A program made the translations under genes and the position numbers. The notes beneath the pieces are model-generated. The model was not told the DNA's origin and made no database searches. It saw only the letters and a list, made by a program, of their open reading frames with translations. This document shows, piece after piece, positions 1 through 52,661 of a stretch of 52,661 nt of DNA (position 1 is its first letter; each line of letters starts with the position of its first letter). Origin of the DNA: Myxococcota bacterium (GTDB lineage Bacteria > Myxococcota_A > Polyangia > Polyangiales > Houyiibacteriaceae); contig JALOQC010000003.1 of assembly GCA_025453555.1 (NCBI GenBank), forward strand, positions 1-52,661. Reading direction: 5' to 3'.

Positions 1-1
1 G

Positions 2-502
2 CCCGAGGTCCAGCCGAGCCTCCCGCCGGTGCCGACCCTGCCGTCGCCGCCGCACCCGACGACCTATCCGGACAGCTCCTACAGCGTGTGGGGCGTGCGT
101 GCGCGCATGAGCCAGACGATGGATCAGGAGATCTCGCTGACCGGCTACATCGTCGACGTCTACCTGCCGCCGGATTGCGACCGCCGCTTGCCCGACTGCC
201 GCGTGCTCGCGCCCCACGTCTGGGTCGCCGACACCCGCATCCCGCCCGAGCAGGTGCAGGCACAACGCGGTAAGCAGATCATGGTCGTCGGCTACGCCGA
301 GAACCAGGAGCAGATCGACGAGGCGATGGAGCAGGCCCGTCGTGGTCGCTACGAGCCGCCCGACCCGGAGAGCGGTCTTCTCCCGATCCCGACCGACTTC
401 CTCGTCGGCAACAAGCTGAAGGTCACCGGCCGCTTCGCGCTGGTGTCGTCGTCGGGCTTCAACAGCCACCAGACGTTGGAGAACGTCGCCGCCGAGGAAT
501 GA
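2..502 (+). CDS. Hypothetical OB-fold-like protein, C-terminal part (5' end outside window)
   Basis: The frame is open to the left edge, so this is the C-terminal part of a longer gene. The visible part starts with a Pro-rich linker and continues with alternating beta-type segments (ISLTGYIVDVYLPP, HVWVADT, KQIMVVGYA, KLKVTGRFALVSSSGF), which is the pattern of an OB-fold domain like those at the end of secreted myxobacterial proteins of unknown function. I do not recognise a specific family and assign no function. A strong hairpin terminator lies 32 bases after the stop. An internal GTG at 29 could be read as a start, but the upstream codons are also coding-like. Confidence 0.7.
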   Translation, partial: PEVQPSLPPVPTLPSPPHPTTYPDSSYSVWGVRARMSQTMDQEISLTGYIVDVYLPPDCDRRLPDCRVLAPHVWVADTRIPPEQVQAQRGKQIMVVGYAENQEQIDEAMEQARRGRYEPPDPESGLLPIPTDFLVGNKLKVTGRFALVSSSGFNSHQTLENVAAEE

Positions 503-533
503 CGGCGCCGTCCTCCCGATCGCAAGGGTGAAG

Positions 534-567
534 CACCCCGCCTCTTCGGAGACGGGGTGTTTCTTTT
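534..567 (+). terminator. Rho-independent terminator with TTCG loop
   Basis: CACCCCG (534-540) pairs with CGGGGTG (553-559). An inner CTC/GAG pairing closes a TTCG tetraloop, and the run TTTCTTTT follows directly. It ends the OB-fold-like gene. Confidence 0.85.
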
Positions 568-761
568 CGTGGGTGCTTCTCGGACAACCGAGTTTGAAGC
601 ACGCAGCTCACCGACAAGAACGACGAGACTTCACGTCGACAGCTCGGAGCAACCGACGATACCGGCCGCGCCCCTGCTCGATCTGCGGGCTTCCGACGAC
701 ATCGAAGCCCCTCGTCACGCGCGCGCTCGCGCGTCTCGGTTCGAGGAAAAACGGACGCGGC

Positions 762-2402
762 TCAGAGCGCGAGGTCCGCGCCGCCGTCGGTGATCACCAC
801 CCATGCGCCCGGCCGCGTGCGCGACGCGAAGACGCCGTGCCACGAGGCGGGCAGCTCCGGGCCCGCGAACCCGAAGACCCAGCGAGCATCCGCCGGGGCC
901 AAGTTGATGCACCCGTGGCTTCGAACGTGACCGAAGCTCGAGTGCCAGAACGCCGCGTGAATCGCGTAGTTCCCTTCGAAGTACATCGTCCAGGGCACGT
1001 CTTCGATGAGGTAGGCCTCGTCGCCCGCGTCGAGGTCGTCCATCGTGGTCGAGACGTGTTTGCTCTGGATGCGAAACACGCCCGTCGGGGTCTCGAAGCC
1101 CGCGCGTCCCGTCGACGTCACGGTCGCGAACAATGGACGATCTCCCTCGTAGGCAACGAGGGTCTGTTCCGCGAGATCGATGTGGATCCAGCGTGCATCC
1201 GCCGGGATCTCGTTCGGGCGCGGGTGACGCTGGGCCACGCGCACCGCGCTCCTCCGTACGACCGCGCCATCGCCCGTGACGAGGTAGCCGTGGTTGCCCC
1301 GCTGGAGCGTGCCGGCGACCACGAAGGGCGTGAGGCGCTCGAACGCGCCGTCCTCGCGAAAACGCTCCGTCGCCGCCTCGCGGCGCAGACGACGCGCGCC
1401 GCCGCGGAACACGAAGCCGATCGGCAGCGGCCAGCTCTCGCCGAGCACCACGCCACGGTGAGCCGGCGGTTCGTTCGGCACGAGCGCGTCGGCGGGGAGG
1501 TAGGCACCACGCACGGTGCGCAGGAACGTACGCGCGCCGTCGCTCTCTTCGCCGTCGAGGCTGACGTAGAAACCCCGCCGCATCCGGAGCCGCACGTAGC
1601 TCGGGAGCTCGACCACCCCGCGCGCCGCGGCGACGAGCGCCGGGTCGACGACCGTCGCTTCCTGCGCCTCGTTCGCGCCGGTTCCGGGTGCGGGCGGAGC
1701 CTCGACCTCGTCGGCGACGTCGGCCGCGACGCCGTCCGCGTCCACCACGACCTCGGGCACACCGGCGTCGCTCGTGACGGCAGGAGGCGACGCGCTCAGC
1801 GCCGCGAACGCCTCGCGGGCACGGCGCTCCTCGTCGATGGTGGGCAGTCGCCAATACTGCGCGACGTCCTCGCGACCCGCGTAGGCGTAAGGGTACGGCA
1901 ACGCGTCTTCGAGCGAAGGTGGCTCGGGCGAGGGCTCGAAGGTTTGCGGCTCGCTGCCGACGAGGAACCCTTCGCCGCGACACACGAACCCCGAGCCGGG
2001 CACCTCGTGCCAGCCGCGTGCGCAGCCCACGCCCGGCACGCGCTCGCTCGCTCGGAAGCGCGCGCCGCGACGTAGGTAGCCCACCACCCCAGCGTCGGTG
2101 CGTGGCTCGGCGCGGACGCGCGCGAGGAAGTGGAAGGTCACGCCGTGCAACGGGTAGCGGGCTTCGAAGGCTTCGCGCGCGGCTTCGGCGACCGCGCGCG
2201 CTTCTTCGACGGGATCGGCGACCGGAGGGGGCTCTGGCGCGCGCTCGCGCGGCCGCGCGTCGGCGTCCACGCGCTCCGCCCGTGGGGCGTGCTCGACGAC
2301 CTCCTCCGTCGCGACCGGGCTCTCGATCGCGGGAGGCTCGACCGTGATCGACTGCCCACACGCGATCGCGAGGCAGCAGAAGACGAAGAGCGCGCGGCGC
2401 AT
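762..2402 (-). CDS. Lipoprotein L,D-transpeptidase (YkuD domain) with SH3-like domain
   Basis: Cross-links or modifies peptidoglycan in the periplasm by attacking an L,D peptide bond through a Cys. The 546-residue product starts with a short hydrophobic segment ending AIAC (Cys15), a probable lipoprotein site with a slightly weak lipobox. A Pro/Glu-rich linker follows, then an SH3-like segment around residues 92-145 (RAEPRTDAGVVGYLRRG) and an Ala/Pro/Val linker. The C-terminal YkuD domain contains HAAFWHSSFGHVRSHGCINL with catalytic Cys498 in SHGC. The ATG at 2402 has GGGGAG at ideal spacing, so I prefer it to the ATG at 2417. It is divergent from the pseudo-ATPase gene. Confidence 0.88.
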   Translation of the reverse strand: MRRALFVFCCLAIACGQSITVEPPAIESPVATEEVVEHAPRAERVDADARPRERAPEPPPVADPVEEARAVAEAAREAFEARYPLHGVTFHFLARVRAEPRTDAGVVGYLRRGARFRASERVPGVGCARGWHEVPGSGFVCRGEGFLVGSEPQTFEPSPEPPSLEDALPYPYAYAGREDVAQYWRLPTIDEERRAREAFAALSASPPAVTSDAGVPEVVVDADGVAADVADEVEAPPAPGTGANEAQEATVVDPALVAAARGVVELPSYVRLRMRRGFYVSLDGEESDGARTFLRTVRGAYLPADALVPNEPPAHRGVVLGESWPLPIGFVFRGGARRLRREAATERFREDGAFERLTPFVVAGTLQRGNHGYLVTGDGAVVRRSAVRVAQRHPRPNEIPADARWIHIDLAEQTLVAYEGDRPLFATVTSTGRAGFETPTGVFRIQSKHVSTTMDDLDAGDEAYLIEDVPWTMYFEGNYAIHAAFWHSSFGHVRSHGCINLAPADARWVFGFAGPELPASWHGVFASRTRPGAWVVITDGGADLAL

Positions 2403-2560
2403 GTCTCCCCGTCGCATGCACGCGCGCGAGGCGTCCAGTTTTCGACCGCCGTCGAACGACTCGAGCCCGAGCGGGTGCGGGAAAGGAGCGTGATCGCGCA
2501 CGTCGCGTTCGCGTCGAGGACGCTTCGAGCGGACACGACGTCGCGTTCGGGGCCACGCGT

Positions 2561-2595
2561 TTGACGACACGCCCCTCGCCCCGTACGCACCGCGC
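2561..2595 (+). promoter_or_regulatory. Candidate leaderless promoter of the pseudo-ATPase gene
   Basis: TTGACG (2561-2566), a 17-bp spacer and TACGCA (2584-2589) are followed by exactly six bases before GTG 2596. There is no Shine-Dalgarno sequence, so transcription probably starts at the start codon. The -10 match is weak (TA only), but spacing and -35 fit. Confidence 0.45.
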
Positions 2596-4788
2596 GTGCA
2601 CGCGGCCCGTCCCCGTGGAGAGCTCCGCCCCTGTCCGGCCTGCGGTCGGACGGTCGACACGCTCCGCGCGCCCCGCGTGATCTGGCTCGACGACGGCCCA
2701 CGCTTCTTGTGCAGCGAGCCCTGCCGCATCGCGTTCGCGCGCGGCGAGCGTCGCCACGAGCCCGCGCCGATCCGCGAAGAGCGCCTGCGCACCGTCCCCG
2801 AGCGGGTCCGCGACGCCACGCGCCCGAGCCTCGACCTCGCGTCGCGCTCCACCGAGACCGCGAGCTTCGCCTCGCTCGCGGTCGCGCGGGTGCCCTTCCC
2901 CGCCATCGTCCTCGCGCTGGCCGGGCTCGCGTTCGTGCTCGCGTTCCTCTCGCGCCACTTCGTGGCGGCCGCCGCGAGCGCGACCCTGACGACCCTCGTC
3001 GCGCTCTTCGCGCTCTCCCAGGCCACCACGATTCGGCGCGAGGTCGGGCTTCTGCCCTGGCTCATCGGGCCGCTCGGTGCGGTGCTCGCAGCCGTGGCCG
3101 GGCTCGTCGCGCGCGGGGGCACGCCCGACGCGTGGAAGGCCCTCGCGGGCGGTGCGTTGGCCGCGGCCGCGATGATGGTGCGCGCGTGGCTCGACGCCCG
3201 CGCGCGCACCCCCGTCGACGCGCTCGTCCAACGACTCGTCGCGCCGCTGCCCAAACGGCTGCGCGTGCCGGCCGAGGTCGCGGTCGACGACGCGCGCTAC
3301 GAAGAGGTGCCCGTCTCGCGTGTACGCACCGGCGAAGAGGTGCTCGCGGTGGAGGGCGAGGTCGTCGGCGTCGACGGCCTGGTCGACGCGGGCGAGGCGT
3401 GGGTGCTCACGCATCCGGGCGCGCAGACGCCCATCCGTCGTGGCCCGGGCGACCCCGTGCTCGCAGGTGCGCGCGTGACCGAAGGAGCGCTGCGGCTCTT
3501 GGTCACCCGCGTCGGCGACGACCGCGCGCTGGTCCGCGTCGGTCGCTTCGGCTCCGCGCGACGCGACGCGGGAGCGCGGGTGGTGAAGCTCGCGGAGCGC
3601 GCGACGCGGTTCGGTGGCTTCGCGGTCCTCGCGAGCGCGGGGCTCGGCCTCGTGCTCGGCGACGTGTCGAGCCTCGCCGGTCGGCTCTCCGCGGCCGCCG
3701 CGGTGTTGATCGCGGCCCCCCTCCTCGGCGCGCGTCGCAGCGCGGAAGCCCCGCTGGTCGCCGCTGCCGCAGCGGCCGCTTCGCGGGGGATCGTCTTCCC
3801 CGACGGGCGCGTGCTGGAGGATGCAGGTCGCGTCGGCGCGGTCGCGATCGCGACGTCCGGCACCGTGACCGAAGGGCGCCCGGAGGTGATCGAGGTGCAC
3901 GTGGTCGGCGAAGGCGACGAGCCGACGTTGCTCTCGCTCTGCGCCGCCGCCGAAGCGGCGATCGAGCCCCACCCGATCGGGCGCGCGATTCGCCGCTACG
4001 CGCAGCAACATCGCTACCCCACCAAGACCGTACGACGCGCGCAGCTCCACCCCGGTCGCGGGCTCAGCGCGTCGACCGCGGAGGGCGAGACGCTCCTCGT
4101 CGGCAACCGCGCGCTGCTGCTCGATCACGGCGTGAGCGTCGCCCTCGCGGACGCGGAGGCCACGCGCGCGGAAGAGCGTGGGCACACCACCGTGTTCGTC
4201 GGCCTCGGCGGGCGGGTGCGCGCCGTGCTCGCGTTGCGCGACGACGTGCGCGTCGGATCGCGCGCGGCGATGCAGCGCTTCTTCGATCAGCGCCAGGTCG
4301 TGGTCCTCGTCAGCGGCGATCACCGCGCGACGGTGGAGGCGATCGCGAAGCACCTCGACGTCGCGCTCGTGAAGGCCGAGCTGCCGCCGGACGAACGTGG
4401 TGAAGAGGTCGCGCGGCTCGGTAGCGCGACGGGCGTGGTGGCGGCGGTCGGTTGCCTCGGCGACGACGAGTCCATCCTGCAACGGGCCGACGTGCCGGTG
4501 GTGCTCGGGGCGGCCGGCAGCCCGCAGGCCGATCGCGGGGTGGCGCTGACGACCGACGATCTTCGCGACGCCGCCGCCGCCCTCTGGATCGCACAGGCCG
4601 CGCGCCAAGAAGCGGTGCGCGGCGTCGCGCTCTCCGTGGTCGTGGGCGCGCCGATGGTGGTAGGCGCAGCGCTCGGGTGGATCGGCCCCGCGCTCGCCGC
4701 GATCGTCGCGGTGGGTCTCGACGCGTACGTGCTGCCCGCAGGCGGTCGCCTGCTGCGGCGCATCGAGCTGCGCGTGCCCGTGCGTTGA
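2596..4788 (+). CDS. Degenerate P1B-type ATPase-like protein (pseudo-ATPase) with Cys4 N-terminal finger
   Basis: The length (730 aa), membrane segments and order of soluble parts follow heavy-metal P-type ATPases, but the chemistry is gone. An N-terminal Cys4 TRASH/YHS-like finger uses C13/C16 and C39/C43. Hydrophobic helices lie at about 101-140, 153-172 and 182-197, with others at 340-380 and 678-715. The actuator TGES loop reads LTHPGA (271-276). The CPC ion site reads AAP (373-375). DKTGTLTEG reads ATSGTVTEG (419-427), so the phosphorylated Asp and its Lys are Ala and Thr. TGDN reads SGDH (573-576) and GDGxND reads GCLGDD (619-624). The HP motif (H459-P460) survives. The frame is intact, so this looks like a maintained pseudoenzyme and not a decayed gene. 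Function unknown; a metal-sensing or scaffolding role is only inference. Confidence 0.8.
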   Translation: MHAARPRGELRPCPACGRTVDTLRAPRVIWLDDGPRFLCSEPCRIAFARGERRHEPAPIREERLRTVPERVRDATRPSLDLASRSTETASFASLAVARVPFPAIVLALAGLAFVLAFLSRHFVAAAASATLTTLVALFALSQATTIRREVGLLPWLIGPLGAVLAAVAGLVARGGTPDAWKALAGGALAAAAMMVRAWLDARARTPVDALVQRLVAPLPKRLRVPAEVAVDDARYEEVPVSRVRTGEEVLAVEGEVVGVDGLVDAGEAWVLTHPGAQTPIRRGPGDPVLAGARVTEGALRLLVTRVGDDRALVRVGRFGSARRDAGARVVKLAERATRFGGFAVLASAGLGLVLGDVSSLAGRLSAAAAVLIAAPLLGARRSAEAPLVAAAAAAASRGIVFPDGRVLEDAGRVGAVAIATSGTVTEGRPEVIEVHVVGEGDEPTLLSLCAAAEAAIEPHPIGRAIRRYAQQHRYPTKTVRRAQLHPGRGLSASTAEGETLLVGNRALLLDHGVSVALADAEATRAEERGHTTVFVGLGGRVRAVLALRDDVRVGSRAAMQRFFDQRQVVVLVSGDHRATVEAIAKHLDVALVKAELPPDERGEEVARLGSATGVVAAVGCLGDDESILQRADVPVVLGAAGSPQADRGVALTTDDLRDAAAALWIAQAARQEAVRGVALSVVVGAPMVVGAALGWIGPALAAIVAVGLDAYVLPAGGRLLRRIELRVPVR

Positions 4789-4926
4789 TCGGTTCCCCGC
4801 GGCTTGGCGCCGCTCGGATCGGTGCGGTGCGTGCGTGGACCGGTGCGTGCGCGGCTACGACACCGTCCGTTCGACGCGGAACGCCACGACGCGACGACGT
4901 GGGTCCGCGTCCGGCTGCCCTCGCGC

Positions 4927-4951
4927 AGGAGGCTGCTACCTTCCGCGCGCC
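4927..4951 (+). promoter_or_regulatory. Extended -10 element just before argH
   Basis: TGC-TACCTT (hexamer 4937-4942) sits nine bases before ATG 4952. An AGGAGG at 4927-4932 is 19 bases from the ATG, too far to act as its ribosome site, and would lie upstream of the predicted transcript start. Confidence 0.4.
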
Positions 4952-6412
4952 ATGACCGACGAACGCCGCCGAGAGAAGACGCCGCAGGCCACGTGGGGAG
5001 GCCGCTTCGAAGAGCCGCTCGACGTGGTCGCCCTCCGCTACAGCGCTTCGGTCGACGTCGACAAGCGCCTCGCGCCCGAGGACATCCGTGGCTCGATCGC
5101 GCACGTCCAAATGCTGGCCGCGCGCGGCATCGTCGGGGCCGACGAAGCGGAGAAGATCGCGGCCGAGCTCGGTCGCATCGCGGAGGAGATCGCGCGCGGC
5201 GAGATGGTCTGGGATCCGGCGCGCGAGGACGTGCACATGAACGTCGAGACGGTGCTGACGGAACGCGTCGGCGCGATCGGCGGCAAGCTGCACACCGCGC
5301 GCAGCCGCAACGATCAGGTCGCGACGGACATGCGGCTGTGGACTCGCGAGGCGTGTCTGCGCACCGCCGCGCGCATCGATCGTTTCCTCGCGGTGCTCGC
5401 GGTCCGCGCGGCCGGCACGGTCGACGTGCTGCTCCCCGGCTACACGCACTTGCAGCGCGCCCAGCCGGTGCGGCTCGCGCATCACCTGCTCGCGTGGTCC
5501 GAGATGCTCGACCGCGATCGCGGTCGCCTGCTCGACGCGGCGCGCCGCATGAACGAGTCCCCGCTCGGCTGCGCCGCCCTCGCCGGCACCACCTTCCCGC
5601 TCGATCGCGCGATGACCGCCGCCGCGCTCGGGTTCGATCGCCCGATGCGCAACAGCCTCGACGCGGTCGGCGATCGTGACTTCCTCGTCGAAGCGGTCGC
5701 CGCGCTCGCGAACGCCGCCGTGCACCTCTCGCGCATCAGCGAGGAGCTCGTGCTCTGGTCGACCCAGGAGTTCGGCTTCGTCACCATGAGCGACGCCTAC
5801 ACCACGGGCTCCTCGATCATGCCGCAGAAGAAGAACCCCGACATGGCCGAGCTCGCGCGCGGCAAGACGGGGCGCGTGGTGGGCGATCTCGTGAACCTGC
5901 TCGTGATGCTCAAGGGCCTGCCCCTCGCCTACAACCGCGACATGCAGGAGGACAAGGCCCCCGTCTTCGACGCCTTCGACACCGTCGACGACACCCTCGA
6001 CGTGCTCACCGGCGCGATCGCGACCGCGCGCTTTCGACCCGAGCGCATGCGCGCCGCGCTGCGCGACGGCTTCGCGGACGCGACCGAGGTCGCCGACTGG
6101 CTCGCGGCGCGTGGGGTCCCCTTTCGCGAGGCGCACCACGTCACGGGCCGGCTCGTCGGTCGCTGCGTCGCCGCGGGCAAGGCGCTCTCGGAGCTCACGC
6201 TCGACGAGCTGCGCGAGGAGCACCCCCTCTTCGACGAGAGCCTCTACGCCGCGCTCGACTTCGAGACCGCGGTCGAGCGCCGCGATCTTCCGGGCGGACC
6301 GGCGCGCCGTCAGGTTCACGCGGCGATCGAGGAGCTGCGCGAGCGCCTCCACGAACGGGCGGTCGACGTCGACGCCGTCGCGCGCGCGGCGGGCGCGGAG
6401 GCGCGGTCGTGA
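4952..6412 (+). CDS. argH: Argininosuccinate lyase
   Basis: Last step of arginine synthesis: splits argininosuccinate into arginine and fumarate in the cytoplasm. The 486-residue length fits the family. It has the N-terminal WGGRF block (15-19), SRNDQVATD (117-125), GYTHLQRAQPVR around 162-173 with the conserved His165, and the fumarase/aspartase signature GSSIMPQKKNP (285-295) carrying the catalytic Ser loop. The ATG at 4952 gives the canonical N terminus; the frame extends upstream but is not conserved-looking. The stop overlaps the lysA start by four bases. Confidence 0.97.
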   Translation: MTDERRREKTPQATWGGRFEEPLDVVALRYSASVDVDKRLAPEDIRGSIAHVQMLAARGIVGADEAEKIAAELGRIAEEIARGEMVWDPAREDVHMNVETVLTERVGAIGGKLHTARSRNDQVATDMRLWTREACLRTAARIDRFLAVLAVRAAGTVDVLLPGYTHLQRAQPVRLAHHLLAWSEMLDRDRGRLLDAARRMNESPLGCAALAGTTFPLDRAMTAAALGFDRPMRNSLDAVGDRDFLVEAVAALANAAVHLSRISEELVLWSTQEFGFVTMSDAYTTGSSIMPQKKNPDMAELARGKTGRVVGDLVNLLVMLKGLPLAYNRDMQEDKAPVFDAFDTVDDTLDVLTGAIATARFRPERMRAALRDGFADATEVADWLAARGVPFREAHHVTGRLVGRCVAAGKALSELTLDELREEHPLFDESLYAALDFETAVERRDLPGGPARRQVHAAIEELRERLHERAVDVDAVARAAGAEARS

Positions 6413-7713
6413 GCGGCGAACGGATGGTGGTCGCGCAGGGCGCAGTGCCCGCGAGCGACGTTTTCGTCGTGCGCGACGGCGCGCTCTTCTGCGAGGACGT
6501 GGCGGTCGAGCGCATCGCCGCCGAGGTCGGCACGCCGGCGTGGATCTACTCCGCCGCCCGGATCGATCGCGCGTACCGGACGATCGCGGAGGCGATGGCG
6601 CGCGTGAGCGATCGCGTGTTGATCGCCTACGCGGTGAAGGCCAACGGCAACCTCGCGATCCTGCGGCGCCTTGCCGCGCTCGGCTGCGGCGCGGACATCG
6701 TCAGTGCGGGCGAGCTCGCGCGCGCGCTTCACGCAGGCATTCCACCCGAGCGCATCGTGTTCTCCGGGGTCGGCAAGACGCGCGAGGAGATCGCCTATGC
6801 GCTTCGCGAGCGCGTGCGCGCGATCCACGTCGAGAGCGAGAGCGAGCTGCGTGCGGTGGCCGAAGAAGCGGCGAAGCTCGGGGTGCAGGCACCGGTCGCA
6901 CTTCGCGTGAACCCCAACGTCGACGCGGGCACACACCCCTACATCGCGACGGGCCTGCACGACACGAAGTTCGGCCTCGAGCTCGATCGCGCGCGCGTCG
7001 CGGTGCGCTTCGCGATCGAGCACCCGCACCTCGCGCTCCACGGCGTGAGCTGCCACATCGGATCTCAGCTCGACTCGCCTGCGCCGCTCGAAGAAGCGGT
7101 GACCCTGCTCGGTCGCTTCGCGCTCGAATGCCGCGAGGCCGGCGCGCCGATCACCTCGATCGACGTCGGCGGCGGTTGGCCGCTCGGCTACGGACACGAG
7201 GCGCGCCCCTACCCCGCGGCGCACGAGTTCGCCGATGCGATCCGACGTGGGCTGGAGGCGAGCCGCGCGACCGAGCTCGAAGTCGTCACCGAGCCGGGAC
7301 GCGCGTTGGTCGCCGACGCGGCGATCCTGCTCACCCGCGCGCTCTACCGAAAGTCACAAGGCGGCAAGCGCTTCGTGATCGTCGACTCCGGCATCACGGA
7401 GCTCATCCGGCCCGCGCTCTACGGGGCGTTCCACGCGATCGCGCCGGTGCAGACGCGCGAGGGCGCGCTCACGCCGGCCGACGTCGTCGGACCGATCTGC
7501 GAGAGCGGCGACTTCTTCGCACACGGCCGAATGCTCCCGCCGATCGAAGAAGGCGATTTGATCGCGATCTACGGCGCTGGGGCGTACGGCCGCGAGATGT
7601 CGAGCACCTACAACGCGCGGCCACTCGCACCGGAGGTGCTGGTCGAAGGCGCGAGCTTCCGCGTGGTGCGTCGTCGGCAGACCGTCGAGGAGCTCTGGCG
7701 TCTCGAAGAGTGA
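6409..7713 (+). CDS. lysA: Diaminopimelate decarboxylase
   Basis: PLP enzyme that makes L-lysine from meso-diaminopimelate. It begins at GTG 6409 inside the argH stop (GTGA overlap), with GGAGG seven bases upstream, so it is translationally coupled. Visible features are YAVKAN with the PLP lysine (K77), HIGSQL, the GGGWPLG phosphate-binding turn, EPGRALVADA, CESGDFF with catalytic Cys364 and YGAGAYG near the C terminus. Its 434 residues match the family. The argH-lysA pairing links arginine and lysine synthesis in one transcript. Confidence 0.97.
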   Translation: MSGERMVVAQGAVPASDVFVVRDGALFCEDVAVERIAAEVGTPAWIYSAARIDRAYRTIAEAMARVSDRVLIAYAVKANGNLAILRRLAALGCGADIVSAGELARALHAGIPPERIVFSGVGKTREEIAYALRERVRAIHVESESELRAVAEEAAKLGVQAPVALRVNPNVDAGTHPYIATGLHDTKFGLELDRARVAVRFAIEHPHLALHGVSCHIGSQLDSPAPLEEAVTLLGRFALECREAGAPITSIDVGGGWPLGYGHEARPYPAAHEFADAIRRGLEASRATELEVVTEPGRALVADAAILLTRALYRKSQGGKRFVIVDSGITELIRPALYGAFHAIAPVQTREGALTPADVVGPICESGDFFAHGRMLPPIEEGDLIAIYGAGAYGREMSSTYNARPLAPEVLVEGASFRVVRRRQTVEELWRLEE

Positions 7714-7816
7714 TCGCGACGATGCGGTCGACGGTGCGCCTCGGCTCCTCTGCGTGCTCGCGGCGTGTCTTCGTGTCTCCGACGAACGCCTCGCACACGA
7801 CGGGGTGCGCTCGGGC

Positions 7817-8203
7817 TCACGCGCACGCGCTGACGGGCACCTTCGCGCGAAGGAACGCCACGAGCTCGTCGAGGTGGTAGGGCTTGGGAACGAACCCGAT
7901 CGCGCCGACGTCCGCGCGCTCCAGCTGACGCTCGCTCAGGTGGTACGCGCTCGTCAGCACCACCCGCACGTCCGGGCGCCGGGTCCGCAGGCGCCGCGCG
8001 AGGTCGAGCCCGTTGATGCCCGGCATCATGAGATCGACGATCGCCACGTCGAAGTCGGCGCCGCTCTCACAGAGCTCGATCGCCGCCTCACCGTCGCGCG
8101 CCTCGTGAACCTCGAAGGACTCGAGCCGGAGCCCGATGGCCAACGTGCGACGGTGGTTGTCTTCGTCGTCGACGATCAGCACGCGAGTTCGGGGAGACGC
8201 CAT
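7817..8203 (-). CDS. Stand-alone response-regulator receiver protein
   Basis: A 128-residue CheY-like receiver without an output domain. The acidic pair is D12/D13 (VLIVDDED), the phospho-acceptor D57 (AIVDLMMPG), the switch residue T84/S85 (VVLTSAY) and the conserved Lys107 (VPKPYH). It follows the coiled-coil gene on the same strand after 194 bases, so they may be co-transcribed. I chose ATG 8203, whose product begins MASPRTRVLIVDD; ATG 8221 is an alternative. No histidine kinase is in the window. Confidence 0.88.
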   Translation of the reverse strand: MASPRTRVLIVDDEDNHRRTLAIGLRLESFEVHEARDGEAAIELCESGADFDVAIVDLMMPGINGLDLARRLRTRRPDVRVVLTSAYHLSERQLERADVGAIGFVPKPYHLDELVAFLRAKVPVSACA

Positions 8204-8397
8204 GGCAGCGGAGCAAAGCATGCACCGGGCCACATCGAATTCGTTCGCAATTTTCACCCTCGGCGCACACCGCGGGTTTCGCGGCTGAAACTCCACGCTC
8301 AGGAGTGAAACGCCACTCCGCGCGCCTGTCCGGCGATCACCCGGCGAATCGACGCGGGGTCCCGAAAGGCGGGTCCGATGACAGCCTCGAGAGGAGC

Positions 8398-11300
8398 TCA
8401 GGAGAAGCGCCCGAGCACGCCGAGCAGCTCCCCGATGCGCTCCGCGGTCCGCGGATCGCCACGATCGGTCGCGGTGCCGAGCAGCGCCTCGAGCCCCTCG
8501 CGGGCCTGCGCGCACACGCCCCGCAGGCTCTCGACGTCACGCTCGAACGCCCCCGCGCGGGAGGTCGCCTCGCGCAGCGCGGCCTCACGCTCACGGAGCG
8601 AACGTTCGAGCCGCGCGAGCGCCTCGTCCGCCGCCGGTCGCCGCTTCAGCTCGCCGACCTGCTCCTCCGCCAGACCGCGCGCTTGGCGTTCTTGCGCCAG
8701 CTCGTCGTGCAGCCGCGACACCCGCTCTTGCAGCTCGAGCAGCTCGCGCCGCACGTCCTCGCCGTCGCCCGCCGGGCCACCTTCCGCGAGCCGCCGCTCC
8801 AGCGCGCGCAAGCGATCGTCGCGCTCCTCGAGCTGCGCGGTCAGCGAACGCAGCAGCGTGTCCTTGTCGTCGATCTCGCGCTCGAGCCGCACGACCCGAC
8901 CGTCCTCGCCCTCCGGCGCTTCGAGACCGACCTCCGTGATCTCGGCCCGCCGACGACCCGCGCCCTCTTCGACGCGCCAACCGTCCAGCACGCGCCGCAG
9001 GTCGGTGAGGCCCACGCGCAGCTCGGCGAGCGCGCCATCCTTCGCGCCCATCCGCGCCGCGATCTCGCTCCTCACCGCCGCTGCGGCGGCGTCGGCGCGC
9101 TCACGCGCGATGCGCTCCGCAGCCTCCACCGCGCGCGCGAGCTCGCTGCGGAGACGTTCGAGATCTTCGTGGGCGATCCGTCGTTCGGCGTCTGCGGCTT
9201 CCGCACGCTCCTGCCAGCGCGCGCCCTCTTCGATCGACGCGCGCGAGGTCTCTTCCAGGCGCGCGAGCTTCTCGCGCAGCACGTCGACCTCGGCCGCGCG
9301 CCGCTCCGCGTCCCGCAACGCCTCGGCTGCGTCGGTGAGTCGCTTCTCCGCGCGCTCCTTCGCGTCCACTGCGCTCGACGCGTCGACCACCGCCTCACGC
9401 AGCCGCACCGCCTCGGCGCGCGCCCGAGCGAGCTTCTCGTCGAGCATCTTCGCGGTCTGCTCTTCCTCCGCGAGATCCATCTGGAGTCGCGTGAGGAGCG
9501 CGTCGCGACCGGCGAGCTTCTGTCCGAGATCCGCCGCGCGTTGCTCCGCCCGCTCCTTCGCCTCCGCGAGATCGACCGAGCGCAGCTCGAACGCGTCGCT
9601 CTGCGCGCGGAGGCTGGTGATCTCGTCCCGAAGCCGATCGAGCTCCTCGGGCGCGAAGGCGGGTGCGCGCGCCGTCAACGCGGTCGCGAGCGCTGCTTCG
9701 CGATCCCGGAGGCGCATGCGCAACCCTTCGCGCTCACCGCGCAACGACGCGAGCTCTTCGCGCACCCGCGCCAGCTCGCGCTCGATCGCTTCGTCGGTCC
9801 CGGTCGCCTTCGAAGGGACCGGCACCACCTCCGAGGCCAACATCGCGATGCGGTGCTCATACCCGCGGCGGAGCCCTTCGACGCGCGTCTCGAAGGCCGA
9901 GAGCTGCGCGGCCAATCGCAGGGTCTCGGCGCGCGCGCGATCACGCTCGTCCTCCAGGCGCTCCGCCAGCTCGCGTGCCGCCGTGAGCTCGCTGGTGAGC
10001 TGACCCGCCTCCACGCGATCGCGTTCGGCTTCGAGGCGATCGATCAGATCGCGCGCCGCGACGAGCTGACCCGAGAGCTCTCCGACGCGCGCCGAGAGGT
10101 TCTTCTCCGACGCCTCGAGCTCGGCGAGCCGCGGGTCGGTCTCGGTGCTGGGAGCAGCAGCCGGCGCGCGAGCGGCCCCCCGCGCCTGAATCCACGCCAG
10201 CTCGAGCTGCTCGGAGAGCTCGCCGACCTTCGCTTCGAGCGCGCGATGCGCCTCCGCGCGATCCTGACGCTCGAGCTCCAACATCCGCACGCGCGCGGCG
10301 GCCGTCTCGTGCAGCTCCGCGAGCTCCGCGGCCCGCGCGCGCAGATCGCGCACCGCACCGTCGAGCTCCGCTTCGCGGGCACGCGTCGTCGCGAGCTCCT
10401 CTTCGCGCGCGAGGAGCGCGACGCGCAGCTCGTCGGTCGCGAGCTCCGCTTCGGTGCGCGCAGCTTCCGCGTCGAGCCACTTCGCGCCGCCGCCGCGTCG
10501 CCCGAGCTGATGCTCGCGCAGCTCCTCCGTCAGGTCGCGGACGAGCAACGCACGATGATCGAGCTCGACCTCCAGCTCCCGAACCCGCGCGCCGCGCTCG
10601 CGCAGCCGCTCTTCGATCGCCGCGATCTCCTGCGCCGAATCGGACTCTGCCGACCCGATCTCGCGCAGCGCCGCCCTCGCCTCGGACAGCTCGCTCTCCG
10701 TCCCGACGAGCCGCCCTTGGAGCTGCTCGAGCCGGCTCTCCGCGCGCTCGAGCGCCTCCCGCAGCGCGTCGGCCTCGCGCGAGCGCCCGACGAGCGCCTC
10801 CTCCAAGATCGCCGTCTTCTCGGTCTTCTCTTCGCGCGGCGCCTCGAGCTCGACCGCGGTGGTGAGCACCGACGCCGGGAGCTCGCTCGGGAGCTGCACC
10901 ACGAGGTAGGGCTCGAAGGCCGGCAGCTCGTCCGCGCCGAGCGCCCAGATGCGATCGATGCCGCTCTCGCCCGCCAGCGTTCCGTCGACCACCACCGCGT
11001 CCGCGCTCTCCGAAGAGAGATCCGCGAGCGCGACGCCGCGGAAGGTTGCTTGGCCGAGCACACGCACGGTCCCGCACGCGTCGGCGAGCGCGTCTCGAAG
11101 CACGTCGTAGCGACCGTCGTCCGCGAGCGTGCCCGCGACGACCACGCCCTCGTCACCCACCGCGCGCGCGAGCTCACGCAGGCGAAGCGTGAGCTCGTCG
11201 AGCACGGAGACCTCGGTGACGATCGCGAGATCGAAGGTGCCGGGCGGCAGATCGATGGGTCCGGGTCGGAAGGTCGAGACACGCACGACGCCACCACGGC

Positions 11301-11478
11301 GACGACGCCCACGGCCGGTGGTGTCGAGCACGCGAACCGACTCGGCGGTCGCCGCGAGCTGATCGGGCGCGCCGCTCGACGCGTCGCCGATCCACAGCAC
11401 CCGGCGGCCGGCGGCGAAGGGCGCGAGCCAGACGGCGAGTGAGAGTTCCGCCGGGCGTTGGGTGAGGCTCTGCGTCAT
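8398..11478 (-). CDS. Large coiled-coil protein with degenerate methyltransferase-like N-terminal domain
   Basis: 1026 residues. Residues 1 to about 200 look like a Rossmann methyltransferase: a strand-loop RRVLWIGDASSGAP in the place of motif I, FDLAIVTEV in the place of motif IV, then GVVVAGTL. The glycine signature (GxGxG) is missing, so S-adenosylmethionine binding is doubtful. From about residue 215 to the end the protein is almost unbroken heptad repeat rich in Glu, Arg, Leu and Ala, with one Pro/Ala break (ARAPAAAPSTETD). The layout, a small globular head plus a very long cytoplasmic coiled coil, recalls the myxobacterial polarity proteins FrzS and AglZ, which carry a pseudo-receiver instead. 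The following gene is a receiver. No signal peptide or membrane helix is visible. Function not known. Confidence 0.8.
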   Translation of the reverse strand: MTQSLTQRPAELSLAVWLAPFAAGRRVLWIGDASSGAPDQLAATAESVRVLDTTGRGRRRRGGVVRVSTFRPGPIDLPPGTFDLAIVTEVSVLDELTLRLRELARAVGDEGVVVAGTLADDGRYDVLRDALADACGTVRVLGQATFRGVALADLSSESADAVVVDGTLAGESGIDRIWALGADELPAFEPYLVVQLPSELPASVLTTAVELEAPREEKTEKTAILEEALVGRSREADALREALERAESRLEQLQGRLVGTESELSEARAALREIGSAESDSAQEIAAIEERLRERGARVRELEVELDHRALLVRDLTEELREHQLGRRGGGAKWLDAEAARTEAELATDELRVALLAREEELATTRAREAELDGAVRDLRARAAELAELHETAAARVRMLELERQDRAEAHRALEAKVGELSEQLELAWIQARGAARAPAAAPSTETDPRLAELEASEKNLSARVGELSGQLVAARDLIDRLEAERDRVEAGQLTSELTAARELAERLEDERDRARAETLRLAAQLSAFETRVEGLRRGYEHRIAMLASEVVPVPSKATGTDEAIERELARVREELASLRGEREGLRMRLRDREAALATALTARAPAFAPEELDRLRDEITSLRAQSDAFELRSVDLAEAKERAEQRAADLGQKLAGRDALLTRLQMDLAEEEQTAKMLDEKLARARAEAVRLREAVVDASSAVDAKERAEKRLTDAAEALRDAERRAAEVDVLREKLARLEETSRASIEEGARWQERAEAADAERRIAHEDLERLRSELARAVEAAERIARERADAAAAAVRSEIAARMGAKDGALAELRVGLTDLRRVLDGWRVEEGAGRRRAEITEVGLEAPEGEDGRVVRLEREIDDKDTLLRSLTAQLEERDDRLRALERRLAEGGPAGDGEDVRRELLELQERVSRLHDELAQERQARGLAEEQVGELKRRPAADEALARLERSLREREAALREATSRAGAFERDVESLRGVCAQAREGLEALLGTATDRGDPRTAERIGELLGVLGRFS

Positions 11479-11964
11479 CGGTGGGCTCGACGCCCGAGGC
11501 GTCCATGGGACCGCTCGGGTGGAAGATTCGAAGGCTCGACGCCCACCCGCGCGGCGCTCGGCGACGCACGGCTGCGCGACAGGACCGACCGTCGCGCGGT
11601 CGGGGAAATCGACCCGCTTTATAGTCGCCGGCCCGCGGGAGGGTCAACGCGAATTCCTCCGCGATTTCGATGGTTCGGTGGGCCTGACGGTGGCGCTCCG
11701 AGCCGCGGGTCGCACACCTCGTCGGGTTGCGGAGCGAGCTCGTGTGCTCGCGCTCGCTGCGTGGTCGTACGGCGCACACCGCTGGGTCCCCCATGGGCGA
11801 CGACCCGGCCGGGGACGCCATCTCGCAAACGCCCCTCCTCCTCTCCCGCCTCGCGCGACTCCCACGCGTCGCCCGACGTCCGCTCCCTCGCGCCGCACGA
11901 CGATCGAGTCCTCGAACCACGCGTTGCCGCGGCCTTCGCGTCTGCGCCGCGCTATCGTGCGCGC
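11479..11964. other. 486-bp intergenic stretch between divergent genes
   Basis: It holds the minus-strand promoter at 11618-11647 and the short TATCGT element before GTG 11965. Open frames here are Arg-rich and biased like non-coding shadow frames, so I see no gene. Confidence 0.6.
11618..11647 (-). promoter_or_regulatory. Sigma70-type promoter for the coiled-coil/receiver genes
   Basis: Read on the minus strand: TTGACC (11642-11647), 18-bp spacer, TATAAA (11618-11623), each a 5/6 match. It predicts a transcript start near 11611 and a leader of about 130 bases before ATG 11478. It is the best consensus promoter in the window. Confidence 0.6.
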
Positions 11965-14949
11965 GTGGTCGACGCCGAGCGCAACCTTCGACGCGCGCTG
12001 GGACGCCTCCGACGCCGCGGTTGGCTCGTGCACGGCCTGCGTGGCGTGGGGCTCTCGCTCGGCGCGGGCTCCGTCTGCTTCACGCTCGCCGCGTTCCTGG
12101 TCGGCCCCGTGGTGCCGACCGTCGCGGCCGTGGCGGCTTGGCTCGCCGTCGGCGTCGCGTTCACGCTCGCGCTCGCCTTCGCGCTCCGCCCCGCGCGCGC
12201 GCTGCTCGGCGCGGGCGCGGCGCGTCTTCTCGAGGGTCGCGATCCCGCGCTCGCGTCGATGGCGCGCAGCGCGATCGAGCTGAGCGCGACACCCTCCGGC
12301 GCGCCCGAGCTGATCGCGGCACACCTTCGGGAGGTCGAGTCGCGCATCACGAAGATCCCGCCCGCGACCGTCACCCCGTGGGCCCAGCTCCGCAGCCCGA
12401 TCGTGCTCGGCGCCGTGCTGTCCGGAGTCACGGCGCTCGCGCTCACCCTCGCCAGCGATCGCGCGACCGCGGGCGCGTTCGCGTTGCTGCATCCCGGCGC
12501 GCGCGACGCGGGAGGTGTGCACCTCGCGGACGTGGTCACCGACGTCCGCGCCGAGCTCGCGTTCCCCATCTACCTCGCGCGCGATGCCGAGACCTCCGAC
12601 GAGCCGACCACGCTGACCGCGCCGCGCGGCACCACCGTGCACTGGTCGGCGCGCGCGCGGCTCCCCCTCTCGCGAGCCACCCTCGACGTCGCGGGAACCC
12701 GCGTGCCGCTCGAGCTCGACGGCGATCGCTGGAGCGCGCGCTTCGTCGTGCGCGAGAGCGGCGCGCTCCGCGTCGACGTGCGCGACGACGAAGGCCGCCC
12801 CCTCCGCGACGCGCTCGCGCGCTCGGTGCTCGCGGTGGTCGACCTCACGCCCGAGATCGCCTGGACCGAGCCCGCCCTCGAGCAGCCGGTCGCGCTCGAC
12901 GAGCCGGTGGTTCAAGGGTTCGTCGCGGTCGACGATCATCGCCTCTCCGAGCTGTGGCTCGTGATCGACGCGGGCGGCGGCGCGATCGATCGCCGCTCCC
13001 TCGCGCACCCCGACGGACCGAGCCATCCCGGGGTGGTGCGACTCTCTGCGGTCGAGCTCGACGCGCGCCCGGGAGACACGATCTCGTACTGGATCGAGGC
13101 GAGCGATCTCGACGACGTCTCCGGTCCCAACGTCGGGCGCTCGGAGACGCGCGTGCTGCGGGTCGCGTCCGCGTCGACCGAACGTGCGGAGGCGCTCGCG
13201 GATCTCGAAGGGGCGCGCGACGCGGGCCTCGACGCGCTCGCGGACCGACTGGAGCTGCCGGTCGCGGTCCCGCCGAGCGCCGAGCCGACGACCGAAGGCG
13301 CACCCGACGAAGCGGCGCGCGCGCGTCATCGGGCGACGAGCGCGTCGTCCACCGCGTTCGCAGAACGATTGGCCGCCCTCGGTCGCGAGCCCCTGGAAGG
13401 CTTCGACGCCGGCGTGGTGGATCCTTCGGTGCTCTCGGCGATGGCACGCCGTCTCGGGCGCGCGCTCGCGGACGAGGCGCGCGCGTACGGGCCGCGTCTG
13501 GGGCCCGAGGCGGCGCGTCGCTCGGACGACGACGCGCTCGTCACGATGCTCGAGGATCAGACGCTCTTCCTCGACGACTTGCTGGCGCGCGCGCGCATCG
13601 ACGACGCCGCGAGCATCGCGCGCGAGCTCGACGCGCTTCGTCGCGAGATGACCTCGTTGCTCGCGGAGCTGCGGCGCACCGACTCGCCCGAGGCGCGCGC
13701 GGCATTGCTCGCCGCGCTTCGTCGCGCCCAAGCCCGCGCCGCCGAGCTCGCTCAGCGCATCGCCGCGATGGGCAACGACGTGCCGAGCGAGTTCCTCAAC
13801 ACCGACGCCCTCCCGCAGCGCGAGACGCAGGACGCGCTCCGCGCGATGCAGGAAGCGATCGAGAACGACGACCTCGACGCGGCCGAGCGCGCGCTCGCGG
13901 ATCTCGAACGCCAGATCGAGGCGATGGCCGGTGCGCTCTCGGGAGCGGAGGGCGAGCTCGCGGACGCGCGCTTCGGGCCGCGAGAGCGCGCGATGGCAGA
14001 GGCGATGGACGCGCTCGCGGGCCTGGAGACCGAGCAGCGCGGGCTCGCGGAGCGGAGCGAAGGTTTGCGCCGGGACGCCGCGGAGCGCGCGCTCGAAGCG
14101 GCAGGCACCGCGGCCGCCGAAGCTGCGCGCGGGCTCGCCGAGCGCGCTGGCCGTGCACGCGACGCGCTCGACGCGATCCCCGAGGACGCGCTCGGACCCT
14201 ACGACCGCGAGATGCTCGATCGCGTGCGCCAGCGTCTGACCGACGTCGAGGACACCCTGCGCGCGGGAGACCTCGGCGAAGCGCGCCGCATGGCTGCCGA
14301 AGCGCACGCCGACGCGACGGGTCTCGCGCGCGACCTCGAGCTCTCTGCGCTGATGTTCGCCGGGCGCGACGGGCAGGTCGCGACGGCCGCTCGAAACGCG
14401 CAGCGCGCCTCGCAGAGCACCCGTGAGCTGAGCGAGCGCCTCGAGGACGTGCTCCCGCGGCTCGGAGAGCATCTCGCGGACGAAGAGCGCGAGCAGCTCC
14501 GCGGTGACGCGCCGCGCCAGACCGAGACCGGCGAAGCCGCGCAGCGGCTCGCGGAGGCTTTCCGCGCCGAGCCGGACGGACAGCCGCTCTCTCCCGAGAG
14601 CGCGGACGCGGTCGAGGAAGCACGCACCGCGATGGACCGCGCGCGGCGCGCGCTCGAGCAGGGCGAGCCCGTGGAGGCGACGCGCGCACAGCAAGAAGCG
14701 GCGCGGCGGCTCACCGAGCTGCGCGAGGAGCTCGAGCGTCAGTCCGACCCTCCGCCGGACGGTGGTGGCGGCGGAGGGGGCGGCGCGGACGGTCGCCCCT
14801 CGAACGGACGTCGCGTCGAGATCCCCGGCCAGAGCGACGGATCCGAGCTCGCGGATCGGCGACGCCGGGTGCTCGACGGGATGCGCCGCGCCGCCCCGCG
14901 TGGCTACGAGGAGAGCGTGCGTCGCTACTACGAGGAGCTGCTCCGATGA
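11965..14949 (+). CDS. DUF4175-like membrane protein with long helical C-terminal region
   Basis: 994 residues. Two adjacent membrane helices (about 24-46 and 52-74) and a third near 142-160 anchor an extracytoplasmic part. That part contains beta-rich segments (TTVHWSARARLP, DDHRLSELWLVIDAGG, GDTISYWIEASD) and then several hundred residues of Ala/Glu/Arg helical repeats, a poly-Gly linker (GGGGGGGG) and a C-terminal YEESVRRYYEELLR. This is the architecture of DUF4175 proteins that accompany MoxR/VWA gene sets. The biochemical role is unknown. I chose GTG 11965 because TATCGT lies exactly six bases before it and the membrane helices start soon after; no ATG is better. The stop overlaps the next gene (ATGA). 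Confidence 0.75.
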   Translation: MVDAERNLRRALGRLRRRGWLVHGLRGVGLSLGAGSVCFTLAAFLVGPVVPTVAAVAAWLAVGVAFTLALAFALRPARALLGAGAARLLEGRDPALASMARSAIELSATPSGAPELIAAHLREVESRITKIPPATVTPWAQLRSPIVLGAVLSGVTALALTLASDRATAGAFALLHPGARDAGGVHLADVVTDVRAELAFPIYLARDAETSDEPTTLTAPRGTTVHWSARARLPLSRATLDVAGTRVPLELDGDRWSARFVVRESGALRVDVRDDEGRPLRDALARSVLAVVDLTPEIAWTEPALEQPVALDEPVVQGFVAVDDHRLSELWLVIDAGGGAIDRRSLAHPDGPSHPGVVRLSAVELDARPGDTISYWIEASDLDDVSGPNVGRSETRVLRVASASTERAEALADLEGARDAGLDALADRLELPVAVPPSAEPTTEGAPDEAARARHRATSASSTAFAERLAALGREPLEGFDAGVVDPSVLSAMARRLGRALADEARAYGPRLGPEAARRSDDDALVTMLEDQTLFLDDLLARARIDDAASIARELDALRREMTSLLAELRRTDSPEARAALLAALRRAQARAAELAQRIAAMGNDVPSEFLNTDALPQRETQDALRAMQEAIENDDLDAAERALADLERQIEAMAGALSGAEGELADARFGPRERAMAEAMDALAGLETEQRGLAERSEGLRRDAAERALEAAGTAAAEAARGLAERAGRARDALDAIPEDALGPYDREMLDRVRQRLTDVEDTLRAGDLGEARRMAAEAHADATGLARDLELSALMFAGRDGQVATAARNAQRASQSTRELSERLEDVLPRLGEHLADEEREQLRGDAPRQTETGEAAQRLAEAFRAEPDGQPLSPESADAVEEARTAMDRARRALEQGEPVEATRAQQEAARRLTELREELERQSDPPPDGGGGGGGGADGRPSNGRRVEIPGQSDGSELADRRRRVLDGMRRAAPRGYEESVRRYYEELLR

Positions 14950-16526
14950 GGCGCGTCGCCCTCGCGCTCGCGTGCGTCGTGTGCCTGGTGACGCCGCCTT
15001 CGCGCGTACACGCCGACGAGCTCGTCGACGCCGAGCGCGCGCTGATCGAGCTCCGGGTCGAGGACGCCGAGCGCGCCGCCAGCAGCCTGCTCGGTCGACG
15101 ACCCCGCGACCCCGACGTGCTCCGACTCGCGGGCCTCGTGCGTTTCCACCGCGGCGACTACGCCCGCGCGGTCGGCCGCCTCGAAGCGAGCCTCGCCGCG
15201 CGCCCCCTCGGAGAAGACGACGATCGTGGCTTCTTGTTGGAGCTCGCGCGCTCGACCCGCGACGCCACCGAGGGCTTCGTCGAGGCGCGGAGCGACGACG
15301 GACGCTTCGTCGTCCTGCACGCGCCGGGGCGCGATCAGACCTTGGTGCCGTACGCGCTCGAGGCGATGCGCCGCGCAGACGACGCTCTCATCGCCGAGCT
15401 CGGCTTCCGCATGCCCGGCCCCGTGCGGCTCGAGCTCTTCGGGAGCGCCTCCGAGCTGGCGAAGGTCAGCACGCTCACCGAGGACGCGATCGCGCGCACC
15501 GGCACGATCGCCCTGTGCAAGTGGGACAAGCTGATGGTCACCTCGCCGCGCGCGCTGCTCCGCGGCTATCCGTGGATGGACACCATCGCGCACGAGTACG
15601 TGCACCTCGTGCTCAGCCGCGCTTCCCGCGACAAAGCGCCAGTGTGGCTCCAGGAGGGCGTCGCGAAGTTCCTCGAGCGCCGCTGGCGCGAGCCCTCGGC
15701 GCGACCGCACCTCGGCCCCGCGATGGAGGCGATCCTCCACCGCGCGGCCCGCGAAGGACGCCTCATCCCCTTCGAGCGCATCCATCCGTCGATCGCGCTC
15801 CTGCCCTCGCAAGAGGACGCGGCGCTCGCGTTCGCGCAGGTGGCCACCTTCGTCGCGCGCTTCTACGAAGAGCACGGCGCGGAAGGCCTGCGCGCCACCG
15901 TCGCGCGCATCGCCGAAGGCACGGACGCGCGCCAAGCGATGGCCGACGTCGCCGGTGCCTCGTTCGAGCGGCTCGAAGAGCGCTGGCGCGACGCGCTCCG
16001 CTCCGCGCCCGCCGCGCGCGACGCACCTCGCCTCATCCCGCGCCGCCTCCGGGGCGGCGATTCGGACGACGTCGCAGAGACGAGCGAGGTCACCGAGGCC
16101 GCGCGCCGCTCGCTGCGGCTCGGCGATCTCCTCTGGTCTCGGCGACGCTTCGGCGCAGCGGCGGTCGAGTACGGCCGCGCCCACGAGCGCGCGCCCGACG
16201 ATCCGATCGTCGCGTCACGGCTGGCCCGGGCGGCGATCGAAGCGGGCGACGCGGCGCGCGCGATCGCGGTGCTGGAGCCCCTCGCGCTGCGCTACGCGGA
16301 GCACGCCCCGACCCAAGCGCTCCTCGCCCGCGGGCGACGCCTGCGCGGCGACGTGAGCGGCGCCCGTGCGGCGGCACGAGCAGCGATCCAGCTCAACCCT
16401 TTCGACCCGATGCCTCATTGCGATCTCGCGATCGTCGATCAAACGGAGATCGCCCGCACGCTCGAGGCCGATCAATGCCGACTCCTCGGGGGCGAGGTCC
16501 CCGCGTCGAACGTCCGCTCGCCCTGA
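14946..16526 (+). CDS. Secreted peptidase-MA-like metalloprotease with TPR motifs
   Basis: 526 residues with a Sec signal peptide (MRRVALALACVVCLV, cut probably after VHA at 21-23). A helical TPR-like segment follows at about 26-90. The gluzincin zinc site is HEYVH (216-220) with the third ligand Glu237 in VWLQEGVAKF, and a C-terminal TPR region lies at about 365-510. Start and stop of the two genes overlap as ATGA and GAGGAG lies eight bases before the ATG, so it is coupled to the DUF4175 gene. It probably acts on periplasmic or envelope proteins; substrate unknown. Confidence 0.82.
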   Translation: MRRVALALACVVCLVTPPSRVHADELVDAERALIELRVEDAERAASSLLGRRPRDPDVLRLAGLVRFHRGDYARAVGRLEASLAARPLGEDDDRGFLLELARSTRDATEGFVEARSDDGRFVVLHAPGRDQTLVPYALEAMRRADDALIAELGFRMPGPVRLELFGSASELAKVSTLTEDAIARTGTIALCKWDKLMVTSPRALLRGYPWMDTIAHEYVHLVLSRASRDKAPVWLQEGVAKFLERRWREPSARPHLGPAMEAILHRAAREGRLIPFERIHPSIALLPSQEDAALAFAQVATFVARFYEEHGAEGLRATVARIAEGTDARQAMADVAGASFERLEERWRDALRSAPAARDAPRLIPRRLRGGDSDDVAETSEVTEAARRSLRLGDLLWSRRRFGAAAVEYGRAHERAPDDPIVASRLARAAIEAGDAARAIAVLEPLALRYAEHAPTQALLARGRRLRGDVSGARAAARAAIQLNPFDPMPHCDLAIVDQTEIARTLEADQCRLLGGEVPASNVRSP

Positions 16527-16537
16527 TGAGCGAGGCC

Positions 16538-17320
16538 TCAGGACCCGCCGTCCAGGCGCCCCGTCCAATCCTCGACCTCGCCGCTCGCGAGGCGCCGCTC
16601 CACCAGCGTCCGCCAGCTCTCCGCCAGGCGCGGGAGCGCGGCCAACGCGCGCAGCTCGTCGCGGTCGAGCGTGCGGTCGTAGAGCACGCCCCGAGCGCGT
16701 GTGAGCGGCCACTCGGGGTGCGGACGTACGACGAGCTCGAGCACGTCGCCCACCCGCACCTCGCCCACGTGGAGCACCCGGTAGTACCAGCCGGTCCGAC
16801 CGGTCGCCTGAACGAGCCGCGGCATGTCCTTGCGACCGAAGCGGAGACCGAGCTTGAAGCACGGCTGTCGCCCTTGGCTCACTTCGAGCAGCGCGCCGCC
16901 GATGGACCATCGATCGCCGAGACACACGTCGGCCTCCACGAGCCCGGTCGTGGAAAAGTTCTCTCCGAACGCCCCCGGCGCGTCGAGCCACGGCAGGTCG
17001 CCGAGCTCGGCGCGCCACGCGGCGTAGTGGTCGCGTGGGTAGTGGTGTACCGCCTTGTCCACGCCGCCGTGATGACGACGGTCGGCCTGAGCGTCGCCGA
17101 CGAGCCCTTCCGCGCCGAGGAAGAGCGCGCCCTCGACCGGCGTCTTGTGCATCGCGCTCGTGACCGAACCGAGCGCGCGCACCTCTCCGATCGAGAGCGC
17201 CTCGAGCGTGCACCGGCGACCGACGATCCCATCCGCTCGCGGTGCGTCGCGGTCGTGCTCCTCCGGTCGCGATACGTCGCAATCGACCTCGGGCGGTCGA
17301 GCCTCGTCCTTCGGCTTCAG
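16538..17320 (-). CDS. MOSC-domain protein (YiiM-like), apparent CTG start
   Basis: Similar over its whole length to E. coli YiiM, a molybdenum-cofactor-binding MOSC protein with a small C-terminal helical domain that detoxifies N-hydroxylated compounds. Visible motifs are GDAQADRRHHGGVDKAVHHY, AFGENFSTTGL and QPCFKL with the conserved Cys154; the end has ESWRTLVERRL and DWTGRL. The first beta strand (LEALSIGEVRAL) lies upstream of every in-frame ATG and GTG except GTG 17182, which would cut it. CTG 17320 has a perfect AAGGAGG (17328-17334) seven bases upstream and overlaps the protoglobin stop by four bases, so I take it as start (260 aa). The first 35 or so residues are not conserved-looking. 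Confidence 0.82.
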   Translation of the reverse strand: MKPKDEARPPEVDCDVSRPEEHDRDAPRADGIVGRRCTLEALSIGEVRALGSVTSAMHKTPVEGALFLGAEGLVGDAQADRRHHGGVDKAVHHYPRDHYAAWRAELGDLPWLDAPGAFGENFSTTGLVEADVCLGDRWSIGGALLEVSQGRQPCFKLGLRFGRKDMPRLVQATGRTGWYYRVLHVGEVRVGDVLELVVRPHPEWPLTRARGVLYDRTLDRDELRALAALPRLAESWRTLVERRLASGEVEDWTGRLDGGS

Positions 17321-17889
17321 AAGTCTCCCTCCTTCACGTACGGATGCGCCCAGAGCGTGACCTGGAGCACGACGGACTTCAGCCACGCCGCGTGCCGCGC
17401 GTCCACCTCCTCGGGCGACGCGCCGTCGGCGGCGAGGAAAGGCCGCAGCGTGTGCGTCACCGGGACGATCAGCGGGAAGAGGTAGCGCAGCTCCACGATC
17501 GGCGACGCCTTCGCGCCATCCGTGCGGTTCTTCCCGACCCGATGGTGTCGCCGCCCGATCTCCAGCTGGTAGTCGAGCCAACGCTGGTCGTACTCCGCAC
17601 GTGCGGTGTCGAGGATCCACTGCCCGAAGCGCGCGCGTACCGCGCCGAGGTACGCGACGTCCGGTCGACCTTCGAGCGAGAACGACGCGAGCAGGTGCGG
17701 CAGGCTGCCGACGAAGCCGTACCAGACGTCGAGGATCGCGTCGGTCTGGGGCGCGAGGACCTCGTGGGAGCGTCGGAGCGCCGCCACGTCGCCCTCCCCG
17801 AAGAGCGCCGCGCCCTTCATCCGATCGAAGTCCGCCAGCGAGAGCGGAGCAGGAGCGACGGATCCGAAAGAATAGCCAGGAATATGCAT
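17317..17889 (-). CDS. Protoglobin family haem protein
   Basis: 190-residue single-domain protoglobin, a haem globin of the sensor-globin lineage that binds O2, CO and NO. Features are the N-terminal IPGYSFG segment, a run of amphipathic helices, and the proximal-His region DYQLEIGRRHHRVGKNRTDG, with H115 the likely haem ligand; the C-terminal helices end PYVKEGDF. ATG 17889 follows GAGAGGTGA at good spacing; GTG 17898 is an alternative. It overlaps the MOSC start by four bases, so both are made together. An inverted repeat lies just upstream. Its role (gas sensing or nitrosative stress) is inferred from the family. Confidence 0.85.
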   Translation of the reverse strand: MHIPGYSFGSVAPAPLSLADFDRMKGAALFGEGDVAALRRSHEVLAPQTDAILDVWYGFVGSLPHLLASFSLEGRPDVAYLGAVRARFGQWILDTARAEYDQRWLDYQLEIGRRHHRVGKNRTDGAKASPIVELRYLFPLIVPVTHTLRPFLAADGASPEEVDARHAAWLKSVVLQVTLWAHPYVKEGDF

Positions 17890-17923
17890 TTGAATCACCT
17901 CTCGTTGTCGTGTTTGTACGGCC

Positions 17924-17942
17924 CGTTCTCGAATGGAGAACG
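17924..17942. promoter_or_regulatory. Inverted repeat upstream of protoglobin
   Basis: CGTTCTC-GAATG-GAGAACG: seven-base perfect arms around a five-base centre, 35 bases before ATG 17889. This is a possible operator. It does not resemble the TTAGC repeats of the MarR gene. Confidence 0.45.
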
Positions 17943-18172
17943 AGACGAGTGGACGGAGCGCGACGTCTCCGCGCGTCGCGGCGCGGTCGGGGTGGCCTTC
18001 GGGCTCGGCGCGTCGAGACGTGCTGCGCGTGGAGAACGGGCGACGGGAGCGCGACGCGTGAACGGCGGCGCGGATGAATGGAGATCGAGACGCGTGTCGA
18101 GATGCGGGAACGGAGAGCGAGACGCGTGAACGCCTCGGTGAATCGGGATGGCCTGCGCGCTCGATGCGACGG

Positions 18173-18808
18173 TCAGCGCGTGAGCGGCAGCCGGAACCGC
18201 TCCCAGACCTCCGCGCGTCGCTCCTCCGACGCGCGCTCTTGATCCGGGCAGTCGAGGCGCAGTTCGGACGCCGCCAGCGGGGCGTCGACGAAGCGGCAGT
18301 GGTGAGGCGCCGCCGCGCCGGGGTGCGCGTTCGGCTCGAAGTGCACGCAGCTCGTGCACATCCCCGAGAGCGGCACTGCGCCTCGCTCTTGGAGCGTGCG
18401 GATCATCGCCACCAGACCCGCGTAGAAGCTCTCCCGCTCGGCCGGCGTCAGCGCGTCCGCGGCGCTCGCGAGGAAGTCGGTCCACGACTCGGCGGCGGCC
18501 GCCCTCCGTCGCCCAGCTCGCGTCGGGTGCAACCAGGTCACGCGCGCGTCCCCCGAATCGGCGTGCTTCTCCAACAGGCCCTTGGCGACGAGCGCCGCGA
18601 CGGAGTTGGACACCGTGGGGCGTGTGAGCGCGAGGTGATCGGCCACGTCGCTCGGACGCCGCGGCGCCTGCACCACGAGCGCGAGGATCTGGGCCTGCGT
18701 CGGCGTGAGCCCCTGCTCTCCGCCGGACTCCCAGCTCTTGTGGCGCAGGGCGAGACCGATCTTGCCGAGCCCTTGCGCGATCCGGAGGTCCAAGTCGTCG
18801 TCGAGCAT
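18173..18808 (-). CDS. MarR-family regulator with C-terminal four-Cys cluster
   Basis: 211 residues. The winged helix (about 34-100) has the recognition-helix region PSDVADHLALTRPTVSNSVAAL and the wing SGDARVTWLHPT. A C-terminal extension holds CTSC (C151, C154), HPGAAAPHHC (C171) and LDC (C187), with nearby His162/169/170, a likely metal or Fe-S site that could sense redox or metal. I prefer ATG 18808. The in-frame ATG 18838 would put a palindromic operator inside the gene, whereas 18808 sits six bases after TACAGT of a -35/-10 pair. It lies upstream of the protoglobin and MOSC genes on the same strand, 283 bases away. Confidence 0.85.
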   Translation of the reverse strand: MLDDDLDLRIAQGLGKIGLALRHKSWESGGEQGLTPTQAQILALVVQAPRRPSDVADHLALTRPTVSNSVAALVAKGLLEKHADSGDARVTWLHPTRAGRRRAAAAESWTDFLASAADALTPAERESFYAGLVAMIRTLQERGAVPLSGMCTSCVHFEPNAHPGAAAPHHCRFVDAPLAASELRLDCPDQERASEERRAEVWERFRLPLTR

Positions 18809-18814
18809 GACGTG

Positions 18815-18843
18815 ACTGTAGTTAGCAGTGCTAACCATGTCCA
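18815..18843 (-). promoter_or_regulatory. Leaderless promoter of the MarR gene with operator in the spacer
   Basis: Minus strand: TGGACA (18838-18843), 17-bp spacer, TACAGT (18815-18820), six bases, ATG 18808. The spacer is filled by the palindrome at 18821-18835, so bound repressor would block RNA polymerase directly. Confidence 0.6.
18821..18835. promoter_or_regulatory. MarR operator 1
   Basis: GTTAGCAGTGCTAAC, a perfect palindrome apart from the central base. The TTAGC half-site resembles that of SlyA (TTAGCAAGCTAA). It lies between -35 and -10, consistent with autorepression. Confidence 0.7.
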
Positions 18844-18852
18844 GTCCATTCG

Positions 18853-18867
18853 ATTAGCAGTGCTAAC
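18853..18867. promoter_or_regulatory. MarR operator 2
   Basis: ATTAGCAGTGCTAAC, the same 13-base palindrome core as operator 1, centred 32 bp away (three helical turns), just upstream of the -35. Two in-phase sites suggest cooperative binding. Confidence 0.7.
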
Positions 18868-19177
18868 TTTCTTGCGGACCGCGTCCGGTCGACTGGCAGG
18901 TGACTGGCCCCGTCGACTGGCCCCCACCGTCGGTCTGCGCTCCCCGGTCGCGCTCGGTCGCCTGTCCGCGCACCTCGGTCGAGCTCGTCGCCCGTCCGCG
19001 CACGTCGGTCACGGAGTCGGTCACGGAGTCGGGCGGCGGGTGTTGGCCGGCGCGGTGTCGCGGGGCGCGGTGTCGGGCGTGGCTCGCCCGGCGACCGCCT
19101 CCGAAGCACGACAGTTTTCACCGGCAAACGTGCAAAACAACGTGGCAATTTTTCCCCACGGGAGTAGGAAAGAGGGC
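18868..19177. other. Spacer between MarR and MoxR genes
   Basis: No gene seen. It contains short direct repeats: GTCGACTGGC twice, and TCGGTCACGGAG in tandem at 19005-19016 and 19017-19028. An A/T-rich patch at about 19106-19175 probably holds the MoxR promoter, though I see no clear -35/-10 pair. Confidence 0.5.
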
Positions 19178-20227
<1,050 letters not shown>

Positions 20228-20251
20228 CGGAGTCACGATGACGGAGTCGCG

Positions 20252-21175
20252 ATGATCGAGGCCACGCGCTCCCCGCTCGATCCCGAGGTCGCGCGACGCG
20301 CGGCGGCCCTCTCGTACCGGGCGCGCAGCGCGGTCGAGGGCCTCCTCAGCGGCATGCACCGCAGCCCGCACCGCGGACCGAGCGTGGTCTTCGTCGAGCA
20401 CCGCGACTACCGACCCGGCGACGAGCCGCGCCTGCTCGATTGGCGCGCGTTCGCCCGCACCGATCGCCACGTGGTCAAGCGCTTCGAGCAGGAGACGCAG
20501 CTACGCGCGTGGCTGCTCCTGGATCGCAGCGCGTCGATGGCGTGGGGCGGCTTCGACGCCGACGCCCGCGCCGACGAGTCCACCCGCAAGGACGCGCACG
20601 GCGCGACCCTCCTCGCTGCGTTCGCGTACTTGTTGTTGCGACAGGGCGACGCGGCGGGCGGCGGTGGCTTCGACGTCGCGCTCCACGACGATCTGCTGCC
20701 CCCGGGCTCGCGGCCCGCGCACTTCGAGCAGCTCCTCGCCCGCCTCGCGCGACCAGCGGCCGAGGACGCGCGCACCGATCTCGCGCAATCGCTCCGCGCA
20801 GGCGTGGAGCGCGCGGGTCGCCGAGGTGTGGTCGCGATCGCGAGCGACCTGCTCGATCGCCGTGCGGAGGTCTTCGCCCCGCTCGCGCAGCTCGTCGCGC
20901 GTGGACACGAGGTGATCGTCTTCCACGTGCTCCATCGCGACGAGCTCGAGCTGCCGTTGCGCGGCGCGGCGCGCTTCGTCGGGCTCGAAGGCGAAGCGCC
21001 GCTCGAAGCGGATCTCGACGTCGTCCGCGAAGACTACCTCCGCGAGGTCCGTGCGTTCGTCGACGAAGCGCGCCAGTCGTGCGCCGCGGCGGGGGCGCGG
21101 TACCTGCTCGCGCCCACCGACGTGCCGGTCGAGCGCACGCTCGCGGAGCTGGTGGGGCGTCGGAGGCGCCGATGA
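20252..21175 (+). CDS. DUF58 protein with VWA-like MIDAS site
   Basis: 307 residues. The DUF58 hallmark EHRDYRPGDEPRLLDWRAFARTD spans about 49-71, and LLLDRSASM gives a metal-dependent adhesion motif (D91, S93, S95). No membrane helix is visible. It is the usual partner of MoxR and likely its client or adaptor. ATG 20252 has GGAG at good spacing. The 24-base gap holds a duplicated TGACGGAGTC and a five-codon mini-frame (ATG 20238) that ends at the true start. Confidence 0.9.
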   Translation: MIEATRSPLDPEVARRAAALSYRARSAVEGLLSGMHRSPHRGPSVVFVEHRDYRPGDEPRLLDWRAFARTDRHVVKRFEQETQLRAWLLLDRSASMAWGGFDADARADESTRKDAHGATLLAAFAYLLLRQGDAAGGGGFDVALHDDLLPPGSRPAHFEQLLARLARPAAEDARTDLAQSLRAGVERAGRRGVVAIASDLLDRRAEVFAPLAQLVARGHEVIVFHVLHRDELELPLRGAARFVGLEGEAPLEADLDVVREDYLREVRAFVDEARQSCAAAGARYLLAPTDVPVERTLAELVGRRRRR

Positions 21176-21305
21176 GCTCGGCTGGGTTCGTCCGATCCCG
21201 TGGCCTCGTCGCGGCACGCCTCGTCGGAGTTCGCGGTTCGATCGCACGCCAGCGCTCGATCGACCCGAGCGCCGATTCGGCGCGACGTCGGAACGGGAGG
21301 TCGTG

Positions 21306-23249
21306 ATGGGCTTCACCCTCCCCCTCGCGTTGCTCGGCGCGCTCGCGGTCGCGGCGCCCATCCTGATCCACCTGCTGCGACAGCGCGACGTTCCCACGCG
21401 CTCGCTGCCCACCGTCGCGCTCCTGCGCCGCGCGACCGCGGAGAGCCGCCGCAAGCTCCGCCTCCGCGATCGGCTGCTCCTCCTCCTGCGTGCGCTCGCG
21501 GTGCTGGCGTTCGCGATCGGCGCCTCGGGCCCCTGGCTCGCGTCGTCGCGCGCGTTCGACGACGGGCGGCGCGCCTCGATCGCGATCGTGCTCGACGACT
21601 CGATGAGCATGGCGAGGCGCGAGAGCGGTGAGCGCCTCTTCGCGACCGCGATCGCGCGCGCGAACGATCAGCTCGACGCGCTCCCGCCGGACTCCGAGGT
21701 CGCGCTCGTGCTCGCGGGCGCGCCCGCGCGGCTCGTCGTTCCGCGCACTCGTGAGCTCACCCGCGTCCGACGCGCGCTCGCTGCGCTCCCGGACACCACC
21801 GCGCGCGGCACCGCGCTCTCGGAGGCGCTCGAGCTCGCGCGCGCGAGCCTCTCGGGGGCCGCGCAGCCGCGTCGCGTCATCGTGTTCTCCGACTTCGCTG
21901 CGCACGCGCGCTTGACCGAGCTCCCGCCGACGCGCGGGATCGAGTGGGCCCTCGAGCCCCTCGCCCCCTCCGCGCCCGCCAACGCCGCGATCCTCGAAGC
22001 CCACGCCGCACCCGATCCCACGACGCCCGGACGCCTCTCGATCGAGGTCGTGCTTCGCGCGCCCGAGGGGCGGCACGCGCTCGAGGTCGTGCACGACGAC
22101 GTCGTCCTCGGCCGCACGGAGGTGGTCGTCGAGCCCGGCGCGGAGGCGGGTGCGTTGGTGCACCCCGCGCGCGCCACCGTGCACGTCACGCCACCGCCCG
22201 TGCCGGACGCCACGGTGCGGCTGGTGATCGAGGACGCGCTCGATCTGGACGACGCGCGCGGCGTCTTGCTTCGACCGAGCGCGGCCCTGCGCGCGCTCCT
22301 CGTCGACGGTGAGCCGCATCCGTCCCGCGATCGCGACGAGGTCGGCTTCCTCGCGCGCGCGATCGAGGCGACGCCTCACGACGACGGGGGCATCGCGTTC
22401 CGCGTCGTCGATCCCGACGCGTTCGCGCCGAGCGCGCTCGAAGAGGTCGACGTGGTGGTGCTCGCGAACGTCGCGACCCTGCGACCGCGCGACGCCGAGA
22501 GCCTGCGTCGCTTCGTGGAGGCAGGCGGCGGACTCCTCGTCGCGATGGGCGAGCGCGTGGAGCCACGGGTCCTCCGTGGGCAGCTCCCGTGGTTGCCGGC
22601 GAGCCCACGCGCTGCACGCGCGCTCCCCGAGCTCACCACGTTGCGGAGCGTCGGTCGCTTGCCCGCGCTCGACGCGCGTGTGTCTCGAGTCGTCGTGCTC
22701 GAGCCCTCGCTCGGCGCGGAGGTGCTCGTCGAGACCGCAGGGGCCGACGAAGGCGCGCCCGTGCTGGTGCGCAGCGCCTTCGGCGAAGGACGCGTCGCGG
22801 TGCTCGCGGTCCCCGTCGACGACGCGTGGTCCGAGCTGCCCTACTCGCCCGGCTATCTGCCGCTGGTGAGCGAGCTGCTCCGCGATCTCGCGGCCGCGCG
22901 GCGCGCTCCGAGCGCGGTCCTCTCCGCGGGTGCCTCGATCGAGCTCGCGCCACGGCACCTCGTGCGCGCGCCGGACGGATCGATTCACGAGCCCGTCGAG
23001 GGTCGCTTCGACGACACCGCCGCACCGGGCGTCTACCGCGTGCTCGACGGCGACGAGGTGAAGAGCAGCTTCGTCGTCGCCTCGCCCGCGAGCGAGTCGG
23101 ATCTCACGCCCGGCAGTCCGCCCGAGGCCACCGCCGGGGACGACACGAACGGCGCACGCAGCGAGCGACGGCGACGCCCGATCGACCCGTGGTTCTTCCT
23201 CCTCGGCGGCTTGTGCCTGCTGGGTGAAGGCTGGCTCCGCGCGCGCTGA
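21306..23249 (+). CDS. BatA-like membrane protein with VWA and glutamine-amidotransferase-like domains
   Basis: 647 residues. It begins with the BatA N-terminal signature (GFTLPLALLGALAVAAPILI, HLLRQR) and a second membrane helix at about 56-75. A VWA domain follows with the MIDAS DDSMS (97-101). A class-I amidotransferase-like region is seen around 380-410 (VDVVVLANVATL, FVEAGGGLLVAMG) without an obvious catalytic Cys. A last hydrophobic segment (PWFFLLGGLCLLGEGW) is near the C terminus. ATG 21306 has GGGAGG five bases upstream. It acts at the inner membrane with MoxR and DUF58; likely role is envelope stress or complex assembly, by family analogy. Confidence 0.88.
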   Translation: MGFTLPLALLGALAVAAPILIHLLRQRDVPTRSLPTVALLRRATAESRRKLRLRDRLLLLLRALAVLAFAIGASGPWLASSRAFDDGRRASIAIVLDDSMSMARRESGERLFATAIARANDQLDALPPDSEVALVLAGAPARLVVPRTRELTRVRRALAALPDTTARGTALSEALELARASLSGAAQPRRVIVFSDFAAHARLTELPPTRGIEWALEPLAPSAPANAAILEAHAAPDPTTPGRLSIEVVLRAPEGRHALEVVHDDVVLGRTEVVVEPGAEAGALVHPARATVHVTPPPVPDATVRLVIEDALDLDDARGVLLRPSAALRALLVDGEPHPSRDRDEVGFLARAIEATPHDDGGIAFRVVDPDAFAPSALEEVDVVVLANVATLRPRDAESLRRFVEAGGGLLVAMGERVEPRVLRGQLPWLPASPRAARALPELTTLRSVGRLPALDARVSRVVVLEPSLGAEVLVETAGADEGAPVLVRSAFGEGRVAVLAVPVDDAWSELPYSPGYLPLVSELLRDLAAARRAPSAVLSAGASIELAPRHLVRAPDGSIHEPVEGRFDDTAAPGVYRVLDGDEVKSSFVVASPASESDLTPGSPPEATAGDDTNGARSERRRRPIDPWFFLLGGLCLLGEGWLRAR

Positions 23250-23276
23250 CGGTCTCGAGCGACACACGCCCGCTCG

Positions 23277-23340
23277 CTACCGGACGGCGCGCGGCTCGCG
23301 AAACCTGCGCGTCCCGGGAGGGTCTCGGCGACAGCCCCTC
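23277..23340 (+). repeat. Internally deleted copy of the multi-hairpin repeat
   Basis: It keeps the head (CTACCGGACGGCGCGC, 23277-23292) and the tail hairpin (GGGAGGGTCTC...GACAGCCCCTC, 23316-23340) of the roughly 220-bp repeat, with the middle missing. It lies between the convergent BatA-like and prmC genes and overlaps the prmC stop, where it could act as a terminator. Confidence 0.6.
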
Positions 23341-24433
23341 ACGACGACAGCGGACGCCAGCCTTCGATCACGCGATCCCGTCCCGCGAGATCCGGGATCA
23401 CACGCACGTCGACGAAGCCCGCGCTTCGAAAGACCTCCGCCGCGCGCTGGCCCTGGTCGGCCCCGACCTCCACGAGCAGCGCTCCGCCACGCACGAGGCG
23501 CGCAAACGCTTGCGTCGCGAGTCGGCGCACCACGTCGAGGCCGTCGGCTCCTCCCGCGAGCGCGAGACGTGGCTCGTGCTTCGCGACCTCGGGCGCGAGG
23601 GTCGGGATCTCCGCGTCCACGACGTACGGCGGGTTGGCCACGACGAGCGCGAACGGACCGTCGAGCCCCGCGAAGAGGTCGCCATCCGCGAGCTCCACCG
23701 CGACGCCGGCGGTGCGCACGTTCTCGCGTGCGACCTCGATCGCGTCGGACGAGACATCGGTCGCGAAATACGTACGATCCGGCACCTCGCTCGCGAGGCT
23801 CACCGCCACGCAACCGCTCCCGGTGCAGAGATCGATCACGGGGCCGTCGGGGAGCGCGCTCGGGCCGGTCGGGCGAGCTCCGACACCCGCGAGCTCGTTC
23901 GAAGTCGCACCCACGGTCGAGCCTTCGAGCACGGTCTCGTCGCCTCGAACCCCTCCTGCTTCGTCCGCGCCCTCTTCGACGAGGCGACTCTCGCCGCTCG
24001 TGGTGGCGGTGGAATCCTCGAGGTCGTCCGCGAGGTCGTCCGGCTCTTCCGCGAAAGCCTCGACGTGCGCGTCGCCCTCCGGGATCACGTCGCCGCGAAG
24101 CAGCGACACCGCGCGCTCGACCAGCGTCTCGGTGTCCGGACGAGGCACCAACACGCGCGCGTCCACGCGGAAGCGACCCTTCCAGAAGTCCTTGGTGCCG
24201 ATCAGGTACGCCACCGGCTCGCGGTCGCGTCGACGTCGGACCAGCTCCCGCAAGGTCGCGAGCTCCTCCGGACCGATGGGGCGGTCGAGATCGAGGTAGA
24301 GGTGCAGGCGCGGGACCCCGAGCACGTGGGCGACCAGCAGCTCCGCGTCGAGGCGCGGGCTGTCGAGGCCTCGCTCGGCGAAGTCCGACTGCATCCACCC
24401 GACCATCCGCCGCACCGTCCACGCTTCGGTCAC
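23339..24433 (-). CDS. prmC: Peptide chain release factor glutamine methyltransferase with acidic insert
   Basis: Methylates the GGQ glutamine of release factors. Motifs are PRLDAELLVAHVLG in the N-terminal helical domain, EPVAYLIGTKDFW, VPRPDTETLVERA, the SAM loop DLCTGSGCVAVSLA (201-214) and the catalytic NPPY (267-270). At 364 residues it is about 80 longer than usual because residues about 113-196, between PRPDTE and the SAM loop, are a Glu/Asp/Gly/Thr-rich low-complexity insert. GTG 24433 is preceded by a -35/-10 pair with six bases to the start. Confidence 0.93.
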   Translation of the reverse strand: MTEAWTVRRMVGWMQSDFAERGLDSPRLDAELLVAHVLGVPRLHLYLDLDRPIGPEELATLRELVRRRRDREPVAYLIGTKDFWKGRFRVDARVLVPRPDTETLVERAVSLLRGDVIPEGDAHVEAFAEEPDDLADDLEDSTATTSGESRLVEEGADEAGGVRGDETVLEGSTVGATSNELAGVGARPTGPSALPDGPVIDLCTGSGCVAVSLASEVPDRTYFATDVSSDAIEVARENVRTAGVAVELADGDLFAGLDGPFALVVANPPYVVDAEIPTLAPEVAKHEPRLALAGGADGLDVVRRLATQAFARLVRGGALLVEVGADQGQRAAEVFRSAGFVDVRVIPDLAGRDRVIEGWRPLSS

Positions 24434-24439
24434 CCGCCC

Positions 24440-24467
24440 GCGATAGCGGACCGGACGGCACCGTCAA
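24440..24467 (-). promoter_or_regulatory. Candidate leaderless promoter of prmC
   Basis: Minus strand: TTGACG (24462-24467), 16-bp spacer, TATCGC (24440-24445), six bases, GTG 24433. No Shine-Dalgarno precedes the start. Confidence 0.55.
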
Positions 24468-24705
24468 CGCCTTTGAGGTTCGGTCCCCGAAGGCAACAGG
24501 CCCCCTCCGCGAGCCTTCGAAGACATCCGCACCGACGCGGAGAGACGTGTCGCAAACTTGATTACATGTAGGCGTATCGGCACGATTCTCTCGTCGGCGG
24601 CTCCACCACGAGCCCGATCCCACCCCGAGCCGCGGCTGCATTCCACAGGCCCGCGACCCGCTCGGCGTCGGCGGCGATACCATTCATCGAGAATCGAGGG
24701 GCGAC

Positions 24706-25941
24706 ATGCGAGGTGTGAGGGCTTGGACGATGGTGGCGATGGCAGCGGCGATGGCGAGCCTCGCGCTCGGCATCGGACCCCTGCGCGCGGACAACCCGCC
24801 GGCCAACCGCCGGCCTCCCCCGCCCGCACCCGCACAGGACGACCCGACCTGGGATCCCGTCAGCGAGGCCGGTCAGCGCGCGGTGGGCGTCTACCTTCCG
24901 GGCGTCTTCGTCGCCCGCAACGGGCTCCGCGGCGTGGTCGAGCTCGCGCGGCACACCCGCTCTAACGCGGTGGTGATCGATCTGAAGGACGGCGCCGGGC
25001 GCGTCACCTACGACACCGCGATCCCGATTCTCCAGGAGTCGAAGCGCAACTATCTCGGGGACGCTCCTGCGCTGATCCGTGGTTTGAAGGCCGAGGGCAT
25101 CTACACGATCGCGCGAATCACGTGCTTCGCCGATCCTCAATTGCCGATGCGCCACCCCGAGCGCGCGATCCAACACAACCGTCGACGTACGCCTTGGGTG
25201 AGCTGGGGCACCGGCGGCACGTGGCTCGATCCCTACAACCGCGACAACCACGCGATGATCGTCGAGCTGTCCCGCGAAGCGGAGGCGATGGGCTTCGACG
25301 AGATTCAGCTCGACTACGTACGGTTCCCCGTCGACGACGGCATCCAGTACGCGGCGTATCCCGCGGACGACGGCACCCCGCGCCCGCAGCTCCTCATCGA
25401 GCTCCTCTCCGCCATCGACCGCGCGCTGCGGATCCCGGTCGGCGTCGACGTCTTCGGGCTCGCTGCGTACCGCGAAGGCGACCCCTCGGGGCTAGGCCAA
25501 GACCTCGCGGCGTGGGTGGATCACGTCGAGGTCTACTCGCCGATGCTCTACATCAACGCGATGCGCGAGTGGGAGCCGGAGCGCCCCGAGCGCAGCCGTT
25601 GGCTCGTCGAGTCGGGCGTCGCGCGGCTGCGCGAGCGCATCGGACCGCGTCCCGTCTTGCGCCCGTACCTGCAGGCGTTCGAGAAGGGAGCCGGCCACGA
25701 AGGCTTCAACCCTACCTTCATCACGCGCCAAATCGTCGGCGCGCGGTCTGGCGGCGCGGATGGTTTCCTGATGTGGCATCCCGGCGCCCGCTACTCGATG
25801 TTCCGCCGCGCGATACAGGGGCCCGCACGAAGCCTGAGCCCCTTCCCGCTCGAGGAACGCGCCGAGCTGCGGCAACAACGCCCGGCCCGCCGAAGCAACG
25901 TCGCGCAGGTGCCGCGCGAGCGCGACTCCGCCGTGCGCTGA
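24706..25941 (+). CDS. Secreted putative glycoside hydrolase (DUF4015-like)
   Basis: 411 residues with a Sec signal (MRGVRAWTMVAMAAAMASLA, cleavage probably after LRA) and a Pro-rich linker, then a TIM-barrel-like domain of the DUF4015 type. The order GVYLPGVFVARNG, NAVVIDLKDGAG, GIYTIARITCFAD, TWLDPYNRD, FDEIQLDYVRFPVDD, GVDVFGLAAY, VEVYSPMLYINA, DGFLMWHPGA matches that family; the acidic residues in IDLKD and LDYVRFP are candidates for the active site. GAGGGG precedes the ATG. It likely acts on an extracellular polysaccharide; the substrate is unknown. A strong terminator follows. Confidence 0.85.
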   Translation: MRGVRAWTMVAMAAAMASLALGIGPLRADNPPANRRPPPPAPAQDDPTWDPVSEAGQRAVGVYLPGVFVARNGLRGVVELARHTRSNAVVIDLKDGAGRVTYDTAIPILQESKRNYLGDAPALIRGLKAEGIYTIARITCFADPQLPMRHPERAIQHNRRRTPWVSWGTGGTWLDPYNRDNHAMIVELSREAEAMGFDEIQLDYVRFPVDDGIQYAAYPADDGTPRPQLLIELLSAIDRALRIPVGVDVFGLAAYREGDPSGLGQDLAAWVDHVEVYSPMLYINAMREWEPERPERSRWLVESGVARLRERIGPRPVLRPYLQAFEKGAGHEGFNPTFITRQIVGARSGGADGFLMWHPGARYSMFRRAIQGPARSLSPFPLEERAELRQQRPARRSNVAQVPRERDSAVR

Positions 25942-25967
25942 CCGCGGATCTCCATCCAGGTTCTTCT

Positions 25968-26005
25968 CGAGGGTGCAGCTGCGGCTGCGCCCTCGTTTCG
26001 TTTCG
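25968..26005 (+). terminator. Rho-independent terminator
   Basis: CGAGGGTGCAGC and GCTGCGCCCTCG form 12 pairs (one G-T) around a TGCG loop, followed by TTTCGTTTCG. It ends the glycosidase gene and sits between convergent genes. Confidence 0.8.
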
Positions 26006-26040
26006 CACTCGCCGACACGCGCGTGGCGGCGCCCCGACCG

Positions 26041-26928
26041 TCAAAGCACGTTCTGCACTTGTTCGCGCATGCGCTCGACGTCGGCCTTGATCTCCACGAC
26101 CACCCGCGTGATCTCGACCTCGGGGGTCTTGGCTCCGAGTGTATTCACCTCGCGCGCCATCTCTTGGAGCAGGAAGTCGAGCTTGCGACCGTGCGCGGGG
26201 CCGGTCGCGTTCATCAGCTCGTCGAACTGATCGCAATGGGAGTCGAGGCGTGCGACCTCCTCGGCGACGTCGGTGCGTTCGGCGAAGAGCGCGACCTCGT
26301 GCTCCACGCGTGTCTCGTCGAGCGTGAGCTCGTGCTCGCTCATCATGCGCGCGACGCGGTCTCGCAGGCGCGCGCGCTGTGCGTCGACGAGCGCCGGACA
26401 GCGGAGCCGAATCTGCGCGAGCTTCGCGCGCACCGACTCGAGGCGAGTGCCGAGCTCCTCGGCGAGCGCGGTCCCCTCTCGCACGCGCATCACGTCGACG
26501 GCATCGCACGCACGCTTGGCCGCATCGAGGAGGGCCGCGCGCAGCTCCTGACCGAGCTCGTTGGGCGCCGCAACGAAGAGGCCGGGCACGGTGGAGAGCA
26601 GCGCGAGCGGCACCGACTCGCCAGGCGCGAGCTCGTCGCGAAGCTTCACGAGCTGCGCGTACGCGGAGCGCGCCACGTCGAGGTCGAGCGTCGGCGCCGG
26701 CTCCACCCTTCCCTCGACTCGCACCCCGATCTCGACGTGCCCACGCCGGAGCCGCTTGCCCACGAGCTCTTCGAGCGCGGGCGCGTGATCGGCGAGCGAC
26801 GACGCGACGCGGCTGCGGACGTCGAGGAAGCGGTGGTTCACCGAGCGGACGTCGACGCGCACACGAACCTCGCGCCCTTGCAGCTCGAGGCGCGCTTCCC
26901 CCGCGCCAAACCCGGTCATGCTCCTCAC
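26041..26928 (-). CDS. yicC: YicC/YloC-family endoribonuclease
   Basis: 295 residues. It has the signature N terminus RSMTGFGAGEA, VDVRSVNHRFLDVR, KRLRRGHVEIGVRVE, and a C-terminal block with EEVARLDSH, GRKLDFLLQEMAREVNTLGAK and REQVQNVL. YicC proteins form ring-shaped RNases involved in small-RNA and mRNA decay. GTG 26928 gives the canonical MRSMTGFG start; ATG 26919 is inside the motif. In many bacteria the gene precedes gmk; here no gmk follows. Confidence 0.92.
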   Translation of the reverse strand: MRSMTGFGAGEARLELQGREVRVRVDVRSVNHRFLDVRSRVASSLADHAPALEELVGKRLRRGHVEIGVRVEGRVEPAPTLDLDVARSAYAQLVKLRDELAPGESVPLALLSTVPGLFVAAPNELGQELRAALLDAAKRACDAVDVMRVREGTALAEELGTRLESVRAKLAQIRLRCPALVDAQRARLRDRVARMMSEHELTLDETRVEHEVALFAERTDVAEEVARLDSHCDQFDELMNATGPAHGRKLDFLLQEMAREVNTLGAKTPEVEITRVVVEIKADVERMREQVQNVL

Positions 26929-27040
26929 GACCCCTCGATCTAACACGACCGCGCGCAGCCCGTAGCTTCCGTCGTCGCCGGAAGCTCGTCATCCGCCGTA
27001 CGCGAGGGGGGGCCGAGGGCCCTGGATGGCGCTGCAACGC

Positions 27041-27085
27041 GGAGGTGCGGCCTCCGTGCGCGAGGGCTGCGAGGCCGCACGGAGG
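27041..27085 (-). other. Overlapping alternative hairpins
   Basis: GTGCGGCCTC (27045-27054) pairs with GAGGCCGCAC (27071-27080). CCTCCGTGCG (27051-27060) pairs with CGCACGGAGG (27076-27085). The two pairings share bases and exclude each other, like an attenuator. They lie between yicC and the repeat. Confidence 0.45.
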
Positions 27086-27106
27086 ACGGGAGACGCGGAT
27101 GCGGAG

Positions 27107-27324
27107 TCAGCTTCCCCGAGGGTCTGTCGCCAGACCCTCCCCCACGGGGCATGGTTCGAAACGCAATCGTGCACAACGGAGCGGACGCAGTCCGCGGAGG
27201 TGCACGATTCCGTGAGACGGTCGCGACCGCGCGCAAGCGCGGTGCGACAAAGCCCCGAGGGGCCCCCACCCACGAGCCTCGCTCACTTCGTTCGCTGCGC
27301 GCCGTCCAGTAGGGCGGCTTGCGG
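27107..27324 (-). repeat. Multi-hairpin dispersed repeat, copy A
   Basis: About 218 bp, nearly identical (inverted) to copy B at 36700-36919, from CCGCAAG to GAAGCTGA. It contains the long stem (ACGGAATCGTGCAC with one mismatch in the second arm), the inner GCGGAC-TGC-GTCCGC hairpin, the palindrome CGGTCGCGACCG, and a hairpin GAGGGTCTG-TCGC-CAGACCCTC (27118-27139). That hairpin carries a compensated base pair relative to copy B. Confidence 0.85.
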
Positions 27325-27349
27325 AAATCTAGTCAGCCGACCGACGTGG

Positions 27350-27598
27350 TCAGCCGACCTTCTGCTGGAGCTCGTCGTCGTCCTCGTCGATCGCGTCGAT
27401 CGTGCCGACCGACGACTCGTCGACCCCGCGCTCCTTCTTGACCGCGACGCGCTTCTTCATCGTCACGACCTTCCGGTAGAGCGACGCGAAGTCCTTGTTG
27501 CGCGTGGCCATGCTCGGCGTGCCGCCGCGCAGGAGCGTCTGGAGGATGAACTCGAGGACCTGGATTTCGCCCTCGCTGAAGCTGTTGCTGATCCGCAT
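27350..27598 (-). CDS. Small helical hypothetical protein (82 aa)
   Basis: An 82-residue soluble protein: MRISNSFSEGEIQVLEFILQ, LLRGG, a Lys/Arg-rich middle (VVTMKKRVAVKKERG) and an acidic tail (IDAIDEDDDELQ). It is mostly amphipathic helix with charge segregation. I do not recognise the family. A good -35/-10 pair with six bases to the ATG supports it being a real, leaderless gene. Between it and yicC lies repeat copy A. Confidence 0.7.
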   Translation of the reverse strand: MRISNSFSEGEIQVLEFILQTLLRGGTPSMATRNKDFASLYRKVVTMKKRVAVKKERGVDESSVGTIDAIDEDDDELQQKVG

Positions 27599-27604
27599 GG
27601 TGAC

Positions 27605-27633
27605 GATCTACCAGGGATCGCGTGACCTGACAA
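27605..27633 (-). promoter_or_regulatory. Candidate leaderless promoter of the 82-aa gene
   Basis: Minus strand: TTGTCA (27628-27633), 17-bp spacer, TAGATC (27605-27610), six bases, ATG 27598. GGTCAC occurs repeatedly around it (two direct copies near 27654-27670 and the reverse GTGACC at 27622-27627), a possible operator. Confidence 0.5.
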
Positions 27634-28007
27634 TCGATGACGTGAGATGTAGGGTCACAGAAGGTCACTTCATTCTGCGTTTCGTTCGTGATCCTCTTGG
27701 AATCGTTGAGAGATCGCCGACGAGGAAAAATGCGATCGCGATCGACACCCACGTATCGCGATCGCCACGCATGGGGGGCGATCGCCGTCCGTCGCCTTGA
27801 CAGCGGCGAGAATGCGTCCCTGGCGTGGGGCGCTCCGATCCCCGGCGTCCGGAGCGGCACGTCCGTGCCCGATCGAGCGCTTTATGCGAGCGCGTTTGAC
27901 GGGCGGAGCTCCTCGGGCTAGACCACCTCCTTCGTTTCGGCTCGAGCCGTCTCCGCGAACGACGCCGATCGGCGCGCACGGGAGCCTCGAGAAACTGCGA
28001 GGAAGAC
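27634..28007. other. Intergenic stretch upstream of the 41-aa gene
   Basis: It carries several GCGATCGC-type palindromes around 27714-27785 and a TTGACA at 27797 without a convincing -10. The frames here show no coding character. The promoter of the 41-residue gene should be here. Confidence 0.4.
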
Positions 28008-28133
28008 ATGAGCGACACCAGCAAGACGGAGACGCGGCGCGACCTGAAGAAGCGCGCCGCTGGCAAGGACCGCAAGAAGAAGCTCGAGAAGAAGGGCACC
28101 ACGCCCGCCTTCCCGATCCACCCCAAGAGCTGA
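28008..28133 (+). CDS. Very small Lys-rich protein (41 aa)
   Basis: ATG 28008 with GAGGAAG at good spacing, 41 codons, then a clear terminator. The product begins MSDTSKTETRRDLKKRA, has a basic helix (KDRKKKLEKKG) and ends TPAFPIHPKS. The net charge is strongly positive, so nucleic-acid or ribosome binding is possible. I do not recognise the family. Start, ribosome site and terminator together support a true gene. Confidence 0.7.
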   Translation: MSDTSKTETRRDLKKRAAGKDRKKKLEKKGTTPAFPIHPKS

Positions 28134-28155
28134 GCTTCGCTCTCTCCCGCTTTCG

Positions 28156-28189
28156 GGCCCGCGCGACCTCCGGCGGGCCTTTCGCGTTT
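28156..28189 (+). terminator. Rho-independent terminator after the 41-aa gene
   Basis: GGCCCGC (28156-28162) pairs with GCGGGCC (28173-28179), followed by TTTCGCGTTT. Confidence 0.7.
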
Positions 28190-28256
28190 CGGGGCGTCGA
28201 CCATGCCGACTGCGCCCCGACGTGAGGGGCAGTCGAGCCAGGACGCAATGGCGCCG

Positions 28257-29174
28257 TCAAACCAGTCCAGGCCACGCGTGACGCGTCGCGATCTCCACGA
28301 GCGCGACGTGCAGCTCCGCCGGTAGCGGGCCCTCCTCGATCGCCGCCACCGCGACGCGGAGGTTCTCCACACGCGCCGTGCCGACGAGCACCACGTCCGG
28401 GCCTCCGAACGCCGCGAAACGCAGCGCCGCTCGCGCCGGGTCGCGCCGAACCTCGTCGGGCCAGTCGGCCTCGCACCAGCGACGACGGTACTCCGCGACG
28501 TCGGGGGAGAGCGGCGCTTCGCGCGCGAAAGCGGCATTCATGAGCGTGCGCTTTCCGAGCCAAGCGCGGTTGTCTGCCCCGTCGCGCGCGTGTTGATCGA
28601 CGAGGTTGAAGCTCGTTTGAACCACCGACAGCTCGCTCCAGCGACGTGCCTCCGCGAGCGGCTCCCCGTCGCCCGAATACCCGAGGTGACGCACCTTCCC
28701 CGCTTCGCGGGCCGAGAGGAGCGCGTCACGCACGTCGGCGCGCCGGAGAGTCTGCGAGTCGCACGAGTGCAGGTGTACCACGTCGATGACGTCGACGCGC
28801 AGGCGCTCGCGCGCGAGGTCGATCCCGCGCTCGATGCAGCGCCCCGTCCAGTCCGCCTCCCCCGGGACGCCGTAGCCGACCTTCGTGGAGACGATCACGC
28901 GCTCACGTCGCCCCGCCAGCGCGCGCCCGAGGCGATCCTCGCTCAGTCCGTACGATGGCGCGGTGTCGAAGAGCTCGACTCCGAGGTCGAGCGCCTCGTG
29001 GATCAATCGGGTCATCGCGTGCTCGTCGTGACGCGCATCCCCGAGCGGCCCCGCGCCGAGCCCGAGCACGTTCGCGACGAGCCCCGTGCTCCCGAGCGGG
29101 CGGCGAATCGAACGATCGACGACGGGTCGGCTCGATTCGTCGTGTGGATCCGCCGCGTCTTCGGTCTTCGCCAT
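28257..29174 (-). CDS. Aldo/keto reductase
   Basis: 305-residue NADPH-dependent oxidoreductase of the aldo/keto reductase superfamily. The catalytic tetrad is visible in ELFDTAPSYGLSEDRLG (Asp and Tyr), VIVSTKVG (Lys) and DVVHLHSCD (His). The N terminus RPLGSTGLVANVLGLGAGPLG is typical of the oxidoreductase subgroup near D-threo-aldose dehydrogenase. The substrate is not predictable. ATG 29174 is preceded by TGC-TAGGCC six bases away, and no Shine-Dalgarno is seen. Confidence 0.9.
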   Translation of the reverse strand: MAKTEDAADPHDESSRPVVDRSIRRPLGSTGLVANVLGLGAGPLGDARHDEHAMTRLIHEALDLGVELFDTAPSYGLSEDRLGRALAGRRERVIVSTKVGYGVPGEADWTGRCIERGIDLARERLRVDVIDVVHLHSCDSQTLRRADVRDALLSAREAGKVRHLGYSGDGEPLAEARRWSELSVVQTSFNLVDQHARDGADNRAWLGKRTLMNAAFAREAPLSPDVAEYRRRWCEADWPDEVRRDPARAALRFAAFGGPDVVLVGTARVENLRVAVAAIEEGPLPAELHVALVEIATRHAWPGLV

Positions 29175-29390
29175 TCGATCGGCCTAGCACCCCGCAGAAG
29201 CGACGATCGTCGCGCAACCGTCGACCGCCGCGCCGCAGCCGTCAGGCCGCGCCTCCAGCGCGTGAAAGGGCTCATCCAGCCGCCATGAACGACGATCACG
29301 GGCCTTCGATCGAGGCGTTTGCGCGGTAGATCCCTACGCCCTGTCGGAAAGACTTGGCGCAAGCTCGACGGAAAGCGACACTGACACGAG

Positions 29391-30773
29391 ATGCGACGCC
29401 GAAGAATCCCCTCGCGAGAGCTCGGCACGCCGCTCGTTTGTCTCGTTGCGCTCCTCGCTGCCTTCGCGACGCCCTCGCGCGTGAGCGCCGACGAGCCGTG
29501 GCTGCTCTCGCTCGAGGTCGACGGCGCGATCCCACTCGGCGCGCCGCAACGAAGTTGGTTTCGGCCCGGCGGTACGGGCTCGCTCGCGGTGTTCCGGTTC
29601 TTTCATCCGAGCGTCGCGCTCGGCGCACGACTGCGAGGCGGCTGGCTCTCGAACGGGCCCGCGCCCCGCGACATCGGCCTGAAGGATCCGGGCGTCGGTG
29701 GGCTCGGTACACTGGGGCTCGTCGCGCGTTTCCGACCCAGCACGGCCGACGACCCGCGGCATGGTACGGGCTTCTTCTTCGAAGCCGGCGGTGGGCTCGC
29801 GCTCACCGGCGGTCTGGCGCGCGGCACGATCGAAGCGGGTCTCGGCTACGGGTTCGAGGTCGGCTCGGTCGATCTCGCGCCCGTCGTCCGCTACCTGCAC
29901 GTGTTCCAACCTTCGCGCGATCAGCTCGACGATCGCGACGCGGTGCTCTTGCTCGTGGGGCTCGAGCTCACCCTCCTCGATCGACGCCCGGCGGCGCCCG
30001 AGCCCGACGAACGACCGAGTCCGGATCGCCCGGAGCCTTCGGACGATCGCGATGGTGACGGGATCCGCGATTCCGTGGACGGCTGCCCCGACGAGCCCGA
30101 GGACGTCGATGGGTTCGAAGATACCGACGGCTGCCCGGACGCCGACAACGATCGCGACGGAATCCTCGACCCCGACGACGCGTGCCCGAACGAGCCCGAG
30201 GACGTCGACGGCTTCGAGGACACCGACGGATGCCCCGACGTCGACAACGATCGCGACGGAATCCTCGACCCCGACGACGCGTGCCCGAACGAGCCCGAGG
30301 TGGTGAACGGCGTCGACGATCGCGACGGCTGCCCCGACGAAGGGCTCATCCAGCTCGTGGACGACCGCATCGTGCTCGAAGAACGGGTCCTCTTCGACTT
30401 CGAGCGCGCGCGCGTGAAGAGCGCCGCGCGGCCGGTGCTCGACGCGATCGTGGAGCTGGTGCGTCAACACCCGGAGTGGGCGCTCATGCGGATCGACGGC
30501 CACGCGGACGTGCGCGGCGACGCCGACTTCAATCGACGTTTGAGCGAGCGACGCGCGCGAAACGTGATGCGCACGTTGATCGAACGCGGGCTCGCGGCGG
30601 AGCGCCTCGAGTTTCGAGGGTTCGGGTCGGATCGACCGCGGGATCAACGCCGAACCGAAGAGGCGCACCAACGCAATCGGCGCGTGGAGTTCGTGATCGT
30701 CGCGCGCCGCACGGATTCGGGCGAGGTTCGCCGCACGGAGGTCAGAGATGAGACCGACGCCTCGCTCGATTGA
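29391..30773 (+). CDS. OmpA-family outer-membrane protein with thrombospondin type-3 repeats
   Basis: 460 residues. A signal peptide (cut after VSA) is followed by a beta-barrel-like region (about 35-195). Then come calcium-binding TSP3 repeats (about 215-320; DRDGDGIRD, DNDRDGILDPDDACP twice) and a C-terminal OmpA domain (about 325-445) with RIDGHADVRGDADFNRRLSE and RNRRVEFVI, which grips peptidoglycan. It tethers the outer membrane to the wall. Two of the TSP3 units are near-identical at DNA level (99-bp period). The following lipoprotein gene starts 26 bases inside its end. Confidence 0.92.
   Translation: MRRRRIPSRELGTPLVCLVALLAAFATPSRVSADEPWLLSLEVDGAIPLGAPQRSWFRPGGTGSLAVFRFFHPSVALGARLRGGWLSNGPAPRDIGLKDPGVGGLGTLGLVARFRPSTADDPRHGTGFFFEAGGGLALTGGLARGTIEAGLGYGFEVGSVDLAPVVRYLHVFQPSRDQLDDRDAVLLLVGLELTLLDRRPAAPEPDERPSPDRPEPSDDRDGDGIRDSVDGCPDEPEDVDGFEDTDGCPDADNDRDGILDPDDACPNEPEDVDGFEDTDGCPDVDNDRDGILDPDDACPNEPEVVNGVDDRDGCPDEGLIQLVDDRIVLEERVLFDFERARVKSAARPVLDAIVELVRQHPEWALMRIDGHADVRGDADFNRRLSERRARNVMRTLIERGLAAERLEFRGFGSDRPRDQRRTEEAHQRNRRVEFVIVARRTDSGEVRRTEVRDETDASLD
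30143..30300 (+). repeat. 99-bp direct repeat in the TSP3 region
   Basis: A 59-base block starting CGACAACGATCGCGACGG recurs without change at 30143 and 30242 (33-codon period), a recent unit duplication inside the calcium-binding stalk. Confidence 0.85.
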
Positions 30774-32097
30774 GCTTCTTCGCACGCTCCGGGTGTTCCT
30801 CGGCGTGGTCGGGCTCGGCGCGCTCGGCTGCGCGAGCCCCATCGTCGGCGCCGAATGCCGCGACGGGTGGATCGTCTGCGACGGCGTCTGCGTCGACGCA
30901 GAGAACGACGCGCTCCACTGCGGTGGCTGCGGGGTGGAGTGCCCGGCGTGGGCCGAGTGCCGCGTGGGCGCGTGCGTCGGGCGGGTCGACGGCGGCGTGC
31001 TGGACGGCGACGTCTTCGACGCGGAGCGACCCGACGGCGATCTGCCGGACGGAGCGCCGCGGGACGTGATGGACTTGGACGCGCCGCAGTTCCTGCCGGA
31101 CGGTGCGCTGCCCGACGGTGCGCTGCCCGACGGTGCGCTGCCCGACGGTGCGCTGCCCGACGGTGCGCTGCTCGACGGTGCGCTGCCCGACGGTGGTCTC
31201 GTCGACGCGGGACCGTGCACCTGCACCGTCGATCAGCTCTGCTGCGGAACGAGCTGCGTCGATCCCACGTCCGATCCCCGGCACTGCGGCGGCTGCGGAA
31301 TGGCCTGCGCGGTCGAGGAGGAGTGCGTCGCCTCCGTCTGCGAGCCCATCTGCGCGCCCCCGACCACCTACTGCGACGGGCTCTGCGTCTTGCTCGACGT
31401 CGACCCCGACAACTGCGGGGTCTGCGGCCGGCGCTGCCCCACCGGGCTCTGCAGCGCGGGGATGTGCATCGACGCGCGTCCGGGGCACGTCGTGCTCGTC
31501 GGCCACAGCTACGACGTCTCGCGCGTCGTGATCCGCCGCGTCGTCGGCAACTCGGTTTGGCTCGCCAACGCAGCGGAGATCGACGTCGGCATCTACGAAG
31601 GCGACGCGCGAACCACCGCGCGCAACGGCGTGAACCGCGCGATCGACGAGAGCGCCTCCGGTCGCGTCTGGAACCGGATGCCGCTCACGGATGCGGACGC
31701 GATCGTGGGCGCGCTCGGGGAGCTCGAGGTCGTGCTCATCCACGCACAGGTCGGCGCGAGCGACGCCGAACTGCTCGCGCTCGGCGCCGCGCTCGGCCCC
31801 TTCCTGCGCCCCTACGTTGCCGGCGGTGGCGTCGTCGTCGTGCTCGACGGTGGCGGGAGCCACGCTGGGACGTGGCAGATCCTCGACGCCGCGGGTCTGC
31901 TCGACGCAGGCGGACGCACGTCGATCGGCAACGTCACGCTCGACGTGGTGAGCCCCACCGACTCCGTGGCGACGGGGCTCCCGTTCCAGTACCGCGCGGA
32001 GACCGAGAGCGTCAGCTTCGCGTCGGACGACGGCGCGGACGTCGTGGTGCGGCACGGAGCGGACCCGGTGGTGCTCCACCGGGTCGTCACGCCCTGA
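30748..32097 (+). CDS. Cys-rich Stig1-like lipoprotein with ThuA/amidotransferase-like C-terminal domain
   Basis: 449 residues. The signal ends ALGC (Cys28), a probable lipoprotein. Three Cys-rich modules with the pattern CDGVCVD..HCGGCG..C at about 37-76, 153-196 and 197-235 resemble Stig1-type repeats common in myxobacteria. Between the first two is a (LPDGA)n stalk encoded by a 15-bp tandem repeat. The C-terminal 200 residues (HVVLVGHSY, VEVVLIHAQV-like ELEVVLIHAQ, VAGGGVVVVLDGGG) resemble a flavodoxin-like ThuA/class-I amidotransferase fold. A perfect GGAGG precedes ATG 30748. It overlaps the OmpA gene by 26 bases, so it is translationally coupled; likely surface-exposed. Confidence 0.8.
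   Translation: MRPTPRSIELLRTLRVFLGVVGLGALGCASPIVGAECRDGWIVCDGVCVDAENDALHCGGCGVECPAWAECRVGACVGRVDGGVLDGDVFDAERPDGDLPDGAPRDVMDLDAPQFLPDGALPDGALPDGALPDGALPDGALLDGALPDGGLVDAGPCTCTVDQLCCGTSCVDPTSDPRHCGGCGMACAVEEECVASVCEPICAPPTTYCDGLCVLLDVDPDNCGVCGRRCPTGLCSAGMCIDARPGHVVLVGHSYDVSRVVIRRVVGNSVWLANAAEIDVGIYEGDARTTARNGVNRAIDESASGRVWNRMPLTDADAIVGALGELEVVLIHAQVGASDAELLALGAALGPFLRPYVAGGGVVVVLDGGGSHAGTWQILDAAGLLDAGGRTSIGNVTLDVVSPTDSVATGLPFQYRAETESVSFASDDGADVVVRHGADPVVLHRVVTP
31093..31197 (+). repeat. 15-bp tandem repeat, seven units
   Basis: Seven in-frame copies of CTGCCCGACGGTGCG (few variants) encode a repeated LPDGA stalk. Copy number can change without a frameshift. Confidence 0.9.
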
Positions 32098-32098
32098 C

Positions 32099-32115
32099 GG
32101 CGCCCTCGTGGCGCC
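32099..32115. terminator. Possible bidirectional terminator
   Basis: GGCGCC-CTCGT-GGCGCC between convergent genes. The stem is strong but there is no T-run. Confidence 0.4.
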
Positions 32116-32125
32116 AGCTTCGTGA

Positions 32126-32362
32126 TCAGAGCGCGGGCTCGGCTTCCGCGGGCGCGGCTGGGGCGGCTTCGTCGGCCGGTGCCTCCACTGCCCCCGTCGC
32201 GTCGAGCTCGGCGCTCGCGTCCTCGATCGCCGCACGCGTGATCAAGAAGAGGGCGACGATCGCGAAGATCGCCAACCCGAGCATCGGAAGCCACATCGGC
32301 GTGTCCGCGGCTTCGTCGTGGATCTCGGGGAGACCGGGCGCGTGGTGGTGGTCGTCGGCCAT
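32126..32362 (-). CDS. Small single-pass membrane protein
   Basis: 78 residues: a His-rich start (MADDHHHAPG), one membrane helix (about 23-42, MWLPMLGLAIFAIVALFLIT) and an Ala/Glu/Pro tail. I do not recognise the family. TGC-TACGGT lies nine bases before the ATG and no Shine-Dalgarno is seen. It follows the flavin reductase gene by 49 bases on the same strand and could be its membrane partner, but that is inference. Confidence 0.7.
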   Translation of the reverse strand: MADDHHHAPGLPEIHDEAADTPMWLPMLGLAIFAIVALFLITRAAIEDASAELDATGAVEAPADEAAPAAPAEAEPAL

Positions 32363-32411
32363 GGCGGCGCGACCGTAGCAGACGATGCGACCAGGGCGAA
32401 GCGGCCAAGCT

Positions 32412-33149
32412 TCAATCGAAGCGCTCGGTGTGGATCCGCTCGCGCCCGACCGAATACGCCTCCTTCAGGAGCGCGCGCACGTCCTCGACCATCGCGCGCA
32501 GCCCACACACGAGCACGTGCGGCTCGCCGTGACCCGAGAGCTCTTCGAGCGCCGCCGGCAGACGATCCTGCACCCGTGCGGGCGGTGTCCCCTCCACCGG
32601 TCGCGACACCGTGGGTGTCCACGCGAACCGCGCGTGCTTCGCGCTCCAGGCGTCGAGGTCGTCGGCGTAGAGTCGGTCGACCTCGCGACGACACCCGAAC
32701 ACCAAGCGGACGGGACGCGTTCCCGCCGTCGCGAGCTCCGCCTCGATCATCGCGCGGATCGGCGTGAGCCCCGTGCCGGTGGCCACGAAGAGCAACGGGG
32801 CGTCCATCGGCACGCGCTCGAGGGTGAAGAGCCCCCACGGTCCGTCGACCGGCACCTTCGACCCGAGCTCCATCGCGTGCATCGCGATCGACCCGGGGCC
32901 GCCCTCCACGCGCGTCACCGCGATCGTGAGCTCCCCCGACGAGGGGGCGACCGCCATGGAATACGAACGCTGGAGATCCCCGTTCGGACCGAGGTGAAAG
33001 TTCGCGTACTGCCCCGCGACGAACTCGATCGGGCTGCCCTCGCGCACCGCGAACGTCAGCTCGCGCACCTCGGGCGCGAGCATTCGCGCACGCACCAGCA
33101 CCGCCTCTCGGCGCTCTCGCGCGCGACGCATCGCCTCTTTGCGGTCCAT
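32412..33149 (-). CDS. Ferredoxin-NADP reductase family oxidoreductase
   Basis: 245 residues. FAD-binding domain with QRSYSMA (the RxYS motif) and a flavin loop near PGSIAMHAME; NAD(P)-binding domain with LFVATGTGLTPIRAM and VCGLRAMVEDV. It moves electrons between NAD(P)H and a redox partner. No 2Fe-2S domain is attached, so the partner protein must be separate. ATG 33149 has GAGG close upstream; the GTG at 33170 is less likely. Confidence 0.88.
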   Translation of the reverse strand: MDRKEAMRRARERREAVLVRARMLAPEVRELTFAVREGSPIEFVAGQYANFHLGPNGDLQRSYSMAVAPSSGELTIAVTRVEGGPGSIAMHAMELGSKVPVDGPWGLFTLERVPMDAPLLFVATGTGLTPIRAMIEAELATAGTRPVRLVFGCRREVDRLYADDLDAWSAKHARFAWTPTVSRPVEGTPPARVQDRLPAALEELSGHGEPHVLVCGLRAMVEDVRALLKEAYSVGRERIHTERFD

Positions 33150-33349
33150 CACCCTCGCCTTTCGCGTCACCGCCCGACGACGCGGGTCGGCACGCCGCGA
33201 ACTTGCCCGATTTCGCGTGCGATGGCACGCGCGACACCATGACCGTCCTCGCGTCGCCGTTCGTCCTCGCGGACCTCCGAGGTGAAGCCCTCCGAGGAGC
33301 GGGCCTACGAGGTGCCGCAGAGCGGAGTGGGCACGCTACCCTCCTCACG

Positions 33350-35197
33350 ATGCGTCTCGCCGTCCTCCTCGCGCTCGCGCTCGGGCTCACGTCCGGAGCC
33401 TCCGGCTGCCCGCGCGACACCGACACCGTGACGTTGCCCGTCGTCACGACGGACGATCCGGAGGCCGAGCGCGCGCTGCACGACGCCGACCGCGCGGTGA
33501 ACGAAGGATCCCTCGCAGAAGGTGAAGCGCTCTACCGCGCTTTCCTCCGCGACCACGCCGACGATCCGCTGGCCGCGGTCGCGAAGCTGAGCCTCGGGCG
33601 ATTGCTCCTCGCGACCGAGCGCGCCGCCGAGGCGCACGTCTTGTTCCGCGAGGTCGGCACGCACCCCGATCCCCGGCTCGCGGAGCGCGCCCGTCTCCAC
33701 GAGGGCGTGGCCGCGCAGGTCCTCGGACGATTCGCGGAGGCGCTCGAGCGCCTGAGCCCGCTGGTCGGCCGCACCGTCGATCCCGAAGAGACGCAGCTCC
33801 TGCTTCGCACCCTCGCGGCGGCGCGCGCGAGCTCGGGCGACCGCGCGGGAGCGATCGAAGCGCTCGACGCGTTGTTGCGCGAGCGCCTCGGCGACGCGGA
33901 CCGGGACGAGGCCCGACGCGAGCTCCTCGCGCACACGGAGCAGCTCACCGCGGACGAATCGGACTCGCTCGCGGCGCGCCTGCCCCACGACGGCGAGGCG
34001 TGGCCGGTGGTCGCGCGGCGCGCGTTGCGCGAGGCCTTCGTCGCCGGTCGTCTCGCCCGCGTTCGCGAGCTCGCCGCGCAGCTCCGAGCGGAGCGCATCC
34101 CGCTCGAACAGGAGCTGCAGTCGATGGCGCTGCGGGCGGAGCGCACCGGACGCGTGGATCCGGACGCCATCGGCGCGATCCTCCCCTTGAGCGGCCGCGG
34201 CCGCGAGGTCGGACAGCTCGCGCTGCAGGCGCTGATGCTCGCCACGGGACAACCCGCCGACGGCCCGCGACGCGGCGGCCCGCGCCTGTTCTTTCGCGAT
34301 ACCGCGGGTGACCCCGAGACCGCCGCGCGCGCCGTCGACGATTTGGTCACGCTCCATCAGGTGGTCGCGATCGTCGGTCCGTTCGACAGCCGCGCCGCCA
34401 CCGTCGCCGCGCGCCGTGCGGAAGAGCTCGGAGTACCGCTCTTCACCCTCGCGCCGGACGCCCGCCTCGTCGAAGCCGGGCCGCACATCTTCCGCGCCGC
34501 GCTCACGCCGGCCGAGGAAGCGAGCGTGCTGGTCCGGCACGCGAAGGCCAACGGTGCGCGCGCGGTCGCGGCGCTGGCACCCGACCACGCGTTCGGTGTC
34601 GCGACGACGGAGGCGTTCCGCGCGGTCGTCGAAGCGGAGGGGCTCACCTGGGCCGGAACCGTGACGTACGTCTCGGGCACCACGAGCTTTCGCGAGAGCG
34701 TCGAGGCCCTGCGCGCGCTCTCGTTCGACGCCCTGCTGATCCCGGATCACGCGCGGGCGGTGTCGCTCGCCGCGCCGGCGCTCGCGGCGGGAGGCATCGG
34801 CACCGAGCGTCCGGTGCGCGTGCTCCTTCCGAGCGTGGCCTTCGACGCGACCGTCGCGCGCACGAGCTCCCGCTACCTGCAGGGAGCGTGGGTCTCGCGG
34901 CCCTTCCACCCCGAAGCGGACGGCGAGTCGCGCCGCTTCCGCGACGCCTTCTTCGTGCGCTACCGCCGCGAGCCCGACTTCCTCTCCGCGCTAGCGTTCG
35001 ACGCGTTCAACCTCGTGCGCCGCGCGAGCGAGGGCCTGCCGCCGACGGAAGCCGCGCGCGACGTGGTGCTGGCGCGGATCGCGGGCGACACCAGCGTCCC
35101 GACCGCGACGTCGATCGCGGGCTTCGACGGGGGCCGTGGCCCGCGGGTGCCGACCGTCGTGTACGAGCTGCGCGGCGAGTCCCTCGTGCGACCTTGA
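33350..35197 (+). CDS. LpoA-like lipoprotein: TPR plus periplasmic-binding-protein domain
   Basis: 615 residues with signal MRLAVLLALALGLTSGASGC (lipid on Cys20). Residues about 40-260 are TPR-like helices (SLAEGEALYRAFLRDH, AKLSLGRLLLA). From about 265 a leucine/branched-chain-type binding-protein fold begins (IGAILPLSGRGREVG, VAIVGPFDSRAATVAA, GVPLFTLAPD, DALLIPDHARAVSLAAPAL, FLSALAFDAFNLVRRA). This order is that of LpoA, the outer-membrane activator of penicillin-binding proteins; it could instead be a solute sensor. ATG 33350 has TACCCT seven bases upstream and no Shine-Dalgarno. Confidence 0.83.
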   Translation: MRLAVLLALALGLTSGASGCPRDTDTVTLPVVTTDDPEAERALHDADRAVNEGSLAEGEALYRAFLRDHADDPLAAVAKLSLGRLLLATERAAEAHVLFREVGTHPDPRLAERARLHEGVAAQVLGRFAEALERLSPLVGRTVDPEETQLLLRTLAAARASSGDRAGAIEALDALLRERLGDADRDEARRELLAHTEQLTADESDSLAARLPHDGEAWPVVARRALREAFVAGRLARVRELAAQLRAERIPLEQELQSMALRAERTGRVDPDAIGAILPLSGRGREVGQLALQALMLATGQPADGPRRGGPRLFFRDTAGDPETAARAVDDLVTLHQVVAIVGPFDSRAATVAARRAEELGVPLFTLAPDARLVEAGPHIFRAALTPAEEASVLVRHAKANGARAVAALAPDHAFGVATTEAFRAVVEAEGLTWAGTVTYVSGTTSFRESVEALRALSFDALLIPDHARAVSLAAPALAAGGIGTERPVRVLLPSVAFDATVARTSSRYLQGAWVSRPFHPEADGESRRFRDAFFVRYRREPDFLSALAFDAFNLVRRASEGLPPTEAARDVVLARIAGDTSVPTATSIAGFDGGRGPRVPTVVYELRGESLVRP

Positions 35198-35275
35198 GCC
35201 CACGATGACGCAGCGCACGGCGTCCCGCGCGAGAGGGCTCCCACCGGCGCGCGCGCGTGCTATTTCCGCCGCCTC

Positions 35276-36682
35276 ATGAGCCGTGAAGCCAAGCGCATCG
35301 TCGAGGTCCTCCGCGGAGGCGTGGACGTCGGATCCGAGGTCGTGATCGAGGGCTGGGTGCGAACCCGGCGCGACTCGAAGGCGGGCCTCTCCTTCGTGAA
35401 CGTGCACGACGGGTCCTGCTTCGACCCGATCCAGGTCGTCGCGCAGAGCGCGCTGCCCGAGTACGAGGGCGTCGTCCTCGCGCTCGGCGCGGGCTGCTCG
35501 GTGCGCGTGCGGGGCACGGTGGTCGCCTCGCAGGGCAAAGGCCAGAGCGTCGAGATCGCCGCCACGAACGTGGAGCTCGTCGGCGACGTCGAGAGCCCCG
35601 ACACCTATCCGATGCAGCCGAAGCGGCACTCGATGGAGTACCTCCGCGAGGTCGCCCACCTGCGCGCGCGCACCAACGTCATCGGCGCCGTCACCCGCGT
35701 TCGTCACGCGCTCTCGCAGGCCGTGCATCGGTTCTTTCACGAGCACGGTTTCTACTGGATTCACACCCCGATCATCACCGCGAGCGACGCCGAAGGTGCG
35801 GGCCAGATGTTCCGGGTTTCCACCCTCGATCTCGCCAACCTCCCGCGCACGAAGGACGGGGCGATCGACTTCGATCAAGACTTCTTCGGCAAAGAAGCGT
35901 TCCTGACGGTGAGCGGCCAGCTCAACGTCGAGACCTACTGCTGCGCGCTCTCGAAGGTCTACACCTTCGGACCGACCTTCCGCGCCGAGAACTCCAACAC
36001 GCGCCGCCACCTCGCGGAGTTCTGGATGATCGAGCCCGAGCTCGCGTTCGCGGATCTCGCGGACGACGTCCAGCTCGCGGAGGACTTCCTGAAGTACATC
36101 TTCCGCGCGCTCCTCGACGAGCGCGACGACGATCTTCGTTTCTTCGCGCAGCACGTCGACAAGGAGTGCATCACGCGGCTCGAGAAGCTCGTCGCCAGCG
36201 ACTTCGAGCGGATGACCTACACCGAGGCGATCGAGCGCCTCCAGAAGAGCGGCAAAGCGTTCGAGTTCAAGCCCGAGTGGGGCGCGGATCTGCAGTCGGA
36301 GCACGAGCGCTACCTGACCGAAGAGGTCGTCGGTCGTCCGGTCGCGGTCGTGAACTATCCCAAGCAGATCAAGGCGTTCTACATGCGGCAGAACGAGGAC
36401 GGAAAGACCGTCGCCGCGATGGACGTGCTCGCCCCCGGGATCGGCGAGATCATCGGCGGAAGCCAGCGCGAGGAGCGCCTCGATCGCCTCGACGCGCGGC
36501 TCGACGAGATGGGGCTGCCGAAGGACCACTACGACTGGTACCGCGACCTGCGCCGCTACGGCACCGTGCCGCACGCGGGATTCGGCCTCGGCTTCGAGCG
36601 CGCGATCCTCTACGCGACCGGCGTCGACAACATCCGCGACGTGATCCCCTTCCCGCGCGCGCCGCGCACGATCGGGTTCTAG
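35276..36682 (+). CDS. asnS: Asparaginyl-tRNA synthetase
   Basis: Charges tRNA-Asn. 468 residues with an N-terminal OB-fold anticodon-binding domain ([20 protein letters not shown]) and a class II catalytic core: motif 2 in [20 protein letters not shown], motif 3 in [21 protein letters not shown]. It ends [10 protein letters not shown], which matches AsnRS. ATG 35276 is preceded by TGC-TATTTC at nine bases. The stop codon is the left edge of the direct repeat that flanks repeat copy B. Confidence 0.96.
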
Positions 36683-36699
36683 AAGCTGATGGCCGACTA

Positions 36700-36919
36700 C
36701 CGCAAGTCGCCCTACCGGACGGCGCGCAGCGAGCGTAGCGAGCGAAGGCTCGTGGATGGGGGCCCCATCGGGGCTTCGTCGCACCGCGCTTGCGCGCGGT
36801 CGCGACCGTCTCACGGAATCGTGCACCTCCGCGGACTGCGTCCGCTCCGTTGTGCACGATTCCGTTTCGAACCATGCCCCGTGGGGGAGGGGCTGGCGAC
36901 AGCCCCTCGGAGAAGCTGA
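36700..36919 (+). repeat. Multi-hairpin dispersed repeat, copy B
   Basis: 220 bp. ACGGAATCGTGCAC (36813-36826) pairs perfectly with GTGCACGATTCCGT (36852-36865) around GCGGAC-TGC-GTCCGC (36831-36845). GAGGGGCTG (36887-36895), loop GCGA, CAGCCCCTC (36900-36908) forms a perfect nine-pair hairpin. GCCCC-ATC-GGGGC and the palindrome CGGTCGCGACCG are also present. AGAAGCTGAT occurs at 36681-36690 and 36911-36920, directly flanking the element. It lies between asnS and the next lipoprotein gene and carries no gene. Confidence 0.9.
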
Positions 36920-36961
36920 TCGGTGCGTCGCGCTTCGCGCGTTCCCATCGCTCGCCGCGCG

Positions 36962-38053
36962 ATGCTTCCGTCGCGTGGACGCCCTCCCCGGAGCGCGCTC
37001 GCGATGACGCTGCTCCTCGCCGCGTGCGGCTCGCGCACCGGGCTCCCGATCGATCCGCCCGCACCCGACGGAGGATTCGACGCTCGCGTCGATGCGCCCC
37101 CGGACGTCGGCGTCGACGCGTTCGTCGAGTGTCGGCGCGACCGCGACTGCGACGACGGAATCGAGTGCACCTCCGAACGCTGCGAGCGAAACCGCTGCGT
37201 GCGCTCCACCGACGACGCTGCCTGCGACGACGGGCGCTTCTGCAACGGCGCCGAACGCTGCACGCTCGCGCGCGGCTGCGTGGAAGGTGCGCCACCGGTC
37301 TGCGACGACGGCGTCGCGTGCACGCTGGACCTCTGCGACGGGGCCCTCGACGCGTGCCTGCCCTCACCGGACGACACCCTCTGCCCGCTGAGCTTTCGGT
37401 GCGACCCACTCTCCGGCTGTCGCGCGCGCACGCTCGCGAACTGGGCCGGGCGGCTCGTCGAGGTGGATCTCCCGTCGGGAGAGAGCCGCGTGCGCGCCTC
37501 CACCGGCGGGGTCGAGCTCACCGACGTCGCGCTGCATCCCGACGGGACGCTCTACGGTCTCACGGTCGACGCGCTGGTGGAGGTCACCTACGCGACCGGC
37601 GCGACCCGCGTCGTGGTTCCGCTGCGAGGCCCCGCGGTGCGCTTCGACGGTCTCGACGTCGGGCCCGACGGCGCGCTCTACGCGAGCGGGGGCAGCGGGC
37701 TCTTTCGCGTCGAGCCGACCACCGGCGAGGTCGTGCGCGTCGCGAGCCTGCCGCGCGGCACCGTCTCGGCGGGTGACGTCGCGTTCTTCGACGATCGACT
37801 CTTCGTGACGGTCGGCGCACGCGTGGGGCGCGACGTGCCGAGCCAGCTCGCGGAGGTCGATCTCGCCACCGCCACGTCGCGGGTGGTCGGCCCCCTCGGC
37901 TACGACTGCATCTGGGGCCTCGCGCCCCTGCGCGACGTGCTCTACGGCCTGAGCTGCAGCGGTGCCGTGATCGAGATCGACGTGGACACGGGCGCGAGCA
38001 CCTTCCTCGCGCGCCCCTTCGGCTTCGAATTCTGGGGCGCGAGCAGCCGCTGA
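36962..38053 (+). CDS. Cys-rich lipoprotein with beta-propeller-like C-terminal part
   Basis: 363 residues. Signal peptide ends LLAAC (Cys22), a good lipobox. A Pro/Asp linker leads to a Cys-rich region (about 57-150) of the type CRRDRDCDDGIECTSE, CDDGRFCNGAERC, CDDGVACTLDLCD, common on myxobacterial surface proteins. Residues about 160-360 have repeated short blades (GRLVEVDLPSGESR, HPDGTLYGLT, GPDGALYASGGSGLFRV, DVLYGLSCSGAVIEIDVDTG) of an NHL or propeller type. ATG 36962 gives a sensible signal peptide; GTG 36923, four bases after repeat copy B, is an alternative. Confidence 0.78.
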   Translation: MLPSRGRPPRSALAMTLLLAACGSRTGLPIDPPAPDGGFDARVDAPPDVGVDAFVECRRDRDCDDGIECTSERCERNRCVRSTDDAACDDGRFCNGAERCTLARGCVEGAPPVCDDGVACTLDLCDGALDACLPSPDDTLCPLSFRCDPLSGCRARTLANWAGRLVEVDLPSGESRVRASTGGVELTDVALHPDGTLYGLTVDALVEVTYATGATRVVVPLRGPAVRFDGLDVGPDGALYASGGSGLFRVEPTTGEVVRVASLPRGTVSAGDVAFFDDRLFVTVGARVGRDVPSQLAEVDLATATSRVVGPLGYDCIWGLAPLRDVLYGLSCSGAVIEIDVDTGASTFLARPFGFEFWGASSR

Positions 38054-38093
38054 TGCTCCCACGTAAGTCGAGGACGCCCCTCGCCACGCGCCG

Positions 38094-38909
38094 TCACTGG
38101 ACGCGCTGGATCACGTGGTAGCCGTAGACCGTCTCCACGACGTCGCTGATGCCACCCACCGGCAGCGCGAAAGCCGCCTCTTCGTAGGGCGGCTGGAAGA
38201 GCCCACGACCCACGCTGCCCAGATCGCCACCGCGCTCCGCCGAGCCGTCCTCGGAGTGCTCGCGCGCGAGCTCTTCGAAGCTCCGCCCGTCGAGGGCGGC
38301 CTGACGCAGCTCCGCCGCGAGCGTACGCGCGGCGTCTTGCGAGCGCTGCAGGTCCTCCGGTGCGTTTCGCGCGCCCGTGTAGCGAATCAGCAAGTGGCGC
38401 GTGTGCACCTTCTCGACCGCGCAGCGCTCGCCGAAGACCCAACCGAACGGCGCCTCCACGACCGGCGTACGCGCACCGATGGCGGCCGCGAAGAGCGGAT
38501 CCTTCAGCGGCGCGAAGAGCTCCGGCCACTCGTCGCGCACGAAGGTCCCGATGGCGCCACCGCGTGCCCGACTCGACGGAGCGTCGCTCTCCGCGCTCGC
38601 GACCACGGAGAGGTCCTCGCCCCCGTTCACGCGCGCGAGCAGCGCCTCCGCCCGCACACGCGCCTCGTCCTTGTTCCGCGTGATCTCGGCCGGCGCGGCG
38701 GTCGCGCCTTGCCACGCCACCACCACCACGCGCGCGCACGCTTCGTTCGGATCGGCCTCGGGCGTCGGTGCGGGAGTCGGCTCGAGGGCGGGCGGCTCCA
38801 CGGTGGGGGTCGGCTCGGGCTGCGCGGTCGGCGCGGGCTCGTCGCCACATCCGAGCGCGAGGGAAAGGAGGAGCGCGAGCAAGCCAATCCGTCGAAGGCG
38901 TCGAGTCAT
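38094..38909 (-). CDS. Parvulin-type peptidyl-prolyl isomerase lipoprotein
   Basis: 271 residues; signal ends LALGC (Cys21), followed by a Pro/Thr/Glu linker to about residue 50. The C-terminal parvulin domain has KVHTRHLLIRYTG, SFEELAREHSEDGSAERGGDLGSVGRG and YGYHVIQRVQ. An earlier segment (LSVVASAESDAPSSRARGGAIGTF) looks like a second, degenerate parvulin unit. It likely helps fold outer-membrane or periplasmic proteins. ATG 38909 has GGAGAG upstream. Confidence 0.88.
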   Translation of the reverse strand: MTRRLRRIGLLALLLSLALGCGDEPAPTAQPEPTPTVEPPALEPTPAPTPEADPNEACARVVVVAWQGATAAPAEITRNKDEARVRAEALLARVNGGEDLSVVASAESDAPSSRARGGAIGTFVRDEWPELFAPLKDPLFAAAIGARTPVVEAPFGWVFGERCAVEKVHTRHLLIRYTGARNAPEDLQRSQDAARTLAAELRQAALDGRSFEELAREHSEDGSAERGGDLGSVGRGLFQPPYEEAAFALPVGGISDVVETVYGYHVIQRVQ

Positions 38910-39085
38910 GTCTCTCCGAGGCCACCCCTCGACGGGGCGTGTGATGCGTTTCGCGAAACGCGGCGCGCGAGACTACCACGGCTCGAGCGCCCGACGCGGT
39001 CGGGATGGACCGGACGCGCTCGTCCGGCCCTTTCTCGCTCGCTCCACTCCGTGCCGAAAGATGTCACGGTCTTTCACCCGTCGCT

Positions 39086-39102
39086 GATATCATCGCCGCC
39101 GC
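39086..39102 (+). promoter_or_regulatory. Extended -10 element before the TPR gene
   Basis: TGA-TATCAT (hexamer 39088-39093, 5/6 match) lies nine bases before ATG 39103, implying a leader of at most a few bases. No -35 match is visible. Confidence 0.45.
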
Positions 39103-42100
39103 ATGTCGGCCGGGAACCTCGATGCGCGGCTGCTTCGCTTTCGGTTGGACCCCAAGAGCGAGGACGCGAGCACTCTCGCGTCGGCGCTCCTCGCGGCGGA
39201 GCGCGCCGGAGAGGCCCTCGAGGTCGTCGGAGTCCAACTCGGAACGCAGCCCAAAGACGTGGACGCGATGGTGATCGCCGGGCGCGCGTGGATGGCGCGC
39301 GGCGATCTCCTCCGTGCCCAGAAGACGTTGCTCCAAGCCGCGCGGATCGACGCCGGGCACCCCGACCCCTACCGGTGGCTCGGCGAGGTGCTCCTGCGGC
39401 GTGGCGATCCGGATCGGGCGCAGAAAGTGCTCGCGCGGGCTCGCGCGCTCGGCGCGATCGATCCCGAGGTGCAGCGCCTCCACGAGCGCGCGACGCGCCT
39501 GGCCAAGCTCGCCCGCGACGAAGGCACGGGCGGGAACGACGACGACGAGGACGACTTCACGACCGCCGAGCGCGTGGCTCCGTCCGAGCGCCCCTCCGCG
39601 CTCGAGCCCGCGACCGTGCGCGCCCCCGTCCCCGAGCCCCGCATGCCCGAGGCCCGCACGGTGCCCCGCGCCGCGCCTCTTCCCGAGCCCCCGCGCGTGG
39701 CTCCGCGTCCCGCGCCCGTACCTCCTCCGAAGCGCGCCCCCGTGCTCGGCTCGAAGACCGTCGCCGCCACCTCGCCCGCGCGCGGCTTCGCAGAGGACGA
39801 CGACGAAGAGTCGACGGTCGTGGCGTCCGACATCTCCGCGAAGATCGCCGCCGCTTCGCGCCGCGAAGACGACCTGCCCGAGCCGATCGACGACGACGCC
39901 CCGACCTCGATGCTCGATCGGCAAGGCCTCGAAGAGGTGCAGGCCGCGCTGGCCGCGAAGAAGGCCGGCGCACCCAGCCCCTTCGGCGACGATCCCTTCG
40001 GCGAGCCCGAGCCGCCGACGCGCTCCGTGGTGGGCGGCCGGCGACCCGCGTCCGCCGATCCCTTCGGCGAAGACGAGCCCGAGACCAAGGTCCGCAAAGA
40101 GACGCCTCCGCGCGCACAGCCGCCCGTGCGAGAGCCCGCGCGTCCCGCGCCGTTCGTCGCGCCCGCCCCCGAGCCTCGACCCGAACCGAGGCCTGCGAAG
40201 CCCGCCCCCACGCCCTTCGCGGCCTCGGTCGAAGACCTCACGTCCGACGACCTCGACTCCGTCGTCTCGCAGGACGTGTCCTCTCCGCGCGACGTGTCCT
40301 CTCCGCGCGACGTGTCCTCTCCGCACGACGAGGCCTTCTCGTGGAGCGACGAGCCCGCGCCGGAGCCCGTCGACGACGTCTCGGGCGGCGAGCGCGCGGG
40401 TCGCCCCGAGGACGTCGACGCGATCCTCGGGATGCTCCAGCAGGAGCGCCTCTTCGAGCCGCCCGACGAAGACGCCGCCTCCGTGGTCTGGGCCAAACGC
40501 AAGGACGCGCCGAAGACGGGCACCAAGGTCGGGGTTCCCCTCGCGGTGCTCGGCTTCCTGGTGGTCGGCCTCGCGGTCGGCGGATGGTTCGGCTACCAGG
40601 CGTGGGTCGCGCACCAAGACGAACAGGCCGCCGCGCTCGTCACCGAAGCGACCACCCTCGCCGCCCGCGGCACCCACGAAGCGCTCGTCGACGCCGAGCG
40701 CATGCTCCGCCAGGCGCGCGAGCTCTCGCCCACGGGCGACGCGGGGCCCAGCGTCCTCCTCTTCGTGCACACGCAGCGCGCGCTCGAGGACGGCGCGTTC
40801 GAGCCCGGTTTCCTTCAGCCCACCGTCGACCGCGCGACCCGCGCAGGCCTCACGGGTCCCCGCGTGGACGTCGCCAACGCGATCGTCGCGTACGCGCGCG
40901 GCGCCGGCGAAGAAGGCGACGCCAAGCTCCAAGCCGCGATCGCGGGCGGCGCGGACGACGCCACGGTGCTCTACGCGATCGGCCGTCTCGAACAGCGCCT
41001 CGGGCGCGACTCCGCGACCGAGCACCTCGAAGCCGCGCTCGCGAAGGACGGCACCCTCGCCTCCGCGGCCATCGCGCTCGCGGAAGGCGCGACCGACGCC
41101 GGCCAGCCCGAACAAGCGCTCGAGCGCCTCGAAGGTCTGCTGACCCAGCACCCGGATCACCTGCGCGCGTCGCTTTGGATCGGCTTTCTGAAGTCGAGCG
41201 ACGACGAGCCGGAGCCCGCGCTCGCGCGCGTCGACGGTCTCGCGGATCGTCTCGAGCGTGGCGCGCCTGCGGACCGCGTTCTGCACGCGCTCACCCGCGC
41301 CCAGCTCCTGCGGCGCCTCGGTCGCACCGAAGAGGCACGCGAAGCGCTCACCGTCGCGAGCGCGTCCGGCGCCACCGAGCCGCGCCTGCAGGCCCTCCTG
41401 GCCGCCGCGGCGCAATCGAGCGGCGACCTCGCGCGTGCCCAACAAGCCGCGATGGCCGCGGTGGCGTCCGCGCCCGCGATCGCCGAGTACCGCAAGCTCC
41501 TCGCGGAGATCCTCGTCGCGCGTCGTGACGGTGTCCGCGCGCTCCGCACCTTGGCCGCCCTCTCCGCCGACGATCCCGAGGTACTCGCGCTCTCCGCGCG
41601 CGCGGCGCTGATCGTCGGCACCGAGGACGCGCTCCAGGCGACTGCGCAGGCCCTCGACGCCCACCTCGAAGCCAATGCCGAGGACGCGAGCGTGGAGATG
41701 CGCTCGCTCCGGGTCCGCGTCGGCGTGAGGCTCGGCACCGCGACCGAGATGCTGGAGGTGGCCCGCCGCCTCGCCCGCGACGCCCCCGGCGATCCGGAGG
41801 TCGGCCTCGCGGTGGCCGAAGCCGCGCTCGAAGCGCGCGACCCACGGCTCGCGACCGAGACGCTGGAGCGCGTGGTCCAAGCCTCGCCCGACGACGCGGA
41901 GGCGCACTTCCTCCTCGGCCGCGCCAAGCGCATGGGCGGCGATGGCGAAGGCGCGGAGACCGCCTTGCGTCGCGCGATCGAGCTCCAGCCCACGCACGGC
42001 GAAGCGCAGGTGATGCTGGGCTACCTCCTGCTCGACCTCGGCCGCTACACGGAAGCAGACACGCTCTACCAGGAGCTCGGTGCGCGCGTCGGCCAGAGCG

Positions 42101-42786
42101 GCAGCGGACGCTCGTACGCCCTCGTCGGTCGGCTCGGCCGCATCGACGCCCTCCTGGGGCTCGGGCGGCTCGACGACGCGCGCGTCCAGTCGGAGTCGCT
42201 GCGCGGCGCGGATCGCGAGTCGGCGAGTGCGAAGCTCGTGCTCGCGCGCCTCGCCCTCGCGAACGACCGGCCCGGCGAAGCGCTCCCGATCCTCCGCCCG
42301 CTCGCGACCGAGGAGGACGCCGGCCCCGACGTCATCGCGCTCTACGGCGACGCGCTCTACGCTGCCGGCGAGACCCTGGTGGCGGCGGAGACCTACGAGC
42401 GCGCGCTCGCGATCGACGCCGCGCATCCGGAGTCGCTCATCGGTTTCGCGACCGTGCTCGTGCGGGGCGAGAAGTGGCGCGACGCGGTCGACGTGATCGA
42501 GCGGGCGAAGGCCGCCGTCGACGCGCGCATCCGACCGCCGACGCTGCGCGCTCGCTTGCTGGTGCTCGCGGGCCGCGTGGGTCTCGAGCGCGCGGAGCGC
42601 GACGCGGCGTTGCGTGATCTCCGCGCCGCCTCCGAGATCGAGGGAGCGCCGGCGGAAGCGTGGTTCTACCTCGGCGAGGCGCTCGCCGGCCGCGACTCCC
42701 CCGACGCGCGCGCGGCCTACGAGACCTACCTCGAACGTGCTCCGAGCGGCCCCCTCGCCTCCCGCGCGCGCCGAGCGATCCGATGA
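39103..42786 (+). CDS. Very large TPR membrane protein
   Basis: 1227 residues. An N-terminal TPR block (about 15-140; GDLLRAQKTLLQAARIDAGH, DPYRWLGEVLLRRGDPDRAQ) is followed by a 330-residue Pro/Glu/Asp-rich disordered stretch with an 18-bp tandem repeat (DVSSPR). One membrane helix (about 474-497, VGVPLAVLGFLVVGLAVGGW) precedes a long series of TPRs to the C terminus (ending ARRAIR). The topology would place the first TPRs in the cytoplasm and the rest outside, or the reverse. It is probably a scaffold; function unknown. The stop overlaps the SDR start (ATGA). Confidence 0.8.
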   Translation: MSAGNLDARLLRFRLDPKSEDASTLASALLAAERAGEALEVVGVQLGTQPKDVDAMVIAGRAWMARGDLLRAQKTLLQAARIDAGHPDPYRWLGEVLLRRGDPDRAQKVLARARALGAIDPEVQRLHERATRLAKLARDEGTGGNDDDEDDFTTAERVAPSERPSALEPATVRAPVPEPRMPEARTVPRAAPLPEPPRVAPRPAPVPPPKRAPVLGSKTVAATSPARGFAEDDDEESTVVASDISAKIAAASRREDDLPEPIDDDAPTSMLDRQGLEEVQAALAAKKAGAPSPFGDDPFGEPEPPTRSVVGGRRPASADPFGEDEPETKVRKETPPRAQPPVREPARPAPFVAPAPEPRPEPRPAKPAPTPFAASVEDLTSDDLDSVVSQDVSSPRDVSSPRDVSSPHDEAFSWSDEPAPEPVDDVSGGERAGRPEDVDAILGMLQQERLFEPPDEDAASVVWAKRKDAPKTGTKVGVPLAVLGFLVVGLAVGGWFGYQAWVAHQDEQAAALVTEATTLAARGTHEALVDAERMLRQARELSPTGDAGPSVLLFVHTQRALEDGAFEPGFLQPTVDRATRAGLTGPRVDVANAIVAYARGAGEEGDAKLQAAIAGGADDATVLYAIGRLEQRLGRDSATEHLEAALAKDGTLASAAIALAEGATDAGQPEQALERLEGLLTQHPDHLRASLWIGFLKSSDDEPEPALARVDGLADRLERGAPADRVLHALTRAQLLRRLGRTEEAREALTVASASGATEPRLQALLAAAAQSSGDLARAQQAAMAAVASAPAIAEYRKLLAEILVARRDGVRALRTLAALSADDPEVLALSARAALIVGTEDALQATAQALDAHLEANAEDASVEMRSLRVRVGVRLGTATEMLEVARRLARDAPGDPEVGLAVAEAALEARDPRLATETLERVVQASPDDAEAHFLLGRAKRMGGDGEGAETALRRAIELQPTHGEAQVMLGYLLLDLGRYTEADTLYQELGARVGQSGSGRSYALVGRLGRIDALLGLGRLDDARVQSESLRGADRESASAKLVLARLALANDRPGEALPILRPLATEEDAGPDVIALYGDALYAAGETLVAAETYERALAIDAAHPESLIGFATVLVRGEKWRDAVDVIERAKAAVDARIRPPTLRARLLVLAGRVGLERAERDAALRDLRAASEIEGAPAEAWFYLGEALAGRDSPDARAAYETYLERAPSGPLASRARRAIR
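40273..40326 (+). repeat. 18-bp tandem repeat in the linker of the TPR protein
   Basis: Three copies of GACGTGTCCTCTCCGCGC (last with CAC for CGC) encode DVSSPR. Confidence 0.85.
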
Positions 42787-43532
42787 GCGTTGCCACCGAC
42801 TCGCGCGGGCGCCTCGAAGGCAAGCTCGCCGTCGTCACGGGCGCGAGCCGCGGCATCGGGTTCGCGATCGCGCGGGGCCTCGCGGATCGCGGCGCGCGCG
42901 TGATCGTCAGCTCCCGCGACCCCGAGAGCTGCGCACGCGCCGCGACCGATCTCGGCGGCATCGGTGTCGCGTGCGACGTGGCGGACGACGCCCAGGTCCA
43001 CGCGCTCTTCGACGCGGTCGCCTCGCACGGAGGGGCCGACGTCCTCGTGAGCTGCGCCGGCCTCGGCGGCGGTCGTCTCGCCGCCAAGACCGATCGCGCC
43101 GAGCTCCAAACCATGCTCGACGTGCACTACCTCGGCGCCATGACGGCAGCGCGCCTCGCGGCCGAGCAGATGCGTGCGAGAGGCGGTGGCGCGATGCTCT
43201 TCGTCACCAGCATCTGGGGCCTCGGCGGCGCCTCCGGCACCCTCGCCTACGGCGCGGCCAAAGCCGCCCTCGCGCACTCCGTGAAGGTCCTCGCGCTCGA
43301 GTGGGCGCGCGACGGAATCCGCGTCAACGGCCTCGCCCCCGGCTACGTCGCCACCGACATGACGGCCGATCTCCCCGACGCCGCGCGCGACAAGATGCTC
43401 TCGCGCATCCCGCTGCGCCGCGCCGCGCGCCCCGAGGAGATGGCGGGCCCGGCGTGCTTCCTCTGCAGCGACGAAGCGAGCTACGTCACTGGCCACGTGC
43501 TGGTGGCCGACGGCGGCGAGCGCGCTCGCTGA
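42783..43532 (+). CDS. Short-chain dehydrogenase/reductase (FabG-like)
   Basis: 249 residues. Cofactor loop TGASRGIG (about 19-26), a CDVADD acidic pair, CAGLGGG in the place of NAG, active-site Ser in FVTSIWG and Tyr/Lys in AYGAAKAAL, then VNGLAPGYVATDMT and VTGHVLVADGG. FabG-type proteins reduce 3-oxoacyl chains, but the substrate cannot be told from sequence. Start overlaps the TPR gene stop by four bases (ATGA), so it is coupled to it. Confidence 0.9.
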   Translation: MSVATDSRGRLEGKLAVVTGASRGIGFAIARGLADRGARVIVSSRDPESCARAATDLGGIGVACDVADDAQVHALFDAVASHGGADVLVSCAGLGGGRLAAKTDRAELQTMLDVHYLGAMTAARLAAEQMRARGGGAMLFVTSIWGLGGASGTLAYGAAKAALAHSVKVLALEWARDGIRVNGLAPGYVATDMTADLPDAARDKMLSRIPLRRAARPEEMAGPACFLCSDEASYVTGHVLVADGGERAR

Positions 43533-43671
43533 CGTTCCGGCGGAGCGGTTCGACGCGGTCCTGACCGAGCGGTCAAACACCTCGATCCGCACACGCGCCC
43601 CGCGGTCGCCTTCGCGTCGTGGCCTGCAGCGAGGACGTCGACCTCGACGGCCGCGTCGCGAGCCGGCCGCG

Positions 43672-45045
43672 TCACCCCTCCAGCGCGACCTCCAACGCCT
43701 CACCGAGCGACGACACCGGCACGAGCTTCACGCCGACGCGCTCCTCCTTCGTCAGCCGCTCCGCGTTCGCCCGCGGCAGGATCACCCGCGCGAAGCCGAG
43801 CTTGCGCGCCTCCGCGATGCGCGGCCCCGGCCGAGGCACCGCGCGCACCTCGCCCGCGAGCCCCACCTCGCCGAACACCGCGAGCTTCGGCGCGAGCGGT
43901 CGCTGCCGGAAGCTCGACACCACCGCGAGCGCGAGCGCGAGATCCATCGCGCGCTCGTCCACCCGCGCGCCGCCCGCGACCGAAGCGAACACGTCGCGCT
44001 CCAGCACCCGCACGTCTGCTTTGCGATCGAGCACCGCGAGCAGAATCGCCAGCCGGTTCCCGTCCACGCCGCTCACCACGCGCCGCGCCGCCCCGTAGAG
44101 CGCGGGCGCCACCAGCGCTTGCAGCTCCACCAGCAGCGGCCGCGTTCCCTCCGCCGTCGGCACCACCACCGAGCCCGGCGCGTCGATGGGCCGCTCGGCG
44201 AGGAAGAGCGCGCTCGGATCGGGCACCTCGCGCAGGCCCTCGCGATCCATCTCGAAGACACCGATCTCCTGCGCGGGCCCGAACCGGTTCTTGGTCGCGC
44301 GCACGACGCGAAACGCGTGACTCCGATCTCCTTCGAACGAGAGGACCGTGTCGACCAAGTGCTCGAGCACCTTCGGCCCCGCCAGCGTGCCCTCCTTGGT
44401 CACGTGCCCGATCAAGAACGTCGCGATGCCGTGTCGCTTCGCGAGATCGACCACGCGTCCTGCCACCTCGCGGAGCTGGCTGACGCTCCCGGGCGAGCTC
44501 CCGAGGCTCGCCGCGCGCAGCGTCTGGATCGAGTCGATCACCGCCACGTCCGGCACCTCGCTCACGATCGCGCCCTCCGCGTCCTCGAGCTCCGTGGTCG
44601 CGAGGATGCGCACGTCGTCCATGCCCTCGCCGCCGAGCCGCCGCGCCCTCAGCGCCACCTGCGACGCGCTCTCCTCGCCGGTGACGTAGAGCACCCGATG
44701 CTTGCGCGCGGCGAGCCCCGCCAGCGCCTGCATCAGCAGGGTCGACTTGCCGATGCCCGGATCGCCCCCGAGCAGGATCACGCCGCCGCGCACCGGACCG
44801 CCGCCGAGCGCGCGATCGAGCTCCCCGAGCCCCGTCGGCAGCCGATGCGCGTCCTCCGTGCTCACGTCGCGCAGCGCGACCGCGCGGCTCGAGCCCGTGC
44901 GCTCCTTCGCGCCCGTGCTGGTCGGCGCGCGCACCACCTCTTCTTCGAGCGTGCTCCACGCATCGCAGGTGCTGCAGCGCCCCATCCACCGCGGGAACTT
45001 CGCTCCACACGCCGAGCACACCCAGCTCGTCTTCGTCTTGGCCAC
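43672..45045 (-). CDS. radA: DNA repair protein RadA
   Basis: RecA-like ATPase that processes branched recombination intermediates. 457 residues. Zinc finger CSACG...CSTC (9-27 region), Walker A GGDPGIGKST, RadA signature KNRFG in RATKNRFGPAQEIG, Walker B-like VAVIDSIQTL, and a C-terminal Lon-like domain (VSGVDGNRLAILLAVL, FGEVGLAGEVRAVP). GTG 45045 gives the canonical AKTKTSWVC start and has AAGG upstream. It is convergent with the SDR gene. Confidence 0.95.
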   Translation of the reverse strand: MAKTKTSWVCSACGAKFPRWMGRCSTCDAWSTLEEEVVRAPTSTGAKERTGSSRAVALRDVSTEDAHRLPTGLGELDRALGGGPVRGGVILLGGDPGIGKSTLLMQALAGLAARKHRVLYVTGEESASQVALRARRLGGEGMDDVRILATTELEDAEGAIVSEVPDVAVIDSIQTLRAASLGSSPGSVSQLREVAGRVVDLAKRHGIATFLIGHVTKEGTLAGPKVLEHLVDTVLSFEGDRSHAFRVVRATKNRFGPAQEIGVFEMDREGLREVPDPSALFLAERPIDAPGSVVVPTAEGTRPLLVELQALVAPALYGAARRVVSGVDGNRLAILLAVLDRKADVRVLERDVFASVAGGARVDERAMDLALALAVVSSFRQRPLAPKLAVFGEVGLAGEVRAVPRPGPRIAEARKLGFARVILPRANAERLTKEERVGVKLVPVSSLGEALEVALEG

Positions 45046-45367
45046 GGCGAGCCTTATCGCACGCCCCCACGACGCTTGCCCTCCGCGCGATGGCGTGACT
45101 CTGCCCACACCATCCGCCGCCCAGCGGCCGAGCCTCGAGGAGGCCCGTGGCGCAAGCATCGACGTGAACGTGGGCGACGTGGTCGTCGACGTGATCGTCG
45201 ACGTGATCGTGAACGTGGTCGAAGTGGTCGGCGACGTGAACGTGATGGGCGACGTGGACGGCGGCATCGGACGCTGGTCAAGCCCGCCCTTTCACACCGC
45301 GACGAGCGGCCCAAACGACCCGAGGGCGCCGAAGCGCCCCCGAATCAAACCAGGTTCTTCCGAAACC
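45046..45367. other. 322-bp intergenic stretch with low-complexity repeat
   Basis: About 45161-45260 is an irregular repeat built from GACGTG, GTCGAC and AACGTG steps; on the plus strand it would read alternating Val with Asp, Asn, Ile or Gly. I do not believe it is a gene. The terminator of the barrel gene lies at 45310-45340. Confidence 0.5.
45310..45340 (-). terminator. Terminator of the distal barrel gene
   Basis: Minus strand: GGGCGC-TTCG-GCGCCC (45324-45339), followed by TCGGGTCGTTT. Strong stem with a TTCG loop. Confidence 0.7.
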
Positions 45368-47302
45368 TCAGAACTGCACGCCGAGGATCAAACGAAGAAT
45401 CTGAGCGTTCTTCAGGTCCACCGGTTCCAGCGCGCCCGAGGGATCGCCGAGCCCGTCGAACGGGAAGAGCACCGCGTAGTGGAACTGCGCGTAGAACCCG
45501 TCGAGCATCTCCGGGCCGTCCTCACTGCGGTAGTAGAGCGAGAGGTCGAGCTCGAGGCCGAGGTTCGGATCCGAGCCGTAGGTCTGCACCTCTTGCGCGG
45601 CGCGGCTGTAGACCGCGTCCACCCCGACCCCGAAGAGCTGGCCGAAGGGGCTGCGGATGATGTCGTAGCTCACGCCCGGTCGCAGGTACCACGCGCCCGC
45701 CACGCGACCCATCACGTTGCGCCAGAGGATCTGATCGACGCGGTAGTTCGGGTGGAACTGGAAGTGGCTCACCGTGTCGGTGCCCGCGCCGCTGCCATTC
45801 TGCGCGAGGATGCCCTGGCGGTCGGAGAGGCCCTCGATGTCCGCGTCGCCCGTCGCGAAGCCGGTGTAGAGGCGGATCGAGAGCTTGTCGGAGAGGAGCC
45901 GGTACTCACCTTCGAACGCGAAGCCGAACTGACGGATCTTCAGGTCCTGTTCGCGGTAGCTGTCGTTCTGGATGTTCGCGACGCGTCCACCGATGTAGCT
46001 CGCCTCGAGCTCGAGGCGCAGGCCGCGCATCTGGAAGCGGGCCCAGAGGTCGGGGATGAACGCCCGCGCATCACGGCGAACGAAGTTGTAGTCGGCCGAG
46101 ACCGGGAACGCGTTCGTCACACCGGCCGAGCTCAGGAACTGGTGGCGGTAGACGAAGTAGAGACCGCCGTCGAGCACCCAGCTCCCGCGCTGGAGGCGAT
46201 CCCGCGCCTCCTCCGGATCGGTGCGGCGCGCGAGCGCGAACACGAACTGGCGGATGTCGTCCTGCGGCGAAGCGTCGTACGCGAAGCCGCGCACGTCGTA
46301 GGGCGAGAACTGGCGGAGGATGCCCTTCGACGCGAAGTCGTAGGCCGCGATCACGTAGATGCCGGCGATCTTCGTGAGGCCCATGATGCGGTCGGCGTCG
46401 GTCGAGAAGTCCCCGTCGATGCCGTTGCCGTCGTGCGCGATCAGACCGAGACCCCAGTGCGAAGGCATGCGACCGAACCGGAGCTGCCCGAGCCCACGGT
46501 TGGTCACCTCGGCCCACGCGTGCCTCACGTAGATGCTGTCGCGCAGCGAGTTGCGGTAGTCCTGCGGCGGATTCTGACCCGTGGTGAACGAGTCGAGCGG
46601 CACGCCGGGCACGCGGTCGGTGCGGACGAAGCCGGTGCCCTCCTCGTAGCGGTACGCGTACCCGTCCGGCGTCGAGCCGAGGACCATGTTGTCGAAGACG
46701 TCGAGGGTCATCCGCACCCGAACGTCCTCGCTGAGCGAGAGGGTCGGCTGCAGACGAAGGCGCGTGTTGGCGAAGCGAAGACGGTCGCCGCGGCAGGCTT
46801 CCGACTCTTCGCTGGAGGTCGACGCCGGACCACGACATCCCCCCGCAGGGATCACGTCGCGGGCGGCCGGCCGAAACAGATTGAAGGGCGCGTCGTCGCG
46901 ACCGAGGTACAGGCTGTCCCAGAGCTCGCCACGGACCCGGAAATAGCCATTGAGCGTGAAGGTCGTGGTGGGCGTGCTCCAGTCCACCTGGGTCGGATCG
47001 CCCGAAGGGGGCGGGGGCTCGGCCTGCTGGAGAAGCTCCGAGTCTTCGTTGGCGTCGGTCGCCTCCGCCTCTTCCCACTCGTCGTCGCCTCCGACGGCGG
47101 GCATCTCGAGGCTCGGGGGCCGAAGCGACGGCTCCTCGCCATCGGTCTCCCCGTCCTCGACGGCGTCTTCGGTGACCTCCTCGGCGTCGGCAGCGTCGGC
47201 GTCGGCCTCGGCGTCCACGTCCTCTTCGGTCGCGTCGCTCTGTGCCGCGACGGGAGCCGCAGCAAGCGCGAGAAGGAGCAAGGTTCGGAGAAAGAGCCTC
47301 AT
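45368..47302 (-). CDS. Outer-membrane beta-barrel, TIGR04551-like, paralogue 1
   Basis: 644 residues. A signal peptide (cut after VAAQ or VAA) is followed by about 70 residues of Asp/Glu/Ala-rich linker. A long series of amphipathic strands follows, ending LILGVQF; a terminal Phe is the usual barrel insertion signal. It shares with the next gene the blocks NMVLGSTPDGYAYRY, NPPQDYRNS, VRHAWAEVTNRGLGQLRFGR and YSRAAQEVQTYGSDPNLGLE. I believe this is the myxobacterial TIGR04551 family. It could be a porin or transport barrel; the substrate is unknown. ATG 47302 has GAGGA upstream. Confidence 0.82.
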   Translation of the reverse strand: MRLFLRTLLLLALAAAPVAAQSDATEEDVDAEADADAADAEEVTEDAVEDGETDGEEPSLRPPSLEMPAVGGDDEWEEAEATDANEDSELLQQAEPPPPSGDPTQVDWSTPTTTFTLNGYFRVRGELWDSLYLGRDDAPFNLFRPAARDVIPAGGCRGPASTSSEESEACRGDRLRFANTRLRLQPTLSLSEDVRVRMTLDVFDNMVLGSTPDGYAYRYEEGTGFVRTDRVPGVPLDSFTTGQNPPQDYRNSLRDSIYVRHAWAEVTNRGLGQLRFGRMPSHWGLGLIAHDGNGIDGDFSTDADRIMGLTKIAGIYVIAAYDFASKGILRQFSPYDVRGFAYDASPQDDIRQFVFALARRTDPEEARDRLQRGSWVLDGGLYFVYRHQFLSSAGVTNAFPVSADYNFVRRDARAFIPDLWARFQMRGLRLELEASYIGGRVANIQNDSYREQDLKIRQFGFAFEGEYRLLSDKLSIRLYTGFATGDADIEGLSDRQGILAQNGSGAGTDTVSHFQFHPNYRVDQILWRNVMGRVAGAWYLRPGVSYDIIRSPFGQLFGVGVDAVYSRAAQEVQTYGSDPNLGLELDLSLYYRSEDGPEMLDGFYAQFHYAVLFPFDGLGDPSGALEPVDLKNAQILRLILGVQF

Positions 47303-47401
47303 CGTGTCCTCGGGGCGGCGCGGGCGTACCACGCTCGCTTTCGCAGGGTCAACGCAACCTCGTGCGCGTATTCGTGGGCCTCGACGATCAGAAATGGACG
47401 A

Positions 47402-49339
47402 TCAGAACTGGACGCCCAAGACCAGACGCGCGGCCTGGGCGATTCGCAGGTCGAAGCCGGCGGGACGATCCGTGTTGCCCGCGTACTCGACGAACCCGAG
47501 CCCCTCGAGCGGGAAGAGCACGCCGTACTGGATGAGCACGTGCACGCCGTCGAGCATCCCGGGCCCGTCCTCGCTCCGGTAGTGGAGCCCTGCGTTCAGC
47601 TCGAGGCCGAGGTTCGGGTCGCTGCCGTAGGTCTGCACCTCTTGCGCGGCCCGGCTGTAGATGACGTCGAAGCTGGCCCCGAAGCGCTGACCGTTCGTGG
47701 TGCGCACGACGTCGTAGGTGACGCCGGGCTTGAGGTACCACGCACCGCCGACCCGCCCGAGCACGTTGCGCCAGAGGATGAGATCGACGCGATACGCCGG
47801 GTGGAACGCGAAGTGGCTCAGCGTCCGGTCCTGCGAGAGCTGGGTGAGCGTGTCCTCGCGATCCGAGAGCCCGTTCACGTCGGGATCACCGGTCGCGTAG
47901 CCGGTGTGCAGCCGAATCGCGAGCTGCTCGTCGAGGAGGCGGTACTCGCCCTCGAAGGCGAGGCCGAACTGCCGGATCTTGAACGCGGAGCCGCCGGGGA
48001 AGACGTCGTTCTGGACGTTCCGCACGGTGCCGGCGACGCCCACCGCTTCGAGCTCGAGCCGCAGCGCCTTCCACTCGAAGCGCGCCCACACGTCGGGCAC
48101 GAACGAACGGAAACCGCGGCGCACGAAGAAGAACTCGCTGCCGTCGTTCGCGGGGAACGCGCCCGCCGTGCCCGCCGCGGAGAGGAACTGCGTGCGGTAC
48201 GTGAAGTCGATGCCGCCCTGCAGCACCCAGGTCCCACGCGCGAGCCGCTCGCGGCGCTCGTCCTCGTCCGTGAGCCGCAGCGCTTGGAAGTGGAACTGAC
48301 GCAGGTCGTCTTGCGGCGTCGCGTCCCAGAAGGTCAGGCCGCCGCCCGTCGTGTCCTGCGCGCGAAGCACGCCTTGCACCGCGAAGTCGAACGAAGCGGA
48401 GAGCCGGAAGCCGAACTGCTCGGTGGTCGCCTCGACGCGATCGACGTCCGACGAGAAGTCTTGATCGATGCCGTCGCCACCGTTCCACACGAGCCCGAGG
48501 CCGTGGTGCGCGGGCATGCGACCGAAGCGCAGGGTGCCGAGCGTTCGGTTCGTGACCTCGGCCCAGACGTGGCGGACGTAGAGGCTGTCGCGCCAAGAGT
48601 TGCGGTAGTCCTGAGGCGGGTTCTGGGTGGAGGTCGCGAAGTCCACTGGCACGCCAGGCACACGGTCGTGCCGCTCGAAGCCACGGTCGGTGTAGCGGTA
48701 GGCGTACCCGTCTGGGGTCGAGCCGAGCACCATGTTGTCGAAGACGTCCACGGTGCTGATCACACGCACGTCGTCCGAGAGCGAGAGCGTCGGCCGAAGT
48801 CGCAGCCTCATGTTCGCGAATCGATGACGATCGCCACGACAGCGCACCCAACCGTCTCGGTCGACCGAAGACGAGCCCCCGCAGCTTCCCGGGACGGTGG
48901 CGCCCTCCGTCGCGACGGTGAACGCATCGAACGGATCGTCGCGGCGTCCGAGCGAGAACGCGTCCCAGAGCTCACCGCGCGTGCGCAGGTAGCCTTCGAG
49001 TCGAACCACGGGCGGGCTGGCGGTCCGCGGTCCGCGAACCGTCGCGGCCTGCAGCGCCTCCGGGGTCGCGCGCGTCGCGGGCGCCTCCGGCTCCTCCAGC
49101 GCGGCGTCGATGTCCTCGTCGCCCTCGTCCTCTTCGTCCAAGAGCGAGACGTCGGGCATCCCCACGCTCGGCGCGCGCAGCGAAGGCTCGTCCGCTTCTT
49201 CCTCGTCCCAATCGTCTTCCGCGTCGGCGTCGGCGTCGACGTCTTCCTCGTCGACGCTCTCGTCGCCTTGCGCCGAAGCGACGCGGGGAGCGAGCGCCGC
49301 CAGGGCGATCACGAGCCAGATCGGGAGCCACCGAGTCAC
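47402..49339 (-). CDS. Outer-membrane beta-barrel, TIGR04551-like, paralogue 2
   Basis: 645 residues, a tandem paralogue of the preceding barrel with the same layout: signal peptide (WLPIWLVIALAALAPRVASA), acidic linker (DVDADADAEDD), then a barrel ending LVLGVQF. GTG 49339 is my start; GTG 49360 is an alternative. A 13-base near-copy of its stop region (GACGATCAGAA plus ATGG) follows directly at 47386-47400. The 99-bp gap before paralogue 1 suggests co-transcription. Confidence 0.82.
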   Translation of the reverse strand: MTRWLPIWLVIALAALAPRVASAQGDESVDEEDVDADADAEDDWDEEEADEPSLRAPSVGMPDVSLLDEEDEGDEDIDAALEEPEAPATRATPEALQAATVRGPRTASPPVVRLEGYLRTRGELWDAFSLGRRDDPFDAFTVATEGATVPGSCGGSSSVDRDGWVRCRGDRHRFANMRLRLRPTLSLSDDVRVISTVDVFDNMVLGSTPDGYAYRYTDRGFERHDRVPGVPVDFATSTQNPPQDYRNSWRDSLYVRHVWAEVTNRTLGTLRFGRMPAHHGLGLVWNGGDGIDQDFSSDVDRVEATTEQFGFRLSASFDFAVQGVLRAQDTTGGGLTFWDATPQDDLRQFHFQALRLTDEDERRERLARGTWVLQGGIDFTYRTQFLSAAGTAGAFPANDGSEFFFVRRGFRSFVPDVWARFEWKALRLELEAVGVAGTVRNVQNDVFPGGSAFKIRQFGLAFEGEYRLLDEQLAIRLHTGYATGDPDVNGLSDREDTLTQLSQDRTLSHFAFHPAYRVDLILWRNVLGRVGGAWYLKPGVTYDVVRTTNGQRFGASFDVIYSRAAQEVQTYGSDPNLGLELNAGLHYRSEDGPGMLDGVHVLIQYGVLFPLEGLGFVEYAGNTDRPAGFDLRIAQAARLVLGVQF

Positions 49340-49513
49340 GAGTGGGCAGCCTGCTAGCACGGCTGGAACCCAGGTCCAACGATTGCCGTTTCCGAGCGCC
49401 GGCTGCGCCGTGGTGCGAGACCCGCTCCGAGCGAGCCGACTCCTTCGTCCGCGCCGGCCGACCGTCGAGCTCGAATCGGATGGGAACCAGACACGACGAC
49501 ACCACGACATCGA

Positions 49514-49554
49514 CCCGCGCACGACCCGCGCACGACTCGCGCACGACTCGCACG
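49514..49554 (+). repeat. 11-bp tandem repeat
   Basis: About three and a half units of C(C/T)CGCGCACGA in the spacer before RNase J. Confidence 0.8.
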
Positions 49555-49600
49555 CCCGAATCCCTGGCCGCTCCCAGCCGCGCGTGACAGCCTGCCCGCG

Positions 49601-51256
49601 ATGGATCACGCGTCGCTGACCTTCCTCCCGCTCGGAGGCCTCGGCGAGGTCGGAATGAACTGCTTCTGCCTCGAGACGGAGGGCGATCTCCTCGTCGTCG
49701 ACTGCGGGGTGAGCTTCCCGGGACGCGTGCACGGCGTCGACCTCGTCCACCCGAAGCTCGATCACGTCTTCGAGCATCAAGATCGCCTTCGCGCGATCAT
49801 CCTCACCCACGGCCACGAGGATCACGTGGGCGCCGTGCCCTACCTGCTCCGCGGTCTGCGCCGCACGGTGCCGATCTACGGCACCCGCTACGCGCTCGCG
49901 ATGGTGCAGCGTCGCCTCGACGAGCACGCCGACGTGGGCGCGGTGACCTTCCACGCGCTCACCCCCGGTCGCCGTCAGCGCATCGGCGCCTTCGAGCTCG
50001 AGCCCGTGCGCGTGAACCACTCGATCCCCGACGCAGTCGCGATCGTGTACCGCACCGCCGCGGGCACCGTCGTGCACAGCGGTGACTTCAAGATCGAAGA
50101 GCGCCCCCTCGACGGCGAAGCGTTCGGCGCCGACGCGTTGCGTGCGGCGGGCGACGAAGGCGTCGACCTGCTGCTCTCCGACTCCACGAACATCGACGTC
50201 GAAGGCACGAGCGGCGAAGAAGCCGACGTCGCGGTGCGGCTCGAAGAGCTCGCGCGGCAGGCCGAAGGGCGCTTCGTGGTCGCCCTCTTCGCGTCGAACG
50301 TCTACCGCATGAAGGCGGTGGCCGCGGCCGCGCGCGCGACCGGTCGCAAGATCTGCCTGCTCGGTCGCTCGCTCCAGACCCACTCCGAGGTCGCGCGCGA
50401 GCTCGGTCTCGTCCCGGAGCTGGCCGGCCTGCTCGTGTCCAACGACGAGATCCGCCAGGTCCCGCGCGATCGCCTGTGTGTGCTCGCGACCGGATCCCAA
50501 GGAGAGCCTCCCGCCGCGCTCAGCCGTCTCGCGGCCGGCGTGCACCCTTCTCTCGCGCTCGATCCCGGCGACACCGTGGTCCTCTCGTCGCGCATCATCC
50601 CGGGCAACGAGAAGATCGTCTTCGACATGCTCGATCGTCTCGAGCGCCTCGGCTGCCACGTGATCCACCGCCGGACCGACGAAGGCGTTCACGTCAGCGG
50701 GCACGCCGCGCGCGAAGAACAACGACAGTTCCTGCGCCTGTGCCGTCCACGCACCTTCGTGCCCGTCCACGGCACCTTCCATCACCTTCGCCGCCACGCG
50801 GAGCTCGCGCGCGAAGAAGGCGTCGCGCAGGCGATCGTGGTGGAGAACGGCGCACGCGTGGTGCTCCAAGACGCGCACCTCGAGGTCGCGGGCACGATCG
50901 AGACGGGCATCGTGCACATCGATCGTGGGCAGGTCGTCGATCCGGGCCAGCTCCGCGATCGCGAGCTCCTCGGCGAGCTCGGCCACGCGGTCGTCAGCTT
51001 CACGGTCGACGCCCGCGCGCGTTACGCGGGGACCCTCGACGTCATCCAGCGCGGGTTCCTCCGCCCCGACGAGGAAGACGCGCTCCTCGACGAAGCCGTC
51101 CGCTTCCTCGACGACGATCTCCGCCGCGCGCGCGAGGACGATCTCGACGCGATGGAAGATCGCGCGCGCCGGGGCCTCAAACGTTTCTTCGCCAAACGCC
51201 TCGGTGGCCGCAAGCCGCTCGTCACCGCGGTGGCGCTCGAGGTCACGCGCGGATGA
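49601..51256 (+). CDS. rnj: Ribonuclease J
   Basis: Metallo-beta-lactamase fold RNase with 5'-3' exo- and endonuclease activity; matures and decays mRNA in bacteria that use it beside or instead of RNase E. 551 residues. Zinc motif HGHEDH (70-75), VVHSGDFKIEERP, LLLSDSTNID, beta-CASP block with FASNVYRMKAVAAAAR, GSQGEPPAALSRLA, FVPVHGTFHHLRRHAELA, and a C-terminal domain. The stop overlaps the next start (ATGA). Confidence 0.94.
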   Translation: MDHASLTFLPLGGLGEVGMNCFCLETEGDLLVVDCGVSFPGRVHGVDLVHPKLDHVFEHQDRLRAIILTHGHEDHVGAVPYLLRGLRRTVPIYGTRYALAMVQRRLDEHADVGAVTFHALTPGRRQRIGAFELEPVRVNHSIPDAVAIVYRTAAGTVVHSGDFKIEERPLDGEAFGADALRAAGDEGVDLLLSDSTNIDVEGTSGEEADVAVRLEELARQAEGRFVVALFASNVYRMKAVAAAARATGRKICLLGRSLQTHSEVARELGLVPELAGLLVSNDEIRQVPRDRLCVLATGSQGEPPAALSRLAAGVHPSLALDPGDTVVLSSRIIPGNEKIVFDMLDRLERLGCHVIHRRTDEGVHVSGHAAREEQRQFLRLCRPRTFVPVHGTFHHLRRHAELAREEGVAQAIVVENGARVVLQDAHLEVAGTIETGIVHIDRGQVVDPGQLRDRELLGELGHAVVSFTVDARARYAGTLDVIQRGFLRPDEEDALLDEAVRFLDDDLRRAREDDLDAMEDRARRGLKRFFAKRLGGRKPLVTAVALEVTRG

Positions 51257-52661
51257 GCCGCGTGGCGCGCGACACCGCGCTCGAGCGGGCGCGCCACGAA
51301 CGTCGCACGGACTCGGTGGTGCGTCGCGACGCTGCGCCGACGAATCGCCTCCTCGGAACGCTCGCACTCGCCCTCCTCGTCGCGTGTGGCCCCTCCGCGA
51401 CCACGTCCGCGACGACGTCCGTCACCGCACCGGAGACGACTCCGTCGAGCACGACCCGGTCGACCTCCGCGAGCACGTCGCCGGACGGAACGGTCCACGC
51501 GGGGCGTCGTCCCCTCGACGCCCGCGAACGCGCCGCGCTGGACGGCTTGATCGCCGCCACCGAACGGGCGCGCGATCTCACCTTCGTCGCCCCGGTGCGC
51601 GCCTTCGTCGAGAGCCCGGAAGCGATCGAAGCCCACGCGAGCACCCTCCTCGACGACGAGGAGCTCGACAAGACGAGCCTGCTCTACGGCGGCCTCGGCC
51701 TCTTGCCGCCCGAGCTCGATCTCCGCGCCCACTTCCTCGCGCTGCTCGGCGAGCAGGTCCTCGGCTACTACGACGCAGAGCGCGTCTTTCTCGTGCTCCG
51801 CGACGAGGTCGCGCACGTGCTCGCCACCCGCCCCGGCAGTCCGAGCGCCCTCGACGCCCGCCTCGTGGTCGTGCACGAGCTCACCCACGCCCTCCAGGCC
51901 CAGCGTCTTCGGCTCGCGGAGCTCCAGCAAGAGGAGCGCGACTCCGATCCCGAGGTCGCGCTCCACGCGCTCGTCGAGGGTGACGCGATGCTCGCGATGC
52001 TCGTCGATCTCTCGACCAAGCTCGGCGTCCCGGTCGCGCGCTTGGTGACCGACGACGCGATCGACGAGCTGGCCGCGAACGCCGCGAGCGGCGGAGGCGA
52101 CGCGCTGGAGGCCGCGCCGCCGATCGTGCGCGTCAGCCTCGTCGCGCCCTACGTGGCCGGCCTGCGCTTCGTCCGAACCCTCCACGCCCGCGGCGGTTGG
52201 CGTGCCGTCGACGCCGCGTTCGCGCAGCTCCCCGTCAGCACCGCCCAGGTCCTCCACCCCGAGCTCTACCTCCGCGGCGAGGCGCCCGAGCCCATCGAGC
52301 TGCCAGCCATCTCCACCCTCGAAGCGGCGGGCTACTCGATCGTCGACGAGGACACCCTCGGCGAGCTCGACCTCTCCGTCTTCCTCGCGCGCGGCACCGC
52401 ACGCGACACCCACCCCGCGGCGGCCGATGGTTGGACCGGCGATCGCGTGCGCCTCTACCGTCGCGGCGACACGCCGGCGATCGTCTGGCTCGTCCGGTTC
52501 CGTGACGCCCGCGAAGCCCTCGAGGCCGAAGCCGAGCTGCGCCGCATCGCGGCCCCGAACGAACGGTTTATCCGCCGGGACCGAGCGCTCCTCGTGCTTC
52601 GTCACGTGCCCGAGGACGCAGCGCGGGAAGCGGAAGCGTGGTTCGACGCGAGCGTGAGCGC
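51253..52661 (+). CDS. Lipoprotein metallopeptidase-like protein (3' end outside window)
   Basis: It runs open from ATG 51253, which overlaps the RNase J stop (ATGA), to the right edge: 469 full codons, no stop seen. A lipobox LVAC ends at Cys45. GTG 51319 would place this Cys at 23, a more usual signal length, so the true start is open. A Ser/Thr-rich linker precedes a soluble domain with HELTH (208-212) and a likely third zinc ligand Glu242 (HALVEGDA), the HExxH...E layout of gluzincins. It is probably a surface or periplasmic peptidase; substrate unknown. Confidence 0.78.
   Translation, partial: MSRVARDTALERARHERRTDSVVRRDAAPTNRLLGTLALALLVACGPSATTSATTSVTAPETTPSSTTRSTSASTSPDGTVHAGRRPLDARERAALDGLIAATERARDLTFVAPVRAFVESPEAIEAHASTLLDDEELDKTSLLYGGLGLLPPELDLRAHFLALLGEQVLGYYDAERVFLVLRDEVAHVLATRPGSPSALDARLVVVHELTHALQAQRLRLAELQQEERDSDPEVALHALVEGDAMLAMLVDLSTKLGVPVARLVTDDAIDELAANAASGGGDALEAAPPIVRVSLVAPYVAGLRFVRTLHARGGWRAVDAAFAQLPVSTAQVLHPELYLRGEAPEPIELPAISTLEAAGYSIVDEDTLGELDLSVFLARGTARDTHPAAADGWTGDRVRLYRRGDTPAIVWLVRFRDAREALEAEAELRRIAAPNERFIRRDRALLVLRHVPEDAAREAEAWFDASVS

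Follow-up and report, generated by a model that had tools for sequence, protein, structure and literature searches.

An order-wide family of P1B-type ATPase pseudoenzymes in myxobacteria

The locus and the encoded protein

The window (the whole stretch of 52,661 nucleotides analysed here, from a Myxococcota bacterium) contains near its start a gene that resembles a heavy-metal pump, flanked by genes of cell-wall and amino-acid metabolism. Its features are as follows.

762..2402, minus strand: L,D-transpeptidase (YkuD) gene, a recurrent neighbour
2596..4788, plus strand: pseudo-P1B-ATPase gene, 730 codons, GTG start (2596), TGA stop (4788), frame uninterrupted
2620..2751, plus strand: likely TRASH/L24e-type Cys4 finger (residues 9-52; C13, C16, C39, C43), by Cys conservation, profile search and predicted structure
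2887..3240, plus strand: membrane helices 1-4 (residues about 98-215), by AF2 secondary structure
3241..3576, plus strand: A (actuator) domain, degenerate (PF00122)
3406-3423, plus strand: TGE position, reading LTHPGA (residues 271-276, with A276 at the place of Glu), by motif reading
3712..3726, plus strand: M4 position of the CPC metal site, reading A-A-P-L-L (residues 373-377), by alignment
3850..3864, plus strand: phosphorylation loop, ATSGT in place of DKTGT (residues 419-423), by motif reading and alignment
3877..4245, plus strand: N (nucleotide) domain, keeping E453, H459-P460, G487/G489, G503 and R505
4312..4323, plus strand: HAD motif II, SGDH (residues 573-576), partly retained, by alignment
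4396..4398, plus strand: R601, Arg replacing the HAD motif III Lys, as in most members
4450..4467, plus strand: GCLGDD (residues 619-624) replacing GDGxND, first Asp lost and last Asp (D624) kept, by alignment
4561..4776, plus strand: membrane helices 7-8 (residues about 656-727), by AF2 secondary structure
4952..6412, plus strand: argH, argininosuccinate lyase, a conserved downstream neighbour
6409..7713, plus strand: lysA, diaminopimelate decarboxylase, a conserved downstream neighbour

The first-pass annotation, made from sequence alone, described an intact P1B-type frame of 730 codons at 2596-4788, and this description held. Pfam matches above cut-off cover the E1-E2_ATPase domain (residues 229-374) and the HAD Hydrolase domain (422-588), and the NCBIfam heavy-metal P-type ATPase model aligns with residues 175-709 (E 8e-64), albeit far under its curated cut-off (216 vs 346 bits). 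In sequence, archaeal CopA proteins are its closest relatives of known structure (3j08, E 3e-45). The AlphaFold (AF2) model (mean pLDDT 90.2, pTM 0.82) has the CopA fold, its P and N domains match those of AfCopA with bound AMPPCP (3a1e: Z 26.4, rmsd 1.9 over 266 residues), and structure alignments give 26–35% identity to AfCopA. Pfam, the AF2 model and structure comparison agree that the A, P, N and membrane domains of the P-type fold are present, with eight membrane helices, all of them predicted. Thus, the window protein shares with P1B-type (CopA-like) heavy-metal ATPases the whole fold, the order of domains and the nucleotide pocket of the N domain, but in place of the HMA domains of CopA-like pumps its N-terminus carries a TRASH finger. 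The same genome also encodes intact P1B pumps with the DKTGT motif (L044 and L045, at G000:C120:5083-6525 and G000:C250:5997-7739), therefore the pseudo-pump is no replacement for them.

The N-terminal finger has the ligand spacing C-x2-C-x22-C-x3-C, which meets the four-ligand TRASH/YHS spacing (x2, x22, x3). Its cysteines 13, 16, 39 and 43 are kept in 110–112 of the 112–113 members of the family that have residues at these positions. A profile of the first 60 residues ranked ribosomal protein L24e first among all solved structures in the PDB (E 0.01), and a model built for the finger alone (pLDDT 88.5) again returned L24e as the top match, both in Foldseek (E 0.12, probability 0.98) and in the VIA structure comparison (Z 5.3, rmsd 2.0 over 45). 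The Pfam cut-offs of the TRASH clan were not reached (best matches DUF7576, E 3e-4 to 5e-3, and TRASH_HVO_1752_C, E 0.14); we therefore call the finger TRASH-type and do not file it as a member of a Pfam TRASH family. L24e, a metal-bound TRASH domain of known structure, is discussed in PMC4626032, where the YHS/TRASH finger of a Mycobacterium phlei adenylyl cyclase (D178/C181/C204/C208) is reported as a probable copper sensor; the ligand spacing of that finger is identical to the one found here. Each score is modest when taken alone, but because the three methods agree and the spacing is identical, we regard the TRASH/L24e assignment, which rests on profiles and a predicted structure, as likely. 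The pseudo-pump finger thus resembles known TRASH/YHS domains (L24e and the M. phlei cyclase finger) in Cys spacing and predicted fold; unlike them, it is fused to a dead pump.

Lost catalytic motifs and the retained nucleotide pocket

Motif counts were taken from an automatic alignment in which 119 non-redundant family members (<95% identity) were set beside 19 intact P1B pumps; such alignments are poor for the most divergent sequences (L039, L191, L234-L236). The phosphorylation Asp is present in none of the 119 members and in all 19 comparators. The Glu of TGE appears in a single aligned row of the family, and the CPC or CPx metal site in M4 is absent from it. CopA-like pumps have the phosphorylation Asp, the TGE Glu, CPC and an intact GDGxND, all of which the pseudo-pump is missing. 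In the window protein the CPC position reads AAP or PLL, depending on a shift of one or two residues in the alignment; Cys is absent either way.

These changes are patterned rather than random. At position 419, the place of the Asp, Cys is the most common residue (73/119); the window protein has Ala there, and other members have Ser, Leu, Asn, Val, Pro or Gln. The Thr of DKTGT (position 421) is replaced by Arg or His in 108 of the 119 members, the first Asp of GDGxND (position 620) likewise in 96, and the Lys of HAD motif III by Arg in 106, so that the former site of Mg and Asp-phosphate is basic in most members. At two of these places the window protein departs from the trend, with Ser421 and Cys620. 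Of GDGxND, 113/119 members retain the last Asp (D624).

The first-pass readings LTHPGA, ATSGT, SGDH and GCLGDD all held, as did AAP for CPC with the possible shift mentioned above. The loss of the catalytic motifs was confirmed, with the qualification that D624 is kept; the suggestion that orthologues might share the Ala-Thr at 419-420 and the AAP failed: what they have in common is the absence of the Asp together with, mostly, Arg or His at 421 and 620. Given these losses it is nearly certain that members of the family cannot pump by the known mechanism, although this is an inference made without assay data on ATP hydrolysis or metal transport.

The N domain presents a different picture. Residues E453, P460, G487, G489 and G503 agree with the pocket of AfCopA and rank with the best-conserved sites in the family, contrary to the first-pass statement that only the HP motif of this domain was kept. 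Together with H459 they correspond to AfCopA E457, H462, P463, G490, G492 and G501, a numbering that agrees with the sequence alignment. Among the 119 members, E453 is found in 89, H459 in 80, P460 in 104, G487 in 113, G489 in 116 and G503 in all, and R505, two residues past G503, is likewise invariant (119/119). The pocket motifs (E-HP, GxG and VGxR) are thus largely present, which suggests, but does not prove, nucleotide binding; the inference comes from pocket conservation and no binding data are available. H459 is missing in about a third of the members and E453 in a quarter, hence nucleotide binding is perhaps not universal in the family.

Distribution, single origin and selection

A search of 58 relatives yielded about 35 full-length orthologues with 40–70% identity. 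A scan of named genomes gave 41 loci, nearly all from Myxococcota/Myxococcales, Sandaracinaceae, Deltaproteobacteria or MAGs, and a profile search of the order found family members in 145 of 184 genomes. Carriers probably include myxobacteria that can be grown in culture, putatively assigned to Sorangium cellulosum So0157-2, Minicystis rosea and Sandaracinus amylolyticus. HMM searches of the class and the phylum separated the family, mostly above 300 bits, from intact pumps, below about 290, and revealed no members at family-level scores outside this order. Four phylum hits at 285–289 bits, with query ranges starting at 94 or later and no finger, have the score and range of intact pumps and were counted as such on these grounds alone, their motifs unread. 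Within the order, weaker and strongly diverged members occur in f2 and f11.

We found no orthologues with intact DKTGT or CPC; each DKTGT-bearing hit that was read (e.g. L231) proved to be a separate, distant intact pump. In a maximum-likelihood tree a single branch divides the family from 18 intact comparators (SH-aLRT 99), thus one loss is enough. This is a quick tree with long branches (L039, L042), and the details inside the family are uncertain. We read this as a single origin of the family, from a P1B pump at the base of one myxobacterial order.

The overall dN/dS, taken from pairs whose synonymous sites are not saturated, is 0.12–0.23. When 12 pairs are split into segments, the two from the P domain have the lowest value (0.066), followed by the N domain (0.10), the A domain (0.14) and the finger (0.20), and membrane helices 1-4 have the highest (0.28). 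The former catalytic P domain is the most constrained part, so this is not a protein in decay. The first-pass annotation had proposed a true pseudoenzyme family, to be refuted by orthologues with intact DKTGT or CPC or by relaxed selection. No such orthologues were found, the low dN/dS speaks against relaxation, and the proposal is upheld: catalytic residues are gone across the orthologues and selection is maintained.

Some members have been reduced further. Two members, L129/L035 and L130/L036, encode proteins shorter by about 120 residues and lack the A-domain match, which fits a protein family without a phosphorylation cycle. A strongly diverged f2 member that adjoins argH-lysA (L191:7803-9935, minus strand) has no Pfam family match and apparently no A domain, and keeps the Cys4 finger and the N-domain GRG/LGNR; it could represent an intermediate step of reduction.

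Gene neighbourhood and possible role

Synteny differs between the two halves of the order: in one the arrangement is L,D-transpeptidase, pseudo-pump, argH, lysA, in the other argD and pseudo-pump, with or without a Fur-type gene. In f1, f3, f4, f8, f9 and f10 (and f2) the pseudo-pump gene is next to argH-lysA, frequently with the L,D-transpeptidase on its far side, and in one genus the gap between pseudo-pump and argH is only 6–35 bases. The order of the row is constant, but individual genes in it have flipped orientation in some genomes, one of them that of the window. The L,D-transpeptidase of the window (762-2402, minus strand) has an SH3-like domain, and its gene adjoins the pseudo-pump in several families despite the inversions. 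Loci of f12 usually have argD upstream and often a Fur family or Ser/Thr kinase gene downstream; a Fur-type gene adjoins the pseudo-pump in many f12 and f7 loci. In f5 the neighbour is frr or an L,D-transpeptidase-like gene. In genome G439, a single contig of 14.78 Mb, argD, the pseudo-pump (L218:4764-7259, plus strand) and a convergent Fur-family gene lie about 10 kb from the contig start.

A functional argument from the argH-lysA operon was considered and rejected, as the pair occurs without the pseudo-pump gene in other orders; the pair therefore predates the insertion, and the link is perhaps historical. It is striking that each half of the order has a different arginine gene beside the pseudo-pump, but this may be due to chance or history, and the neighbours could be inherited synteny instead of partners. 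Copper has been reported to inhibit L,D-transpeptidases (Peters et al. 2018, by title, cited in PMC12729407), which would be one conceivable, and speculative, rationale for that neighbourhood.

The interpretation we favour, with moderate confidence, is that the family represents membrane-anchored regulators responsive to metal and/or nucleotide, pseudoenzymes that arose a single time from a P1B pump; what they bind, what they act on and to what effect are inferences, and there are no binding data. On this reading, a single event at the base of the order cost a P1B-type ATPase its phosphorylation cycle and its transmembrane metal site, and selection has retained the protein since. The cytosolic finger is predicted to bind a transition metal, with zinc or copper the likely candidates, and the N domain to bind nucleotide, the phosphate end of which could be held by the basic (Arg/His) P-domain site of most members without Mg and without hydrolysis; that the window protein has neither Arg nor His at 421 and 620 counts against the model. 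The state of metal and nucleotide would set the position of the headpiece, and a partner protein would read it; candidates are the products of neighbouring genes, i.e. the L,D-transpeptidase, the arginine-pathway enzymes or, in one half of the order, the Fur-type regulator. The first-pass idea of a metal or nucleotide sensor or regulator is consistent with the TRASH-type finger and the pocket, and remains undemonstrated.

A bolder version, which we think less likely than not, holds that this is the first pseudoenzyme family among P-type ATPases, in which an ion pump became a membrane receptor once, at the root of the order: the TRASH finger would read metal, and the mostly basic P/N headpiece would read nucleotide or phosphate without Mg or hydrolysis, tied to arginine/lysine metabolism or to cell-wall crosslinking.

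Among the alternatives, the one that survives best, though we consider it unlikely, is a scaffold or assembly factor, in which the pump fold only serves to hold cell-wall or amino-acid enzymes at the membrane, with a structural finger and no sensing. It is supported by the synteny with the L,D-transpeptidase, argH, lysA and argD genes and by the fact that TRASH fingers may be purely structural, as in L24e, which counts against the sensing reading. On the other hand, a mere platform would not need near-invariant G487, G489 and G503 or a P domain that is the most constrained part of the protein. Very little speaks for a passive conduit, i.e. an ATP-independent channel or facilitator for metal or another solute: the eight membrane helices are all predicted, but the metal ligands of M4 are lost, helices 1-4 evolve fastest, and no strongly conserved polar residues lie inside the membrane helices, save Pro, Gly and Arg near their ends. 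Equally improbable is that the protein has kept enzymatic activity by means of a relocated or substituted nucleophile. The frequent Cys at position 419 and the widely kept last Asp of GDGxND could be taken in its favour, but the window protein has Ala at position 419 and other members have any of several further residues, TGE is lost along with the first Asp of GDGxND, and some members are missing the A domain. A decaying pseudogene or an assembly error, to which only the motif loss itself and the draft state of the window genome could point, is all but excluded by about 120 homologous Asp-less frames in independent assemblies, including single-contig genomes, and by dN/dS well below 1; sequencing error and relaxed selection are ruled out by the same order-wide conservation and dN/dS.

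Few enzymes have been studied as much as P-type ATPases. Pseudoenzymes in general (PMC10211241, PMC5106787) show a conserved fold, lost catalytic motifs and selection, as this family does, and TRASH fingers are also already known; the open-licence literature that we searched contained no description of pseudoenzyme families among P-type ATPases, and within that scope such a family is apparently unreported. A recent review (PMC10654040) asks whether P1B pumps double as receptors and puts forward a "transceptor" idea, in which a terminal metal-binding domain is the proposed receptor on the pump. The pseudo-pump likewise has a putative terminal metal-binding domain, but is without transport, so that the candidate receptor alone is left. 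With regard to the favoured regulator interpretation, a large, old and conserved lineage that has finger and pocket without pumping would mean that the roles of pump and receptor have been split in nature. In practice, automated annotation could label the pseudo-pump as a heavy-metal pump, a warning for counts of metal-resistance genes.

Further along the window, two frames on the minus strand (11644-14694, 1016 aa, and 20475-23267, 930 aa) have no Pfam match. Another at 8398-11478, also on the minus strand, encodes 1026 aa rich in Glu, Ala and Arg and is coiled-coil-like; its opposite strand is open too, over 1045 codons, a typical shadow frame of GC-rich DNA.
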